This document shows positions 1-64,000 of a stretch of 64,000 bases of DNA, one piece after another. Every line of letters starts with the position of its first letter. Position 1 is the stretch's first letter. The DNA comes from Streptomyces griseus subsp. griseus. GTDB lineage: Bacteria > Actinomycetota > Actinomycetes > Streptomycetales > Streptomycetaceae. The stretch covers positions 4,526,001 to 4,590,000 of the forward strand of contig NZ_CP032543.1 of assembly GCF_003610995.1 (NCBI RefSeq), given 5' to 3'. The notes under the pieces were generated by a model that ran no database searches, was not told the DNA's origin, and was given only the letters and a program-made list of their open reading frames with translations. The position numbers and the translations under genes were made by a program.

Positions 1-235
1 GCGACTTCAGCGAGATGCCCCGCTTGACCAGCTTGGACTGGAAGATGTCGAGGATCGCCTTGACCCGCTCCTCGCCGTTCGCCTCCATCAGGATCTTCTC
101 GCCGGACCACGAGATCGAGGCGCCCGTGCCCTTGAAGTCGTAACGCTGGGAGATCTCCTTGGCGGCCTGGTTGAGGGCGTTGTCGACCTCCTGCCGCTCG
201 ACCTTCGAGACGATGTCGAAACTGGAGTCGGCCAT
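1..235 (-). CDS. yajQ: YajQ-family nucleotide-binding protein (partial)
   Basis: The reverse strand starts with ATG at 235 and reads [20 protein letters not shown], the typical opening of the YajQ (DUF520) family. The reading then continues through a segment with [13 protein letters not shown] before running off the window edge, so only about the first 78 residues are present. Members of this family bind nucleotides, and some bind cyclic di-GMP; a role in Streptomyces is not established. The gene is divergent from the tRNA-Tyr gene. The start is chosen because the family normally begins at this residue. Confidence 0.9.
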
Positions 236-402
236 GACGTGTGGCTCCTTGCGTCGAATGTGCGTGGGATACAGCGCAAAGCCTAGCCACCGCCGCACCC
301 TCCGGCTGCTGATCAATGAGGTGGCGGAGCACCCCTGGCCATCAGGTATTGTTTACGTCGTCGCCAAGGAGCTCACCAGTGGAGATCCGACGCGTCGTTC
401 GA

Positions 403-484
<82 letters not shown>

Positions 485-491
485 CGCGAAC

Positions 492-526
492 GAAGCCCCC
501 GACCAGTCCTTCTGGTCGGGGGCTTC
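492..526 (+). terminator. Rho-independent-type terminator of tRNA-Tyr
   Basis: A perfect 15-bp stem (GAAGCCCCCGACCAG with its complement) closes a 5-nt loop TCCTT just after the tRNA. It is followed by CCTCGTTT, a weak T-rich tail. It also lies between the tRNA and the convergent oxidoreductase gene, so it may act in both directions. Confidence 0.85.
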
Positions 527-566
527 CTCGTTTCCCACAGCCTGCGGCAGCGCTCCGGCCGCTCCG

Positions 567-1223
567 TCAGTTGCCCGCGACGTCCTTCACGGAGACCGTG
601 ACCGGCACGTTCCCCGAGATGACCTCCAGGGTCAGGCCCGCCGTCGCCGGGGTGTCCAGCAGCTCCAGGATCGTCGCCGCCACGTCGTCGCGCGGGATCG
701 GGCCGCGCCCGGTCTTCGCGGCGAGCAGGATCTGCCCGTTGCCCGCGTCGTTGGTGAGCATCCCGGGGCGCAGGATCGTCCAGTCGAGTGCGGAGCGGGA
801 GCGCACGTCGGCGTCCGCCGCGCCCTTCGCCCTCAGGTAGACGTCGAACACCTCGTCGCCGGGGTGGTCGGGGTCGGCGCCCATGGATGAGATGACGATG
901 TACCGGCGTACGCCCGCCGCTTGGGCCGCGTCGGCGAACAGGACGGCGGCGCCCCGGTCGACGGTGTCCTTGCGGGTGGTGCCGCTGTTCGGTCCGGCGC
1001 CCGCCGCGAAGACGGCCGCGTCGGCCCCGCGCAGCACCTCGGTGGCCTCCTCGACGGAGGCCGATTCGAGGTCCAGCACGGCGGGTTCGGCGCCGATGTC
1101 GGTGAGGTCCTGGCTCTGTTGGGGGTTACGGATGATCCCTACGGCCTCATCGCCGCGAGCGGCGAGCAGCCGTTCCAGCCGCAGTGCGATCTGTCCGTGT
1201 CCACCTGCGATGACAATGCGCAT
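567..1223 (-). CDS. NAD(P)-binding oxidoreductase (atypical SDR, NAD(P)H-binding family)
   Basis: The 218-residue protein starts MRIVIAGGHGQIALRLERLL, where GGHGQIA is the glycine-rich Rossmann dinucleotide-binding turn (residues 7-13). A later segment, YIVISSMGAD and then VYLRAKGAAD, matches the Ser and Tyr/Lys region of atypical SDR proteins such as the YwnB/NmrA-like group, and LDWTILRPGMLT is a family hallmark. The substrate is unknown. ATG 1223 is chosen because the Rossmann motif begins there; a longer frame upstream is antisense sequence of the neighbouring gene. It lies 34 bp beyond the end of the amidohydrolase gene on the same strand, so the two may be co-transcribed. Confidence 0.88.
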   Translation of the reverse strand: MRIVIAGGHGQIALRLERLLAARGDEAVGIIRNPQQSQDLTDIGAEPAVLDLESASVEEATEVLRGADAAVFAAGAGPNSGTTRKDTVDRGAAVLFADAAQAAGVRRYIVISSMGADPDHPGDEVFDVYLRAKGAADADVRSRSALDWTILRPGMLTNDAGNGQILLAAKTGRGPIPRDDVAATILELLDTPATAGLTLEVISGNVPVTVSVKDVAGN

Positions 1224-1257
1224 ACCTCCGACCGTACGCCCGGCGGCCGCCCCGTGC

Positions 1258-2550
1258 TCAGCTCTTGGGCCCGGCACCGGATTCGGGTCGTCCCTGGCGC
1301 GGGAAGTCGGGGCCGGCGGCCGCGTCGGGGTCGGAGTCGCAGTATTCGCGTACGGCGCTGGTGCGGGCGACGACCCGGCCGCGGTGGACGACGATCCGGC
1401 TGTAGGCGAGGGAGAGCACGGAGGAGAGCCGTTCGCCGCGTACGGCGAGGAGTTCCGCGGGGAAGCCCGCCTCCACGCGGATGTCGGGCAGCCCGAGGGC
1501 GGCACGGGCGGTCGTGGAGACCATGGCGTAGGCGTGTTCGGCGCGCAGGCCGTGCTGCGAGGCGAGGAGGTACGCCGCTTCGAGCGGGTCGCCGCGGCCC
1601 ACCGGGTTGGCCGTGTCGCGGAGTGCGCCGCTGCCCGCCACCACGCGCACGCCGGCGGAGCGTAGGAGGCGTACGGGAGCGGTCGTGCGGCGCTCGGAGC
1701 CGGCGCAGCCGCCCTGCGGGAGGCAGCCGACGGTGATGCCGGCGGCGGCGAGCTGGTCGGCGGCGCGGCTCGCGGTCTCCAGGGGGAGATGGGCGAGCCC
1801 GGCGCAGGGGCCGATGCTGACGCCGGGGCGCATGCCCCCGGCCATGGCGGCGAGGCGGGCCAGCCGGGTCGGGTCGTCGCCGTCGGTGTGCAGGTCGACG
1901 GGGCAGCCGTGCTCGGCGGCGACCTCCAGGACGGCCGCGGTGTAGCCGGTGGGGTCGGGGTCCAGGTCGGGCCGGCCGCCGACGACGGCGGCGCCCATCT
2001 TCACGGCGTCGCGGAGCATGGCCAGGTTGTCGGCACCGGCGACACCGGTGAGCAGCCGGGGGACGGCGACCGCGGTCAGATCGGCGAGGCCGCGCAGGGC
2101 CCGCCGGGTCTGCAGGACGGCCTCCAGCGCGGCGAGGCCCTGGACATCGCCGATCCGCACGTGGGCGCGCAGGGCGGTGGCGCCGTGGCCGAGCTGGAGC
2201 AGGGCGGCCTCGGTGGCGCGGCGCTGGATGTCCTCGGCGCGGTGCGAGGCGGGTCCCGGGCTGCCGGGTCCGGTGCCGTCCGCGGTGAGGGCGGTGTCGC
2301 CGTGGGCGTGGGGCTCGGCCGGGGCGGGGAGCAGGAGGTAGCCGCGCAGGTCGATGCGGGGGCCACGGGTGGTGAGGCTGCCGGCGGTGCCGACGGCCTC
2401 GATACGGCTGCCGCTGAGGCGTACGTCGACGGCGCGGCCGTCGGTCAGGCGGGCGCCGCTCAGGACGAGGGCAGGGGTGCCGTCGGTGGTGGCCGCTTCG
2501 GCGCTGTCGGGCGCGTTGTCGTCGGACCGACGCGGCTGGCTGTCGGGCAT
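1258..2550 (-). CDS. Amidohydrolase-family protein (cytosine-deaminase-like, active site partly lost)
   Basis: The 430-residue protein resembles the cytosine deaminase / N-acyl-amino-acid deacylase branch of the amidohydrolases. The first metal motif is present as EPHAHGDTA (HxH near residue 80) and the beta-strand-5 histidine as VDLHTDGDD. Three other expected positions look altered: the Glu of HCDE is Gly, the downstream SH is replaced in IGPCAGLAHL, and the GHDD motif is GSGALRD. A short N-terminal beta domain and a matching C-terminal strand (RIVVHRGRVVA) frame the barrel, as in the family. ATG 2550 has AGGAG four bases upstream. Activity is uncertain; a binding or altered-substrate role is possible. 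Confidence 0.85.
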   Translation of the reverse strand: MPDSQPRRSDDNAPDSAEAATTDGTPALVLSGARLTDGRAVDVRLSGSRIEAVGTAGSLTTRGPRIDLRGYLLLPAPAEPHAHGDTALTADGTGPGSPGPASHRAEDIQRRATEAALLQLGHGATALRAHVRIGDVQGLAALEAVLQTRRALRGLADLTAVAVPRLLTGVAGADNLAMLRDAVKMGAAVVGGRPDLDPDPTGYTAAVLEVAAEHGCPVDLHTDGDDPTRLARLAAMAGGMRPGVSIGPCAGLAHLPLETASRAADQLAAAGITVGCLPQGGCAGSERRTTAPVRLLRSAGVRVVAGSGALRDTANPVGRGDPLEAAYLLASQHGLRAEHAYAMVSTTARAALGLPDIRVEAGFPAELLAVRGERLSSVLSLAYSRIVVHRGRVVARTSAVREYCDSDPDAAAGPDFPRQGRPESGAGPKS

Positions 2551-2765
2551 CGCGCTCCTGGGAGGGGTGCAAGATCACACGGAGTGGGGTCGAGCCTAGG
2601 GGCGTGCGCGGGCGGCTTCCGGGAGGAGCGCAATAGTCGTACCGGTGCGCCTGTATCGGCGAGGGGAAGGGCTCCGTCCGGAAGGGGGCGCGGGGTGGAT
2701 CAAGGCCTGATCAGGGGGTGTGGCCGGACCCGGAGTGACGGCCGGAGCGGGGTGCCGAAACGGAT

Positions 2766-2795
2766 TTGGGCGATCGGCCGGGGACCGTGTAATGT
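2766..2795 (+). promoter_or_regulatory. Candidate promoter for tRNA-Thr/tRNA-Met
   Basis: TTGGGC at 2766-2771 and TAATGT at 2790-2795 are separated by 18 bp. This fits a sigma-70 type (HrdB) promoter, and position +1 would fall close to the 5' end of tRNA-Thr at 2807. Confidence 0.6.
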
Positions 2796-2806
2796 CTTCC
2801 TCGCTC

Positions 2807-2879
2807 GCCCCAATAGCTCAGTCGGTAGAGCGTCTCCATGGTAAGGAGAAGGTCTGCGGTTCAATTCCGCATTGGGGCT
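2807..2879 (+). tRNA. tRNA-Thr (anticodon GGT)
   Basis: The 73-nt cloverleaf has the acceptor stem GCCCCAA/TTGGGGC, the D-loop AGCTCAGTCGGTAGAGC, and the anticodon stem TCTCC/GGAGA closing the loop ATGGTAA with anticodon GGT. The T-arm contains GGTTCAATTCC. Discriminator is T2879 and CCA is not encoded. tRNA-Met follows after 45 bp, which include a small GC hairpin (CCCCGC-ttc-GCGGGG, about 2895-2909). Confidence 0.97.
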
Positions 2880-2924
2880 CTGGTGATCGGGAAACCCCGC
2901 TTCGGCGGGGGGACTCATCATCAA

Positions 2925-2997
2925 AGCGGTGTAGCTCAGTCGGTAGAGCAAGCGGCTCATAATCGCTGTGTCACCGGTTCAAGTCCGGTCACCGCTA
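2925..2997 (+). tRNA. tRNA-Met (elongator, anticodon CAT)
   Basis: The 73-nt cloverleaf has the acceptor stem AGCGGTG/CACCGCT, anticodon loop CTCATAA (CAT) and T-arm CCGGTTCAAGTCCGG. The acceptor stem has a proper first base pair (A-T), so this is elongator rather than initiator tRNA. The Thr-Met tRNA pair directly upstream of rpmG is also the arrangement known from mycobacteria. Confidence 0.95.
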
Positions 2998-3003
2998 CTA
3001 ACG

Positions 3004-3039
3004 GTAGCCGATTGTTGGGTCGGTCCTTCGATCGGCTAC
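3004..3039 (+). terminator. Hairpin terminator of the tRNA unit, overlapping the rpmG promoter
   Basis: GTAGCCGAT (3004-3012) pairs perfectly with ATCGGCTAC (3031-3039), and TCTTTTATG follows immediately. The hairpin begins seven bases after tRNA-Met. Its 3' arm overlaps the -10 box of the next promoter, so it could be a terminator, an operator, or both. Confidence 0.55.
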
Positions 3040-3042
3040 TCT
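3015..3042 (+). promoter_or_regulatory. Candidate promoter of rpmG
   Basis: TTGGGT (3015-3020) and TACTCT (3037-3042) are separated by 16 bp. A start of transcription near 3049 would leave a leader of about 37 nt before the rpmG GTG start at 3086. Confidence 0.6.
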
Positions 3043-3085
3043 TTTATGCGTTCATCCGTCCATCGTCCGTCCAAGGAGCACTCAC

Positions 3086-3250
3086 GTGGCTGCCACCGAC
3101 GTCCGCCCGAAGATCACGCTGGCCTGCGTGGAGTGCAAGGAGCGGAACTACATCACCAAGAAGAACCGGCGTAACAACCCGGACCGTCTTGAGATGAAGA
3201 AGCACTGCCCGCGCTGCAACTCGCACACCGCGCACCGCGAAACGCGCTGA
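3086..3250 (+). CDS. rpmG: 50S ribosomal protein L33, zinc-ribbon form
   Basis: The 54-residue protein starts with GTG after an AGGAG site and contains [15 protein letters not shown] and later [11 protein letters not shown]. The two Cys pairs (CxxC twice) show the zinc-binding C+ form of L33. The C+ form is usually the constitutive copy, with zinc-free paralogs induced under zinc starvation elsewhere in Streptomyces genomes. Placement before the HadAB-like genes and upstream of secE-nusG-rplK matches the mycobacterial rpmG2-hadABC-secE order. Confidence 0.97.
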
Positions 3251-3261
3251 ATCAGGCTCGT

Positions 3262-3296
3262 ACACGAGGCCGTCCCCTCTGGGGGCGGCCTCGTGT
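3262..3296 (+). terminator. Terminator after rpmG
   Basis: ACACGAGGCCG (3262-3272) pairs with CGGCCTCGTGT (3286-3296), with an inner CCCC/GGGG extension. It starts twelve bases after the rpmG stop codon. The tail CGTTGTCC is only weakly T-rich. Confidence 0.75.
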
Positions 3297-3367
3297 CGTT
3301 GTCCGGGGTGGTCCCCCGCGCAGGGGCGTGCCCTTATTCGTCATTTCCAGCAGGAGGTAGCGAGCTC

Positions 3368-3820
3368 ATGGCGCTCGACCAGTCCTTCGTGGGCCGGACG
3401 TATCCGCCCACCCCGGCGTACGAGGTAGGCCGGGAGAAGATCCGCGAGTTCGCCGAGGCGGTGGGTGACACCCATCCGGCGTACGTCGATGCGGAGGCGG
3501 CCCGGGCGCTCGGCCACCCCGATGTGATCGCGCCGCCCACCTTTGTCTTCTCCATCACCTACCGGGCCGCCGGCGAGGTGGTGCAGGACCCGCAGCTGGG
3601 GCTGGACTACAGCCGGGTCGTCCACGGCGACCAGAAGTTCTCCTACGTGCGTCCGGTACGGGCGGGGGACCGGCTGACGGTGACCTCCACGATCGAGACC
3701 ATCAAGTCCCTGGCGGGCAACGACATCGTGGACATCCGCGGAGACGTGCACGACGAGGCCGGTGAGCTGGTCGTCACGGCGCTCACGAAGCTGGTGGCGC
3801 GCGCCGCCGAGGAGGCGTGA
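3368..3820 (+). CDS. MaoC-like hydratase, HadA-type non-catalytic subunit
   Basis: The 150-residue hot-dog-fold protein starts with ATG eight bases after an AGGAGG site. The segment VGDTHPAYVDAEAARALGHP sits where catalytic MaoC hydratases have the GDxNPxH motif, but the catalytic His position is Tyr here. That is the pattern of HadA, the substrate-binding partner in the mycobacterial (3R)-hydroxyacyl-ACP dehydratase HadAB. Its stop overlaps the start of the next gene (ATGA), so the two subunits are probably translationally coupled and form a heterodimer. Streptomyces makes no mycolic acids, so the natural acyl substrate is unknown. Confidence 0.88.
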   Translation: MALDQSFVGRTYPPTPAYEVGREKIREFAEAVGDTHPAYVDAEAARALGHPDVIAPPTFVFSITYRAAGEVVQDPQLGLDYSRVVHGDQKFSYVRPVRAGDRLTVTSTIETIKSLAGNDIVDIRGDVHDEAGELVVTALTKLVARAAEEA

Positions 3821-4248
3821 TGACGGCGAAGGTCTCTTTCGACGAGGTCGAGGTCGGTACGGAGCTGCCCGCGCAGTCGTTCCCGGTGACGCGGGCGACG
3901 CTCGTGCGGTACGCCGGTGCGTCGGGCGACTTCAACCCGATCCACTGGAACGAGAAGTTCGCGCTGGAGGTCGGGCTGCCGGATGTGATCGCGCACGGCA
4001 TGTTCACGATGGCCGAGGCGATCCGCGTGGTCACCGACTGGGCCGGGGATCCGGGCGCGGTCGTCGACTACGGGGTGCGGTTCACCAAGCCCGTCGTCGT
4101 GCCCAACGACGACAAGGGCGCGCTGATCGAGGTCAGCGGCAAGGTCGCGGCCAAGCTGGAGGACAACCTGGTCCGGGTGGACCTGGTGGCCGTGTGCGAC
4201 GGCAAGAAGGTGCTGGGCATGTCCCGCGCGGTCGTCCGGCTCGCCTGA
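3820..4248 (+). CDS. MaoC-like hydratase, HadB-type catalytic subunit
   Basis: The 142-residue protein carries the full hydratase motif in SGDFNPIHWNEKFA (Asp and His five residues apart) followed by LPDVIAHGMFTMAEAIR, as in HadB and (R)-specific enoyl hydratases. ATG 3820 overlaps the upstream TGA; a GTG three bases earlier would add one residue. With the preceding HadA-like subunit it should hydrate or dehydrate (3R)-hydroxyacyl thioesters. The stop codon is part of a 38-bp tandem repeat. Confidence 0.9.
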   Translation: MTAKVSFDEVEVGTELPAQSFPVTRATLVRYAGASGDFNPIHWNEKFALEVGLPDVIAHGMFTMAEAIRVVTDWAGDPGAVVDYGVRFTKPVVVPNDDKGALIEVSGKVAAKLEDNLVRVDLVAVCDGKKVLGMSRAVVRLA

Positions 4249-4348
4249 GGGTCACGCGGAAGCTGTACGTCCTCCGGGCCGGTTGAGGGTCACGCGGAAG
4301 CTGTACGTCCTCCGGGCCGCCTGAGGACCAAGCGGAACCCGTACGGTC
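4246..4348 (+). repeat. 38-bp tandem duplication spanning the hydratase stop codon
   Basis: Positions 4246-4281 and 4284-4319 carry the same 36-nt sequence beginning TGAGGGTCACGCGGAAGC, giving a period of 38 bp. A degraded third copy (TGAGGACCAAGCGGAACC) starts at 4322. The first copy begins with the stop codon of the HadB-like gene. Units of 38 bp are not codon multiples, so the repeat is non-coding. Confidence 0.85.
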
Positions 4349-4385
4349 CGTGGCCCCGCCCGAGCGGCGGGGCCACGGACCGTAC
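4341..4385 (+). terminator. 20-bp perfect hairpin before murB
   Basis: GTACGGTCCGTGGCCCCGCC (4341-4360) and its exact complement (4366-4385) enclose the loop CGAGC. The stem is long enough to stop transcription leaving the hydratase genes. It ends only ten bases before the murB start codon, so murB must be transcribed from a site at or after the hairpin. Confidence 0.85.
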
Positions 4386-4388
4386 TCT
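4383..4388 (+). promoter_or_regulatory. Candidate -10 box for a leaderless murB transcript
   Basis: TACTCT lies seven bases before the GTG of murB. If used as a -10 box, transcription would start at or next to the start codon. No Shine-Dalgarno sequence is visible upstream of murB, only the hairpin. No clear -35 hexamer is seen, since that region is the hairpin stem. Confidence 0.45.
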
Positions 4389-4395
4389 TGTCCCC

Positions 4396-5451
4396 GTGCA
4401 GGAACTCCACGATGCCCCCCTCGCCCCCCTGACCACCTTCCGGCTCGGCGGCCCCGCCACCCGGCTCCTGACGGCCACCACCGACGCCGAGGTGGTCGCG
4501 GCCGTGGCCGAGGCCGACGCGAGCGGGACCCCGCTGCTGGTCATCGGCGGCGGCTCCAACCTGGTCATCGGCGACAAGGGCTTCGACGGCACGGCGCTGC
4601 GGATCGCCACCGAGGGGTTCACGCTCTCCGGTACGTCGCTGGAGCTGGCGGCCGGTGAGGTCTGGTCCGATGCCGTCGCCCGGACCGTGGATGCGGGTCT
4701 CGCGGGCATCGAGTGCCTGGCCGGAATTCCCGGCTCCGCGGGCGCGACGCCCATCCAGAACGTCGGAGCGTACGGCCAGGAGGTCTCCTCCACCATCACG
4801 GAGGTCGTCGCCTACGACCGGCAGACCCGGGAGACGGTGACCCTTCCGAACGCGGAGTGCTCCTTCTCGTACCGGCACAGCCGCTTCAAGGCCGAACCCG
4901 ACCGTTTCGTGGTGCTCCGCGTCCGGTTCGAGCTGGAGGAGGCGGGCGGGCTCTCCGCGCCCCTCGCCTATCCGGAGACGGCCCGGACCATGGGCGTCCA
5001 GCAGGGCGAGCGCGTCGCCGCCTCCGCCGCCCGGGAGACCGTGCTGAAGCTACGCGCCGGCAAGGGCATGGTGCTGGACCCGGACGACCACGACACCTGG
5101 TCCGCGGGCTCCTTCTTCACCAACCCGATCCTCGACGCGGCCGCGTTCCAGGACTTCCTGGCCCGGGTCCACGAGCGCCTCGGCCCGGACGTGGCACCCC
5201 CGGCGTTCCCCGCCGGGGACGGCCGCACCAAGACCTCGGCGGCCTGGCTGATCGACCGGGCCGGCTTCACCAAGGGGTACGGCAGCGGTCCGGCCCGGAT
5301 CTCCACCAAGCACACCCTCGCCCTCACCAACCGAGGCGAGGCCACCACCGAGGACCTCCTCGCGCTGGCCCGTGAGGTCGTCGCCGGGGTCCATGCGGCC
5401 TTCGGCGTCACCCTGGTCAACGAGCCGGTGACGGTCGGCGTATCCCTGTAG
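4396..5451 (+). CDS. murB: UDP-N-acetylenolpyruvoylglucosamine reductase
   Basis: The 351-residue flavoprotein reduces UDP-GlcNAc-enolpyruvate to UDP-MurNAc in cytoplasmic peptidoglycan precursor synthesis. The FAD domain shows LTTFRLGGPA near the start and LLVIGGGSNLVIGD, then GIECLAGIPGSAGATPIQNVG, all hallmarks of MurB. The catalytic Ser is in TWSAGSFFTNP, and the C-terminal Glu region is present. Length and layout fit the actinobacterial type I enzyme. GTG 4396 is the only start before the conserved LTTFRLGG segment, and the transcript is probably leaderless. Confidence 0.96.
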   Translation: MQELHDAPLAPLTTFRLGGPATRLLTATTDAEVVAAVAEADASGTPLLVIGGGSNLVIGDKGFDGTALRIATEGFTLSGTSLELAAGEVWSDAVARTVDAGLAGIECLAGIPGSAGATPIQNVGAYGQEVSSTITEVVAYDRQTRETVTLPNAECSFSYRHSRFKAEPDRFVVLRVRFELEEAGGLSAPLAYPETARTMGVQQGERVAASAARETVLKLRAGKGMVLDPDDHDTWSAGSFFTNPILDAAAFQDFLARVHERLGPDVAPPAFPAGDGRTKTSAAWLIDRAGFTKGYGSGPARISTKHTLALTNRGEATTEDLLALAREVVAGVHAAFGVTLVNEPVTVGVSL

Positions 5452-5591
5452 GTCTACGCGTGGCTCTACAGGCGCATGCGTGTTCGCGTAGGCGCACGCG
5501 TGGCTCTCTACCACCCGCTGGCGTCGTCCTACAGGCGCTCGCGTCTCCCTACAGCCGTTCGAGCGTCGCCCACAGGGACACGTAACGACAC

Positions 5592-5806
5592 TCAGTAGGC
5601 GACGCCCACCCCCTTCCGCGCCGCCGCCGGATCATCGATCAGCCCCAGCGTCGCGTGCGTCACGTCGGCTCGCGAGATGCGTCGACGGGCTCCGGGAGCC
5701 TCGCGGTGTAGCCGACCACGGCCGTCACCTCGTGCCCCACCGCGAGAGCCTGGCCCACGGCCTCCCGGCCGACGCCCCCGGTCGCTCCGAACACCGTGAG
5801 CCGCAT
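5592..5806 (-). pseudogene. Remnant of an NAD(P)-binding oxidoreductase with internal deletion
   Basis: From ATG 5806 the reverse strand reads MRLTVFGATGGVGREAVGQA, a clear Rossmann start with the GATGGVG motif, for about 45 residues. The frame then ends at a stop. In another frame the text resumes with ISRADVTHATLGLIDDPAAA and ends ...VGVAY, which resembles the C-terminus of the same family (usually about 210 residues). The middle two-thirds is therefore missing and the junction is out of frame. The gene is divergent from a TetR regulator and was probably its target. Confidence 0.75.
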
Positions 5807-5832
5807 GGGCCCTCCTCGGGTGGGTAAGTGTT

Positions 5833-5853
5833 CACTCACCTCTAGGGTGAGTG
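5833..5853. promoter_or_regulatory. Palindromic operator between the TetR gene and the oxidoreductase remnant
   Basis: CACTCACC-tctag-GGTGAGTG is a perfect 8-bp inverted repeat, flanked on the left by AAGTGTTCACTC, which extends the pattern. It lies 36 bp before the TetR start and 26 bp from the remnant's start. This is the usual position for autoregulation by a TetR repressor. Confidence 0.7.
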
Positions 5854-5889
5854 GCTGATATCCCCTCGCCAAGCCGTACAGGAGCACGC

Positions 5890-6480
5890 ATGGAGCCGAA
5901 GCCGGCCCGCGTCCGCATCGTCGACGCCGCCCACGAGCTGATGGGCTCCATCGGTCTCGCCCGGACCACCACCAAGGAGATCGCACGGGCGGCCGGCTGC
6001 TCGGAGGCGGCGCTGTACAAATACTTCCCCAGCAAGGAAGAGCTCTTCGTGACCGTCCTCAAGGAGCGGCTGCCGAAGCTCGGCGGGCTGCTCGGCGACC
6101 TGGTCGCGGGGGAGGGCAGCGTCGAGGCCAACCTCACCGAGGTCGCCCGGCAGGCCGCGCTCTTCTACGCGCAGACGTTCCCCATGGCCGCCTCCCTGTA
6201 CGCCGAACCGCAGCTCAAGCACCGCCACGAGGAGGGCCTGCGCGAGCTCGGGACCGGACCCCACACGCCGATCCAGGGACTGGACGCCTACCTGCGCGCC
6301 GAACAGCGCGCGGGCCGGGTGCACGCAGGTGCCGACACCTATGCCGCCGCTTCACTCCTGCTCGGCGCCTGCGCCCAGCGGGCCTTCGCCTACGACGCGC
6401 TCCCCGGCGGAACGCCCCCGCAGCCGCTGGAGGAGTTCGCCGCCTCCCTCGCCCGCACCCTGCTCGCCGGAATCAGCTAG
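5890..6480 (+). CDS. TetR/AcrR-family transcriptional regulator
   Basis: The 196-residue protein has an N-terminal helix-turn-helix, with RIVDAAHELMGSIGLARTTT followed by EIARAAGCSEAALYKYFPSK, the canonical TetR recognition helix (residues about 10-55). The C-terminal part is a variable ligand domain with LFYAQTFPMAASLYAEP. ATG 5890 has AGGAG five bases upstream; a GTG at 5851 would put the operator inside the gene. The gene overlaps the convergent deaminase gene by eight bases. It probably represses itself and formerly the adjacent oxidoreductase; the ligand is unknown. Confidence 0.92.
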   Translation: MEPKPARVRIVDAAHELMGSIGLARTTTKEIARAAGCSEAALYKYFPSKEELFVTVLKERLPKLGGLLGDLVAGEGSVEANLTEVARQAALFYAQTFPMAASLYAEPQLKHRHEEGLRELGTGPHTPIQGLDAYLRAEQRAGRVHAGADTYAAASLLLGACAQRAFAYDALPGGTPPQPLEEFAASLARTLLAGIS

Positions 6481-7486
6481 CCAGCCAGTCGTCGATCCCC
6501 GACAGCAGCTTGTCCCGTACGTCGACGGGCGCGGCCGATCCGCGCACCGACTGCCGGGCCAGCTCGGCCAGCTCCGCGTCGGTGAACCCGTGGTCGCGGC
6601 GTACCAGCTCGTACTGGGCGGCCAGCCGCGACCCGAACAGCAGCGGGTCGTCCGCGCCCAGCGCCATCGGCACCCCCGCGTCGAACAGAGTGCGCAAGGG
6701 GACGTCCGCGGCCTTCTCGTAGACGCCGAGCGCCACATTGGAGGACGGGCACACCTCACAGGTCACCTGGCGCTCGGCCAGCCGCTCCAGCAGCCGGGGG
6801 TCCTCGGCGGCCCGCACACCGTGGCCGATGCGCGAGGCGTCCAGGTCGTCCAGGCAGTCACGCACGCTGGAGGCGCCCGCGAGCTCCCCGCCGTGCGGGG
6901 CCGCCAGCAGGCCGCCCTCCCGGGCGATGGCGAAGGCCCGGTCGAAGTCGCGGGCCATCCCGCGCCGCTCGTCGTTGGAGAGCCCGAAACCGACGACGCC
7001 CCGGTCCGCGTACCGCACGGCCAGCCGCGCCAGCGTGCGGGCGTCCAGCGGGTGCTTCATCCGGTTCGCGGCGATCACCACACGCATCCCGAGACCGGTG
7101 TCCCGGGCGGCGCTGTCCACCGCGTCGAGGATGATCTCGATCGCCGGGATCAGTCCGCCGAGCAGCGGGGCGTACGAGGTGGGATCGACCTGGATCTCCA
7201 GCCACCCGGAGCCGTCCGCGACGTCCTCCTGGGCGCTCTCGCGGACCAGGCGGTGGATGTCCTCGGGGGACCGCAGGCAGGACCGGGCGATGTCGTAGAG
7301 CCGTTGGAAGCGGAACCAGCCGCGCTCGTCGGTCGCCCGCAGCTTGGGCGGCTCGCCGCCGGTCAGCGCGTCGGGGAGGTGGACCCCGTACTTGTCGGCG
7401 AGTTCGAGCAGGGTGGTGGGCCGCATCGACCCGGTGAAGTGCAGGTGCAGGTGGGCCTTGGGCAACAGACGTACATCACGCTCCAT
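6473..7486 (-). CDS. Adenosine-deaminase-family enzyme
   Basis: The 337-residue protein has the metal-binding HLHLH near residue 14, GFGLSNDERRG, the HGGE motif with the catalytic Glu, RIGHGVR, and the ADDP motif (LGADDPLLF) that replaces SDDP. These fit the adenosine deaminase / aminodeoxyfutalosine deaminase superfamily, which releases ammonia from an adenine-type base. The Asp that follows HxHL in classical adenosine deaminases is Thr (HFTGS), so the ribose-side contacts, and perhaps the substrate, differ. ATG 7486 is chosen since the family starts about 12 residues before HLHLH. The gene lies between a TetR gene and aspC. Confidence 0.85.
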   Translation of the reverse strand: MERDVRLLPKAHLHLHFTGSMRPTTLLELADKYGVHLPDALTGGEPPKLRATDERGWFRFQRLYDIARSCLRSPEDIHRLVRESAQEDVADGSGWLEIQVDPTSYAPLLGGLIPAIEIILDAVDSAARDTGLGMRVVIAANRMKHPLDARTLARLAVRYADRGVVGFGLSNDERRGMARDFDRAFAIAREGGLLAAPHGGELAGASSVRDCLDDLDASRIGHGVRAAEDPRLLERLAERQVTCEVCPSSNVALGVYEKAADVPLRTLFDAGVPMALGADDPLLFGSRLAAQYELVRRDHGFTDAELAELARQSVRGSAAPVDVRDKLLSGIDDWLAS

Positions 7487-7559
7487 TCGAAGATCCTGCC
7501 GCACGGGCGGGCCGGAGCGGAAGCCGCTTTCCTCTTTGGAGTGGGCCGAGACGAAAAGA

Positions 7560-7584
7560 GCCCCCGGCCGAGACGGCCGGGGGC
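7560..7584 (-). terminator. Terminator after aspC
   Basis: An 11-bp perfect stem (GCCCCCGGCCG with its complement) closes a 3-nt loop. On the reverse strand it is followed by TCTTTTCG, so it is a good intrinsic terminator for aspC. Confidence 0.85.
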
Positions 7585-7600
7585 ACAATTCGCGGGCTGG

Positions 7601-8827
7601 TCAGGCCTTGGCCTCGCCCAGCAGCTTCTGGAGCCGGGAGACGCCCTCGATGAGGTCGTCGTCGCCCAGGGCGTAGGAGAGGCGGAGGTAGCCGGGGGTG
7701 CCGAAGGCCTCACCCGGGACCACGGCGACCTCGGCCTCGTCCAGGATGAGGGCCGCGAGCTCCACCGAGTCGGCCGGACGCTTGCCGCGGATCTCCTTGC
7801 CGAGCAGGCCCTTCACCGACGGGTAGGCGTAGAACGCGCCCTCGGGCTCCGGGCAGAGCACGCCGTCGATCTCGTTGAGCATCCGCACGATCAGGTTGCG
7901 GCGGCGGTCGAAGGCGGTGCGCATCTCCGCGACGGCGTCCAGCGGGCCGGAGACCGCGGCCAGCGCGGCGACCTGGGCCACGTTGGAGACGTTGGAGGTG
8001 GCGTGCGACTGGAGGTTGGTCGCGGCCTTGACGACGTCCCTGGGGCCGATGATCCAGCCGACCCGCCAGCCGGTCATCGCGTACGTCTTGGCGATGCCGT
8101 TGACGACGATGCACTTGTCGCGCAGCTCGGGCACGATCGCCGGGAGCGAGGTGAACGTCGCGTCGCCGTAGACGAGGTGCTCGTAGATCTCGTCGGTCAT
8201 GACCCACAGCCCGTGCTCCACGGCCCAGCGCCCGATCGCCTCGGCGTCGGCCTCGCTGTAGACGGCGCCGGTCGGGTTGGACGGCGAGACGAAGAGGACG
8301 ACCTTGGTCCGCTCGGTGCGCGCGGCCTCCAGCTGCTCCACGGAGACCCGGTAGCCGGTGGTCTCGTCGGCGACCACCTCGACCGGGACACCGCCGGCGA
8401 GCCGGATCGACTCGGGGTAGGTGGTCCAGTACGGGGCGGGGACGATGACCTCGTCGCCCGGGTCGAGGATCGCGGCGAAGGCCTCGTAGATGGCCTGCTT
8501 ACCGCCGTTGGTCACCAGGATCTGGCTGGCGTCGACCTCGTAACCGGAGTCCCGCAGGGTCTTCTCTGCGATGGCGGCCTTGAGCTCGGGGAGCCCGCCG
8601 GCCGGGGTGTAGCGGTGGTACTTCGGGTTGCGGCAGGCCTCGACCGCGGCGTCGACGATGTAGCCGGGGGTCGGGAAGTCGGGTTCGCCGGCACCGAAGC
8701 CGATCACCGGGCGCCCAGCGGCCTTGAGGGCCTTGGCCTTGGCGTCGACGGCGAGGGTCGCGGACTCGGAGATCGCACCGACGCGGGCGGAAACCCTGCG
8801 CTCGGACGGAGAAGTTGCAGCGCTCAT
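7601..8827 (-). CDS. aspC: Pyridoxal-phosphate aminotransferase, aspartate aminotransferase type
   Basis: The 408-residue fold-type I aminotransferase shows [41 protein letters not shown], and the PLP lysine in [15 protein letters not shown], followed by the substrate Arg in YLRLSYAL near the C-terminus. It transfers an amino group between aspartate and 2-oxoglutarate in the cytoplasm. The order aspC-tRNA-Trp-secE-nusG is the standard Streptomyces context. ATG 8827 has GGGAG about ten bases upstream; ATG 8836 would add three residues. Confidence 0.92.
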
Positions 8828-8928
8828 GGGGCCCATGCTCCCAGACCGGAAAACCCGTCGGCACACGGGTTTCAGGGACCGGACAGGAGCCGTACGGGAA
8901 CCGGACAGGACCGGTCGGTAGTTGTCTG

Positions 8929-8958
8929 TTCGACGCAGCGCCCCTGAGCACGTACACT
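8929..8958 (+). promoter_or_regulatory. Candidate promoter upstream of tRNA-Trp
   Basis: TTCGAC (8929-8934) and TACACT (8953-8958) are separated by 18 bp. Transcription would start about 75 bp before the tRNA-Trp gene and could continue into secE. Confidence 0.5.
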
Positions 8959-9040
8959 CACCTGTCGTTGGCCTTCAGCAGCCGCACCGTCTCCACACCC
9001 GGGCACCGGGAAAGATGCGGTAGGTTGGTGGAAACCACAA

Positions 9041-9113
9041 AGGGTCGTAGCTCAATTGGTAGAGCACTGGTCTCCAAAACCAGCGGTTGGGGGTTCAAGT
9101 CCCTCCGGCCCTG
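9041..9113 (+). tRNA. tRNA-Trp (anticodon CCA)
   Basis: The 73-nt cloverleaf has the acceptor stem AGGGTCG/CGGCCCT with one G-U pair, anticodon loop CTCCAAA (CCA), and T-arm GGGGGTTCAAGTCCC. Discriminator G9113. It sits just upstream of secE, as in other actinobacteria. Confidence 0.97.
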
Positions 9114-9219
9114 CTACACACTCCTTCGCCAGGATGTGTGCGCATGTACGTACTTCATTGCACAGCCGTGCGGCTCCACCGGGCGCGGCACGGCCACGAC
9201 CCGGAATCAGGTGAGAAGC

Positions 9220-9507
9220 GTGACGGACGCCGTGGGCTCCATCGACATGCCTGATGCTGAGGATGAATCCCCCGAGTCCAGCAAGAAGACTCGGAAGGGC
9301 GGCAAGCGCGGCAAGAAGGGCCCTCTGGGCCGTCTCGCGCTGTTCTACCGCCAGATCGTCGCCGAACTCCGTAAGGTCGTCTGGCCGACTCGCAGCCAGC
9401 TGACGACATACACCAGCGTGGTGATCGTGTTCGTCGTTGTCATGATTGGTCTTGTTACCGTTCTTGACATGGGGTTCGCGCGGGTCATCAAGTACGTCTT
9501 CGGCTGA
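9220..9507 (+). CDS. secE: Preprotein translocase subunit SecE
   Basis: The 95-residue protein has an acidic then lysine-rich N-terminus, the conserved amphipathic helix [20 protein letters not shown] (about residues 43-62), and one membrane segment, [20 protein letters not shown]. SecE clamps SecY in the SecYEG channel. The start is GTG with a weak AGGTGAG site. The next gene, nusG, begins 73 bp downstream. Confidence 0.97.
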
Positions 9508-9580
9508 GCCGGCGGAAGGCGTCGGACCGGCGCCCCCACCGCATGTTCCACCCCTTTGTATCCAGGAAGAAGCAGCCATC

Positions 9581-10453
9581 GTGTCTGACCCGAACCTGAA
9601 CGACGCCGTCGAGCCCGAGGCTGGCGCCTTCGAGTCCGCCAAGGACGAGCTCGGCATCGTTGAGGCTGCTGATTCCGAGAAGGCCGATCAGGCCGAGGCC
9701 ACCGAGGCCGCTGTGGACGCCGTCGCCGACGAGACGATCGAGGCCGACGAAGACGCCGAGGTCGCCGAGGCGGCGGAAGCCGTCGATGCCGACGACGAGA
9801 GCGCCGACGAGGAAGAGGCCGAGCCGGCCGCACCCGTCGACCCCGTCACCGCCCTGCGCGAGGAGCTCCGCGGCCTCCCCGGCGAGTGGTACGTCATCCA
9901 CACGTACGCCGGATACGAGAAGCGCGTGAAGGCCAACCTGGAGCAGCGCGCCGTCTCCCTCAACGTGGAGGAGTTCATCTATCAGGCCGAGGTGCCTGAA
10001 GAGGAAATCGTCCAGATCAAGAACGGCGAGCGCAAGAACGTCCGGCAGAACAAGCTCCCCGGCTATGTGCTGGTGCGCATGGACCTGACGAACGAGTCCT
10101 GGGGCGTCGTGCGGAACACGCCGGGCGTCACCGGCTTCGTGGGCAACGCCTACGACCCGTACCCGCTGACCCTGGACGAGATCGTCAAGATGCTCGCCCC
10201 GGAGGCCGAGGAGAAGGCCGCCCGCGAGGCCGCCGAGGCCGAGGGCAAGCCGGCTCCGTCCCGCAAGGTCGAGGTCCAGGTGCTGGACTTCGAGGTGGGC
10301 GACTCGGTCACCGTCACCGACGGCCCGTTCGCCACGCTCCAGGCCACGATCAACGAGATCAACGCCGACTCGAAGAAGGTCAAGGGCCTCGTCGAGATCT
10401 TCGGCCGCGAGACCCCGGTCGAGCTCAGCTTCGACCAGATCCAGAAGAACTAG
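9581..10453 (+). CDS. nusG: Transcription termination/antitermination protein NusG
   Basis: The 290-residue protein has an acidic Ala/Glu/Asp-rich N-terminal extension of about 105 residues, typical of Streptomyces. The NGN domain follows ([20 protein letters not shown], later [16 protein letters not shown]), then a KOW domain near the end ([20 protein letters not shown]). NusG binds RNA polymerase and affects pausing and Rho termination. The start is GTG 9581. A strong terminator follows after 30 bp, so secE-nusG is transcribed apart from rplK-rplA, at least in part. Confidence 0.97.
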
Positions 10454-10483
10454 CGCTTCCCGCCGGTTTCTGGACACATGCCT

Positions 10484-10533
10484 ACCCAGCAGGTCAGAGG
10501 GGCTTCGCGGCCGCTCTGACCTGCTGGGTTTTT
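10484..10533 (+). terminator. Intrinsic terminator after nusG
   Basis: A perfect 16-bp stem, ACCCAGCAGGTCAGAG (10484-10499) with its complement (10514-10529), is followed directly by a T-tract. It is one of the most classical terminators in this window. Confidence 0.93.
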
Positions 10534-10559
10534 GGTCGCACAGCTATACCCGTTATCGT
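10532..10559 (+). promoter_or_regulatory. Candidate promoter of rplK-rplA
   Basis: TTGGTC (10532-10537), beginning inside the T-tract of the nusG terminator, and TATCGT (10554-10559) are separated by 16 bp. A leader of about 65 nt would precede rplK. Confidence 0.4.
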
Positions 10560-10629
10560 TGTGCGGTATGCCTCCATCCGGATGACCGGAATCGGCGGCG
10601 AAACACTCTCATAGGACCCGGAGAGAGCA

Positions 10630-11064
10630 ATGCCTCCCAAGAAGAAGAAGGTCACGGGGCTTATCAAGCTCCAGATCAACGCCGGTGCGGCGAACCCGGC
10701 CCCGCCGGTCGGCCCCGCGCTCGGTCAGCACGGCGTCAACATCATGGAGTTCTGCAAGGCCTACAACGCCGCGACCGAGTCGCAGCGTGGCATGGTCGTG
10801 CCGGTGGAGATCACGGTCTACGAGGACCGCTCCTTCACCTTCATCACCAAGACTCCGCCGGCCGCCAAGCTGATCCTCAAGGCCGCGGGTGTGGACAAGG
10901 GCTCCGGCGAGCCGCACAAGACCAAGGTCGCCAAGCTGACGGCTGCCCAGGTCCGCGAGATCGCCACGACGAAGCTCCCCGACCTGAACGCCAATGACCT
11001 CGACGCCGCGTCGAAGATCATCGCCGGCACCGCCCGTTCCATGGGCATCACGGTCGAAGGCTGA
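10630..11064 (+). CDS. rplK: 50S ribosomal protein L11
   Basis: The 144-residue protein starts [20 protein letters not shown] and includes the proline-rich [20 protein letters not shown] segment, the thiostrepton-binding face of L11. The RNA-binding C-terminal domain follows ([20 protein letters not shown]). It shapes the GTPase-associated centre with 23S rRNA. ATG 10630 follows GGAGAGAG. It forms a two-gene unit with rplA. Confidence 0.97.
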
Positions 11065-11083
11065 TTCAGCCCCGTAGCCCCCA

Positions 11084-11113
11084 GTGGTAGGACCAAGCGC
11101 TGGTCCGCACCAC
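11084..11113 (+). promoter_or_regulatory. Hairpin in the rplK-rplA spacer
   Basis: GTGGT pairs with ACCAC and GGACCA with TGGTCC, with a small asymmetric internal loop (A89 against GC) and an AGCGC apical loop. A short helix with an internal loop is the general form of L1-type binding sites, and L1 is encoded just downstream. A role in autoregulation is only inferred. Confidence 0.4.
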
Positions 11114-11144
11114 GACTCCACACTCTGAAACCACAGGAGTAGAA

Positions 11145-11867
11145 GTGAAGCGCAGCAAGAACCTCCGCGCTGCGGACGCCAAGATCGACCGGGAGCGCAA
11201 CTACGCCCCGCTCGAGGCCGTCCGTGTCGCCAAGGACACCGCCTCCACGAAGTTCGACGGCACCGTCGAGGTCGCCTTCTGCCTGGGTGTCGACCCGCGC
11301 AAGGCCGACCAGATGGTCCGCGGCACCGTGAACCTCCCGCACGGCACCGGCAAGACCGCCCGGGTCCTGGTCTTCGCGACCGGTGACCGTGCTGCGGCAG
11401 CGGAAGCCGCCGGAGCCGACATCGTCGGCGCCGACGAGCTCATCGACGAGGTGGCGAAGGGCCGTCTGGACTTCGACGCCGTCGTCGCCACCCCGGACCT
11501 CATGGGCAAGGTCGGCCGCCTGGGCCGCGTGCTCGGTCCGCGTGGTCTGATGCCGAACCCGAAGACCGGCACCGTCACCCCCGACGTCGTGAAGGCTGTC
11601 AACGACATCAAGGGCGGCAAGATCGAGTTCCGCGTCGACAAGCACTCGAACCTGCACTTCATCATCGGCAAGGTCTCCTTCGACGAGACCAAGCTGGTGG
11701 AGAACTACGCAGCGGCGCTTGACGAGATCCTCCGTCTGAAGCCGTCCGCCGCCAAGGGCCGCTACATCAAGAAGGCCACGCTGGCCACCACGATGGGCCC
11801 CGGCATCCCGCTGGACGCCAACCGCACCCGCAACCTCCTCGTCGAGGAGGACCCGGCCGCCGTCTGA
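11145..11867 (+). CDS. rplA: 50S ribosomal protein L1
   Basis: The 240-residue protein begins [20 protein letters not shown] and contains the L1 signature around [20 protein letters not shown] followed by [18 protein letters not shown]1 builds the mobile stalk at the ribosomal E site and in many bacteria represses its own operon. GTG 11145 has CAGGAGTAGAA upstream. A bulged hairpin terminator ends the unit. Confidence 0.97.
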
Positions 11868-11914
11868 GCCACCGTGCTCACCCGGTAGCCGCGTCGTACG
11901 CGTGCACTGTGTGG

Positions 11915-11949
11915 ACGGGCCCCGCAACCTTTCGAGGTGCGGGGCCCGT
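11915..11949 (+). terminator. Terminator after rplA
   Basis: ACGGGCCCCGCAACCT pairs with AGGTGCGGGGCCCGT, with one bulged A, closing a TTCG tetraloop. It separates the L11-L1 operon from the lipoprotein gene. Confidence 0.85.
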
Positions 11950-12005
11950 CCTCGTATCCGGAAGGGATAATCCACGGGGGACACGACGAGGGGCGGAGCG
12001 GCCGG

Positions 12006-12905
12006 ATGAGCACGAGCACGTTACGACGACGCATGGGTACGGGGGCCGTCGCGGCGGCCCTGCTGTCGGTGGCGGCCTGCACCGGCGGAGGCGGCGACCC
12101 GGATACGGCGCGGAAGCCGGCCGGGGACACGGTGGAGACCTCCTCCGTCGCGGCGCTCCAGCAGATCCGGAAGAAGACGGGCACCGCACGGTCGGCCCGG
12201 ATCGAGGGCACCACGGAGATGGGCGACGCCGTCTCCATGAAACAGACGGGGACCATCGGCTGGGCCGACGGCCTCTCCGGCTCCCTCACCCTCACGTACA
12301 CCGGCGGCACCATGGCCAAGGCCCTTGAGCAGGGCGGCGGCGACGGTTCGGTCCGGGCGCGCTATTTCAAGGACGAGTTCTACGCCAACATGGGCAACGC
12401 CTTCGCGGCGACCGTCGGCGGCAAGCACTGGATCCGGTACGCCTACAAGGACCTCGCGGAGCTCGGCGGCCCCGCGGGCGACGTCCTGAAGGAGCAGGTG
12501 CAGAACAGCACCCCCGACCAGGGCGTGAGGGCTCTGCTGGCCTCGGGGGACCTCAGGAAGGCCGGTCAGGAGGACGTACGGGGCGTCCCGGCGACGCGCT
12601 ACTCCGGCACCGTGGACGTGGCGGAGCTGACCGGGCGGAACAGCGCCCTGGACGCCGGGCAGCTCGCCGCCCTCAAGGAGCAGCTCTCCGCGGCCGGCGT
12701 CACCACCCAGACCGTCGACATCTGGGTCGGCGAGGACGACCTGCTCGTGAAGAAGACCGAGCGCGGGCAGAGCGCGGCCGGAGCCTTCAACTCGACGGTG
12801 TTCTACAGCGACTACGGCACGGACGTCTCCGTGCAGAAGCCTCCGGCCGCCGACACCGCCGACTTCAGGGAGATCCTGGAACAGCGGATGGCCGAGCCCT
12901 CCTGA
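12006..12905 (+). CDS. Putative lipoprotein, LppX/LprG-like fold possible
   Basis: The 299-residue protein has a lipoprotein signal: MSTSTLRRRMGTGAVAAALL, then a lipobox LSVAAC with Cys at residue 25. The mature part has repeated beta-type segments such as SMKQTGTIGWADGLSGSLTL, and a conserved late region VDIWVGEDDLLVKKTERGQS. This layout resembles the LppX_LprAFG/LolA-like lipoproteins that bind lipids, but that assignment is tentative. ATG 12006 is chosen for the signal peptide. It lies between the rplA terminator and the L10 promoter in an otherwise ribosomal stretch. Confidence 0.85.
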   Translation: MSTSTLRRRMGTGAVAAALLSVAACTGGGGDPDTARKPAGDTVETSSVAALQQIRKKTGTARSARIEGTTEMGDAVSMKQTGTIGWADGLSGSLTLTYTGGTMAKALEQGGGDGSVRARYFKDEFYANMGNAFAATVGGKHWIRYAYKDLAELGGPAGDVLKEQVQNSTPDQGVRALLASGDLRKAGQEDVRGVPATRYSGTVDVAELTGRNSALDAGQLAALKEQLSAAGVTTQTVDIWVGEDDLLVKKTERGQSAAGAFNSTVFYSDYGTDVSVQKPPAADTADFREILEQRMAEPS

Positions 12906-12948
12906 CCTCCGCCTAAACCTCCCGCACCGGGGTGGGCGCCGCCGGATT

Positions 12949-12977
12949 TGCCCGGCGCGCCCCTGGTCGCGTACTCT
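12949..12977 (+). promoter_or_regulatory. Promoter of rplJ-rplL
   Basis: TTGCCC (12949-12954) and TACTCT (12972-12977) are separated by exactly 17 bp. Transcription would start near 12984 and leave a leader of about 210 nt before rplJ. Confidence 0.65.
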
Positions 12978-12983
12978 CCAGAA

Positions 12984-13185
12984 GAAGCCAAAGACCGCTG
13001 GTCGTCGCTGTGCTCTCGTCAGAGGGACGGTGACCGAAGGTTCCGCTAGATCGGACGACCTGCGCAGGTGACTGTGGATCTGCTCCCGGACTTGTGTCCG
13101 GTCGAGCCGCGCCCTGGCACTTGTGCTGGGGCGTTTCGTCTTTCCCGGCCCCTTCTGAGCGGTCCTCATCACCCGGAAGGAGGCC
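12984..13185 (+). ncRNA. L10 leader (ribosomal protein autoregulatory RNA)
   Basis: About 200 nt of untranslated, structured sequence precedes rplJ. It contains AGAGGGACGGTGACCGAAGG and the small hairpin CCGGACTTGTGTCCGG (13085-13100). In many bacteria the leader of rplJ-rplL folds around a kink-turn and is bound by L10(L12)4 to limit translation. The position, length and motif fit the known L10 leader class; the exact ends are estimated. Confidence 0.7.
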
Positions 13186-13192
13186 GACGCTC

Positions 13193-13750
13193 ATGGCAAG
13201 GCCCGACAAGGCTGCCGCGGTAGCCGAGCTGACGGACCAGTTCCGCAGCTCGAACGCCGCCGTGCTGACCGAGTACCGGGGTCTCACCGTGGCACAGCTC
13301 AAGGAGCTGCGCCGTTCGCTCGGTGAGAACGCCCAGTACGCCGTGGTGAAGAACACGCTGACCAAGATTGCGGCCAACGAGGCCGGGATCGACACGCTGG
13401 ACGACCTGTTCTCGGGTCCGACGGCGGTTGCCTTCGTCACCGGTGACCCGGTGGAGTCGGCGAAGGGTCTTCGTGACTTCGCCAAGGACAACCCCAACCT
13501 CATCATCAAGGGCGGTGTCCTTGACGGTAAGGCGCTGTCCGCCGATGAGATCAAGAAGCTTGCGGACCTCGAGTCCCGCGAGGTTCTGCTCTCCAAGCTG
13601 GCCGGTGCTTTCAAGGGCAAGCAGACGCAGGCGGCGCAGGTCTTCCAGGCCCTGCCCTCCAAGTTCGTCCGCACCGCGGAAGCTCTTCGCGCCAAGAAGG
13701 AAGAGCAGGGCGGTGCCGGTACGCCGGCTCCCGCCGAGGCCGCCGAGTAA
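13193..13750 (+). CDS. rplJ: 50S ribosomal protein L10
   Basis: The 185-residue protein reads [20 protein letters not shown], then [20 protein letters not shown] and [15 protein letters not shown], the conserved N-terminal domain that binds 23S rRNA. The C-terminal helix recruits L7/L12 dimers. ATG 13193 follows GGAAGGAGG; the frame is open further upstream but that part is the leader. It is translated ahead of rplL with an 84-bp spacer. Confidence 0.97.
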
Positions 13751-13834
13751 TTTCGCTCAGCGGTCCAGCGGGCTCCACGTACGCCCGCAGACACATACAT
13801 CCGGCACCTGCCGAATAGTGGAAGGACGCCTGTC

Positions 13835-14218
13835 ATGGCGAAGCTGTCCCAGGAAGAGCTGCTCGCGCAGTTCGAAGAGCTGACCCTCATCGAGCTCTCC
13901 GAGTTCGTGAAGGCCTTCGAGGAGAAGTTCGACGTCACCGCCGCCGCGGCCGTCGCCGTCGCCGGTCCCGCCCAGGGCGGCGCCCCGGCCGAGGCCGAGG
14001 CCGAGCAGGACGAGTTCGACGTCATCCTCACCGGTGCCGGCGACAAGAAGATCCAGGTCATCAAGGTCGTGCGTGAGCTGACCTCGCTGGGTCTCAAGGA
14101 GGCCAAGGACCTCGTCGACGGCGCCCCGAAGCCCGTCCTCGAGAAGGTCGCCAAGGACGCCGCCGAGAAGGCCGCCGAGTCCCTCAAGGGCGCCGGCGCC
14201 TCCGTCGAGGTCAAGTAA
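13835..14218 (+). CDS. rplL: 50S ribosomal protein L7/L12
   Basis: The 127-residue acidic protein has an N-terminal dimerisation helix ([20 protein letters not shown]), an Ala-rich hinge at about residues 36-55, and a C-terminal domain with [20 protein letters not shown] that contacts elongation-factor GTPases. ATG 13835 follows GGAAGGACG. Because several L7/L12 dimers bind each L10, expression must exceed rplJ, which fits a separate ribosome site. Confidence 0.97.
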
Positions 14219-14265
14219 CACCCCGGGGGTCCGCGGACTCCCCTCGGGCGCGTCAGGCGCCCGTA

Positions 14266-14303
14266 CCGAAGGGCGATCACCCATCCGGGTGGTCGCCCTT
14301 CGG
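14266..14303 (+). terminator. Terminator or attenuator between rplL and rpoB
   Basis: CCGAAGGGCGATCACCC pairs with GGGTGGTCGCCCTTCGG (one G-U), closing a short loop. There is no T-tract. In bacteria generally, partial termination here lowers rpoBC relative to L7/L12. Confidence 0.75.
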
Positions 14304-14630
14304 CGTACCCGTGGCGGCTGCCTTGATCTTCCGCCGTCGACGAGTAGGGTGATCTTCGCCGTGCGCCTCTCGCGGGGCGCCCAGGGGCCTCCTGAAGGCC
14401 TCCCGGAGGCGGCCGGAGAGAGCTCCTGGGGGCCCGTTCGGACCGGTGGGCCTTGACGAACGGCACGAGGCGCGCAATTCTCAGGACGCGTCATCACTTC
14501 GATCCGTATTCGAGGCATGGATCGAGAGTGAAGAGGGCAGTAAAGAAGAGCGCACCCCGCGCGAGGGCCTAACCACACAGGTAGTTGAGAACAGCTGTTG
14601 AGAGCAACGTGGGTCTCTGAGAACCCCGAC

Positions 14631-14659
14631 TGGACATCAGTGTGCCGCTTGGCTACACT
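14631..14659 (+). promoter_or_regulatory. Promoter of rpoB-rpoC
   Basis: TGGACA (14631-14636) and TACACT (14654-14659) are separated by 17 bp. The sequence around the -10 box, TGGCTACACTGACC, reappears with one base missing upstream of rpsJ (near 31165). Confidence 0.6.
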
Positions 14660-14842
14660 GACCCTTTGCGCTGCCTGTTAGCTGCCTCCTGCCCGTCACC
14701 AGGGGCATACCCACGCTTTGAGCAACGATGACTGATCCCCTCCGAGCCGGCCCTTCGGGTCGACCCGGGGACGGTGTGTCTCGGTGTCCAATGTGGGACC
14801 GGTACGCGCGTAGTGAGTCCGAGCCCTCGGAAGGACCCCCTC

Positions 14843-17800
14843 TTGGCCGCCTCGCGCAACGCCTCGACCGCGAATACGAACAACGGTGCCAGCACCGCCC
14901 CGCTGCGCATCTCTTTTGCAAAGATCAAGGAGCCCCTCGAGGTTCCGAACCTCCTCGCGCTGCAGACCGAGAGCTTTGACTGGCTCCTCGGCAACGCCGC
15001 CTGGAAGGCTCGCGTCGAGGCTGCTCTGGACAGTGGACAAGACGTCCCCACCAAGTCCGGCCTGGAGGAGATCTTCGAGGAGATCTCACCGATCGAGGAC
15101 TTCTCCGGGTCGATGTCGCTTACGTTCCGCGACCACCGCTTCGAGCCCCCGAAGAACTCGATCGACGAGTGCAAGGAGCGCGACTTCACGTTCGCCGCGC
15201 CGCTCTTCGTCACGGCCGAGTTCACCAACAACGAGACCGGCGAGATCAAGTCCCAGACGGTCTTCATGGGCGACTTCCCGCTCATGACCAACAAGGGCAC
15301 CTTCGTCATCAACGGCACCGAGCGTGTCGTCGTGTCGCAGCTGGTCCGCTCGCCGGGTGTCTACTTCGACTCCTCCATCGACAAGACGTCCGACAAGGAC
15401 ATCTTCTCCGCCAAGATCATCCCGTCCCGGGGTGCCTGGCTGGAGATGGAGATCGACAAGCGCGACATGGTCGGTGTCCGCATCGACCGCAAGCGCAAGC
15501 AGTCCGTCACCGTCCTCCTCAAGGCGCTCGGCTGGAGCACCGAGCAGATCCTGGAGGAGTTCGGCGAGTACGAGTCGATGCGCGCCACCCTGGAGAAGGA
15601 CCACACCCAGGGCCAGGACGACGCGCTTCTCGACATCTACCGCAAGCTGCGCCCGGGCGAGCCGCCGACGCGCGAGGCCGCTCAGACGCTGCTCGAGAAC
15701 CTCTACTTCAACCCGAAGCGCTACGACCTCGCGAAGGTCGGCCGCTACAAGGTGAACAAGAAGCTCGGCGCCGATGAGCCGCTGGACGCCGGGGTGCTCA
15801 CCACCGACGACGTCATCGCGACCATCAAGTACCTGGTCAAGCTGCACGCCGGTGAGACCGAGACCACCGGTGAGTCCGGCCGGGAGATCGTCGTCGAGAC
15901 CGACGACATCGACCACTTCGGCAACCGCCGTCTGCGCAACGTCGGCGAGCTCATCCAGAACCAGGTCCGTACGGGCCTGGCGCGTATGGAGCGCGTCGTG
16001 CGTGAGCGCATGACGACCCAGGACGTCGAGGCGATCACGCCGCAGACCCTGATCAACATCCGGCCGGTCGTCGCCTCCATCAAGGAGTTCTTCGGCACCA
16101 GCCAGCTGTCGCAGTTCATGGACCAGAACAACCCGCTGTCGGGCCTCACCCACAAGCGCCGCCTGTCGGCTCTTGGCCCGGGTGGTCTCTCCCGTGAGCG
16201 GGCCGGCTTCGAGGTCCGTGACGTGCACCCGTCCCACTACGGGCGCATGTGCCCGATCGAGACCCCTGAAGGCCCGAACATCGGCCTGATCGGTTCGCTC
16301 GCCTCGTACGGCCGCGTCAACGCGTTCGGCTTCATCGAGACGCCGTACCGCAAGGTCGTCGACGGCCAGGTCACCGACGACGTCGACTACATCACGGCCG
16401 ACGAGGAGGACCGCTTCGTCATCGCCCAGGCGAACGCGATCCTCTCCGACGAGCTGCGCTTCACCGAGCCCCGCGTCCTGGTCCGCCGCCGTGGCGGAGA
16501 GGTCGACTACGTGCCTGGCACGGACGTCGACTACATGGACGTCTCGCCGCGCCAGATGGTGTCCGTCGCGACCGCGATGATCCCCTTCCTGGAGCACGAC
16601 GACGCCAACCGTGCCCTCATGGGCGCGAACATGATGCGTCAGGCGGTGCCGCTGATCAAGTCGGAGGCCCCGCTGGTCGGCACCGGTATGGAGTACCGCT
16701 GCGCCACCGACGCCGGTGACGTGCTGAAGGCCGAGAAGGACGGTGTGGTCCAGGAGGTCTCCGCGGACTACATCACCGTCACGAACGACGACGGCACGTA
16801 CACCACGTACCGCATCGCCAAGTTCATGCGCTCCAACCAGGGCACCTCGGTCAACCAGAAGGTCGTCGTCTCCGAGGGCGACCGGATCATCGCCGACCAG
16901 GTCCTCGCCGACGGCCCGGCCACCGAGAACGGTGAGATGGCCCTCGGCAAGAACCTCCTCGTGGCGTTCATGCCGTGGGAGGGTCACAACTACGAGGACG
17001 CGATCATCCTGTCGCAGCGCCTCGTGCAGGACGACGTCCTCTCCTCGATCCACATCGAGGAGCACGAGGTCGACGCCCGTGACACCAAGCTCGGCCCGGA
17101 GGAGATCACCCGGGACATCCCGAACGTCTCCGAAGAGGTCCTCGCCGACCTCGACGAGCGCGGCATCATCCGTATCGGTGCCGAGGTCGTCGCCGGCGAC
17201 ATCCTCGTCGGCAAGGTCACGCCCAAGGGTGAGACCGAGCTGACCCCCGAGGAGCGCCTGCTCCGCGCGATCTTCGGTGAGAAGGCGCGCGAGGTGCGCG
17301 ACACCTCGCTGAAGGTGCCGCACGGTGAGATCGGCAAGGTCATCGGCGTCCGCGTCTTCGACCGCGAAGAGGGCGACGAGCTGCCGCCGGGCGTGAACCA
17401 GCTGGTCCGCGTCTACGTCGCGCAGAAGCGCAAGATCACCGATGGTGACAAGCTCGCCGGCCGTCACGGCAACAAGGGCGTCATCTCGAAGATCCTGCCG
17501 ATCGAGGACATGCCGTTCCTGGAGGACGGCACCCCGGTCGACATCATCCTCAACCCGCTGGGTGTCCCGTCCCGAATGAACCCGGGACAGGTCCTGGAGA
17601 TCCACCTCGGCTGGCTCGCCAGCCGCGGCTGGGACGTCTCCGGCCTCGGTGACGAGTGGGCCAAGCGCCTGCAGTCCATCGGCGCCGACCAGGTCGCCCC
17701 CGGCACCAACGTCGCCACGCCCGTCTTCGACGGTGCGCGCGAGGACGAGATCTCCGGTCTCTTCGAGGCCACGATCCCCAACCGCGACGGTGACCGCCTG

Positions 17801-18328
17801 GTGCAGCCCTCCGGCAAGGCCAAGCTGTTCGACGGCCGCTCCGGCGAGCCGTTCCCGGACCCGGTCTCGGTCGGGTTCATGTACATCCTCAAGCTCCACC
17901 ACCTGGTCGACGACAAGCTGCACGCGCGTTCGACCGGTCCGTACTCCATGATCACCCAGCAGCCGCTGGGCGGTAAGGCTCAGTTCGGTGGACAGCGCTT
18001 CGGTGAGATGGAGGTGTGGGCGCTGGAGGCGTACGGCGCCGCGTACGCCCTCCAGGAGCTGCTGACGATCAAGTCCGACGACGTGACCGGCCGCGTGAAG
18101 GTCTACGAGGCCATCGTCAAGGGCGAGAACATCCCCGAGCCGGGCATCCCCGAGTCCTTCAAGGTGCTCATCAAGGAAATGCAGTCGCTCTGCCTCAACG
18201 TGGAGGTGCTCTCCTCGGACGGCATGTCCATCGAGATGCGCGACACGGACGAGGACGTCTTCCGCGCAGCGGAGGAGCTCGGTATCGACCTGTCCCGGCG
18301 AGAGCCGAGCAGCGTCGAAGAGGTCTGA
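14843..18328 (+). CDS. rpoB: DNA-directed RNA polymerase subunit beta
   Basis: The 1161-residue beta subunit starts at TTG 14843, seven bases after GGAAGGA, giving [20 protein letters not shown], the known Streptomyces start. The rifampicin region (about residues 422-448) reads [20 protein letters not shown], with the wild-type Asp, Ser, His and Ser positions, so no rifampicin-resistance change is visible. [20 protein letters not shown]-like text ([16 protein letters not shown]) and the C-terminal [20 protein letters not shown] are present. It is co-transcribed with rpoC over a 130-bp spacer that contains a hairpin. Confidence 0.98.
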
Positions 18329-18335
18329 CGGGTTC

Positions 18336-18364
18336 GCCGGCCGGATCCCTGTGATCCGGCCGGC
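18336..18364 (+). promoter_or_regulatory. Hairpin in the rpoB-rpoC spacer
   Basis: GCCGGCCGGATC (18336-18347) pairs perfectly with GATCCGGCCGGC (18353-18364) around a CCTGT loop. Without a T-tract, and inside an operon, it is more likely an RNA processing or stability element than a full terminator. Confidence 0.6.
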
Positions 18365-18458
18365 TCTCCCCGGACCCGTTCAGACCATTGCTGAAGTGCC
18401 CCGATTTCTCGCTTCCGAGCGAGGGGGCTCGAACCCCCGAAAGAGGGATTGACGACAA

Positions 18459-22358
<3,900 letters not shown>

Positions 22359-22379
22359 GCGAGTCGCTTGAATGCCTGA

Positions 22380-22414
22380 GGGCGGCCGTCCCGTACGCAG
22401 CGGGGTGGCCGCCC
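22380..22414 (+). terminator. Terminator after rpoC
   Basis: GGGCGGCCGTCCCG pairs with CGGGGTGGCCGCCC with two G-U pairs around the loop TACGCAG. It is GC-rich without a T-tract, which is usual in Streptomyces. Confidence 0.8.
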
Positions 22415-22582
22415 TTCGGCGTGATGTCGCCCTTGCGGGGGTCTGCGCGCCCGGTACGCGAACGTACGAGGGAGAGCGGGCCCCGGGGCACGGGCCCGCT
22501 GGTGCAGGGCCGGACAGGGGCGGTCACGGCCTCCGGCCGGAAGCGTGCGAGGCCCGGCGTGTCGGGGTGGACAGCATTTGTT

Positions 22583-22611
22583 TTGACCCAGGTCCGTGAG
22601 GTAGGTACGCT
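22583..22611 (+). promoter_or_regulatory. Promoter of the str operon (rpsL)
   Basis: TTGACC (22583-22588) and TACGCT (22606-22611) are separated by 17 bp, very close to the HrdB consensus. It is one of the best promoters in the window by sequence. Confidence 0.75.
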
Positions 22612-22730
22612 CAAGCCTTGTGCCTGGGGTGTGCCTGGGCTCCGGTGCGTGTCCTCAACCGCATCGCGAGCCCGTCGGTAGCCACCGCAATCTGCGCCCT
22701 TCTGCCCTTGGGGCGGGAGTCTGCAGTATT

Positions 22731-22755
22731 CGACACACCCGACCGCGTGGGTCGG
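22731..22755 (+). promoter_or_regulatory. Leader hairpin element upstream of rpsL, shared with rpsJ
   Basis: The 25-nt element contains the stem CCGACC-gcgtg-GGTCGG preceded by CGACACAC. The copy before rpsJ (31406-31430) differs at one base only. It ends 49 nt before the rpsL start codon, inside the leader. Function unknown; a ribosomal-protein or stringent-control target is possible. Confidence 0.65.
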
Positions 22756-22804
22756 TGATGTTCCAGGTTAGTTTCACGAACGGCACACAGAAACCGGAGA
22801 AGTA

Positions 22805-23176
22805 GTGCCTACGATCCAGCAGCTGGTCCGGAAGGGCCGGCAGGACAAGGTCGAGAAGAACAAGACGCCCGCGCTCGAGGGTTCGCCCCAGCGTCGCGGT
22901 GTCTGCACGCGTGTGTTCACGACCACCCCGAAGAAGCCGAACTCGGCGCTCCGTAAGGTCGCGCGTGTGCGTCTGACCTCCGGCATCGAGGTCACGGCCT
23001 ACATCCCGGGTGAGGGACACAACCTGCAGGAGCACTCCATCGTGCTCGTGCGTGGTGGCCGTGTGAAGGACCTGCCGGGTGTTCGTTACAAGATCATCCG
23101 CGGCTCCCTTGACACCCAGGGTGTCAAGAACCGCAAGCAGGCCCGCAGCCGCTACGGCGCCAAGAAGGAGAAGTAA
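22805..23176 (+). CDS. rpsL: 30S ribosomal protein S12
   Basis: The 123-residue protein starts [23 protein letters not shown]. It has the decoding-centre loop [12 protein letters not shown] with both lysines (Lys43 region) and [12 protein letters not shown] (Lys88 region), so it is wild type at the known streptomycin-resistance sites. S12 monitors codon-anticodon pairing. It is the first gene of the str operon and is separated from rpsG by two bases. Confidence 0.98.
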
Positions 23177-23178
23177 GA

Positions 23179-23649
23179 ATGCCTCGTAAGGGCCCCGCCC
23201 CGAAGCGCCCGGTCATCATCGACCCGGTCTACAGCTCTCCTCTTGTCACCTCGCTGATCAACAAGATCCTCCTCGACGGCAAGCGTTCCACCGCCGAGCG
23301 GATCGTGTACGGCGCCATGGAAGGCCTCCGCGAGAAGACCGGCAACGACCCGGTCATCACGCTGAAGCGCGCGCTTGAGAACGTCAAGCCCTCGCTCGAG
23401 GTCAAGTCCCGCCGTGTCGGTGGCGCCACCTACCAGGTGCCGATCGAGGTCAAGCCCGGTCGCGCCTCCACCCTCGCTCTGCGCTGGCTCGTCGGTTACT
23501 CCCGCGCCCGCCGCGAGAAGACCATGACCGAGCGCCTCATGAACGAACTGCTCGACGCCTCCAACGGCCTCGGCGCTTCGGTCAAGAAGCGCGAGGACAC
23601 CCACAAGATGGCCGAGTCCAACAAGGCCTTCGCGCACTACCGCTGGTAG
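23179..23649 (+). CDS. rpsG: 30S ribosomal protein S7
   Basis: The 156-residue protein reads [40 protein letters not shown] and later [12 protein letters not shown]7 nucleates assembly of the 30S head on 16S rRNA and in E. coli represses the str operon. Translation is probably coupled to rpsL because the start follows the rpsL stop after two bases. Confidence 0.98.
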
Positions 23650-23687
23650 TCGCTTACCCCATCGAGACCGAGAGAAGATTGAGCCTT

Positions 23688-25817
<2,130 letters not shown>

Positions 25818-25859
25818 CTCTCCCGAGCTCACGCTTTAGGCTTGTCACCGGAGCCGGGC

Positions 25860-25899
25860 GGGCATGCGGCACAGCGCGCAAGCACTGTGCCGCATGCCC
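25860..25899 (+). promoter_or_regulatory. Perfect hairpin in the fusA-tuf spacer
   Basis: GGGCATGCGGCACAG (25860-25874) and its exact complement (25885-25899) enclose CGCGCAAGCA, and GC-rich flanks can extend the stem. In S. ramocissimus tuf1 has been reported to be expressed both by read-through from the str operon and from a promoter in this spacer; the hairpin could set the balance. No T-tract. Confidence 0.7.
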
Positions 25900-25974
25900 C
25901 CGGCGCCGGCACCCCAGCAAAGATCACCTGGCGCCGATGAAGCAAGGCGTACAGAACCACTCAGGAGGACCCCA

Positions 25975-27168
<1,194 letters not shown>

Positions 27169-27210
27169 TTTCTGCTTGGTCCTTGGACCTGGTGGCTCAC
27201 TGAGCTGCAA

Positions 27211-27248
27211 GAAGGGCCCCGCCCCTCGCAAGAGGAGCGGGGCCCTTC
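27211..27248 (+). terminator. Terminator of the str operon
   Basis: GAAGGGCCCCGC (27211-27222) pairs with GCGGGGCCCTTC (27237-27248), with an inner CCTC/GAGG extension. Confidence 0.88.
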
Positions 27249-27366
27249 GCCATGTCCGAAAGCCTCAGGGGTACGGAGGTGGCCTTCGCGCTACGGGCGG
27301 GGCGCCAGGACACCGGTGGACGGCACGGCGGCCGTCAGGGCGAAGGCCCCGGCCCCTCTCATGGAT

Positions 27367-27410
27367 GTAGGGCCCCGGTACCTCAGGGCGGAGAGGTAAG
27401 GGGGCCCTAC
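27367..27410. repeat. Inverted repeat downstream of the secreted protease gene
   Basis: GTAGGGCCCC (27367-27376) and GGGGCCCTAC (27401-27410) pair, with TACCTC and GAGGTA forming an inner stem. It lies in the spacer between the convergent tuf and protease genes, and may be a second terminator for the protease transcript. Confidence 0.6.
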
Positions 27411-27420
27411 GTTTCAGAGG

Positions 27421-27449
27421 GACGGCGGGTCGGTCAGGTGCCCGCCGTC
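27421..27449 (-). terminator. Terminator of the trypsin-like protease gene
   Basis: GACGGCGGG (27421-27429) and CCCGCCGTC (27441-27449) form a 9-bp stem starting 19 bases past the protease stop codon on the reverse strand. Confidence 0.65.
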
Positions 27450-27467
27450 CCAGGGGGTGGCGGTCGG

Positions 27468-28193
27468 TCAGACGCCCGCGACGGACTGGATCCAGGAGCG
27501 GTACGCGGTGACGTTCGTGTACGCCGTCGTGGTCTGCCGGTCGCTGGTGGAGGCCACGCCGACCTGGATGCCGTTGGCCGTCATCGGGCCGCCGGAGTCA
27601 CCGCCGGCGGTGATGCCGTTGCCGCGGCGGGCGCAGATCGCCGAGCCGCCGTACGCGTCACCGCAGCCGCCGGTCACGGTCACGTTGGCGACCTTCAGGT
27701 AGCGGGACTGGCAGTTGGCCTCCGAGCCGCACTGCGAGGTGGCGCCCCAGCCCCAGACCTGGACGCTCTGGCCGACGCTCACCGAACCGGGGTTGCCCAG
27801 GCGGGAGTAGGTCGTCTGCACGGAGCGGTCCAGGCGGACCAGCGCCAGGTCCGAGCTGTGGGTGTAGGTCTGGGTGCCGTTGGCGACCACGCCGCCGCTG
27901 TGCTGGTCGAGGCTGCCGATGCGGAACGACAGGCCGCCGCCGGTGACGCAGTGCTTGGCGGTGAGGATCCAGGTCGGCGCGATGATCGTCGCCGAACAGG
28001 TCTCTCTGCCCTGGGAGAAGAGCCGCGCGGCCCAGGGGGCGTTGGACGCCTGGCCGCCGCCGATGATCTGCGTGGTCGGGGGCGGGGCGTCCTGGAGCGG
28101 GGGCTGCGGGGCGGCGGTGGCGGCGGGGCTGAGAAGAGCGAGGACGGTGGCCGCGGCGGCGAGGGCAGCGGGAACTAGCCTTGCTATTCGCAT
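27468..28193 (-). CDS. Secreted trypsin-like serine protease (S1 family)
   Basis: The 241-residue preproprotein has a signal peptide (MRIARLVPAALAAAATVLAL, cleavage near ATAA) and a short propeptide before IIGGGQASNAPWAARLF. The triad is His in WILTAKHCV, Asp in THSSDLALVRL, and Ser in AGGDSGGP. Six or more cysteines suggest disulfides. The specificity pocket residue is not certain from reading alone. It should act outside the cell. ATG 28193 is the start, with a perfect 9-bp palindrome about 100 bp upstream that may be an operator. Confidence 0.93.
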   Translation of the reverse strand: MRIARLVPAALAAAATVLALLSPAATAAPQPPLQDAPPPTTQIIGGGQASNAPWAARLFSQGRETCSATIIAPTWILTAKHCVTGGGLSFRIGSLDQHSGGVVANGTQTYTHSSDLALVRLDRSVQTTYSRLGNPGSVSVGQSVQVWGWGATSQCGSEANCQSRYLKVANVTVTGGCGDAYGGSAICARRGNGITAGGDSGGPMTANGIQVGVASTSDRQTTTAYTNVTAYRSWIQSVAGV

Positions 28194-28288
28194 GGTTCCT
28201 CATTTCGGGGAGCACGCTGAGGGGCGTGTTTGTGGGGGTTGACGGCCCCAGAGTGCCGAAGAACCCATCCGCGGGGTACTAACGCTTT

Positions 28289-28309
28289 CCCATAACGCCG
28301 CGTTATGGG
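28289..28309. promoter_or_regulatory. Palindrome upstream of the trypsin-like protease
   Basis: CCCATAACG-ccg-CGTTATGGG is a perfect 9-bp inverted repeat. It is unusually AT-rich for this genome and lies 96-116 bp from the protease start codon, an expected operator position. The binding protein is unknown. Confidence 0.55.
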
Positions 28310-28385
28310 GTGGCGAACCTTAGGTAGCGCCACGGAGGCGTCGAACACCCCTGGGTGGTGCCACCGGATGCCGGCTCCGATGCCC

Positions 28386-30458
28386 CTACGCGGCGCCCAC
28401 GGGACGCCAGATCCACGGCGCCGCGTCCGGCCCGAACCCCACGACGGTGGGCGCCCCGTCCGCCCCGAGGTGGAGCGCGGCCCCGTCCAGGGCGACGGTC
28501 CCCCGTGAGCGTACGGCGGTGGAGCCGGCGGTACGGAGGTGGAGCGCGCCCTCGGCGGTGCGGCCGAGCAGGACCGGGCCCCGGGGAGCGGGTGCGGCGG
28601 CCACCGGGCCGTAGCCGTCGAAGTGCGGGGCGGGGGAGCCCGAGCCGGTCACGGTGGTGAGCGCGGCGCGGGCGGCGGCCCGGTAGTAGAGGTCCACCGA
28701 TCCGTCCGGCGCGGGCACGGCGGCCGGTGCGTGGGAGGGGACCGGTCCATCGGCGAGCTGGGGACGGGCGGTGACCTCACCACCCGGGGCGTCCTGCGTC
28801 CAGTGGTGCACGGCGTGGTGCCCGGCGGCGTACACATGCACCCGCCCCGCCGCGTCCGCGACCGCCGTCAGCCCGTCCTGCACCTCACCGCCGCCCAGGT
28901 CACGCCAGCCGCCCCAGCGCCCGGTGCCCGCGTCGCGCACCCGGGTGCTCAGCCCCTTCTCCGCGTTCCGTACGAAGAGGTGGACGCGGCCGTCCGGCGC
29001 GGTCACGGCGACCGGCACGCCGATGCGGCGCCCGTGGTCGCGGCCGGTGGCGGGGTTGCCGAGCCCCCGCCAGGCGCGGAACGGGCCGCCCGGCGAGCGC
29101 TGCTCCAGCACCACGATCTCGCGCTCGTTCTCCGAGCCGTGCCCGCCGAGCGCAGCGAACCGCAGCCCGAACAGCATGTGCCGCCCGTCCGCCGTCACCG
29201 CCGAGCCCAGCACCGGCGCGAGCGGGCCGCCGCCGAGGTCGTCGGGCGCGTCCCAGACCCCGCTGCCGGGTGCGTTCTCGCGCCACCGCACGGCGCGCAG
29301 CCCCAGCACCCCGTACGCGGTGAGCCGGCCGTCCGACCCGGAGGCGAGGGCCGGGCGGGGGCCCGGATAGCGGTGGTGGGTGGAGCGGACCCAGCCCTTG
29401 GGGTTGGTCAGGGGCCGGTCGCCGCCCACGTTGTAGTCGCCGCAGCCGGACGGGTTGCCGCACTCCCAGCCGGGGGAGCCGCCGTACGGGACGAGGTGGG
29501 CGGCCTTCCGCTCCAGCACCTTCGGCGGCAGGTTCTTGGGCCAGTGCCGGTTGTAGTAGCCCCGGAAGGAGGAGACCGTGAACCCGGGCACGGGCTCCCC
29601 GGCCGCCGTCGCCCGCGCCACCCAGCGGATCAGCGCCGCCCAGGCGAAGCAGCCGGTCGCGGTGTGGTCGGCGTGGTCGGAGTACCCGCGCTGCTCGCTG
29701 TCCCGGCGCCGCTGCGCCTCGGAGCTGAACTGGAGGTCCGGGTCGGGGTCCAGGGTGTGCACGAGGGTGGGCCGGTACCGCTCCAGCAGCCCGGTGAGGA
29801 CATCGACGAGACCGTCGTACGTATACGAACCGGCCCTGCCCAGCGGGGAGTTGTCGGCCACGACGGTACGCAGCACCAGCCGCCGGTCCTGCCAGAGGCT
29901 CGGGAGCCCGAGACGCCCCCGGCCGGTGTGCATCGCGGTGTTGAGGAAGACCAACTCGACCCGGCGCGCCCCATGGACCAGGACGTTCAGCTCGGCCCGG
30001 TGGCCGCCGTGCAGGGGGAGCACCGACTTCTCCCAGGGCGTGAAGCGGTCGAGGCCGAGGAGCTCGGCGTACGCCTGGCGCAGGCCCTGGTGGCGGGAGG
30101 AGGAGTACGCGGCCCGGTCCGGGGCCGGGCGGGGTGCGCCCGGGATCCTGTTGACGCCGTCCGCCTCGCCCGCGGTCAGATAGACGCAGACCAGCGGGGT
30201 CCCGGCGTCCAGGCACTGCCGGGTGTCCGGGTTCATGAAGTACAGGTCGTCGTCCGGGTGGGCCAGCAGCTGCATGATCCGCGCGCGCCGGGTGGACGCT
30301 ATGGCCAGCCCCGGCGCCGGGTCCGGCACCGGCCCCCGGCGCCTCGGTGCCGGTACGGCACATCCGGCGAGCGCGGCGGTCGCGGTGGCCGTGAGGAGGA
30401 GCGTGCGCCGGGGCAGCCGTATCCGGGACAGGACAGATCGATCCACCACGCCACGCAC
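28386..30458 (-). CDS. PIG-L family deacetylase lipoprotein with C-terminal propeller-like domain
   Basis: The 690-residue protein has an N-terminal signal with a lipobox (ATAALAGC, Cys near residue 33). The PIG-L/LmbE domain covers about residues 55-320, with the metal motif AHPDDD and the second motif YSDHADHTATG. Such enzymes remove acetyl groups from N-acetylglucosamine-type substrates. The remaining half has repeated segments such as GRVHLFVRNAEKGLSTR, GRVHVYAAGHHAVHHW and GSVDLYYRAAARAAL, as in the PLL-type beta-propeller lectin domains. It is probably a surface enzyme acting on glycans. The GTG start at 30458 is uncertain; GTGs at 30449 and 30446 are alternatives. Confidence 0.85.
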   Translation of the reverse strand: MRGVVDRSVLSRIRLPRRTLLLTATATAALAGCAVPAPRRRGPVPDPAPGLAIASTRRARIMQLLAHPDDDLYFMNPDTRQCLDAGTPLVCVYLTAGEADGVNRIPGAPRPAPDRAAYSSSRHQGLRQAYAELLGLDRFTPWEKSVLPLHGGHRAELNVLVHGARRVELVFLNTAMHTGRGRLGLPSLWQDRRLVLRTVVADNSPLGRAGSYTYDGLVDVLTGLLERYRPTLVHTLDPDPDLQFSSEAQRRRDSEQRGYSDHADHTATGCFAWAALIRWVARATAAGEPVPGFTVSSFRGYYNRHWPKNLPPKVLERKAAHLVPYGGSPGWECGNPSGCGDYNVGGDRPLTNPKGWVRSTHHRYPGPRPALASGSDGRLTAYGVLGLRAVRWRENAPGSGVWDAPDDLGGGPLAPVLGSAVTADGRHMLFGLRFAALGGHGSENEREIVVLEQRSPGGPFRAWRGLGNPATGRDHGRRIGVPVAVTAPDGRVHLFVRNAEKGLSTRVRDAGTGRWGGWRDLGGGEVQDGLTAVADAAGRVHVYAAGHHAVHHWTQDAPGGEVTARPQLADGPVPSHAPAAVPAPDGSVDLYYRAAARAALTTVTGSGSPAPHFDGYGPVAAAPAPRGPVLLGRTAEGALHLRTAGSTAVRSRGTVALDGAALHLGADGAPTVVGFGPDAAPWIWRPVGAA

Positions 30459-30597
30459 TCCGTCCGCTCCCGCTTCCCCCGCAGCGGGCGAACGGTCGCC
30501 CTGTCCTGCGTACTCCCGGCTCTTCGCTCAGGTCAGCGGCTGGTCAAGCCGTACCCGCGAGGGGATAGACGGGGAGCGCGGCGCGGAGGTTGCCCGG

Positions 30598-31056
30598 TCA
30601 GGGGGTGGGCTCGCGCACCAGGAACACGTCGACCCGGTCCTCCCGCTCCAGCGCGAACCCGTGCCGCTCGTACAGCCGCCGCGCGGCGCTCCCCCGGAGC
30701 ACGTTCAGCCGTACGGGCATCCGCTCGGCGTCTGCACGGTCCAGGAGTCCGCGCAGCACGGCCGAACCGACGCCGCGGCCCTGGAGTCCGGGGGAGAGAA
30801 GGAAGTTCTCCAGCCACCAGCAGTCCCCGGCCGGCCGCAGCGTGACGCACCCCGCGAAGCCGTCGGGGGTCTCCAGGACCGAGGTGTGCGCGGGCAGGTA
30901 CGCGTCCCGCAGCCGCTGCCGTACCCGGTGTTCGTCGTACCGCCCCAGCCGCTCCAGGTCGGGGCGCATGACGACCGCCCGCAGCTCGGCGACGGCCTCG
31001 ACGTCCTCGGGGAGGGCGGGGCGCAGGGTCCAGTGCGGCAGGGTGTTGGTCGGCAT
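30598..31056 (-). CDS. GNAT-family N-acetyltransferase
   Basis: The 152-residue protein has the acetyl-CoA binding motif A in WWLENFLLSPGLQGRGVGSA, then VRLNVLRGSAARRLYERHGF, which is the motif B helix and the end of the fold. The substrate cannot be told from sequence. It starts at ATG 31056 (MPTNTLPHWTLRPALPEDVE) and is divergent from the S10 operon. Confidence 0.92.
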   Translation of the reverse strand: MPTNTLPHWTLRPALPEDVEAVAELRAVVMRPDLERLGRYDEHRVRQRLRDAYLPAHTSVLETPDGFAGCVTLRPAGDCWWLENFLLSPGLQGRGVGSAVLRGLLDRADAERMPVRLNVLRGSAARRLYERHGFALEREDRVDVFLVREPTP

Positions 31057-31103
31057 GGCCGGATTCTGTCAGGGGCCCGGTACCGCCGGATGCGCGCCTG
31101 CGT

Positions 31104-31131
31104 TTGAGCACTCGCTCGCGCGGGGTAGGAT
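31104..31131 (+). promoter_or_regulatory. Candidate promoter of the S10 operon
   Basis: TTGAGC (31104-31109) and TAGGAT (31126-31131) are separated by 16 bp. Transcription from here would give a leader of about 355 nt before rpsJ. Confidence 0.6.
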
Positions 31132-31405
31132 TCCCGACTCGATTGGCCAGGCCCGCGCCCCGTATGGCACACTGACCAGGTTGCTCGGTTGAGTGTCAAT
31201 GCTGCGCGCCTCCCGCCGGGAGGACCGGAAGCGAGTCCCACAGTACTCGTCGGCCCTGTACGGGCCGGACGTACGGGAATCTTCCGGGAAGCAACGCAGG
31301 GCGCCGGCCAGGCACCCGGTGGGTGTTCCGCCCCCGGTTCCGCGGTCTCAGGGCCCGCACCCCCTTGGTTGGGATCTCTTTCGGGAGATTTTCGTAGAGG
31401 GGATG

Positions 31406-31430
31406 CGACACGCCCGACCGCGTGGGTCGG
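31406..31430 (+). promoter_or_regulatory. Leader hairpin element upstream of rpsJ, shared with rpsL
   Basis: It carries CGACACGC followed by the stem CCGACC-gcgtg-GGTCGG and matches 24 of 25 bases in the rpsL leader (22731-22755). It ends 62 nt before rpsJ. See the findings for how to test a common regulator. Confidence 0.65.
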
Positions 31431-31492
31431 AGGAGGAGTCCAGAGAACCCCTGGGTTCCAGAGCGTTACGAGAGACAGGACTACTAGTAGCC

Positions 31493-31801
31493 ATGGCGGG
31501 ACAGAAGATCCGCATCCGGCTCAAGGCCTACGACCACGAGGTCATCGACTCCTCGGCGAAGAAGATCGTCGAGACGGTGACCCGCACTGGTGCGTCGGTC
31601 GCGGGCCCGGTGCCGCTGCCCACTGAGAAGAACGTGTACTGCGTCATCAAGTCGCCGCACAAGTACAAGGACTCTCGCGAGCACTTCGAGATGCGCACGC
31701 ACAAGCGCCTCATCGACATCCTCGACCCCACGCCGAAGACGGTTGACTCGCTGATGCGCCTCGACCTCCCGGCGGGCGTCGACATCGAGATCAAGCTCTG
31801 A
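31493..31801 (+). CDS. rpsJ: 30S ribosomal protein S10
   Basis: The 102-residue protein begins [20 protein letters not shown] and contains [20 protein letters not shown], the conserved loop that reaches the 30S head; in E. coli it also binds NusB. It is the first gene of the S10 operon. ATG 31493 matches the family start although the upstream frame is open. Confidence 0.97.
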
Positions 31802-31815
31802 GGGGACGGGCCGAG

Positions 31816-32460
31816 ATGAGCAAGAACATCAAGGGCGTCCTGGGCGAGAAGCTCGGCATGACCCAGGTCTGGGACGAGAACAACCGGGTCGTCCCGGTGA
31901 CCGTCGTCAAGGCCGGGCCGTGCGTCGTGACGCAGGTTCGCACCAACGACAGCGACGGCTACGAAGCGGTCCAGATCGCCTTCGGCGAGATCGACCCGCG
32001 CAAGGTGAACAAGCCCCTCAAGGGTCACTTCGCCAAGGCCGACGTCACCCCGCGCCGCCACCTGGTGGAGCTCCGCACCCCTGACGCCAGCGAGTACACG
32101 CTGGGCCAGGAGGTCACTGCCGAGGTGTTCGAGTCCGGCGTCAAGGTCGACGTCACGGGCAAGAGCAAGGGCAAGGGCTTCGCCGGTGTCATGAAGCGTC
32201 ACAACTTCAAGGGCCTCGGCGCCGGGCACGGCACCCAGCGCAAGCACCGTTCCCCCGGTTCCATCGGTGGCTGCGCCACCCCTGGGCGTGTCTTCAAGGG
32301 CATGCGCATGGCGGGCCGCATGGGTAACGAGCGCGTCACCACCCAGAACCTGACCATCCACGCGGTTGACGCGGAGAAGGGTCTGCTCCTCATCAAGGGC
32401 GCGGTCCCCGGTCCGAACGGCGGCCTCGTCCTGGTCCGTACCGCGGCCAAGGGGGCTTGA
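31816..32460 (+). CDS. rplC: 50S ribosomal protein L3
   Basis: The 214-residue protein has [20 protein letters not shown], then [20 protein letters not shown] and [20 protein letters not shown], the extended loop that reaches the peptidyl-transferase centre. It lies 14 bp after rpsJ, with GGGGACGGG upstream of its ATG. Confidence 0.97.
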
Positions 32461-32464
32461 GGTA

Positions 32465-33115
32465 ATGAGCACCATTGACATCCTTTCGCCGGCAGGCGAC
32501 AAGGCCGGTACCGTCGACCTCCCCGCGGAGATCTTCGACGCGAAGACCAGCGTTCCGCTGATCCACCAGGTCGTTGTCGCCCAGCTGGCGGCTGCCCGTC
32601 AGGGCACGCACAAGACCAAGCGCCGCGGCGAAGTCCGCGGTGGTGGCAAGAAGCCTTACCGCCAGAAGGGCACCGGCCGCGCCCGTCAGGGTTCGACCCG
32701 CGCCCCGCAGTTCGCCGGTGGTGGCGTCGTCCACGGCCCGCAGCCGCGTGACTACTCGCAGCGGACCCCGAAGAAGATGAAGGCCGCCGCCCTGCGCGGT
32801 GCCCTCTCGGACCGGGCCCGTCACTCCCGTATCCACGTCGTCACCGGCGTGGTCGAGGGTGCCGCCTCCACGAAGGCCGCCAAGACGCTGCTCGGCAAGA
32901 TCTCGGAGCGCCAGAACCTGCTCCTGGTCGTCGACCGCGCCGACGAGGCCGCGTGGCTGTCCGCGCGCAACCTGCCCCAGGTGCACATCCTGGAGCCGGG
33001 CCAGCTCAACACGTACGACGTGATCGTCTCTGACGACGTGGTCTTCACCCAGGCCGCTTTCGAGTCCTTCGTGTCTGGCCCCCAGACCGCTGAGACCGAA
33101 GGGAGCGACGCCTGA
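32465..33115 (+). CDS. rplD: 50S ribosomal protein L4
   Basis: The 216-residue protein has the long tunnel loop [20 protein letters not shown] with [20 protein letters not shown], and the globular end [21 protein letters not shown]4 lines the exit tunnel and in E. coli represses the S10 operon. The start is four bases after rplC. Its stop overlaps the rplW start. Confidence 0.97.
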
Positions 33116-33438
33116 TGAGCGAGGCGACCGTTACCAGCAAGACGTACTCGGACCCGCGTGACGTTCTCGTCAGGCCCGTGGTCTCCGAGAAGAGCTACGC
33201 GCTGCTCGACGAGAACAAGTACACCTTCATCGTCGCGCCGGGCTCCAACAAGACCCAGATCAAGCAGGCCGTGGAAGCGGTCTTCTCGGTCAAGGTCACC
33301 GGGGTCAACACGATCAACCGGCAGGGTAAGCGCAAGCGCACCAAGACCGGCTTCGGCAAGCGCTCCGACACGAAGCGCGCCATCGTGACCCTCGCCGAGG
33401 GCGACCGTATCGACATCTTCGGCGGCCCGACCTCCTAA
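33115..33438 (+). CDS. rplW: 50S ribosomal protein L23
   Basis: The 107-residue protein reads [40 protein letters not shown] and the extended [20 protein letters not shown] loop. L23 sits at the tunnel exit and docks trigger factor and SRP. ATG overlaps the rplD stop (TGATG). Confidence 0.97.
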
Positions 33439-33477
33439 CGGAGGCCGAGTCGTCCGGAATCGGACGAGGACTGAGAA

Positions 33478-34314
33478 ATGGGTATCCGCAAGTACAAGCC
33501 GACGACCCCGGGCCGTCGTGGCTCCAGCGTCGCCGACTTTGTCGAGATCACGCGGTCCACGCCGGAGAAGTCGCTGGTCCGCCCTCTGCACAGCAAGGGC
33601 GGCCGTAACAACGCCGGTCGTGTGACCGTTCGCCACCAGGGTGGTGGCCACAAGCGCGCCTACCGCGTGATCGACTTCCGTCGTCACGACAAGGACGGCG
33701 TGCCGGCCAAGGTCGCGCACATCGAGTACGACCCCAACCGCACCGCGCGCATCGCGCTGCTGCACTACGCGGACGGCGAGAAGCGTTACATCGTCGCTCC
33801 CCGTGGCCTGTCGCAGGGTGACCGTGTCGAGAACGGTCCGGGCGCCGACATCAAGCCGGGCAACAACCTGGCGCTGCGCAACATCCCGGTCGGTACGACC
33901 ATCCACGCCATCGAGCTGCGGCCCGGCGGCGGCGCGAAGTTCGCCCGTTCCGCGGGTGCCTCCGTGCAGCTGCTGGCGAAGGAGGGCACCATGGCCCACC
34001 TTCGTATGCCGTCGGGTGAGATCCGCCTGGTCGACGCGCGCTGCCGCGCGACGATCGGTGAGGTCGGCAACGCCGAGCAGTCGAACATCAACTGGGGCAA
34101 GGCCGGCCGCATGCGCTGGAAGGGCGTCCGCCCGACCGTCCGCGGTGTCGCGATGAACCCGGTTGACCACCCGCACGGTGGTGGTGAAGGCAAGACCTCC
34201 GGTGGTCGTCACCCGGTCTCGCCGTGGGGTCAGAAGGAGGGTCGTACTCGTTCTCCCAAGAAGGCGAGCAACAAGTACATCGTCCGCCGCCGCAAGACGA
34301 ACAAGAAGCGCTAG
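33478..34314 (+). CDS. rplB: 50S ribosomal protein L2
   Basis: The 278-residue protein begins [20 protein letters not shown] and contains the conserved [20 protein letters not shown] with the histidine needed for peptidyl transfer, and a basic C-terminus. It helps join the subunits. Spacing to rplW is 39 bp. Confidence 0.98.
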
Positions 34315-34326
34315 GAGCGGGTTTAG

Positions 34327-34608
34327 ATGCCGCGCAGTCTCAAGAAGGGGCCCTTCGTCGACGGCCACCTCATCAAGAAGGTGGACGTACAGAACGAGGC
34401 AGGCACCAAGAACGTCATCAAGACCTGGTCCCGTCGCTCGATGATCGTCCCGGCCATGCTGGGTCACACCATCGCGGTGCACAACGGCAAGATCCACGTC
34501 CCGGTGTTCGTCACCGAGTCGATGGTCGGCCACAAGCTCGGCGAGTTCTCGCCGACTCGCACCTTCCGCGGCCACGTCAAGGACGACCGGAAGTCGAAGC
34601 GCCGCTAG
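34327..34608 (+). CDS. rpsS: 30S ribosomal protein S19
   Basis: The 93-residue protein is [20 protein letters not shown], with [20 protein letters not shown] and [21 protein letters not shown]19 pairs with S13 in the 30S head near the A site. Confidence 0.98.
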
Positions 34609-34650
34609 CGCGGGGTGGAAACGACTATGACTTACACCGAAGGGACAACC

Positions 34651-34998
34651 ATGGAAGCCAGGGCCCAGGCGCGGTACATCCGCGTCACGCCCATGAAGGC
34701 CCGCCGAGTGGTGGACCTCATCCGTGGCATGGATGCCACGGAGGCTCAGGCGGTCCTGCGTTTCGCCCCGCAGGCCGCGAGCGTGCCGGTTGGCAAGGTG
34801 CTGGACAGCGCCATTGCCAACGCCGCACACAACTACGACCACACCGACGCCTCTTCGCTGGTCATCAGCGAGGCGTACGTGGACGAGGGCCCGACCCTGA
34901 AGCGGTTCCGTCCGCGTGCCCAGGGCCGTGCCTACCGGATCCGTAAGCGGACCAGCCACATCACCGTGGTCGTCAGCAGCAAGGAAGGAACCCGGTAA
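34651..34998 (+). CDS. rplV: 50S ribosomal protein L22
   Basis: The 115-residue protein starts at ATG 34651 with [20 protein letters not shown], the family start. In-frame starts at 34615 and 34627 would add unconserved residues. The tunnel loop includes [20 protein letters not shown]. It overlaps rpsC by one base (TAATG). Confidence 0.96.
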
Positions 34999-35837
34999 TG
35001 GGCCAGAAGGTAAACCCGCACGGGTTCCGGCTCGGCATCACCACGGACTTCAAGTCCCGCTGGTACGCCGACAAGCTGTACAAGGACTACGTCAAGGAAG
35101 ACGTCGCCATTCGTCGCATGATGACGAAGGGCATGGAGCGGGCCGGCATCTCCAAGGTGGAGATCGAGCGCACCCGCGACCGCGTCCGCGTTGACATCCA
35201 CACCGCCCGTCCGGGCATCGTCATCGGTCGCCGTGGCGCCGAGGCCGATCGCATCCGCGGCGAGCTGGAGAAGCTGACCGGCAAGCAGGTCCAGCTGAAC
35301 ATCCTCGAGGTCAAGAACCCCGAGGTGGACGCTCAGCTGGTGGCCCAGGCCGTCGCCGAGCAGCTCTCCTCCCGCGTCTCCTTCCGTCGTGCCATGCGTA
35401 AGAGCATGCAGAGCTCGATGAAGGCCGGCGCCAAGGGCATCAAGATCCAGTGCGGCGGTCGCCTCGGCGGCGCCGAGATGTCCCGCTCGGAGTTCTACCG
35501 CGAGGGCCGCGTGCCCCTGCACACGCTCCGCGCGAACGTCGACTACGGCTTCTTCGAGGCCAAGACGACCTTCGGCCGCATCGGCGTGAAGGTCTGGATC
35601 TACAAGGGCGACGTCAAGAACATCGCCGAGGTTCGCGCCGAGAACGCCGCGGCCCGCGCCGGCAACCGTCCGGCTCGTGGCGGCACCGACCGCCCGGCCG
35701 GCCGTGGTGGCGGCCGTGGTGGCGAGCGTGGCGGTCGCGGCCGTAAGCCGCAGCAGTCGCCGGCAGCCGAGGCCCCCAAGGCCGACGCCCCCGCCGCCGC
35801 TGCTCCGGCTGCTGAGAGCACCGGAACGGAGGCCTGA
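34998..35837 (+). CDS. rpsC: 30S ribosomal protein S3
   Basis: The 279-residue protein starts [20 protein letters not shown]. The KH domain contains [20 protein letters not shown], and the C-terminal domain [21 protein letters not shown] Gly/Arg-rich and then Ala/Pro-rich tail of about 65 residues follows, as in other actinobacteria. S3 lies at the mRNA entry channel. Confidence 0.97.
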
Positions 35838-35842
35838 CCGAA

Positions 35843-36262
35843 ATGCTGATCCCCCGTAGGGTCAAGCACCGCAAGCAGCACCACCCGAAGCGCAGCGGTA
35901 TGTCCAAGGGTGGCACGCAGGTTGCGTTCGGCGAGTACGGCATCCAGGCGCTGACCCCGGCGTACGTGACGAACCGTCAGATCGAGTCCGCTCGTATCGC
36001 GATGACCCGTCACATCAAGCGTGGCGGCAAGGTCTGGATCAACATCTACCCGGACCGTCCCCTGACGAAGAAGCCGGCCGAGACCCGCATGGGTTCCGGT
36101 AAGGGTTCTCCCGAGTGGTGGATCGCGAACGTCAAGCCGGGTCGGGTGATGTTCGAGCTGTCCTACCCGAACGAGAAGATTGCTCGTGAGGCGCTCACCC
36201 GCGCTGCTCACAAGCTTCCGATGAAGTGCCGGATCGTTCGGCGCGAGGCAGGTGAGTCGTGA
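35843..36262 (+). CDS. rplP: 50S ribosomal protein L16
   Basis: The 139-residue protein reads [20 protein letters not shown], with [20 protein letters not shown] at the tRNA-binding face. L16 helps position A-site tRNA. It ends overlapping the rpmC ATG (TGATG). Confidence 0.97.
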
Positions 36263-36486
36263 TGTCGGCCGGTACCAAGGCGTCCGAGCTGCGCGAGCTG
36301 GGCGACGAGGAGCTCCTCAACAAGCTCCGCGAAGCCAAGGAAGAGCTGTTCAACCTCCGCTTCCAGGCGGCGACGGGCCAGCTCGAGAACCACGGCCGGC
36401 TCAAGTCCGTCCGTAAGGACATCGCCCGGATCTACACCCTGATGCGCGAGCGCGAGCTGGGCATCGAGACGGTGGAGAGCGTCTGA
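36262..36486 (+). CDS. rpmC: 50S ribosomal protein L29
   Basis: The 74-residue two-helix protein has [40 protein letters not shown], then [23 protein letters not shown] 36262 is chosen; a GTG one codon earlier is also possible. It overlaps the rpsQ ATG by one base. Confidence 0.96.
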
Positions 36487-36773
36487 TGAGCGAGAAGACT
36501 GTGACTGAGACCAGCAAGACCGACCGCGGCTTCCGCAAGACCCGTGAGGGTCTCGTCGTCAGCGACAAGATGGACAAGACCGTCGTCGTCGCTGTCGAGG
36601 ACCGCGTCAAGCACGCGCTGTACGGCAAGGTCATCCGCCGTACGAACAAGCTCAAGGCGCACGACGAGCAGAACTCTGCGGGCGTCGGCGACCGCGTCAT
36701 CATCATGGAGACGCGTCCGCTGTCGGCCTCGAAGCGCTGGCGCATCGTCGAGATCCTCGAGAAGGCCAAGTAA
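36486..36773 (+). CDS. rpsQ: 30S ribosomal protein S17
   Basis: The 95-residue protein has an N-terminal extension and the core [20 protein letters not shown], then [21 protein letters not shown]17 stabilises the 16S 5' domain. It is the last gene before a 109-bp spacer with two hairpins. Confidence 0.97.
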
Positions 36774-36775
36774 TT

Positions 36776-36849
36776 CCTGAGGGGCATTCCCCTCAGGTCA
36801 GTTCCGCCAGGCTCGGTGAGGTGCCTCTCCCGTCATACGGAGAGGCACC
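36776..36849 (+). terminator. Two hairpins between rpsQ and rplN
   Basis: CCTGAGGGG-catt-CCCCTCAGG (36776-36797) and GGTGCCTCTCC-cgtcatac-GGAGAGGCACC (36820-36849) are both perfect. They mark the boundary between the S10 and spc gene groups. No T-tract, so partial termination or RNA processing is likely. Confidence 0.7.
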
Positions 36850-36882
36850 CGCCGGGAACCGGCAGACGATCAGGAGATAGAC

Positions 36883-37251
36883 GTGATCCAGCAGGAGTCG
36901 CGACTGCGCGTCGCCGACAACACGGGTGCGAAGGAAATTCTCACCATTCGTGTTCTCGGTGGCTCGGGTCGCCGCTACGCGGGTATCGGTGACGTCATCG
37001 TCGCCACCGTCAAGGACGCGATCCCCGGTGGCAACGTGAAGAAGGGTGACGTCGTCAAGGCCGTCATCGTTCGCACCGTCAAGGAGCGTCGTCGTCAGGA
37101 TGGCTCGTACATCCGCTTCGACGAGAACGCCGCCGTCATTCTGAAGAACGACGGCGACCCCCGCGGCACCCGCATCTTCGGCCCGGTGGGCCGGGAGCTG
37201 CGCGAGAAGAAGTTCATGAAGATCATCTCGCTCGCGCCGGAGGTGCTGTAA
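36883..37251 (+). CDS. rplN: 50S ribosomal protein L14
   Basis: The 122-residue protein starts at GTG with [20 protein letters not shown] and has the signature [20 protein letters not shown] and [21 protein letters not shown]14 forms an intersubunit bridge. AGGAGATAGAC precedes the start. Confidence 0.98.
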
Positions 37252-37253
37252 GC

Positions 37254-37577
37254 ATGAAGATCAAGAAGGGCGACCTGGTCCAGGTCATCACCGGTAAGGA
37301 CAAGGGCAAGCAGGGCAAGGTCATCGTGGCCTACCCCGCTCAGGACCGCGTCCTCGTCGAGGGTGTCAACCGGGTCAAGAAGCACACCAAGGCCGGTCAG
37401 ACGGCTCGCGGTTCGCAGACGGGTGGCATTGTCACCACCGAGGCCCCGATCCACGTCAGCAACGTTCAGCTGGTCGTGGAGAAGGACGGCAACAAGGTTG
37501 TCACCCGCGTCGGCTACCGCTTTGACGACGAGGGCAACAAGATCCGCGTTGCCAAGCGGACCGGTGAGGACATCTGA
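37254..37577 (+). CDS. rplX: 50S ribosomal protein L24
   Basis: The 107-residue protein has a KOW motif near the start ([20 protein letters not shown]) and continues [21 protein letters not shown]24 starts 50S assembly. It begins two bases after the rplN stop, and its stop overlaps the rplE start. Confidence 0.97.
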
Positions 37578-38134
37578 TGACTGCCACCACTGCGCCGCGT
37601 CTCAAGACGCGCTACCGCGAGGAAATCGCCGGCAAGCTGCGTGAGGAGTTCTCGTACGAGAACGTCATGCAGGTTCCCGGTCTGGTCAAGATCGTGGTCA
37701 ACATGGGTGTGGGCGACGCCGCCCGCGACTCCAAGCTGATCGACGGTGCCGTCAAGGACCTCACCACGATCACCGGCCAGAAGCCGGCCGTCACCAAGGC
37801 CCGCAAGTCCATCGCGCAGTTCAAGCTGCGCGAGGGCCAGCCGATCGGCTGCCACGTCACCCTCCGCGGTGACCGGATGTGGGAGTTCCTGGACCGTACG
37901 CTGTCGCTCGCGCTGCCGCGTATCCGTGACTTCCGTGGCCTGTCGCCGAAGCAGTTCGACGGCCGTGGCAACTACACCTTCGGTCTCACGGAGCAGGTCA
38001 TGTTCCACGAGATCGACCAGGACAAGATCGACCGGGTCCGGGGCATGGACATCACCGTGGTCACCACGGCGACCAACGACGACGAGGGTCGTGCCCTCCT
38101 TCGTCACCTCGGCTTCCCGTTCAAGGAGAACTGA
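37577..38134 (+). CDS. rplE: 50S ribosomal protein L5
   Basis: The 185-residue protein contains [20 protein letters not shown], then [20 protein letters not shown] and [21 protein letters not shown]5 carries 5S rRNA and touches the P-site tRNA. ATG overlaps the rplX stop (TGATG). Confidence 0.98.
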
Positions 38135-38136
38135 CC

Positions 38137-38322
38137 GTGGCGAAGAAGGCTCTGATCGCTAAGGCCGCCCGTAAGCCGAAGTTCGGCGTTCGCGGGTACA
38201 CCCGCTGCCAGCGCTGCGGCCGGCCCCACTCCGTCTACCGCAAGTTCGGCCTGTGCCGCGTGTGCCTTCGTGAGATGGCTCACCGTGGCGAGCTGCCGGG
38301 CGTGACCAAGAGCTCCTGGTAA
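38137..38322 (+). CDS. rpsN: 30S ribosomal protein S14, type Z (zinc-binding)
   Basis: The 61-residue protein has [20 protein letters not shown] and then [17 protein letters not shown], so two CxxC pairs bind zinc. It is the short type Z S14; a longer zinc-free paralog is normally found elsewhere in Streptomyces. GTG start follows the rplE stop by two bases. Confidence 0.97.
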
Positions 38323-38546
38323 CTCTCCTCCGCCCTAGGGCGAAGGGAAGTTCTGGAGACTCTCGGTAAGCATCTGGGTCGGCAGGAGCCCGTCCTTTCA
38401 TGCCGTAGGCTTGAAGGGTTGGGCGCCTGCCGCCCACGACCGACTTACTACGCCGTAGGTCCCCGCACCGCACCCGTCCCGCCACTGAGTGGGGAGAGGG
38501 ATGGCGCATACAGGAAACCCCGGCGAGAGAGGCCGAAGGCCAACTC
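38323..38546 (+). other. rpsN-rpsH spacer, 224 nt
   Basis: This is the longest gap within the spc operon. It contains the small palindrome GCCCTAGGGC just after rpsN (about 38331-38340) but no clear terminator, gene or good promoter. In E. coli, S8 represses the spc operon by binding near rplE, so this spacer may be regulatory here; that is inference. Confidence 0.5.
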
Positions 38547-38945
38547 ATGACCATGACTGATCCCATCGCAGACATGCTCACGCGTCTGCGTAACGCGAAC
38601 TCGGCATATCACGACGATGTCTCGATGCCGCACAGCAAGATCAAGTCGCACATCGCGGAGATCCTCCAGCAGGAGGGCTTCATCACCGGCTGGAAGGTCG
38701 AGGACGCCGAGGTCGGCAAGAACCTCGTCCTCGAGCTGAAGTTCGGCCCGAACCGCGAGCGCTCGATCGCCGGCATCAAGCGGATCTCGAAGCCGGGTCT
38801 GCGTGTATACGCAAAGTCCACCAACCTGCCGAAGGTCCTCGGCGGTCTGGGCGTGGCGATCATCTCCACGTCCCACGGCCTCCTGACCGGCCAGCAGGCA
38901 GGCAAGAAGGGCGTAGGTGGGGAAGTCCTCGCCTACGTCTGGTAG
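38547..38945 (+). CDS. rpsH: 30S ribosomal protein S8
   Basis: The 132-residue protein reads [20 protein letters not shown], and ends with [20 protein letters not shown] and [10 protein letters not shown]8 binds the 16S central domain. The ATG is in the family position. Confidence 0.97.
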
Positions 38946-38966
38946 TCGGGAAAGGAAGGAAAGCTC

Positions 38967-39506
38967 ATGTCGCGAATCGGCAAGCTCCCCATCCAGGTTC
39001 CCGCCGGTGTGGACGTCACCATCGATGGCCGTACGGTCGCCGTGAAGGGCCCCAAGGGCTCCCTCACGCACACCGTCGCCGCGCCGATCGAGGTCTCCAA
39101 GGGTGAGGACGGCGTGCTCAACGTCTCCCGCCCGAACGACGAGCGTCAGAACAAGGCCCTCCACGGCCTGTCCCGCACGCTGGTGGCGAACATGATCACC
39201 GGTGTGACCACGGGTTACAGCAAGGCGCTCGAGATCAGCGGTGTCGGTTACCGCGTCCAGGCGAAGGGCTCCAACCTGGAGTTCGCCCTGGGCTACAGCC
39301 ACCCGATCCTCATCGAGGCTCCGGAAGGCATCACCTTCAAGGTCGAGTCGCCCACGAAGCTCAGCGTCGAGGGCATCGACAAGCAGAAGGTCGGCGAGGT
39401 AGCCGCCAACATCCGCAAGCTGCGGAAGCCCGACCCGTACAAGGCCAAGGGCGTCAAGTACGCGGGCGAGGTCATCCGCCGCAAGGTCGGAAAGGCTGGT
39501 AAGTAG
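38967..39506 (+). CDS. rplF: 50S ribosomal protein L6
   Basis: The 179-residue protein has two similar domains: [20 protein letters not shown] and, later, [20 protein letters not shown] with [21 protein letters not shown]6 lies near the factor-binding site. GGAAAGGAAGGAAAG precedes the start. Confidence 0.98.
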
Positions 39507-39508
39507 CC

Positions 39509-39892
39509 ATGGCATACGGTGTGAAGATCGCCAAGGGCGACGCCTACAAGCGCGCTGCTCGCAAGCGCCGCCACATCCGCGTCCGCAAGCACATGTCGGG
39601 TTCGCCGGAGCGCCCCCGTCTGGTCGTGACGCGTTCCAACCGCCACATCGTGGCCCAGGTCATCGACGACATCGCGGGCCACACGCTCGCGTCGGCGTCG
39701 ACCCTGGACACCTCGATCCGTGGTGGCGAGGGTGACAAGAGCGCTCAGGCCCAGCAGGTCGGCGCCCTGGTCGCCGAGCGTGCCAAGGCCGCAGGTGTCG
39801 AGGCCGTCGTGTTTGACCGCGGTGGCAACCAGTACGCCGGGCGGATTGCCGCTCTGGCTGACGCCGCCCGTGAAGCCGGGCTGAAGTTCTAA
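39509..39892 (+). CDS. rplR: 50S ribosomal protein L18
   Basis: The 127-residue protein has [40 protein letters not shown] and [21 protein letters not shown]18 helps bind 5S rRNA. ATG is two bases after the rplF stop. Confidence 0.98.
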
Positions 39893-39939
39893 GCCCCGGT
39901 TCCTACGCACAGCGGACGTAACAGAGAGAGGTAAATCCA

Positions 39940-40545
39940 ATGGCTGGACCCCAGCGCCGCGGAAGCGGTGCCGGTGGCGGCGAGCGGCGGGACCGGAAGG
40001 GCCGTGACGGTGGCGCCAGCGCCGCCGAGAAGACCGCGTACGTCGAGCGCGTCGTCGCGATCAACCGCGTCGCCAAGGTTGTGAAGGGTGGTCGTCGCTT
40101 CAGCTTCACCGCGCTGGTCGTGGTGGGCGATGGTGACGGCACCGTCGGTGTCGGATACGGCAAGGCCAAGGAAGTTCCCGCGGCCATCGCCAAGGGTGTC
40201 GAAGAGGCCAAGAAGAACTTCTTCAAGGTCCCCCGCATCCAGGGCACCATCCCTCACCCGATCACGGGCGAGAAGGCTGCGGGCGTCGTCCTGCTCAAGC
40301 CGGCTTCCCCCGGTACCGGCGTTATCGCCGGTGGCCCGGTGCGTGCCGTGCTCGAGTGCGCCGGCGTTCACGACATCCTGTCGAAGTCGCTTGGCTCGTC
40401 CAACGCGATCAACATCGTGCACGCGACCGTGGCGGCCCTCCAGGGCCTGCAGCGTCCCGAGGAGATCGCGGCCCGCCGCGGTCTGCCCCTCGAGGACGTC
40501 GCCCCCGCGGCTCTGCTCCGTGCACGTGCGGGAGCGGGTGCGTAA
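39940..40545 (+). CDS. rpsE: 30S ribosomal protein S5
   Basis: The 201-residue protein has a Gly/Arg-rich N-terminal extension, then [20 protein letters not shown] and [20 protein letters not shown], the S5 signature. S5 contributes to decoding accuracy. Its stop overlaps the rpmD start (TAATG). Confidence 0.98.
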
Positions 40546-40727
40546 TGGCTCGCCTCAAGATCACGCAGACGAAGTCGTACATCGGCAGCAAGCAGAACCA
40601 CCGCGACACCCTGCGTTCGCTCGGGCTCAAGCGCCTGAACGACTCGGTTGTCAAGGAGGACCGCCCCGAGTTCCGCGGAATGGCCAACACCGTCCGCCAC
40701 CTCGTGACGGTTGAGGAGGTTGACTGA
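40545..40727 (+). CDS. rpmD: 50S ribosomal protein L30
   Basis: The 60-residue protein reads [20 protein letters not shown], with [20 protein letters not shown] and the end ...[12 protein letters not shown] overlaps the rpsE stop codon by one base. Confidence 0.97.
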
Positions 40728-40728
40728 C

Positions 40729-41184
40729 ATGGCGGAGAACAGCCCGCTGAAGGCCCACAACCTCCGGCCTGCCCCGGGCGCCAAGACCGCCAAGACCCGT
40801 GTGGGTCGTGGTGAGGCGTCCAAGGGTAAGACCGCAGGCCGTGGTACCAAGGGTACGAAGGCCCGTTACCAGGTTCCGGAGCGCTTCGAGGGTGGCCAGA
40901 TGCCCCTCCACATGCGTCTCCCGAAGCTCAAGGGCTTCAAGAACCCGTTCCGCACGGAGTACCAGGTCGTGAACCTGGACAAGCTCGCGACGCTCTACCC
41001 CGAGGGTGGAGAGGTCACGGTGGCCGATCTGGTCGCCAAGGGCGCTGTGCGCAACAACCACCTCGTCAAGGTCCTCGGACAGGGCGAGATCTCCGTGGCA
41101 CTGCAGGTTTCGGTTGACGCCGTCTCCGGCTCCGCCAAGGAGAAGATCACCGCCGCCGGCGGTACGGTCACCGAGCTCGTCTGA
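40729..41184 (+). CDS. rplO: 50S ribosomal protein L15
   Basis: The 151-residue protein has [40 protein letters not shown] and [21 protein letters not shown]15 is a late 50S assembly protein. ATG overlaps the region after the rpmD stop by one base. A strong terminator separates it from secY. Confidence 0.98.
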
Positions 41185-41564
41185 GCCCCGGGACAGAACT
41201 GAGCCTGGCCGGTCGCCTCTTCGGAGGTGGCCGGCCAGGCTTTTCTCTGTATGTGGCGCTGTACGGGAACCGTAAAGGCTCAGGAAAGGTTGAACGGGTG
41301 TCCACCGCACCGGCGGTGGGGGAGCCGAGGGGCGTTCACGTCCCAAATGGTGTGGCTTGGCCGGTCTTTCGTGACGCGGGCCGGGGAGCGGGCGTTGCAC
41401 CGGTGTGCAGCGCGTGTTTCCTGCTCAGTCCCGGGCCGGGTAGGGTAGCGCCGTTAATCTTTTGTGGCCTCCTTACGATGTAGGGCTGCCTTGTATCCGA
41501 TCCCATCCAGTCCCATCCAGACCCGTCGCCTCTGACGCATAGCGCGGGGGTCGCAGGAGGCACC
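41185..41564 (+). other. rplO-secY intergenic region, 380 nt without a gene
   Basis: It contains the rplO terminator, then a secY promoter candidate (TTCCTG 41418-41423 and TAGGGT 41441-41446, 17 bp apart), and a small direct duplication TCCCATCCAG at 41501-41520. The open frames here look non-coding. Confidence 0.6.
41202..41244 (+). terminator. Terminator after rplO with TTCG tetraloop
   Basis: AGCCTGGCCGGTCGCCTC pairs with GAGGTGGCCGGCCAGGCT (with two G-U pairs) around TTCG, followed by TTTTCTC. It is a full intrinsic terminator, so secY-adk-map is a separate transcription unit unless there is read-through. Confidence 0.93.
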
Positions 41565-42878
41565 GTGTTCACCGCGTTCGCCCGAGCGTTCAAGACGCCC
41601 GACCTGCGCAAGAAGCTGCTCTTCACGCTCGGCATCATCGTGATCTACCGGCTCGGGGCACATGTCCCGGCCCCCGGGGTCGACTACGCGAAGGTGCAGC
41701 AGTGCATCGACCAGGCCGATTCGGGTGGCCTGCTCGGTCTGATGCAGATGTTCAGCGGCGGCGCTCTGCTGCAGATCACCATCTTCGCGCTCGGCATCAT
41801 GCCGTACATCACGGCCAGCATCATCCTTCAGCTGCTGACCGTCGTGATTCCCCGACTGGAAGCCCTCAAGAAGGAGGGGCAGGCGGGCACGGCCAAGATC
41901 ACGCAGTACACGCGTTATCTGACCGTCGCGCTGGCCGTCCTCCAGGGCACCGGCCTCGTCGCCACCGCCCGGAGCGGGGCGCTGTTCCAGAACTGCTCCG
42001 TGGGCAGTCAGATCGTCGCCGACAAGTCGATCTTCACGACCATGGTGATGGTCATCACCATGACCGCCGGTACGGCCTGCGTCATGTGGCTCGGTGAGCT
42101 GATCACCGACCGCGGCATCGGCAACGGCATGTCGATCCTCATGTTCATCTCGATCGCCGCCACGTTCCCCGGCGCCCTGTGGGCCATCAAGGAGAGCGGC
42201 AAGCTGGCCGACGGCTGGATCGAGTTCGGCACGGTCATCCTCATCGGCTTCGTGATGGTCGCCCTTGTCGTCTTCGTCGAGCAGGCCCAGCGCCGTATCC
42301 CGGTGCAGTACGCGAAGCGCATGATCGGACGCCGTTCCTACGGCGGTACGTCGACGTACATCCCGCTCAAGGTGAACCAGGCGGGTGTGATTCCCGTCAT
42401 CTTCGCCTCGTCGCTGCTCTTCATCCCGTCCCTGATCGTCCAGTTCTCCGGATCCACCGCGGGCTGGGCCACCTGGATCCAGGACCACTTCGTGACGGGT
42501 AACCACCCGTACTACATCTCGGTGTACTTCGTACTCATCGTGTTCTTCGCCTTCTTCTACGTGGCCATTTCGTTCAACCCCGACGAAGTCGCCGACAACA
42601 TGAAGAAGTATGGTGGCTTCATCCCGGGCATCCGGGCAGGTCGACCTACTGCCGAGTACCTGAGCTACGTGCTCAACAGGATCACTTGGCCGGGCTCGCT
42701 GTACCTGGGCCTGATCGCTCTTGTGCCGACGATGGCGTTGGCAGGCTTCGGCGGTGCGAACCAGAACTTCCCGTTCGGCGGGACGAGCATCCTCATCATC
42801 GTGGGTGTGGGTCTGGAAACCGTGAAGCAGATCGAGAGTCAGCTCCAGCAGCGCAATTACGAAGGGTTCCTCCGCTGA
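41565..42878 (+). CDS. secY: Preprotein translocase subunit SecY
   Basis: The 437-residue membrane protein forms the translocation channel with SecE and SecG. It starts at GTG with MFTAFARAFKTPDLRKKLLF and shows ten hydrophobic segments, with the plug helix region (GLLGLMQMFSGGALLQITIF) and the cytosolic loop KKYGGFIPGIRAGRPTAEYL. The hallmark GIMPYITASIILQLLT (first signature) is present. The stop overlaps the adk start. Confidence 0.98.
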   Translation: MFTAFARAFKTPDLRKKLLFTLGIIVIYRLGAHVPAPGVDYAKVQQCIDQADSGGLLGLMQMFSGGALLQITIFALGIMPYITASIILQLLTVVIPRLEALKKEGQAGTAKITQYTRYLTVALAVLQGTGLVATARSGALFQNCSVGSQIVADKSIFTTMVMVITMTAGTACVMWLGELITDRGIGNGMSILMFISIAATFPGALWAIKESGKLADGWIEFGTVILIGFVMVALVVFVEQAQRRIPVQYAKRMIGRRSYGGTSTYIPLKVNQAGVIPVIFASSLLFIPSLIVQFSGSTAGWATWIQDHFVTGNHPYYISVYFVLIVFFAFFYVAISFNPDEVADNMKKYGGFIPGIRAGRPTAEYLSYVLNRITWPGSLYLGLIALVPTMALAGFGGANQNFPFGGTSILIIVGVGLETVKQIESQLQQRNYEGFLR

Positions 42879-43537
42879 TGCGAATCGTCCTCGTCGGGCC
42901 TCCGGGTGCCGGCAAGGGAACGCAGGCTGCGTACCTTGCCGAGAACCTGTCGATTCCGCACATCTCCACGGGTGACCTCTTCCGCGCCAACATCAGCCAG
43001 GGCACCGACCTTGGCAAGCAGGCCCGCGCCTACATGGACGCAGGCCAGCTGGTGCCGGACGAAGTCACCATCGGGATGGCCAAGGACCGCATGGCCCAGT
43101 CGGACGCCGTGAACGGCTTCCTGCTGGACGGCTTCCCGCGGAACGTGGGCCAGGCCGAAGCCCTTGACGTGATGCTCAAGGACGAGGGCGTGAAGCTGGA
43201 CGCGGTCCTCGATCTCGAGGTCCCCGAGGAAGAGGTCGTGAAGCGGATCGCGGGTCGCCGCATCTGCCGCAACGACAGCGCGCACGTCTTCCACGCCACG
43301 TACAACAAGCCGAAGACCGAGGGTGTCTGCGACATCTGCGGCGGCGAGCTGTACCAGCGGGACGACGACAGCGAGGAGACGGTCCGGACGCGGCTGGAGG
43401 TCTACCACACGCAGACCGAGCCGATCATCGACTACTACCGGGCCCAGGGCCTGGTGGTGACCATCTCCGCCCTCGGCAAGGTCACCGAGGTGACCGAGCG
43501 TGCCATGGCGGCGCTGCCCCGGTCCGACGAGGGCTGA
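42878..43537 (+). CDS. adk: Adenylate kinase
   Basis: The 219-residue enzyme interconverts ATP+AMP and 2 ADP. It has the P-loop GPPGAGKGTQ (residues 7-16), FLLDGFPRNVGQA, and RTRLEVYHTQTEPIIDYY. The lid is the long, zinc-finger-like type with Cys130, Cys151 and Cys154, but the second position of the first pair is Asp133 instead of Cys. ATG overlaps the secY stop (TGATG), so translation is coupled. A terminator follows. Confidence 0.97.
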   Translation: MRIVLVGPPGAGKGTQAAYLAENLSIPHISTGDLFRANISQGTDLGKQARAYMDAGQLVPDEVTIGMAKDRMAQSDAVNGFLLDGFPRNVGQAEALDVMLKDEGVKLDAVLDLEVPEEEVVKRIAGRRICRNDSAHVFHATYNKPKTEGVCDICGGELYQRDDDSEETVRTRLEVYHTQTEPIIDYYRAQGLVVTISALGKVTEVTERAMAALPRSDEG

Positions 43538-43565
43538 GCCCCACCCGTACCACCGCTGTACAGCC

Positions 43566-43593
43566 GGCCGCGGCGCCTCAGGGCGCCGCGGCC
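43566..43593 (+). terminator. Terminator after adk
   Basis: GGCCGCGGCGCC (43566-43577) pairs perfectly with GGCGCCGCGGCC (43582-43593) around TCAG, followed by TACTGTTTG. Confidence 0.85.
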
Positions 43594-43680
43594 TACTGTT
43601 TGCCCCCGTATCGTTGAGTGGGCCCCCAGCGGACCCGTCACCCGTCCCCGTCACCCGTCGATGCAGAGAGGCGCCGAGCA

Positions 43681-44517
43681 ATGGTGCAGATCAAGACCCC
43701 CGAGCAGATCGCGAAGATGCGCGAGGCGGGGCTGGTGGTCGCTGCCATTCACGCGGCCACCCGTGAGGCCGCCGTGCCCGGCGCCACCACGAAGGACCTG
43801 GACCAGGTCGCCCGCAAGGTCATCGCCGACCACGGGGCGAAGTCGAACTTCCTCGGTTACGGCGGGTTCCCCGCGACCATCTGCACCTCGGTCAACGAGG
43901 TCGTCGTCCACGGCATCCCGGACGACAAGACGGTCCTCAAGGATGGCGACATCATCTCGATCGACGCCGGCGCCATCGTGGACGGCTGGCACGGCGACGC
44001 CGCGTACACCGCCTTCGTGGGCACCGGTCACGCTCCGGAGCTGGTGGAGCTCTCCCGGGTGACCGAGGAGTCGATGTGGGCCGGGATCGCCGCGATGAAG
44101 GTGAACAACCGCCTCGTCGACATCTCCAAGGCGATCGAGTCCTACATCCGCCGCCAGCCCCGCCCGGCCACCGGCAAGTACGGGATCATCGAGGATTTCG
44201 GCGGCCACGGCATCGGCACCGAGATGCACATGGACCCCCACCTGCTGAACTACGTCTCCCGTAAGCGCGGCAAGGGCATCAAGCTGGTCCCGGGCGTCTG
44301 TCTGGCGATCGAGCCCATGGTCTCGCTCGGCACGGCGCGGACGGAGACCCTCGGAGACGACTGGACGGTCATCACGACGGACGGCACCTGGTCCTCGCAC
44401 TGGGAGCACTCCATCGCCCTGACGGAGCAGGGACCGCTGGTCCTGACCGCGCCGGACTGCGGACGGGCGAAGCTCGCGGAGTACGGCATCGAGGCCGCGC
44501 CTGACCCTCTCGGGTGA
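43681..44517 (+). CDS. map: Type I methionine aminopeptidase
   Basis: The 278-residue metalloenzyme removes initiator Met. Metal ligands are in IISIDAGAIVDGWHGDAA (Asp and Asp), GGHGIGTEMHMDP (His), IEPMVSLG (Glu) and SHWEHSIAL (Glu). ATG 43681 starts MVQIKTPEQIAKMREAGLVV; the upstream frame is open but not conserved. Streptomyces often has several map genes; this copy is linked to secY-adk. Confidence 0.97.
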   Translation: MVQIKTPEQIAKMREAGLVVAAIHAATREAAVPGATTKDLDQVARKVIADHGAKSNFLGYGGFPATICTSVNEVVVHGIPDDKTVLKDGDIISIDAGAIVDGWHGDAAYTAFVGTGHAPELVELSRVTEESMWAGIAAMKVNNRLVDISKAIESYIRRQPRPATGKYGIIEDFGGHGIGTEMHMDPHLLNYVSRKRGKGIKLVPGVCLAIEPMVSLGTARTETLGDDWTVITTDGTWSSHWEHSIALTEQGPLVLTAPDCGRAKLAEYGIEAAPDPLG

Positions 44518-44607
44518 CGGCTTCGGGCCGGCAGGTCTAAGGATCATCCGCAGTGGGCAAACTTGACGGATTCGTCTTTTGAAGTCCGCTGACGTAGACT
44601 GACTCGT

Positions 44608-44660
44608 CGGCTCTGGTGCATCCGTGTGTCTGCATACAAGGCGCGGGATCGCGAGAGCCG
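44608..44660 (+). promoter_or_regulatory. Long-range hairpin in the infA leader
   Basis: CGGCTCT (44608-44614) and AGAGCCG (44654-44660) can close a stem-loop ending 29 nt before infA. Upstream are TTGACG (about 44564) and TAGACT (44595-44600), which are 26 bp apart and so do not form a standard promoter together. Confidence 0.35.
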
Positions 44661-44689
44661 ATCAAGGTAGCCGATTCGAAAGGCGAAGC

Positions 44690-44911
44690 GTGGCCAAGAA
44701 GCAAGGTGCCATCGAGATTGAGGGCACCGTGATCGAGTCCCTCCCGAACGCAATGTTCAAGGTGGAGCTCCAGAACGGTCACAAGGTCCTGGCGCACATC
44801 AGCGGCAAGATGCGGATGCACTACATCCGTATCCTCCCGGATGACCGGGTCGTGGTGGAGCTCTCTCCGTACGACCTGACGCGCGGCCGGATCGTCTACC
44901 GCTACAAGTAG
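44690..44911 (+). CDS. infA: Translation initiation factor IF-1
   Basis: The 73-residue OB-fold protein reads [40 protein letters not shown], then [20 protein letters not shown] and [13 protein letters not shown]-1 blocks the A site during initiation. GTG start at 44690. The block infA-rpmJ-rpsM-rpsK-rpoA-rplQ follows. Confidence 0.98.
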
Positions 44912-44971
44912 ATCTTGCCCGCACCCCGTTTCGGCGCGGTGATGGCACTGACCCGGAGAACCTGACATCCC

Positions 44972-45085
44972 ATGAAGGTCAAGCCGAGCGTCAAGAAGAT
45001 CTGCGACAAGTGCAAGGTGATCCGCCGTCACGGTCGGGTCATGGTCATCTGCGACAACCTGCGCCACAAGCAGCGCCAGGGCTGA
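44972..45085 (+). CDS. rpmJ: 50S ribosomal protein L36, zinc-binding form
   Basis: The 37-residue protein starts [20 protein letters not shown]. The zinc ligands are Cys11, Cys14, Cys27 and His32, the complete C+ set. It is short, and is called from the conserved sequence and its place after infA. It ends ...KQRQG. Confidence 0.97.
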
Positions 45086-45280
45086 CGCACGACCCCCTGC
45101 ATCTCGCAGTTCTTCGCGCGACGCACGTAAGCACGTACATACGCAGTGCCCGTCCAAGCCACGGCTGACGACACCTCCGGCGGGGGCCGGGGACCCGGAC
45201 GTACCACCACTCCCAGCGGGTGGTCGGCGGTCGGGAGCGGCACTGCGGAAGACCCCCGAACTAACAACTGGAGCCATTGA

Positions 45281-45661
45281 ATGGCACGCGTTTCAGGTGT
45301 TGACATCCCGCGCGAAAAGCGCGTGGAGGTTGCCCTCACCTACGTCTTCGGCATCGGGCGCACCCGGTCCAAGGAGATCCTCGCCACCACCGGCGTGAAC
45401 CCCAACACCCGCGTTCGTGACCTGGCCGAAGAGGACCTGGTCAAGATCCGCGAGTACGTGGACGCCAACCTGCGCACCGAGGGTGACCTCCGTCGCGAGA
45501 TCCAGGGCGACATCCGCCGCAAGATCGAGATCGGCTGCTACCAGGGCATTCGTCACCGCCGCGGTCTGCCGGTCCACGGTCAGCGCACCAGCACGAACGC
45601 GCGTACCCGCAAGGGCCCGCGTCGCGCCATCGCCGGTAAGAAGAAGCCGGGCAAGAAGTAG
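45281..45661 (+). CDS. rpsM: 30S ribosomal protein S13
   Basis: The 126-residue protein reads [40 protein letters not shown] and [20 protein letters not shown] with a basic tail. S13 bridges to the 50S and contacts tRNA. The 195-nt spacer before it has no clear gene. Confidence 0.98.
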
Positions 45662-45765
45662 TCCTCAGCGGACGCACTGCGTACATCCGGTTCGCCGGGC
45701 AGCGCAGCAACCAGCGGTCTTCGCTGTAGGACCGATCACCTCCCCTCTCCATCTGGAGTCAAGAC

Positions 45766-46169
45766 ATGCCCCCAAGGGTCGTCAGGGCGCAGCCAAGAAG
45801 GTGCGTCGCAAGGAAAAGAAGAACGTCGCTCACGGCCACGCGCACATCAAGAGCACGTTCAACAACACCATCGTCTCGATCACGGACCCCTCGGGCAACG
45901 TGATCTCCTGGGCCTCCGCCGGCCACGTCGGCTTCAAGGGCTCGCGCAAGTCCACCCCCTTCGCCGCGCAGATGGCCGCCGAGTCGGCCGCCCGCCGCGC
46001 GCAGGAGCACGGCATGCGCAAGGTCGACGTCTTCGTCAAGGGTCCCGGCTCCGGCCGTGAGACCGCGATCCGTTCGCTCCAGGCCACCGGCCTGGAGGTC
46101 GGTTCGATCCAGGACGTCACCCCGACGCCGCACAACGGCTGCCGTCCGCCGAAGCGTCGCCGCGTCTGA
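45766..46169 (+). CDS. rpsK: 30S ribosomal protein S11, with one-base frameshift at the start
   Basis: From the third codon, the protein matches Streptomyces S11 (…[21 protein letters not shown]…), with [20 protein letters not shown] and the end RPPKRRRV. The expected ATG (45766, GGAG seven bases upstream) is out of frame: it is followed by five C bases where six would give Met-Pro-Pro-Lys. No in-frame ATG, GTG or TTG lies in the spacer after rpsM. GTG 45801 is in frame but would remove 12 residues. S11 is essential, so a missing base in the consensus is most likely. Confidence 0.9.
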
Positions 46170-46174
46170 CCCGT

Positions 46175-46247
46175 CACGGCCGGTGACGGCCGTGCGTCAG
46201 TAGCGTTCAGGTCCGGGCGGTACGCCTCATTCGGGGCGTACCGCCCG
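46175..46247 (+). terminator. Two hairpins between rpsK and rpoA
   Basis: CACGGCCG-gtga-CGGCCGTG (46175-46194) is followed by the 13-bp stem CGGGCGGTACGCC (46214-46226) / GGCGTACCGCCCG (46235-46247), then TACCCTTGTCTC. The second could stop part of the transcripts before rpoA or protect the upstream mRNA. Confidence 0.7.
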
Positions 46248-46306
46248 TACCCTTGTCTCACTGTCGGGCATCAAATAGTGGGTGCCCACGACTGAAGGAT
46301 CACCGC

Positions 46307-47329
46307 ATGCTTATCGCTCAGCGTCCGTCGCTGACCGAAGAGGTCGTCGACGAATTCCGCTCCCGGTTCGTGATCGAGCCGCTGGAGCCGGGCTTCGGCT
46401 ACACCCTCGGCAACTCCCTCCGCCGTACGCTCCTCTCCTCGATCCCCGGTGCCGCTGTCACCAGCATCCGGATCGACGGGGTCCTGCACGAGTTCACCAC
46501 CGTGCCGGGCGTCAAGGAGGACGTCACCGACCTCATCCTCAACATCAAGCAGCTGGTCGTCTCCTCGGAGCACGACGAGCCCGTCGTGATGTACCTGCGC
46601 AAGCAGGGCCCGGGTCTGGTCACCGCCGCCGACATCGCGCCCCCGGCCGGTGTCGAGGTGCACAACCCCGACCTCGTCCTCGCCACGCTCAACGGCAAGG
46701 GCAAGCTGGAGATGGAGCTGACCGTCGAGCGCGGTCGCGGCTACGTCTCCGCCGTCCAGAACAAGCAGGTCGGCCAGGAGATCGGCCGGATCCCGGTCGA
46801 CTCCATCTACTCGCCGGTGCTCAAGGTCACGTACAAGGTCGAGGCGACCCGTGTCGAGCAGCGCACCGACTTCGACAAGCTGATCGTCGACGTCGAGACC
46901 AAGCAGGCCATGCGTCCCCGTGACGCCATGGCGTCCGCCGGTAAGACCCTGGTGGAGCTGTTCGGTCTGGCGCGCGAGCTCAACATCGACGCCGAGGGCA
47001 TCGACATGGGCCCGTCCCCGACGGACGCCGCGCTCGCCGCCGATCTGGCGCTGCCGATCGAGGAGCTGGAGCTCACGGTCCGCTCGTACAACTGCCTCAA
47101 GCGCGAGGGCATCCACTCCGTGGGTGAGCTCGTGGCCCGTTCCGAGGCGGACCTTCTCGACATCCGCAACTTCGGTGCGAAGTCGATCGACGAGGTCAAG
47201 GCGAAGCTGGCCGGTATGGGCCTCGCGCTGAAGGACTCGCCTCCCGGCTTCGACCCGACCGCCGCCGCCGACGCCTTCGGCGCCGACGACGACGCGGACG
47301 CCGGTTTCGTGGAGACCGAGCAGTACTGA
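46307..47329 (+). CDS. rpoA: DNA-directed RNA polymerase subunit alpha
   Basis: The 340-residue subunit starts [20 protein letters not shown]. The N-terminal dimerisation domain contains [20 protein letters not shown], and the C-terminal DNA-binding domain contains [20 protein letters not shown] and [21 protein letters not shown] short acidic tail follows. The length equals the known Streptomyces alpha subunit. Confidence 0.98.
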
Positions 47330-47424
47330 GCAGCACCACCCGCACGACTTCCGTGAGGCGTCCGCTTCACGGGAACTGACACCGGTACCTGATACGGCCG
47401 GTGCAGCACACAAGGAGAATCACC

Positions 47425-47943
47425 ATGCCGCGTCCCGCCAAGGGTGCCCGTCTGGGCGGCAGCGCCGCGCACGAGCGTCTGCTCCTCGCCAACCTGGCGA
47501 AGTCGCTGTTCGAGCACGGCCGCATCACGACGACCGAGGCCAAGGCCCGCCGCCTGCGCCCCGTCGCCGAGCGCCTCGTCACCAAGGCGAAGAAGGGCGA
47601 CATCCACAACCGTCGCCTGGTGCTCCAGACGATCACGGACAAGAGCATCGTCCACACGCTCTTCACCGAGATCGCTCCCCGGTACGAGAACCGCCCCGGT
47701 GGTTACACCCGTATCACCAAGATCGGCAACCGTCGCGGCGACAACGCCCCGATGGCGGTCATCGAGCTGGTCGAGGCGCTGACCGTGGCCCAGCAGGCCA
47801 CCGGTGAGGCCGAGGCCGCGACGAAGCGCGCGGTCAAGGAAGACGCCGCCAAGAAGGACGAGGCCAAGGCCGAGTCCTCCGAGGAGACCGTCGAGGACGC
47901 CAAGCCGGTCGAGAAGGCCGACGAGGAGTCCAAGGACGCCTGA
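47425..47943 (+). CDS. rplQ: 50S ribosomal protein L17
   Basis: The 172-residue protein has [40 protein letters not shown] and [21 protein letters not shown] Lys/Glu/Ala-rich tail of about 50 residues extends beyond the usual length, as commonly seen in Streptomyces. AAGGAG upstream of ATG 47425. Confidence 0.97.
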
Positions 47944-47963
47944 AGCGTCTGAAGGACCACAGG

Positions 47964-48001
47964 ACGGGCTCGCATCACCCTTCGGGGCGGTGCGGGCCCG
48001 T
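47964..48001 (+). terminator. Terminator after rplQ
   Basis: ACGGGCTCGCA pairs with TGCGGGCCCGT (one G-U), with two further pairs inside, followed by TCTGC. It precedes the truA start by 34 bases. Confidence 0.75.
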
Positions 48002-48034
48002 TCTGCTGAGCAGGGGCAGTGAGAGGATGACGCG

Positions 48035-48892
48035 GTGAGTGACGTGGCGGAGCCCGGTTGCGTACGGGTGCGGCTGGACCTGTCGTACGACGGCAAGGAC
48101 TTCTCCGGCTGGGCGAAGCAGACCAGCCGGCGCACGGTGCAGGGCGAGATCGAGGACGCGCTGCGGACGGTGACCCGGTCGGCGGTGACGTACGACCTGA
48201 CGGTGGCGGGCCGCACGGACGCCGGGGTGCACGCGCGGGGCCAGGTCGCCCATGTGGACCTGCCGGAGGCGGTGTGGGCCGAGCACGAGGAGAAGCTGCT
48301 GCGGCGGCTGGCGGGCCGGCTTCCGCTGGATGTACGGATCTGGCGCGCGGCCCCCGCTCCGCCCGGGTTCAACGCCCGCTTCTCCGCGCTCTGGAGGCGT
48401 TACGCCTACCGGGTCGGTGACCGGCCCGGCGGGGTGGACCCGCTGACGCGCGGTCATGTGCTGTGGCACGACCGGCCGTTGGACGTGGACGCGATGAACG
48501 AGGCGGCCGCGCTGATGGTGGGCGAGCACGACTTCGCCGCGTACTGCAAGAAGCGTGAGGGTGCGACGACCATCCGTACGCTCCAGAAGCTGAGTTGGGT
48601 ACGGGACCCGGCCTCGGGCGTCCTCACCGCGACCGTGCAGGCGGACGCGTTCTGCCACAACATGGTGCGCGCGCTGATCGGCGCGGCCCTCTTCGTGGGC
48701 GACGGCCGCCGCCCGGCCGCCTGGCCGGCCGAGGTGCTGGCGGCGAAGGTGCGCGACCCGGGCGTGCATGTGGTGCGGCCACACGGGCTGACGCTGGAGG
48801 AAGTTGCCTACCCGGCGGACGAGTTGCTGGCAGCGCGGGCCGAAGAGGCGCGCAACGTGCGGACGTTGCCGGGGGCGGCGGGGTGCTGCTGA
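48035..48892 (+). CDS. truA: tRNA pseudouridine(38-40) synthase
   Basis: The 285-residue enzyme makes pseudouridine at tRNA positions 38-40. The catalytic Asp62 is in [18 protein letters not shown], and the C-terminal [20 protein letters not shown] region is conserved. Start GTG 48035. It is the usual neighbour after rplQ in Streptomyces. Confidence 0.97.
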
Positions 48893-48904
48893 GGCGGGGT
48901 GCGG

Positions 48905-49130
48905 TCAACGGCCGCTGCGGCGGGCCTCGTTCCTGAAGTGGCGTACGAAGGCGATGACGACCCAGGCGATGAGGACGTTCACCAGGGCCGTCGCCGCCTC
49001 GCGGCCGCTCTCCGGCGCCCGGCGGTCTCGTGGGCCAGGGCGGCGAGGGTGACCAGGGCGGCGAGGGTGACCAGGGCGATGTAGCCGGTGGCGAGGCGGT
49101 GAGCTCCACTGCGGGGGCCGGGGTGTTCAT
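48905..49130 (-). pseudogene. Small two-helix membrane protein gene, broken by apparent one-base deletions
   Basis: The reverse strand gives hydrophobic text in two frames. One frame reads ATGYIALVTLAALVTLAALA; the next reads TALVNVLIAWVVIAFVRHFR and ends NEARRSGR before a stop at 48905. Adding one G in a GGG run near 49020 joins them smoothly (…HETAGAPESGREA…). The ATG at 49130 (MNTPAPAVELTA) needs another insertion. An 18-bp in-frame duplication encodes the repeated VTLAAL. Either a sequence error or a decaying gene; the product is unidentified. Confidence 0.4.
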
Positions 49131-49182
49131 GGCCCCTGTGCGAACGTGCTCGGTCTCTGCGTGGCGGGCGCCGCCCGATCCT

Positions 49183-50033
49183 CTACGAACCGGCCTCCGC
49201 CGCCTTCGAAGCCTGGATCTGGCCACGGTGGCGGATCTGGCGGAAGACGAAGTCCGTCAGGTCGTCGCCGACCGCGAAGACGTTCTTGTCCTGGGCGGTG
49301 ACGCGGGTGCCGTCGGTGAACCCGCCCACGGTGAAGTAGGCGTACCGCCCGTAGGAGTTGGTCGTGCGGCGGCAGACCGTACCGCCTCGGCAGAACGTGG
49401 ACACGCCCGCGCCGCTGAGGGAGGCGAGGCCGCCGGAGGCCTGGTCGACCGTCTTCCTCGCGCGGGCCTCGGTGTCGAAGACCGCGATGCCCACGGTGAC
49501 GGCCACCCCGTCCTTGCGGTAGGTCGCGCGGATGAGCTGCTCGCAGCCGTTCTTCGTGAGGACCGCGCCGAGGGCGCCCTGGGTGCCGGTCGCGCACTCC
49601 GTGGTGCGGTCGGTGGCACCCTTGAGGTGGACGCGCTCACCCATGGCGAGCTTCTCGCCGGGGAAGAAGCCGTCGACGGTGATCGGCGCCTTGTCCTTGT
49701 CGGCGCTGGATATGTACTCCTTCGGGTCCGGCGGGGGCGGCGGTGCCACCGGCGAGAAGGAGGGCGCGGGCGCCGATGTGTCCTCGGGGAGGTCGGCCGG
49801 CGCCGGGAGTCTGCTCGCTCTGCCGGCCGGATCGCTCTTGCCGCCCGTGGTGACCACGGCGGTCGCCACGATCGCGCCGACCACGGCGGTCGCCAGCACC
49901 CCGCCGCCGATCATCAGCCACCGCTTGCGGCGGGCGCGCGCGGCGGACTGCTCGGCGAGCGCGGCCCAGTCGGGAGTTCCGCTGCCCCCGGAGTCCCGTT
50001 GTTCCCCGGCCCCCAGGAGGGCCCCCTTGCCAT
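49183..50033 (-). CDS. Membrane-anchored exported protein of unknown function (N-terminal frameshift)
   Basis: From ATG 49914 the frame is intact: a membrane helix (MIGGGVLATAVVGAIVATAV), a Pro-rich linker (residues about 35-65), and an extracellular domain with two Cys pairs (DRTTECATG, TKNGCEQL; TFCRGGTVCRR). Open sequence upstream reads GSGTPDWAALAEQSAARARR before the helix, the typical cytosolic part of such proteins, but has no start codon in frame. Adding one G in a run near 50025 would start it at ATG 50033 (MARGALLGAGEQ...). Function not recognised. Confidence 0.65.
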
Positions 50034-50094
50034 GAACTCATGCGCGAATCCTAGAGCGTTCCGTTCGACCCGGGACCTCGGCCGGGTAAACCGG

Positions 50095-50124
50095 TTGGGC
50101 CATTGCTTCGCGGGCCGTGACAAT
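50095..50124 (+). promoter_or_regulatory. Candidate leaderless promoter of the ABC-F gene
   Basis: TTGGGC (50095-50100) and GACAAT (50119-50124) are 18 bp apart. The -10 box ends seven bases before ATG 50132, so transcription would begin at the start codon. No Shine-Dalgarno sequence is seen. Confidence 0.55.
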
Positions 50125-50131
50125 GCTCTGT

Positions 50132-51751
50132 ATGGGACATCTTGAAGCGGGCCACCTGGAGTACTACCTGCCGGACGGACGGGTGCTGCTCGGCGACGCC
50201 TCGTTCCGGGTGGCCGACGGAGCCGTCGTCGCCCTCGTCGGGGCCAACGGGGCGGGCAAGACGACGTTGCTGCGCCTGCTCGCCGGGGAGCTCCAGCCGC
50301 ACGGCGGCACGGTCTCGGTGAGCGGCGGGCTCGGGGTGATGCCGCAGTTCGTGGGCTCGGTGCGGGACGAGCGGACCGTACGGGACCTGCTGGTGTCGGT
50401 GTCGCAGCCCCGGATCAGGGAGGCCGCGAAGGCCGTCGACGCCGCCGAGGAACGCATTCTCACCGTCGACGACGAGGCCGCGCAGATGGCGTACGCGCAG
50501 GCGCTCAGCGACTGGGCCGAGGCGCGCGGCTACGAGGCCGAGACGGTCTGGGACATGTGCACGATGGCCGCGCTGGGTGTCCCGTACGAGAAGGCGCAGT
50601 GGCGCGAGGTGCGCACGCTCAGCGGCGGTGAGCAGAAGCGGCTGGTCCTGGAGGCGCTGCTCCGCGGGCCCGACGAGGTGCTGCTGCTGGACGAGCCGGA
50701 CAACTATCTGGACGTCCCCGGCAAGCGGTGGCTGGAGGAGAAGCTGAAGGAGACCCGTAAGACGGTCCTCTTCGTCTCCCACGACCGGGAGCTGCTGTCC
50801 CGGGCCGCCGAGAAGATCGTCAGCGTGGAGCCGAGCGCGGCGGGCAGTGACGTGTGGGTGCACGGCGGCGGCTTCGCCACGTACCACGAGGCGCGCAAGG
50901 AGCGGTTCGCGCGGTTCGAGGAGCTGCTGCGGCGCTGGCAGGAGGAGCACGCCCGGCTGAAGGCGCTCGTCCTGCGGATGCGGCAGCAGGCGGCGAACAG
51001 CCCCGACATGGCCAACCGCTACCACGCGATGCAGACCCGCTTCAAGAAGTTCGAGGAGGCGGGCCCGCCACCGGAGCCGCCGCGCGAGCAGGACATCCGG
51101 ATGCGGCTGCGCGGCGGGCGGACCGGGGTGCGGGCGGTGACCTGCAAGGGCCTGGAGCTGACGGGGCTGATGAAGCCGTTCGACCTGGAGATCTACTACG
51201 GGGAACGCGTCGCGGTCCTCGGCTCCAACGGGTCGGGCAAGTCGCACTTCCTGCGGCTGCTGGCGGGGGAGCCGGTGGCGCACACGGGGGAGTGGAAGCT
51301 GGGGGCGCGGGTCGTGCCGGGCCACTTCGCCCAGACGCACGCGCATCCGGAGCTGCTCGGCAAGACGCTGGTGGAGATCCTCTGGTCCGAGCACGCCAGG
51401 GACCGGGGCGGGGCGATGGGGGTGTTGCGGCGGTACGAGCTGGAGCGGCAGGGGGACCAGGCGTTCGAGCGGCTCTCCGGTGGGCAGCAGGCGCGGTTCC
51501 AGATCCTGCTGCTGGAGCTGGCGGGCACCACCGCGCTGCTGCTGGACGAGCCGACGGACAACCTGGACCTGGAGTCGGCGGAGGCGTTGCAGGACGGGCT
51601 CGAGGTGTACGACGGCACGGTGATGGCGGTCACGCACGACCGGTGGTTCGCGAAGTCGTTCGACCGGTATCTGGTGTTCGGGTCGGACGGGGTCGTGCGG
51701 GAGACGGCGGAGCCGGTGTGGGATGAGCGGCGGGTGCAGCGGGTGCGGTGA
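50132..51751 (+). CDS. ABC-F family ATPase
   Basis: The 539-residue protein has two ATP-binding cassettes and no membrane segments. Walker A is GANGAGKTT (first) and GSNGSGKS (second); the signatures are LSGGEQKRL and LSGGQQARF; Walker B is LLLDEPDNYLD and LLLDEPTDNLD. The first has Asp where most ABC-F proteins have Thr. A charged helical linker (KERFARFEELLRRWQEEHAR and following) separates them, as in ribosome-binding ABC-F proteins. It may be a translation factor or a resistance protein; no diagnostic is visible. ATG 50132 fits the leaderless promoter; ATG 50123 is an alternative. Confidence 0.9.
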   Translation: MGHLEAGHLEYYLPDGRVLLGDASFRVADGAVVALVGANGAGKTTLLRLLAGELQPHGGTVSVSGGLGVMPQFVGSVRDERTVRDLLVSVSQPRIREAAKAVDAAEERILTVDDEAAQMAYAQALSDWAEARGYEAETVWDMCTMAALGVPYEKAQWREVRTLSGGEQKRLVLEALLRGPDEVLLLDEPDNYLDVPGKRWLEEKLKETRKTVLFVSHDRELLSRAAEKIVSVEPSAAGSDVWVHGGGFATYHEARKERFARFEELLRRWQEEHARLKALVLRMRQQAANSPDMANRYHAMQTRFKKFEEAGPPPEPPREQDIRMRLRGGRTGVRAVTCKGLELTGLMKPFDLEIYYGERVAVLGSNGSGKSHFLRLLAGEPVAHTGEWKLGARVVPGHFAQTHAHPELLGKTLVEILWSEHARDRGGAMGVLRRYELERQGDQAFERLSGGQQARFQILLLELAGTTALLLDEPTDNLDLESAEALQDGLEVYDGTVMAVTHDRWFAKSFDRYLVFGSDGVVRETAEPVWDERRVQRVR

Positions 51752-51755
51752 CCTT

Positions 51756-51818
51756 GGCGGTCGGCGGTCGGCGGTCGGCGGTCGGCGGTCGGCGGGGTGG
51801 CGGGGTGGCGGGGTGGCG
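51756..51818 (+). repeat. GGCGGTC heptamer and GCGGGGTG octamer tandem arrays
   Basis: GGCGGTC is repeated about six times (51756-51797), merging into about three copies of GCGGGGTG. Such simple arrays are prone to slippage and to assembly error. Confidence 0.85.
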
Positions 51819-51880
51819 GTGGTGCGGGTGCGGGGTGCCGTGCGGCGCCGTTGCGGGGGCGCCGCCCCCGGGCCCCCGCG

Positions 51881-52100
51881 CCTCAAACGCCGGCGGGGCT
51901 GGAAAGGATCGCCTCAAGCGCCGGCGGGGCTGGGGGTGCGGCGGGGCTGGAAAAGACCGCCTCAAGCGCCGGCGGGGCTGGGGAGGGTGCGGCGGGGCCG
52001 GGAAGGGCCGCCTCAAGCGCCGGCGGGGCTGGGGAGAGTGCGGCGGAGCTGGGAAGGGCCGCCTCATGCGCCGGCGGGGCTGAGGAGGGTGCGGCGGGGC
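51881..52100 (+). repeat. Array of five CCTCAARCGCCGGCGGGGCTG units
   Basis: Copies begin at 51881, 51912, 51960, 52011 and 52062, giving steps of 31, 48, 51 and 51 bp. Each unit also contains GGTGCGGCGGGGCTGG. The core is an element often seen in Streptomyces intergenic regions, here amplified in tandem. R is A or G; the fifth copy has CCTCATG. Confidence 0.85.
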
Positions 52101-52139
52101 TGGAAGAGGTGCGGTGGGGCTGAGTTCTCAGGGCCCGTT

Positions 52140-52169
52140 TTGACCCGTCCGATGTGGGGCGGGTACTGT
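52140..52169 (+). promoter_or_regulatory. Promoter of rplM-rpsI
   Basis: TTGACC (52140-52145) and TACTGT (52164-52169) are separated by 18 bp. A leader of about 180 nt follows before GTG 52357. Confidence 0.7.
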
Positions 52170-52356
52170 CGAGGTTTGTTATGCGTATCGGCTTCGTCGT
52201 TCTCGTACGAAGAGTCGTTACGTAGGTTCTCTGGAGCAGTTACCAGTGGCTCGCATACGGGCGGTGTCCCGGCAGTGTGAGCCCCAGCTGCATGATCGCT
52301 TCAGGGGTGCCATGTGTTGTCTGGACCTCATCCACTGAAGAAGCGAAGGCTACGAA

Positions 52357-52800
52357 GTGCGTACGTACAGCCCCAAGCCCGGAGATGTGACGCGCCAGTG
52401 GCACATCATCGACGCTCAGGACATCGTCCTGGGCCGTCTGGCCACCACGGCTGCGAACCTCCTCCGAGGCAAGCACAAGGCGATCTACGCCCCCCACATG
52501 GACATGGGCGACTTCGTCATCATCATCAACGCCGACAAGGTTCACCTGTCGGGTAACAAGAAGACCCAGAAGATGGCGTACCGCCACTCGGGCTTCCCGG
52601 GCGGTCTCCGTTCGGTGCGCTACGACGAGCTTCTCGCGAAGAACCCCGAGAAGGCCGTCGAGAAGGCCATCAAGGGCATGATCCCCAAGAACACCCTGGG
52701 CCGTCAGATGCTCTCGAAGCTCAAGGTCTACGCGGGCGACCAGCACCCGCACGCTGCGCAGCAGCCGGTCCCGTTCGAGATCACCCAGGTCGCGCAGTAG
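52357..52800 (+). CDS. rplM: 50S ribosomal protein L13
   Basis: The 147-residue protein starts [20 protein letters not shown] and has [20 protein letters not shown] and [21 protein letters not shown]13 is an early 50S assembly protein. Its GTG start is preceded by a long leader in which autoregulation is possible. Confidence 0.98.
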
Positions 52801-52844
52801 TTCCGGCCACCCCCTAAGACGTACAGAAAGATCTGAGGAGCATC

Positions 52845-53372
52845 GTGGCCGAGACCACTGTTGAGAACCCCGTCGAGGGCACCGAGGGCGAGGAGACCTT
52901 CGCCGAGGTGACCACCTTCGAGTCGGAGGTCCCCGTCGAGGGTGAGTACACCTCCGAGTCGCTCGCGGGCCGCTTCGGCGACCCGCAGCCCGCGGCCGGC
53001 CTGGGCCGTCGCAAGAACGCCATCGCCCGCGTCCGGATCGTTCCGGGCACCGGCAAGTGGAAGATCAACGGTCGCACCCTTGAGGACTACTTCCCCAACA
53101 AGGTGCACCAGCAGGAAGTCAACGAGCCCTTCAAGGTGCTCGAGCTCGACGGCCGCTACGACGTTGTCGCCCGTATCTCGGGTGGCGGCGTCTCCGGTCA
53201 GGCCGGCGCCCTGCGCCTCGGCGTGGCCCGCGCGCTGAACGAGGCGGACGTGGACAACAACCGCGCCACGCTGAAGAAGGCCGGCTTCCTCTCCCGCGAC
53301 GACCGTGCGGTCGAGCGCAAGAAGGCCGGTCTCAAGAAGGCCCGTAAGGCCCCGCAGTACAGCAAGCGCTAA
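52845..53372 (+). CDS. rpsI: 30S ribosomal protein S9
   Basis: The 175-residue protein has an acidic N-terminal extension of about 45 residues and then [40 protein letters not shown] and the tail [11 protein letters not shown], whose last Arg contacts P-site tRNA. GTG start with TGAGGAG upstream. Confidence 0.98.
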
Positions 53373-53394
53373 ATCGCCTGCTCGTCTGCATTAC

Positions 53395-53437
53395 ACGAAC
53401 GCCCCGGCGGCACACTCCGTGCTGCTGGGGCGTTCGT
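53395..53437 (+). terminator. Terminator after rpsI
   Basis: ACGAACGCCCC (53395-53405) pairs with GGGGCGTTCGT (53427-53437), with GCAC/GTGC extending inside, followed by TTTATC. Confidence 0.9.
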
Positions 53438-53533
53438 TTATCGGGCCCCGCAGGCGTATAACGGCATGAGACGTTCATCGGCCCGCACGGGACGCGCGGG
53501 CCGGCTGTCGGCGTTGCTGCCGTACCGCCCAGC

Positions 53534-53596
53534 CGTTTTGCTGTTTTCGTGGTTGTGGTTGTTTAGTTTCGCTTTGCTTTGGTTTTTGTGGTTTCG
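53534..53596 (+). other. T/G-rich, A-poor tract upstream of glmM
   Basis: About 63 bases contain many TTT and TTTT runs and almost no A, in sharp contrast to the surrounding 70% GC DNA. It ends about 20 bases before the glmM start and includes no recognisable gene. It would be a pyrimidine/G-rich 5' leader in the mRNA. Confidence 0.7.
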
Positions 53597-53616
53597 GAGC
53601 ACCTCGGAGGACACCA

Positions 53617-54975
53617 GTGGGACGACTCTTCGGCACGGACGGAGTGCGCGGTGTCGCCAACGCGGATCTGACGGCCGAGCTCGCGCTCGGGCTCTCGGTC
53701 GCGGCGGCGCACGTACTAGCCGAGGCGGGCACCTTCGCGGGCCATCGCCCGACCGCCGTGGTCGGCCGCGACCCCCGGGCCTCCGGAGAGTTCCTGGAAG
53801 CCGCCGTCGTGGCCGGTCTGGCCAGCGCGGGCGTGGACGTCCTGCGCGTCGGCGTGCTGCCGACGCCGGCCGTGGCGTACCTGACCGGCTCGCTCGGCGC
53901 CGACATCGGCGTCATGCTCTCCGCCAGCCACAACGCCATGCCGGACAACGGCGTCAAGTTCTTCGCGCGCGGCGGCCACAAGCTCGCCGACGAGCTGGAG
54001 GACCGGATCGAGACGGTCTACGAGCAGCACCGCACCGGTGAGCCGTGGGGCCGCCCGACCGGCGCCGGCGTCGGCCGGGTCACCGACTACGCGGAGGGCT
54101 TCGACCGCTACGTCGCCCACCTCATCGGTGTCCTCCCGAACCGCCTCGACGGGCTGAAGGTCGTCCTGGACGAGGCGCACGGCGCCGCCGCCCGGGTCTC
54201 GCCCGAGGCGTTCGCCCGGGCCGGGGCCGAGGTCGTCACCATCGGCGCCGAGCCGGACGGCCTGAACATCAACGACGGCTGCGGCTCCACCCACCTGGAG
54301 CTGCTGCGCGCCGCCGTCGTGGAGCACGGCGCCGACCTCGGCATCGCCCACGACGGCGACGCCGACCGCTGCCTCGCCGTGGACGCGGCGGGCGAGGAGG
54401 TCGACGGCGACCAGATCCTCGCCGTCCTGGCCCTCGCCATGCGGGAGGCCGGGCAGCTCCGCAAGGACACCGTCGTCGGCACGGTGATGTCGAACCTCGG
54501 CTTCAAGATCGCCATGGAGCGCGAGGGCATCCAGCTCGTCCAGACGGCGGTCGGCGACCGTTACGTCCTGGAGTCGATGAAGGCCGAGGGCTTCGCGCTC
54601 GGCGGCGAGCAGTCCGGCCACGTCATCGTGCTGGACCACGCCACGACCGGCGACGGCACGCTGACCGGTCTGATGCTGGCGGCCCGGGTCGCCGCCACCG
54701 GCCGGTCCCTCGCCGAGCTGGCCGGGGTCATGCAGCGGCTGCCCCAAGTCCTCATCAACGTCCCCGACGTCGACAAGTCCCGGGTCACCACCTCGTCGGA
54801 GCTGGCCACCGCGGTGAGCGAGGCGGAGCGCGAGCTGGGCTCCACCGGGCGCGTCCTGCTGCGCCAGTCCGGTACGGAGCCGCTGGTACGGGTCATGGTC
54901 GAGGCCGCCGACATCGAACAGGCACGCGCGGTCGCGGGCCGGCTGGCCGATGTGGTGAAGTCCGCGCTGGGCTGA
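53617..54975 (+). CDS. glmM: Phosphoglucosamine mutase
   Basis: The 452-residue enzyme converts glucosamine-6-phosphate to glucosamine-1-phosphate for UDP-GlcNAc. The phospho-serine motif is [13 protein letters not shown] (Ser104), the magnesium loop DGDADRCL (about residue 248), and the C-terminal phosphate loop [14 protein letters not shown]. Start GTG with GGAGG ten bases upstream. It feeds the same cell-wall pathway as murB. Confidence 0.97.
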
Positions 54976-54984
54976 GCCGCCGCT

Positions 54985-55950
54985 TCATCGGCGTACGAAA
55001 GCCCCCGGCGTGCTCGCCGGGGGCCTCCGTACCTGCCGGGTCCGCCACAGCGCCTTCTGGAGCAGCAGCGTCAGCGTGCCGGCCAGGACGATCCCGCCGA
55101 GGTTGGCGAGCAGCTGCTGCCCGGAGCCGATGGTCTGCTGGTAGTCGCGGTAACTGAACGCGACGGCCGCGTTGGCGGCGGCCGGGACCGTCGTCACGGA
55201 GATCGCCACACCGATCAGCGCCCCGGACTTCGCCGAGGTGAGGGAGAGCGTTCCGGCGATGCCCGCCAGGAACGCCACGACGAACGACATCCAGTCCGGC
55301 TGCCAGATGAACCCGGTGATGGGCCTCTCCGCCTCGATCATCGACCGCTGGAAGAGCCCGAGCGCGTCCATCAGCCAGGCGAACCCCGCCGTGATGATCA
55401 TCGCCAGGAGGAAGCCGCCGATCAGTGCCGTCAGCGAGCGCGCCACCAGCCGGTGCGCGCGCTGCACGAGGGCGATGGAGATCCCGGCGAGCGGGCCGAA
55501 CTCCGGGCCGAGCGCCATCGCGCCCACGATCAGTACCGCGTTGTCGAGCATCACCCCGCAGGCGGCGAGCATGGTGGCGAGTGCGAGGAAGGAGACGTAC
55601 GTGATGGAGAAGGTCGAGTCCTCGTACGTGGTCTCCTTCAGCTCCGCCCACAGCACGGCGTCCGCGCCGTCGCCCGGCGCCTCCCGCTCCGCCCGGTCGG
55701 CGCGCTCGGAGAGGGTGAGGTCCCAGTGCTCGACGCTGATCGTGCCGGACCGGTCGACGCCGAGGCGCCGGAGCTCGTCGATCAGCTCGTCCCCCGCCTC
55801 GCGCGCCACGTCGCACATCACCACGTCCCCGGCCGGGGAGCGGGCCGCGCCGGGCAGGACCACCAGGTGGGCGGTGCCGACGGTGGACTCCAGGAGGGTG
55901 ACCACCTCGCCGGTGGTCGCGGCGGGCACGATGAGACGCAGATGCAGCAC
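54985..55950 (-). CDS. DUF389-family membrane protein
   Basis: The 321-residue protein has a soluble N-terminal part of about 95 residues and then about six membrane segments. The DUF389 hallmark is seen around TYVSFLALATMLAACGVMLD with NAVLIVGAMALGPEFGPLAG. GTG 55950 follows GGGAAGG. It is 23 bp downstream of coaA. The family has no proven general function. A hairpin at 55001-55024 lies inside its 3' end and probably ends glmM transcription from the other side. Confidence 0.88.
   Translation of the reverse strand: MLHLRLIVPAATTGEVVTLLESTVGTAHLVVLPGAARSPAGDVVMCDVAREAGDELIDELRRLGVDRSGTISVEHWDLTLSERADRAEREAPGDGADAVLWAELKETTYEDSTFSITYVSFLALATMLAACGVMLDNAVLIVGAMALGPEFGPLAGISIALVQRAHRLVARSLTALIGGFLLAMIITAGFAWLMDALGLFQRSMIEAERPITGFIWQPDWMSFVVAFLAGIAGTLSLTSAKSGALIGVAISVTTVPAAANAAVAFSYRDYQQTIGSGQQLLANLGGIVLAGTLTLLLQKALWRTRQVRRPPASTPGAFVRR
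55001..55024 (+). terminator. Terminator after glmM, inside the 3' end of the DUF389 gene
   Basis: GCCCCCGGCG-tgct-CGCCGGGGGC is a perfect 10-bp stem, located 26 bases after the glmM stop. Because it lies within the last codons of the convergent gene, that gene's transcript also passes through it. Confidence 0.75.
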
Positions 55951-55973
55951 GCGGCACGCCTTCCCAGGGAGGA

Positions 55974-56969
55974 TCAGAGCTTGCGCAGGGAGAGCTTCTG
56001 GACCTTGTGGTCCGGCCCCTTGCGGAGGACCAGAGTGGCACGGCCGCGGGTCGGAGCCACGTTCTCCATCAGGTTCGGCCTGTTGATGGTCCGCCACATG
56101 GTGCGGGCGTACTCCAGCGCCTCCTCCTCGGAGACCTGGGTGTACTTGCGGAAGTACGAGGACGGGTCCTGGAACGCCGTGTCGCGCAGCTTGCGGAAGC
56201 GGCTGAGGTACCAGGTCTCGATGTCGTCGGCGCGCGCGTCCACGTACACGCTGAAGTCGAAGTAGTCCGCGAGCCCGACCCGGGTCCGCCCGTCCCGGCC
56301 CGGCAGCGCGGGCTGGAGGACGTTGAGCCCCTCCACGATGAGGATGTCCGGGCGGCGCACGGTGAGGCGCTCGCCGGGGACGATGTCGTAGATCAGGTGC
56401 GAGTAGACGGGCGCGGTCACCTCGTCCTTGCCCGCCTTGATGTCCGCGACGAACCGGGTCAGGGCCCGCCGGTCGTAGGACTCGGGGAACCCCTTGCGCG
56501 AGGTCAGCCCGCGCGCCCGCAGCTCCTTCATCGGCAGCAGGAACCCGTCCGTGGTCACCAGCTCCACGCGCGGGTGCTCCGGCCAGCGGGCCAGCAGCGC
56601 CTGGAGGATGCGGGCGCTGGTGGACTTGCCGACGGCGACACTGCCCGCGACCCCTATGACGAACGGGGTGCCGCGCTGTTCCCCGTGCCCGTTCCCGGCG
56701 TCCCCGAGGAAGGTGTTCAGCGCGCCGCGCAGCCCGGAGGTGGCCTGGACGTACAGGTTGAGGAGGCGGGAGAGCGGCAGGTAGACGTCCCGCACCTCGT
56801 CCAGGTCGATGACGTCGCCGAGCCCCCGCAGCCGCTCCACCTCGTCGGCGGTCAGCGGCAGCGGGGTCTTGTCCCGCAGGGCGCTCCACTCGTCGCGCGA
56901 GAGGTCGACGTAGGGGGTCGGCGCATGCTCGGTGCGACGCTGCGGGCTCCGTGCGGGCGAAGTGATCAC
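55974..56969 (-). CDS. coaA: Pantothenate kinase, type I
   Basis: The 331-residue enzyme makes 4'-phosphopantothenate, the first step to coenzyme A. The P-loop is GSVAVGKS (residues 109-116), then [32 protein letters not shown], and [20 protein letters not shown]. The type I enzyme is feedback-regulated by CoA. ATG 56969 is the start. Confidence 0.96.
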
Positions 56970-57486
56970 CCTTCATTGTTGCGGGAGTTTGAACGGAGTG
57001 GGGGGTGGGGTCGGTCACGTGGGTGTCGGTCCGTCCCCGTACGAGGGACGCGGGCCAGGTGTCCGCTCCCCTGTGCCGGACACCGGACCGTGCCGGTCGT
57101 AGAGCCCGGCGAACAGCCGGGCTCGTCGAGGGAGTGCGCGATGACGGGAGTGTGCGATGACATCCGCGTCGTCGGCACCGTCGGTGGGCCGGGCCCGGGG
57201 GTGGTCCGGTCACTACGCCTCCAGGGAGGCCGGTGGAGGTCGGTCATCCCTGTTGCCCGCGGCGGCCGGAAAGGTTCGCGGGCTGTCCGGGCCTGTTCGT
57301 AACATCGCGGGTCGCCTGGGCGTGTCTATGTCAGGAAGCGCAGACAGGGATACGACGGCGGCTCCCGTACGAGAACACGCGCGCGACCAATCCCGTACGA
57401 GAGGACGCGCAGGACAACTCCCGCACGAGAACGTGCGCACGACCGCCGTCGTACCACCGCAGCACACGACCACAGTCAGGATCAGG
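56970..57486 (+). other. coaA-sigma factor intergenic region, 517 nt without a gene
   Basis: It includes the inverted pair GTGTCCG/CGGACAC (57059-57084), a long stretch with no clear signal, and three 28-bp tandem repeats just before the sigma gene. Frames through it appear non-coding. Confidence 0.65.
57364..57447 (+). repeat. Three 28-bp tandem repeats upstream of the sigma factor
   Basis: Units begin at 57364, 57392 and 57420. Each starts CCC(G)(T/C)ACGAGA and continues with a GCGC/GTGC-containing half; the core CGTACGAGAACACGCG is shared with few changes. The array ends about 40 bp before the ATG, so it could be a multi-site operator or part of the leader. Confidence 0.85.
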
Positions 57487-58008
57487 ATGTCGAGGGAAGC
57501 AGAGTTCGACGCCTTCTACGCGGCGACGGCCAGACGCCTGGTCGCCACCGTCTACGCGCTGACCGGCGACCTGGCGGAGTCCGAGGACGCGGTCCAGGAG
57601 GCGTACGCACGGGCCTGGCAGCGCTGGGACCGGCTGACCCGCGAGGGCGACCCGCTCCCGTGGGTGCGGACGGTCGCGTCCCGGCTCGCGGTCAGCGCCT
57701 GGCGCCGCACCCGCAACCGGCTCCGCGCCCAGCTGCGCCACGGCCCCGCGCCGCACGACCCGGGCCCTTCCGGGGTCCTCGGCGACCGGTCCGCGCTGGT
57801 GGCGGCCCTGCGCGAGCTGACCCCGGACCAGCGGCGGGCGGTGGTGCTCCACCACCTGCTGGACCTGCCGGTGGACGAGGTGGCCCGGGAGACGGGCTCC
57901 ACGAGCGGTGCGGTGCGGACCCGGCTCAGCCGCGCCCGCAAGCTGCTGGGAGAGCGGCTCGCGCACAGCGAGACATACGACGACGAGGGGATGGCCCGGA
58001 ATGGCTGA
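57487..58008 (+). CDS. RNA polymerase sigma factor, ECF-type (SigE family)
   Basis: The 173-residue protein has region 2 (residues about 5-75: FDAFYAATARRLVATVYALT, GDLAESEDAVQEAYARAWQR) and region 4 (about 110-160: LTPDQRRAVVLHHLLDLPVD, EVARETGSTSGAVRTRLSRA). Region 3 is absent, as in ECF sigma factors. The start is ATG 57487. Its end overlaps the next gene by eight bases. The signal and targets are unknown. Confidence 0.92.
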   Translation: MSREAEFDAFYAATARRLVATVYALTGDLAESEDAVQEAYARAWQRWDRLTREGDPLPWVRTVASRLAVSAWRRTRNRLRAQLRHGPAPHDPGPSGVLGDRSALVAALRELTPDQRRAVVLHHLLDLPVDEVARETGSTSGAVRTRLSRARKLLGERLAHSETYDDEGMARNG

Positions 58009-58675
58009 CATCGAGGAACTGCTGACCGACACCCCCGTGCGGCTCGCCCCGGCCGCGGCGATCCGTGCCCGCGGCGACCGCCGCCGGAACCGCCGTCGTA
58101 CGGCCGTGGCCGTGGTGGCGGTCGCCGCCGCCGGGGCGATGGGCTTCGGCGTGTGGGCGGGCCTGGTGCTGCCGGAGGGATCGGGCGGCGGTACGGAGGT
58201 GGCCTCGGCGGGCCCGAACCCGTTCATGTCCGACGGGGTGGTGCAGAATCCGGACCCCTCGGAGCTGCCGGGGAACGAGGCCCTGCACTGGAAGAGCGTC
58301 GACCCCGCGACGGACGACCCGGTCGAGACGGCCCCGTTGCCGCAGGTGGGGCTGGACAGCGCGTGCGGCCCGGGGTTCGGCGAAGCGGAGAAGCCCGAGC
58401 AGCAGTTCACCAGCCTCTACAAGGGCGAGAACAACGCCCGCGCCCGGTACCGCGTCTCCCAGTACGCGACCCGGGCCGCAGCCGACAGAGCCGTCAAGGA
58501 CCTGGACACGGCACTCGCCGACTGCGGGGTGGAGAGGACCGGGGGCGAGCCGGACGGCGCGTACACCGGAGCGGCCCGGAGCACGGCGGCGCAGCTGGTC
58601 GTCACCGTGAGGTCCTGGGGGACGTGGGTCGCGGTCCAGGAGACGCAGGCGCCCTCGGCCCGGCTGGACGACTGA
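58001..58675 (+). CDS. Membrane protein partner of the sigma factor (possible anti-sigma)
   Basis: The 224-residue protein has a 40-residue cytosolic, Arg-rich N-terminus (MADIEELLTDTPVRLAPAAA), one membrane helix (TAVAVVAVAAAGAMGFGVWA), and an extracytoplasmic domain with two Cys residues (DSACGPGF and ALADCGVERT). It overlaps the sigma gene (ATGGCTGA), so the two are translationally coupled. The layout fits a membrane anti-sigma or sensor, but no ZAS-type His/Cys motif is present, so the role is inferred. Confidence 0.7.
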   Translation: MADIEELLTDTPVRLAPAAAIRARGDRRRNRRRTAVAVVAVAAAGAMGFGVWAGLVLPEGSGGGTEVASAGPNPFMSDGVVQNPDPSELPGNEALHWKSVDPATDDPVETAPLPQVGLDSACGPGFGEAEKPEQQFTSLYKGENNARARYRVSQYATRAAADRAVKDLDTALADCGVERTGGEPDGAYTGAARSTAAQLVVTVRSWGTWVAVQETQAPSARLDD

Positions 58676-58692
58676 CCGCCGGCCCTGGCACG

Positions 58693-58734
58693 GGGCGGTG
58701 GCCACCCGGCCGGGGGGTCGGGTGGCCACCGCCC
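58693..58734. terminator. Bidirectional hairpin terminator
   Basis: GGGCGGTGGCCACCCG (58693-58708) and its perfect complement (58719-58734) form a 16-bp stem. It lies between the convergent sigma-partner and protease genes. Confidence 0.9.
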
Positions 58735-58805
58735 TCATCGTGTCCCGGTGGGGCGTCGTGTCCCGGCGAGGCGGAGCCCGAGGGCTCGCGCAGCGGTGCG
58801 GACGG

Positions 58806-60035
58806 TCAGGAGGCGGTGTTCAGCGTCAGGCCGTAGTAGCGGAGCAGGTCGTCCAGCGGCTGCATCCAGCTGGCGCCGCTGCCGAAGCTGCCGTCGCAGT
58901 TGAGGTCGCTGGAGCCGGAGGTCACGCCCTGGGCCTGACCCTGGTTGGTGATCCAGGCGCCGCCGCTGTCGCCCTTGTGGATGCAGACGCTGGACTTGGC
59001 CAGGCCCTTGACCAGGGTCTGCGGCTGGCCCGGGTCGGTGTAGGTGACCGAGTGGTTGTAGCTGCTGATGGTGCCGCAGGTCCACCCGGTGGTCGCGCCG
59101 GACTTGCACACCGTCGAACCGACGGCGGCCCGCTGGCTCCCCCGGACCGGGGTGTCCGCCACGACTCGCCAGCCGCCGACCTTGGTGGTGACGGAGTTGC
59201 CCGAGCTGATGGCGGCGACGCCCATGTCGACGCTGTCGTAGCCGTGCGCGAAGCGGGTGGCGGTCCCCTTGGCGAACTGCGACCCGTTGAAGTACAGGGT
59301 GTCCAGTCCCTTGACGCAGTGGCCGGCGGTGGCCAGGTACTGCCGGCCCTGCTGGTCCCGGGCGCCGAAGCCCACCGAGCAGTAACCGCCGTTCACATCG
59401 GAGGTATTGATGTTCATCTTGCTGCCGGGTGCGATGGCGGCGGCGGCCTGCGGGGCGTCGCCGGCCGTGGTCTCCACGGTGACGGCCGAGCCGTGCGCAC
59501 GCGCGGCGGCGACGAACGCGCGGCTGGTGGCGTCGTCCGTGTCGCGGACGGTGACGACGACCTTGTTTCCGGCCGGGTCGACGTGCCAGGACTCCACGCC
59601 GACGGGGAGCTTCTTCTCGGCGAGCCGGTCGAGTTCCGCCTTGATCCGGTCGAGGGTGGCGGGGGCCCGGGCGGGGATACGGGCGGCGAGTCCGGCGGCC
59701 TTCACGTCGGCGGCCTGCTGTGCGGTGGTGACGTCGACGGTGAGGGTGCCCCTGGCGTCGAAGTACGCGCTCCTGGTGGGCACTCCCGACCTGCCGAGGC
59801 GCTCCAGGGTCTGCTGCTGGGCGCTCTGGCGGTCGAGTTTCCGCCCGGCCTCCGCGACGGAGACGCCGAGCGAGTCGGCGAGCGCCTTCACCATGCCGGT
59901 GGGCTGTGCCGTACGGGCGGACGGGGCGGGGGTGGGGTCTGCGGCGGTGGGCTGTGAGGCGGCCGCGATGCCTCCGGTCAGAGCCACCGCTCCGGCTATC
60001 GCGCCGATCGACAGAGTCCTGCTGATCCTGTTCAC
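58806..60035 (-). CDS. Streptogrisin-like secreted serine protease (S1E type)
   Basis: The 409-residue preproprotein has a signal peptide (MNRISRTLSIGAIAGAVALT), a propeptide of about 180 residues with the helical pro-domain expected of alpha-lytic/streptogrisin proteases, and a mature domain starting around MNINTSDVNGGYCSVGFGAR. The triad is His in YLATAGHCVKG, Asp in YDSVDMGVAAI and Ser in IHKGDSGGAWI. Several Cys pairs are present. GTG 60035 with AGGAG six bases upstream is chosen; in-frame codons further upstream do not look like a signal. Confidence 0.93.
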   Translation of the reverse strand: MNRISRTLSIGAIAGAVALTGGIAAASQPTAADPTPAPSARTAQPTGMVKALADSLGVSVAEAGRKLDRQSAQQQTLERLGRSGVPTRSAYFDARGTLTVDVTTAQQAADVKAAGLAARIPARAPATLDRIKAELDRLAEKKLPVGVESWHVDPAGNKVVVTVRDTDDATSRAFVAAARAHGSAVTVETTAGDAPQAAAAIAPGSKMNINTSDVNGGYCSVGFGARDQQGRQYLATAGHCVKGLDTLYFNGSQFAKGTATRFAHGYDSVDMGVAAISSGNSVTTKVGGWRVVADTPVRGSQRAAVGSTVCKSGATTGWTCGTISSYNHSVTYTDPGQPQTLVKGLAKSSVCIHKGDSGGAWITNQGQAQGVTSGSSDLNCDGSFGSGASWMQPLDDLLRYYGLTLNTAS

Positions 60036-60863
60036 GTCTTCTCCTATGGGGATACGGTCCTGTTCCGCCGTGCTCAGGACCGGGTCCGCCCAGCTCGAAC
60101 TGGGCATGACAAAAAATGGGGGGTGGCGCATGCGTGGGAAATCGCGGAACCCGCATGCTCAGTTCACGGGATCCCGGTGGGACGGGAGCCCGTTGCGGTG
60201 CGGCTGATCGCTGTGAGGTGCGAGTGGCCGGCCGATGAGGGGAAACCTACGAACGCGGCACCCGGATCACCATCCGGGTGCCGCGTATACGGACCCCTAT
60301 CTAATTCGCCGTCCGTTCACCGGCTTGCCGCCCCCGCGTCCGAGGCGGGCGGGCGGCGTGCCCGTACCACCGTCCGCACCGCTCCCACCAGGCCGGACGC
60401 GCGACCGGGTCCGCGCCAACCTCCGGGCCCTGGGCTGTTTTTGAAAGTTAATTGCGTATCCGTGGACCCGCTCCCCGGATATTTGCGGGGAGCGGGGACG
60501 ACGTAGGTTCTGGCACGGACACGGGTGTGCGGAATGAGCTGTGCGCACCCTTTCGGAAGTCCCAGCCGAAAGGGTGCCGCGCCCTGCATTCCGAGCAGTC
60601 GGCCGAGCGTGCTCCGCTGCGCGCCCTATCGCCGAGAGCTCTTCCGCACGCCCGTGCATACGCGTGCCCGGGTGCCGCCCGAAGGTGATTGCGGCTCTTC
60701 ACCGAAGGTGTTCGGCCCGCTGTTGTTCACCGGGGACAAGTGATCTACTTGTTTCTCCAGGAGGCGGCGAAAGATCTCGTGGCGTAGTCGGATCTCGTGG
60801 CGTAGTCCGGGCCACCTGGACGAATCCGGGCCCATCGGGGCGGAGGAGAGCGAGGGTGGCGAC
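60036..60863. other. Protease to LuxR intergenic region, 828 nt, hairpin-rich, no gene seen
   Basis: Perfect hairpins occur at 60254-60285 (14-bp stem, CACC loop), 60467-60496 (11-bp stem), and 60545-60577 (GCACCCTTTCGG stem, 12 bp). A direct repeat lies at 60773-60807. The sequence around 60430-60460 is A/T-rich (TTTTTGAAAGTTAATTGCG). Small open frames (for example near 60123-60506) lack coding signs. The hairpins separate the two divergent genes. Confidence 0.7.
60773..60807 (+). repeat. 17-bp direct repeat before the LuxR gene
   Basis: GATCTCGTGGCGTAGTC occurs at 60773-60789 and 60791-60807. It ends 56 bp before the start codon of the regulator, so it may be its operator. Confidence 0.8.
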
Positions 60864-63716
60864 GTGATCACGACGTGTGGCTCTGCCCTGCGGTCCCTGG
60901 CGCGTGCGCTGCCCGGCCGGCACGCCGATCCGGTGCTGATGTTCGTCGAGGGCGCCGCTGGCGAAGGGAAGAGCCACCTGCTCCAGGAGCTGGCCGTGCT
61001 GCCCGGGCTGCCGGAGCCGGCCCGCCTGTGGTGGCGGTGCGGTGCGGAGGGCGGGCCGCCCGAGGAGGGCGAGCACCGGCGGGAGCCCGCCCTGTGGCTG
61101 GTGGACGACGCGCACCGGGCGGACGAGGACGAGTTGCGTCGGCTGCGCCGGGTGCTGGAGGGGCTGGAGCGCGGCTCGGCGGCGGTGGTGACCTACCGCC
61201 CCGAGGAGCTGGCGGTGCCCGGTCTGCCGCTGGGCGGCCCGCCGATGACGTACCCGGACCGGCTGGCGGTGCTCTGGAGCCGGCTGGCGCCCTGGGACGA
61301 GGAACGGGTCCGCCGGGCCGCCGCCGAGGCGCTGGACGAGAGCGGCTGTACGGCCGAGGCCGTGGCCAGGATCCATGAGCGCACCGGCGGAGTGCCCCGG
61401 GTGGTCGTGGACCTGCTGGCCATGGTGCGGGGACAGTGGCCGGCCTTCACCGGCACGGCCGCCGAGGTGGACGCGGCCGGTGTGCCGACCCGGCTGGCCG
61501 AGCTGGTGCTGAGCCGCACGCACGCCCTGTCGCCGGAGCACCGGCCGGTGGTCTGGGCGGCCGCCGTCCTCGACGGGCCCGTCGCCCGCGAGGAGCTGAT
61601 CGCGGTGTCGGGGCTCGGGGCCGCGACGGGGAACAGCGCGCTGCTGCGGGCCCTGGAGTGCGCGGCCCTGGCGGAGCCGGCCGAGGGCCGCTACGGCTTC
61701 GCGGTCCCCCTGGCCGCCTCCGCCGTACGGGCCACCGTGCCCGGCCCCGTACGCCAGGATCTGCACCGGCGGACGGCGAACGTCCTCACCCGCAGACACC
61801 CCGTGGCCTGGGCCGATGTGGCCGAGCACCATCGGGCGGCCGGGGACGGCCACCGATGGCTCAGGGCGGTGGAGAAGGCGGCCGGGGCGGCGGAGGCCTC
61901 CGGCCGGCACCAGCAGGCGATCACGCTCCTGGAGCGGACGCTGGCCTCGCCCGACCTCCCGCCGCAGGCCCGGGCCCGGCTGGCCCCGCTGCTGGCCCGT
62001 AACGCGGTGACCGGACTGCGCTCGGACCAGACCGTGGAAGTGCTCGCGCAGATCGTGCGGGACGCGGCCCTGCCCCCGGCCGTACGGGGAGAGCTGCGCC
62101 TCGACCTGGGGCTGATGCTCTGCAACCAGGTGGGCCGGTTCCCCGAGGGGTGGCGGGTGCTGGAGACCGCCGCCGCCGAACTGCGCGAGGTCCACTCCGC
62201 CCTGGCCGCACGCGCGATGGCGGCCCTGGTCCTCCCGTACCAGCCGGGCGTCTCCCTCGACGTCCACCAGGGCTGGCTGATCAAGGCCATGGCCGCCGCG
62301 GACGACAGCGGGGACGAGGCCATGCGTACGGCGGTCCTGGCCAACCAGGTGGGGCTCGCGATGAGCTGGGCCGACCCCGAGGCGTGGGAGCTGGTGGAGA
62401 AGCTGCCCGTGCAGAGCACGGACCCCGCCTGCGTCCGGCAGGCGGCGCGCGGCCTGTGCAACGCCGCGGACTCCGCGGTCTGGCTCGGTTTCTACGGGCG
62501 GGTGGACGACCTGCTGGCCCAGGGGCGCGAGCTGTCCGCGCGGACCGGCGCGCCCTACACCGAACACAGCGCGCTGGGGACGCTGCTGCTCCAGGCGTGG
62601 TGGACCGGCCAGTGGCTGGGCCTGGCCAAGCGGTGCGAGGACTTCATCGCCGCCACCGCCGACATGCCGTTCATCGCCTCCGACGCCTATGTCGTACGCG
62701 GCCTGCTCGCCGTCGCCCAGGGGGACTGGGGCGAGGCGAAGTCCTGGCTGTTCCAGCGGGGGACGTTCGAGACCGAGAGGCTGCCCGTGCCCCTGGGCGC
62801 GGCGGCGGCCGGAGCCGTGATCCGCCTGGCCCTGGCCCGGCAGGAGGTGACGGCCGCGGCGGAACAGGCGCGGTCGGCCTGGCAGGTGGTGGCCGAGAAG
62901 GGCGTATGGCCATGGGCCGCGGAACTCGCACCGTGGGCCGTGGAGGCGCTGGTGCGCGCGGGCGACAGCGGCACGGCCCGCACCATGGTCCGGAGCTTCG
63001 CCCAGGGCCTCGGCCGCTGTGACGCGCCCGCCGCCAGGGCGGCGCTGGTGTGGAGCCGGGCCGTACTCGCCGAGGCGGAGGCGTCGACCGGGGAGCGGCG
63101 GGGCGGACTGCTGGAGGCCGCGACGCTGTTCGGGAAGGCCGCGGCGGCCTACGCGGAGCTTCCGCGCCCCTACTCCCAGGCACTGACCACGGAGGGCGCC
63201 GCGCGCTGCGTGCTCGCGGCGGACACGGAGGGGGCATCGCCGGGCCCGGCCCCGGAAGCGGAGACGACGGACACCGCCGTTCCATCGCCGACCCCGGTCT
63301 CCGGCGCCGCCGTCGTCTCGCCGACCCCGGTCTCCGACGACGCAGCCGCGACGCCGACCCCTGTGGGCGGTGCGTCCGCCGCCACCACCGCGGCCCTCGC
63401 CGATCTGGAGTCCTGCGCCCAGCGTTTCACCGACCTGGGGGCCGTCTGGGACGCCGCCCGGGCCCGAGCCCTCCTCCGTACCCGGCAGCCCGCCAGGAAG
63501 GGCCGTCCGCCCGGCCGCCCCTCGCACGCCGACCAGCTGTCACCCCGGGAGGAGGAGGTGGCGCAGCTCGCCGTCTCCGGCCTGACCAACCGGGAGATCG
63601 CCGCGACCCTGCACCTCTCCCCGCGGACCGTGGAGCAGCACATCGCCGGCGCGATGCGCAAGACCGGCGCGCTCTCCCGCCGCGACCTGGCTCACCGACC
63701 GGGCCCGACGTCCTGA
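60864..63716 (+). CDS. Large LuxR-family (LAL-type) ATP-binding regulator
   Basis: The 950-residue protein has a P-loop near the N-terminus (FVEGAAGEGKSHLLQELAVL, residues about 28-46) and Walker B-like ALWLVDDAH, an alpha-helical tetratricopeptide-like middle, and a C-terminal LuxR HTH (LSPREEEVAQLAVSGLTNRE, IAATLHLSPRTVEQHIAGAM). This is the layout of the large ATP-binding LuxR regulators. An 11-residue repeat (SPTPV...) occupies residues 808-840. GTG 60864 is 13 bases after GGAGGAGAG. It probably controls a local or distant target; which one is not visible. Confidence 0.9.
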   Translation: MITTCGSALRSLARALPGRHADPVLMFVEGAAGEGKSHLLQELAVLPGLPEPARLWWRCGAEGGPPEEGEHRREPALWLVDDAHRADEDELRRLRRVLEGLERGSAAVVTYRPEELAVPGLPLGGPPMTYPDRLAVLWSRLAPWDEERVRRAAAEALDESGCTAEAVARIHERTGGVPRVVVDLLAMVRGQWPAFTGTAAEVDAAGVPTRLAELVLSRTHALSPEHRPVVWAAAVLDGPVAREELIAVSGLGAATGNSALLRALECAALAEPAEGRYGFAVPLAASAVRATVPGPVRQDLHRRTANVLTRRHPVAWADVAEHHRAAGDGHRWLRAVEKAAGAAEASGRHQQAITLLERTLASPDLPPQARARLAPLLARNAVTGLRSDQTVEVLAQIVRDAALPPAVRGELRLDLGLMLCNQVGRFPEGWRVLETAAAELREVHSALAARAMAALVLPYQPGVSLDVHQGWLIKAMAAADDSGDEAMRTAVLANQVGLAMSWADPEAWELVEKLPVQSTDPACVRQAARGLCNAADSAVWLGFYGRVDDLLAQGRELSARTGAPYTEHSALGTLLLQAWWTGQWLGLAKRCEDFIAATADMPFIASDAYVVRGLLAVAQGDWGEAKSWLFQRGTFETERLPVPLGAAAAGAVIRLALARQEVTAAAEQARSAWQVVAEKGVWPWAAELAPWAVEALVRAGDSGTARTMVRSFAQGLGRCDAPAARAALVWSRAVLAEAEASTGERRGGLLEAATLFGKAAAAYAELPRPYSQALTTEGAARCVLAADTEGASPGPAPEAETTDTAVPSPTPVSGAAVVSPTPVSDDAAATPTPVGGASAATTAALADLESCAQRFTDLGAVWDAARARALLRTRQPARKGRPPGRPSHADQLSPREEEVAQLAVSGLTNREIAATLHLSPRTVEQHIAGAMRKTGALSRRDLAHRPGPTS
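63285..63383 (+). repeat. 33-bp in-frame tandem repeat in the LuxR gene
   Basis: Units start at 63285, 63318 and 63351. The first two share TCGCCGACCCCGGTCTCCG; the third is diverged. They encode SPTPVSGAAVV, SPTPVSDDAAA and TPTPVGGASAA, a likely flexible linker before the HTH domain. Confidence 0.9.
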
Positions 63717-64000
63717 GCCGGGAAGGTCCAGAACCTTCTGTCGTGCTCCCAGACGGCCACGGTCGCGGCCTCCCAGTCCAGCACCCAGCCGGTACGCACC
63801 CCGCGCGCCCCCCAGCCGTCCGGGCCCCGGCGCGGGATCGCGAAGCCCGCCTCGCGTGCCGCGACCGCCGCTTCACAGGCCTCGCGCGCGATGCGGAGGG
63901 CCTCCGACTCGGTCTCGGCGGCCCCGGTGAAGACATGCAGGCCGCACCGCTCGGGCTGTACGGAGTTCCTGGTGGGGACATCGACCTGGAAGTAGAGCTT
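63692..64000 (-). CDS. Uncharacterised protein (partial, C-terminal part)
   Basis: The reverse strand from the window edge is open for 102 codons, reading KLYFQVDVPTRNSVQPERCG, then TESEALRIAREACEAAVAAR, GWGARGVRTGWVLDWEAATV and FWTFPAQDVGPGR before TGA. No start codon is within the window. Codon use is strongly GC-biased as in real Streptomyces genes. It overlaps the 3' end of the LuxR gene by 25 bases. The family is not recognised. Confidence 0.6.
   Translation of the reverse strand, partial: KLYFQVDVPTRNSVQPERCGLHVFTGAAETESEALRIAREACEAAVAAREAGFAIPRRGPDGWGARGVRTGWVLDWEAATVAVWEHDRRFWTFPAQDVGPGR

Follow-up and report, generated by a model that had tools for sequence, protein, structure and literature searches.

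Background

The regulator WhiA provides the closest described systems with which the element treated here can be compared. In Streptomyces venezuelae, GACAC was identified as the WhiA site by ChIP-seq and footprinting, and the developmental sites have only these 5 bp in common, in either orientation; across the regulon, Bush 2013 describes no consensus around GACAC beyond GACAC itself, so that WhiA does not generally use a long site (PMC3781837). The gene rpsJ is among the ChIP-seq targets in that organism, with a peak at 75 bp from the start codon and values printed under the vegetative and mid-sporulation columns (PMC3781837, Table 1). The presence of WhiA at rpsJ is, thus, already known.

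A second description comes from Mycoplasma gallisepticum, in which WhiA binds and represses the rpsJ operon from a site located 22 nt downstream of the transcription start; the core is contacted by the HTH domain and an auxiliary motif by the endonuclease-like domain, and ATP loosens the latter contact (PMC11701221). In most of the whiA-bearing species examined in the same work (Fisunov), Actinobacteria being one of the groups mentioned, the core GAYACRCY precedes the rpsJ operon and is followed by clade-specific auxiliary motifs. No mention of rpsL occurs in Bush 2013, Bush 2016 or Fisunov 2024 in the main text, as distinct from the supplements, and no link between WhiA and rpsL or the str operon was found in the literature searched, which consisted of main texts and included few subscription papers. 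Ribosomal-protein leader RNAs (e.g. RF03132) are a further kind of element that, like the present one, precedes ribosomal-protein genes and would act in cis on an operon.

Results and discussion

The element in the window and in its genome

The window, i.e. the whole stretch of 64,000 nucleotides of Streptomyces griseus subsp. griseus that was analysed, contains the following features:

22688 to 22693, plus strand: possible -10 hexamer of the str operon, CAATCT, read by eye, within a block common to several same-genus leaders
22732 to 22755, plus strand: candidate WhiA operator of the str operon, with core GACACACC (22732-22739) and class-specific downstream half CGACCGCGTGGGTCGG (22740-22755)
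22805 to 23176, plus strand: rpsL (S12), which heads the str operon and starts with GTG
27169 to 31492, no strand: insertion between tuf and rpsJ, about 4.3 kb long, that keeps the str and S10 operons apart
31407 to 31430, plus strand: probable WhiA operator of the S10 operon, with core GACACGCC (31407-31414) and downstream half CGACCGCGTGGGTCGG (31415-31430)
31493 to 31801, plus strand: rpsJ (S10), which heads the S10 operon and starts with ATG

The initial annotation had pointed to a 25-nt sequence upstream of rpsL (22731-22755) that recurs upstream of rpsJ (31406-31430), and this was confirmed. Both copies lie on the plus strand, differ at a single position (A/G at the seventh base) and end 49 nt before the rpsL start (22805) and 62 nt before the rpsJ start (31493), and their flanks are unlike (identity 8/30 upstream and 6/30 downstream). 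The exact 17-mer CCGACCGCGTGGGTCGG is found at only two sites in the genome of 7,238,194 bases, namely the rpsL and rpsJ leaders, and one additional site appears when a mismatch is allowed. As for random occurrence, a pattern of the conserved positions, composed with the element already known, gave two matches in the window and none in 100 shuffles; at up to three mismatches the 17-mer is ordinary there, with four matches, 2.2 expected and as many in 18 of 100 shuffles. The window also holds an L17-Actino-Proteobacteria leader (Rfam RF03132) at 47351-47406 on the plus strand (74.1 bits, cut-off 34.9).

Further matches were discarded. A third match to the operator pattern was detected in ten same-genus genomes, a similar one being found in eight of the ten; the copy in the present genome (L472:1300-1581, near 5,531,385) lies inside a 93-codon frame, presumably acylphosphatase-like, and was considered a coding coincidence. 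The sequence GACACRCCCG at position 49400 of the window is located inside open frames, including one of 243 aa on the minus strand, and lacks the downstream half. An apparent in-frame TAG in rpsL of two relatives proved not to be an internal stop.

Conservation in the class Actinomycetes

A draw of 60 genomes of the class, the present one included, rendered 52 with an rpsL match, and all 52 rpsL leaders were inspected. The sequence GACACRCCCGACCKCGKGGGTCGG precedes rpsL in 49 of them, at 19 or more of its 24 positions, and in the remaining three (G002, G026 and G045) the element is found upstream of rpsJ instead. Conservation in relatives, a check called for by the initial annotation, thus extends to all 52 class genomes with an rpsL match. 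At up to three mismatches, GACACRCCCGACCKCGKGGGTCGG is present in 20 of 21 genomes comprising our own and others of the same genus and order, mostly as two strong matches, and the single genome without it is 79% complete.

In every one of the 22 class genomes searched, a sequence-only profile built from 54 copies (R1) had a match with an E-value of 3.1e-6 or lower. In a draw of 149 genomes from the phylum, run under stricter filters at which weak matches were lost, R1 matches at E 1e-4 or better were confined to the class members (12 of 12). The best R1 match outside the class (L149, in G173) agrees at 21 of 24 positions, with no rpsL or rpsJ start downstream in the sequence listed. A stricter pattern was present in 245 of 296 class genomes; its misses include the lower-GC group f25, of which the copies inspected (G025 and G044, 48-49% GC at the locus) start with AACAC. 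No exact match to the 24-mer pattern was found in viral contigs.

In the 54-row alignment (A1), the invariant columns spell ACxCxCCCG....CGxG, which is an asymmetric word, and include one further G after it. In two lineages GGGTCGG has become GGACCGG, which indicates that the precise letters at the 3' end are dispensable. Among the copies of family f4, those before rpsL (L076, L078, L080 and L148) have a drifted 3' half, e.g. CGGGGTACG, and those before rpsJ (L144-L146) remain near the consensus, so that the two copies may differ in strength in this family. Positions 6, 14 and 17 of the 24-mer, which are the variable ones, do not show a codon-like spacing by eye, and a leader peptide was discarded as an explanation.

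Copy number and operon layout

The number of copies was compared with operon layout in the 31 genomes for which tuf and rpsJ were in the same fetched stretch. None of the nine genomes with a tuf-rpsJ gap of 134 nt or less (88-134 nt) has a copy before rpsJ, which is present in 18 of the 22 genomes in which the gap is at least 168 nt (Fisher p 3.5e-5, with the cut-off picked post hoc and relatedness uncorrected). These counts suggest that, as a rule, each transcription unit has one copy and that the second copy accompanies the separation of the operons. There are four exceptions (L056, L057, L071 and L073, families f17 and f18), with gaps of 168-308 nt and no rpsJ copy; in these, either the genes still form a single transcript after all or the S10 site has been lost. 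In the present genome, the insertion between tuf and rpsJ contains a minus-strand frame (28386-30458) with a PIG-L deacetylase domain.

Probable identity as a WhiA operator

It had been stated at the outset that no named element with this sequence was known. This does not hold, since the 5' half corresponds to the WhiA core GACAC or GAYACRCY (PMC3781837, PMC11701221): 52 of the 54 aligned copies fit GAYACRCY, including both copies in the window. The rpsJ element covers 86 to 63 nt upstream of the start codon, and its centre, at 74-75 nt, coincides with the published position of the S. venezuelae peak. The element agrees with every sequence point of the Fisunov description of the rpsJ site, a GAYACRCY core plus a downstream auxiliary motif. 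Its auxiliary half is, however, CGACCKCGKGGGTCGG, in contrast to GTTGT in M. gallisepticum, and in the present genome there is a second copy before rpsL, a gene that the main text of that work does not mention (PMC11701221). With the developmental sites of S. venezuelae, the element shares GACAC and the character of an asymmetric single site, but whereas those have 5 bp in common and may lie in either orientation (PMC3781837), the ribosomal sites share about 24 bp, have the same orientation in every copy inspected and recur throughout the class. A literature search with the raw sequence of the element rendered Pseudomonas papers only.

Taken as a whole, the element is very probably a WhiA DNA operator common to the str and S10 operons, and WhiA would be expected to bind at rpsL as well. 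Of the original proposal of a common trans-acting regulator or an RNA processing site, the regulator is well supported, as WhiA, and the RNA part is not, for the reasons given below. It is improbable, on the other hand, that the element is the operator of a different DNA-binding protein that shares GACAC by coincidence, or of WhiA acting only together with WhiB or some other partner. The 24 conserved positions, which exceed the GACAC known for WhiA genome-wide, would fit such a reading, as would the reported mutual dependence of WhiA and WhiB at their in vivo targets (PMC4850268). Nevertheless, ChIP places WhiA at the corresponding rpsJ position (PMC3781837), GAYACRCY at rpsJ is common to Mollicutes, in which WhiA binding and repression have been measured (PMC11701221), and the element tracks whiA outside the class, as described in the next section.

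Occurrence of the site and of whiA

The present genome encodes a WhiA protein of 329 aa (L323:898-1887) with the full set of three WhiA domains in Pfam (PF10298, PF14527 and PF02650), which aligns over 327 residues to PDB entries 8dy7_I and 8dy9_I ('Probable cell division protein WhiA') and, more distantly, to 3hyi. We take 8dy7 and 8dy9 to be RNA-polymerase complexes with WhiB. The whiA gene (TIGR00647) was detected in 58 of the 60 class genomes, the two misses being assemblies that are 75% and 86% complete, and in 86 of the 149 phylum genomes.

Outside the class, 132 genomes had an rpsL match and 129 of them were fetched, three with partial matches (G175, G184 and G187) being excluded; one more was dropped for a short or missing leader, which left 128 usable rpsL leaders, 72 from genomes with whiA and 56 from genomes without it. 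With a matrix derived from Actinomycetes only, the leader scored above the best reverse-strand score in 10 of the 72 whiA-bearing genomes versus none of the 56 others (Fisher p 0.0025, relatedness uncorrected); the forward-strand medians of the two groups differ slightly (p 0.017) and the reverse strands are alike. With a broader consensus, which was partly tuned on bare-core matches and for which relatedness was likewise uncorrected, 15 or more of 17 positions matched in 19 of 72 versus none of 56, the reverse strand and shuffles reaching at most 14. By both counts, outside the class the site is found only where whiA is present. The bare core GAYACRCY appears before rpsL in 7 of 72 versus 1 of 56 genomes and before rpsJ in 1 of 41 versus none of 26, with about 2-3% expected, and this test is weak.

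In 53 of the 72 whiA-bearing genomes outside the class no such site was found before rpsL, even with the broader consensus, and several whiA-bearing families (e.g. f45, f52 and f40) lack it there. In family f52 (L247, L251, L259, L260, L266, L275 and L276), whiA is mostly strong-scoring and none of the seven genomes has a recognisable rpsL site; the site may have diverged in this family, or WhiA may have other targets there.

Sequence rather than pairing is conserved

The two copies in the window can, on paper, form the CCGACC/GGTCGG stem that the initial annotation had noted (MFE -10.6 kcal/mol), and a structured leader RNA has to be weighed, in which the hairpin CCGACC-GCGTG-GGTCGG, or a smaller one, CCCG-ACCK-CG(K)GG, would be the target of a ribosomal protein acting as a repressor of the two operons. 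A regulator of str and S10 of this kind would account for the two copies, and in Actinomycetes the element occupies a probable transcribed leader, in a fixed orientation, at a distance of 34 to 146 nt from the start codon in the set of leaders measured. The covariation of the stem that had been proposed as a check was nevertheless not found: there are no compensatory changes for CCGACC/GGTCGG in the 54 copies. Cells of the 6-bp stem are paired in 87.3% of cases versus 87.7% in shuffles of the A1 alignment, so that pairing is no better than in the shuffles, and all six pairs are intact in 28 of the 54 copies, the remaining 26 having at least one broken pair; the GGACCGG lineages break two pairs simultaneously. 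The four inner pairs (columns 9-21, 10-20, 11-18 and 12-17) are all intact in 53 of the 54 rows, but they are uninformative, since these columns hardly vary, and neither RNAalifold nor a covariation count for this 4-bp inner stem supported an RNA leader.

Rfam gave no match at either element, whether for the window at the gathering score or for two 3-kb stretches at E-values up to 1. By simple sequence comparison, i.e. local alignment to one rrn operon of the same genome on both strands, likeness to rRNA was no better than that of shuffled queries. Unlike the ribosomal-protein leader RNAs, the element has, thus, neither covariation nor an Rfam match, and conservation is asymmetric and one of sequence rather than pairing. 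Together with the fit to the WhiA core and with the location upstream of the predicted promoter in Coriobacteriia (see below), these results make a structured leader RNA very unlikely.

Still less credible is an RNA processing or mRNA-stability site, such as an RNase III site or a barrier to RNase J, common to both leaders, to which the hairpin potential of the window copies and the leader position would lend themselves. In this case too, it is the sequence that is conserved and not the pairing, and the Coriobacteriia copy lies outside the predicted transcript. In an S. coelicolor transcript map (PMC4681348), the main text is silent on both rpsL and rpsJ, which is not evidence either way.

Position relative to promoters

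If the CAATCT hexamer were the -10 of the str promoter, it would put the str operator inside the transcribed leader, which is possible. In two lower-GC class genomes, a block consisting of TTGACC, 16 nt and GATACC is, by eye, conserved upstream of rpsL, and the element begins 24 nt (G025) and 77 nt (G044) past it; in G004, also by eye, it begins 42 nt past a similar AATACC. These promoter-like sequences suggest that the element is probably located within the transcribed leader in Actinomycetes, at a variable distance from the promoter.

In Coriobacteriia, a cognate, GATACKCCCGGNNNCGTGG, directly precedes the promoter as predicted from sequence, and its downstream half is CGGNNNCGTGG versus CGACCKCGKGGGTCGG in Actinomycetes. 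The CGGNNNCGTGG pattern itself served as the query with which the Coriobacteriia cognates were searched, and the scan rendered at least 120 matches in at least 119 loci; among the matches listed, most are spread over many phyla and at least 11 are found no farther than 600 nt upstream of rpsL (10) or rpsJ (1). Eight of these 11 are in titled genomes, which include Olsenella (3) and Rubneribacter, with lineage checked; the others are Atopobium (2), Eggerthellaceae (1) and Coriobacteriales (1), all of which we assume to be Coriobacteriia. The cognate is followed by TTGAC[A/G]-N17-TAnnnT in 9 of the 10 rpsL copies among the matches listed, this promoter pair being absent at L397 and at the rpsJ copy L415, and by TTGACA-N16-18-TAnnnT in 11 of 11 copies from families f46, f53, f67 and f75.

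Since the Coriobacteriia cognate precedes the putative -35 and -10 sequences, it need not be transcribed, and the element is not inside the predicted transcript in all of its holders, as a ribosomal-protein leader would be. An element that is found on either side of the transcription start would act as DNA, in agreement with a WhiA operator.

Proposed mechanism

WhiA, in which a C-terminal HTH domain is joined to a LAGLIDADG homing-endonuclease-like domain, would bind the element as double-stranded DNA. The HTH would read GACACRC(C), and in Actinomycetes the LAGLIDADG domain most likely contacts the downstream half and reads CGACCKCGKGGGTCGG, so that the two would make up one long asymmetric site. 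With the operator present once per promoter, a single regulator could set the initiation of both ribosomal-protein operons together. Where rpsJ lies close behind tuf, a single site before rpsL would serve both operons, and where the operons have been pulled apart, as in the present genome, rpsJ usually has a copy of its own.

The sign of the regulation is described differently in the two organisms. In a whiA mutant of S. venezuelae, the expression of rpsJ and of other targets in translation is significantly lowered (PMC3781837), which is opposite to the repression of the rpsJ operon by WhiA in M. gallisepticum (PMC11701221). Our guess, which we consider a reasonably likely one, is that WhiA represses transcription initiation or promoter escape and that a good energy supply relieves the repression; net activation in Streptomyces is the alternative.

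Conclusions

Set against the literature searched, the analysis adds the str copy, the 24-bp class-wide consensus, the rule that each transcription unit has a single copy and, in Coriobacteriia, the cognate ahead of the -35. The element constitutes a precise, class-wide and testable candidate for a WhiA operator at both operons, with a full-length consensus where in Streptomyces only GACAC had been available.

It is conceivable, and we propose it tentatively, that the ancestral role of WhiA in Actinomycetota was to adjust ribosome synthesis to growth or energy state through a long operator at the str-S10 supercluster, which was duplicated when the cluster split, and that the role in sporulation and division through loose GACAC sites came later in Streptomyces. 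In Corynebacterium glutamicum, expression of rpsL, rpsG, rpsJ and rplC falls upon addition of serine hydroxamate, with and without rel, as does that of many ribosomal-protein genes (PMC1578569). If the ancestral reading were true, WhiA would be a candidate for this (p)ppGpp-independent shut-down of str and S10 genes in C. glutamicum. The operator described here might provide a reason why a sporulation regulator has been retained in relatives that do not sporulate.
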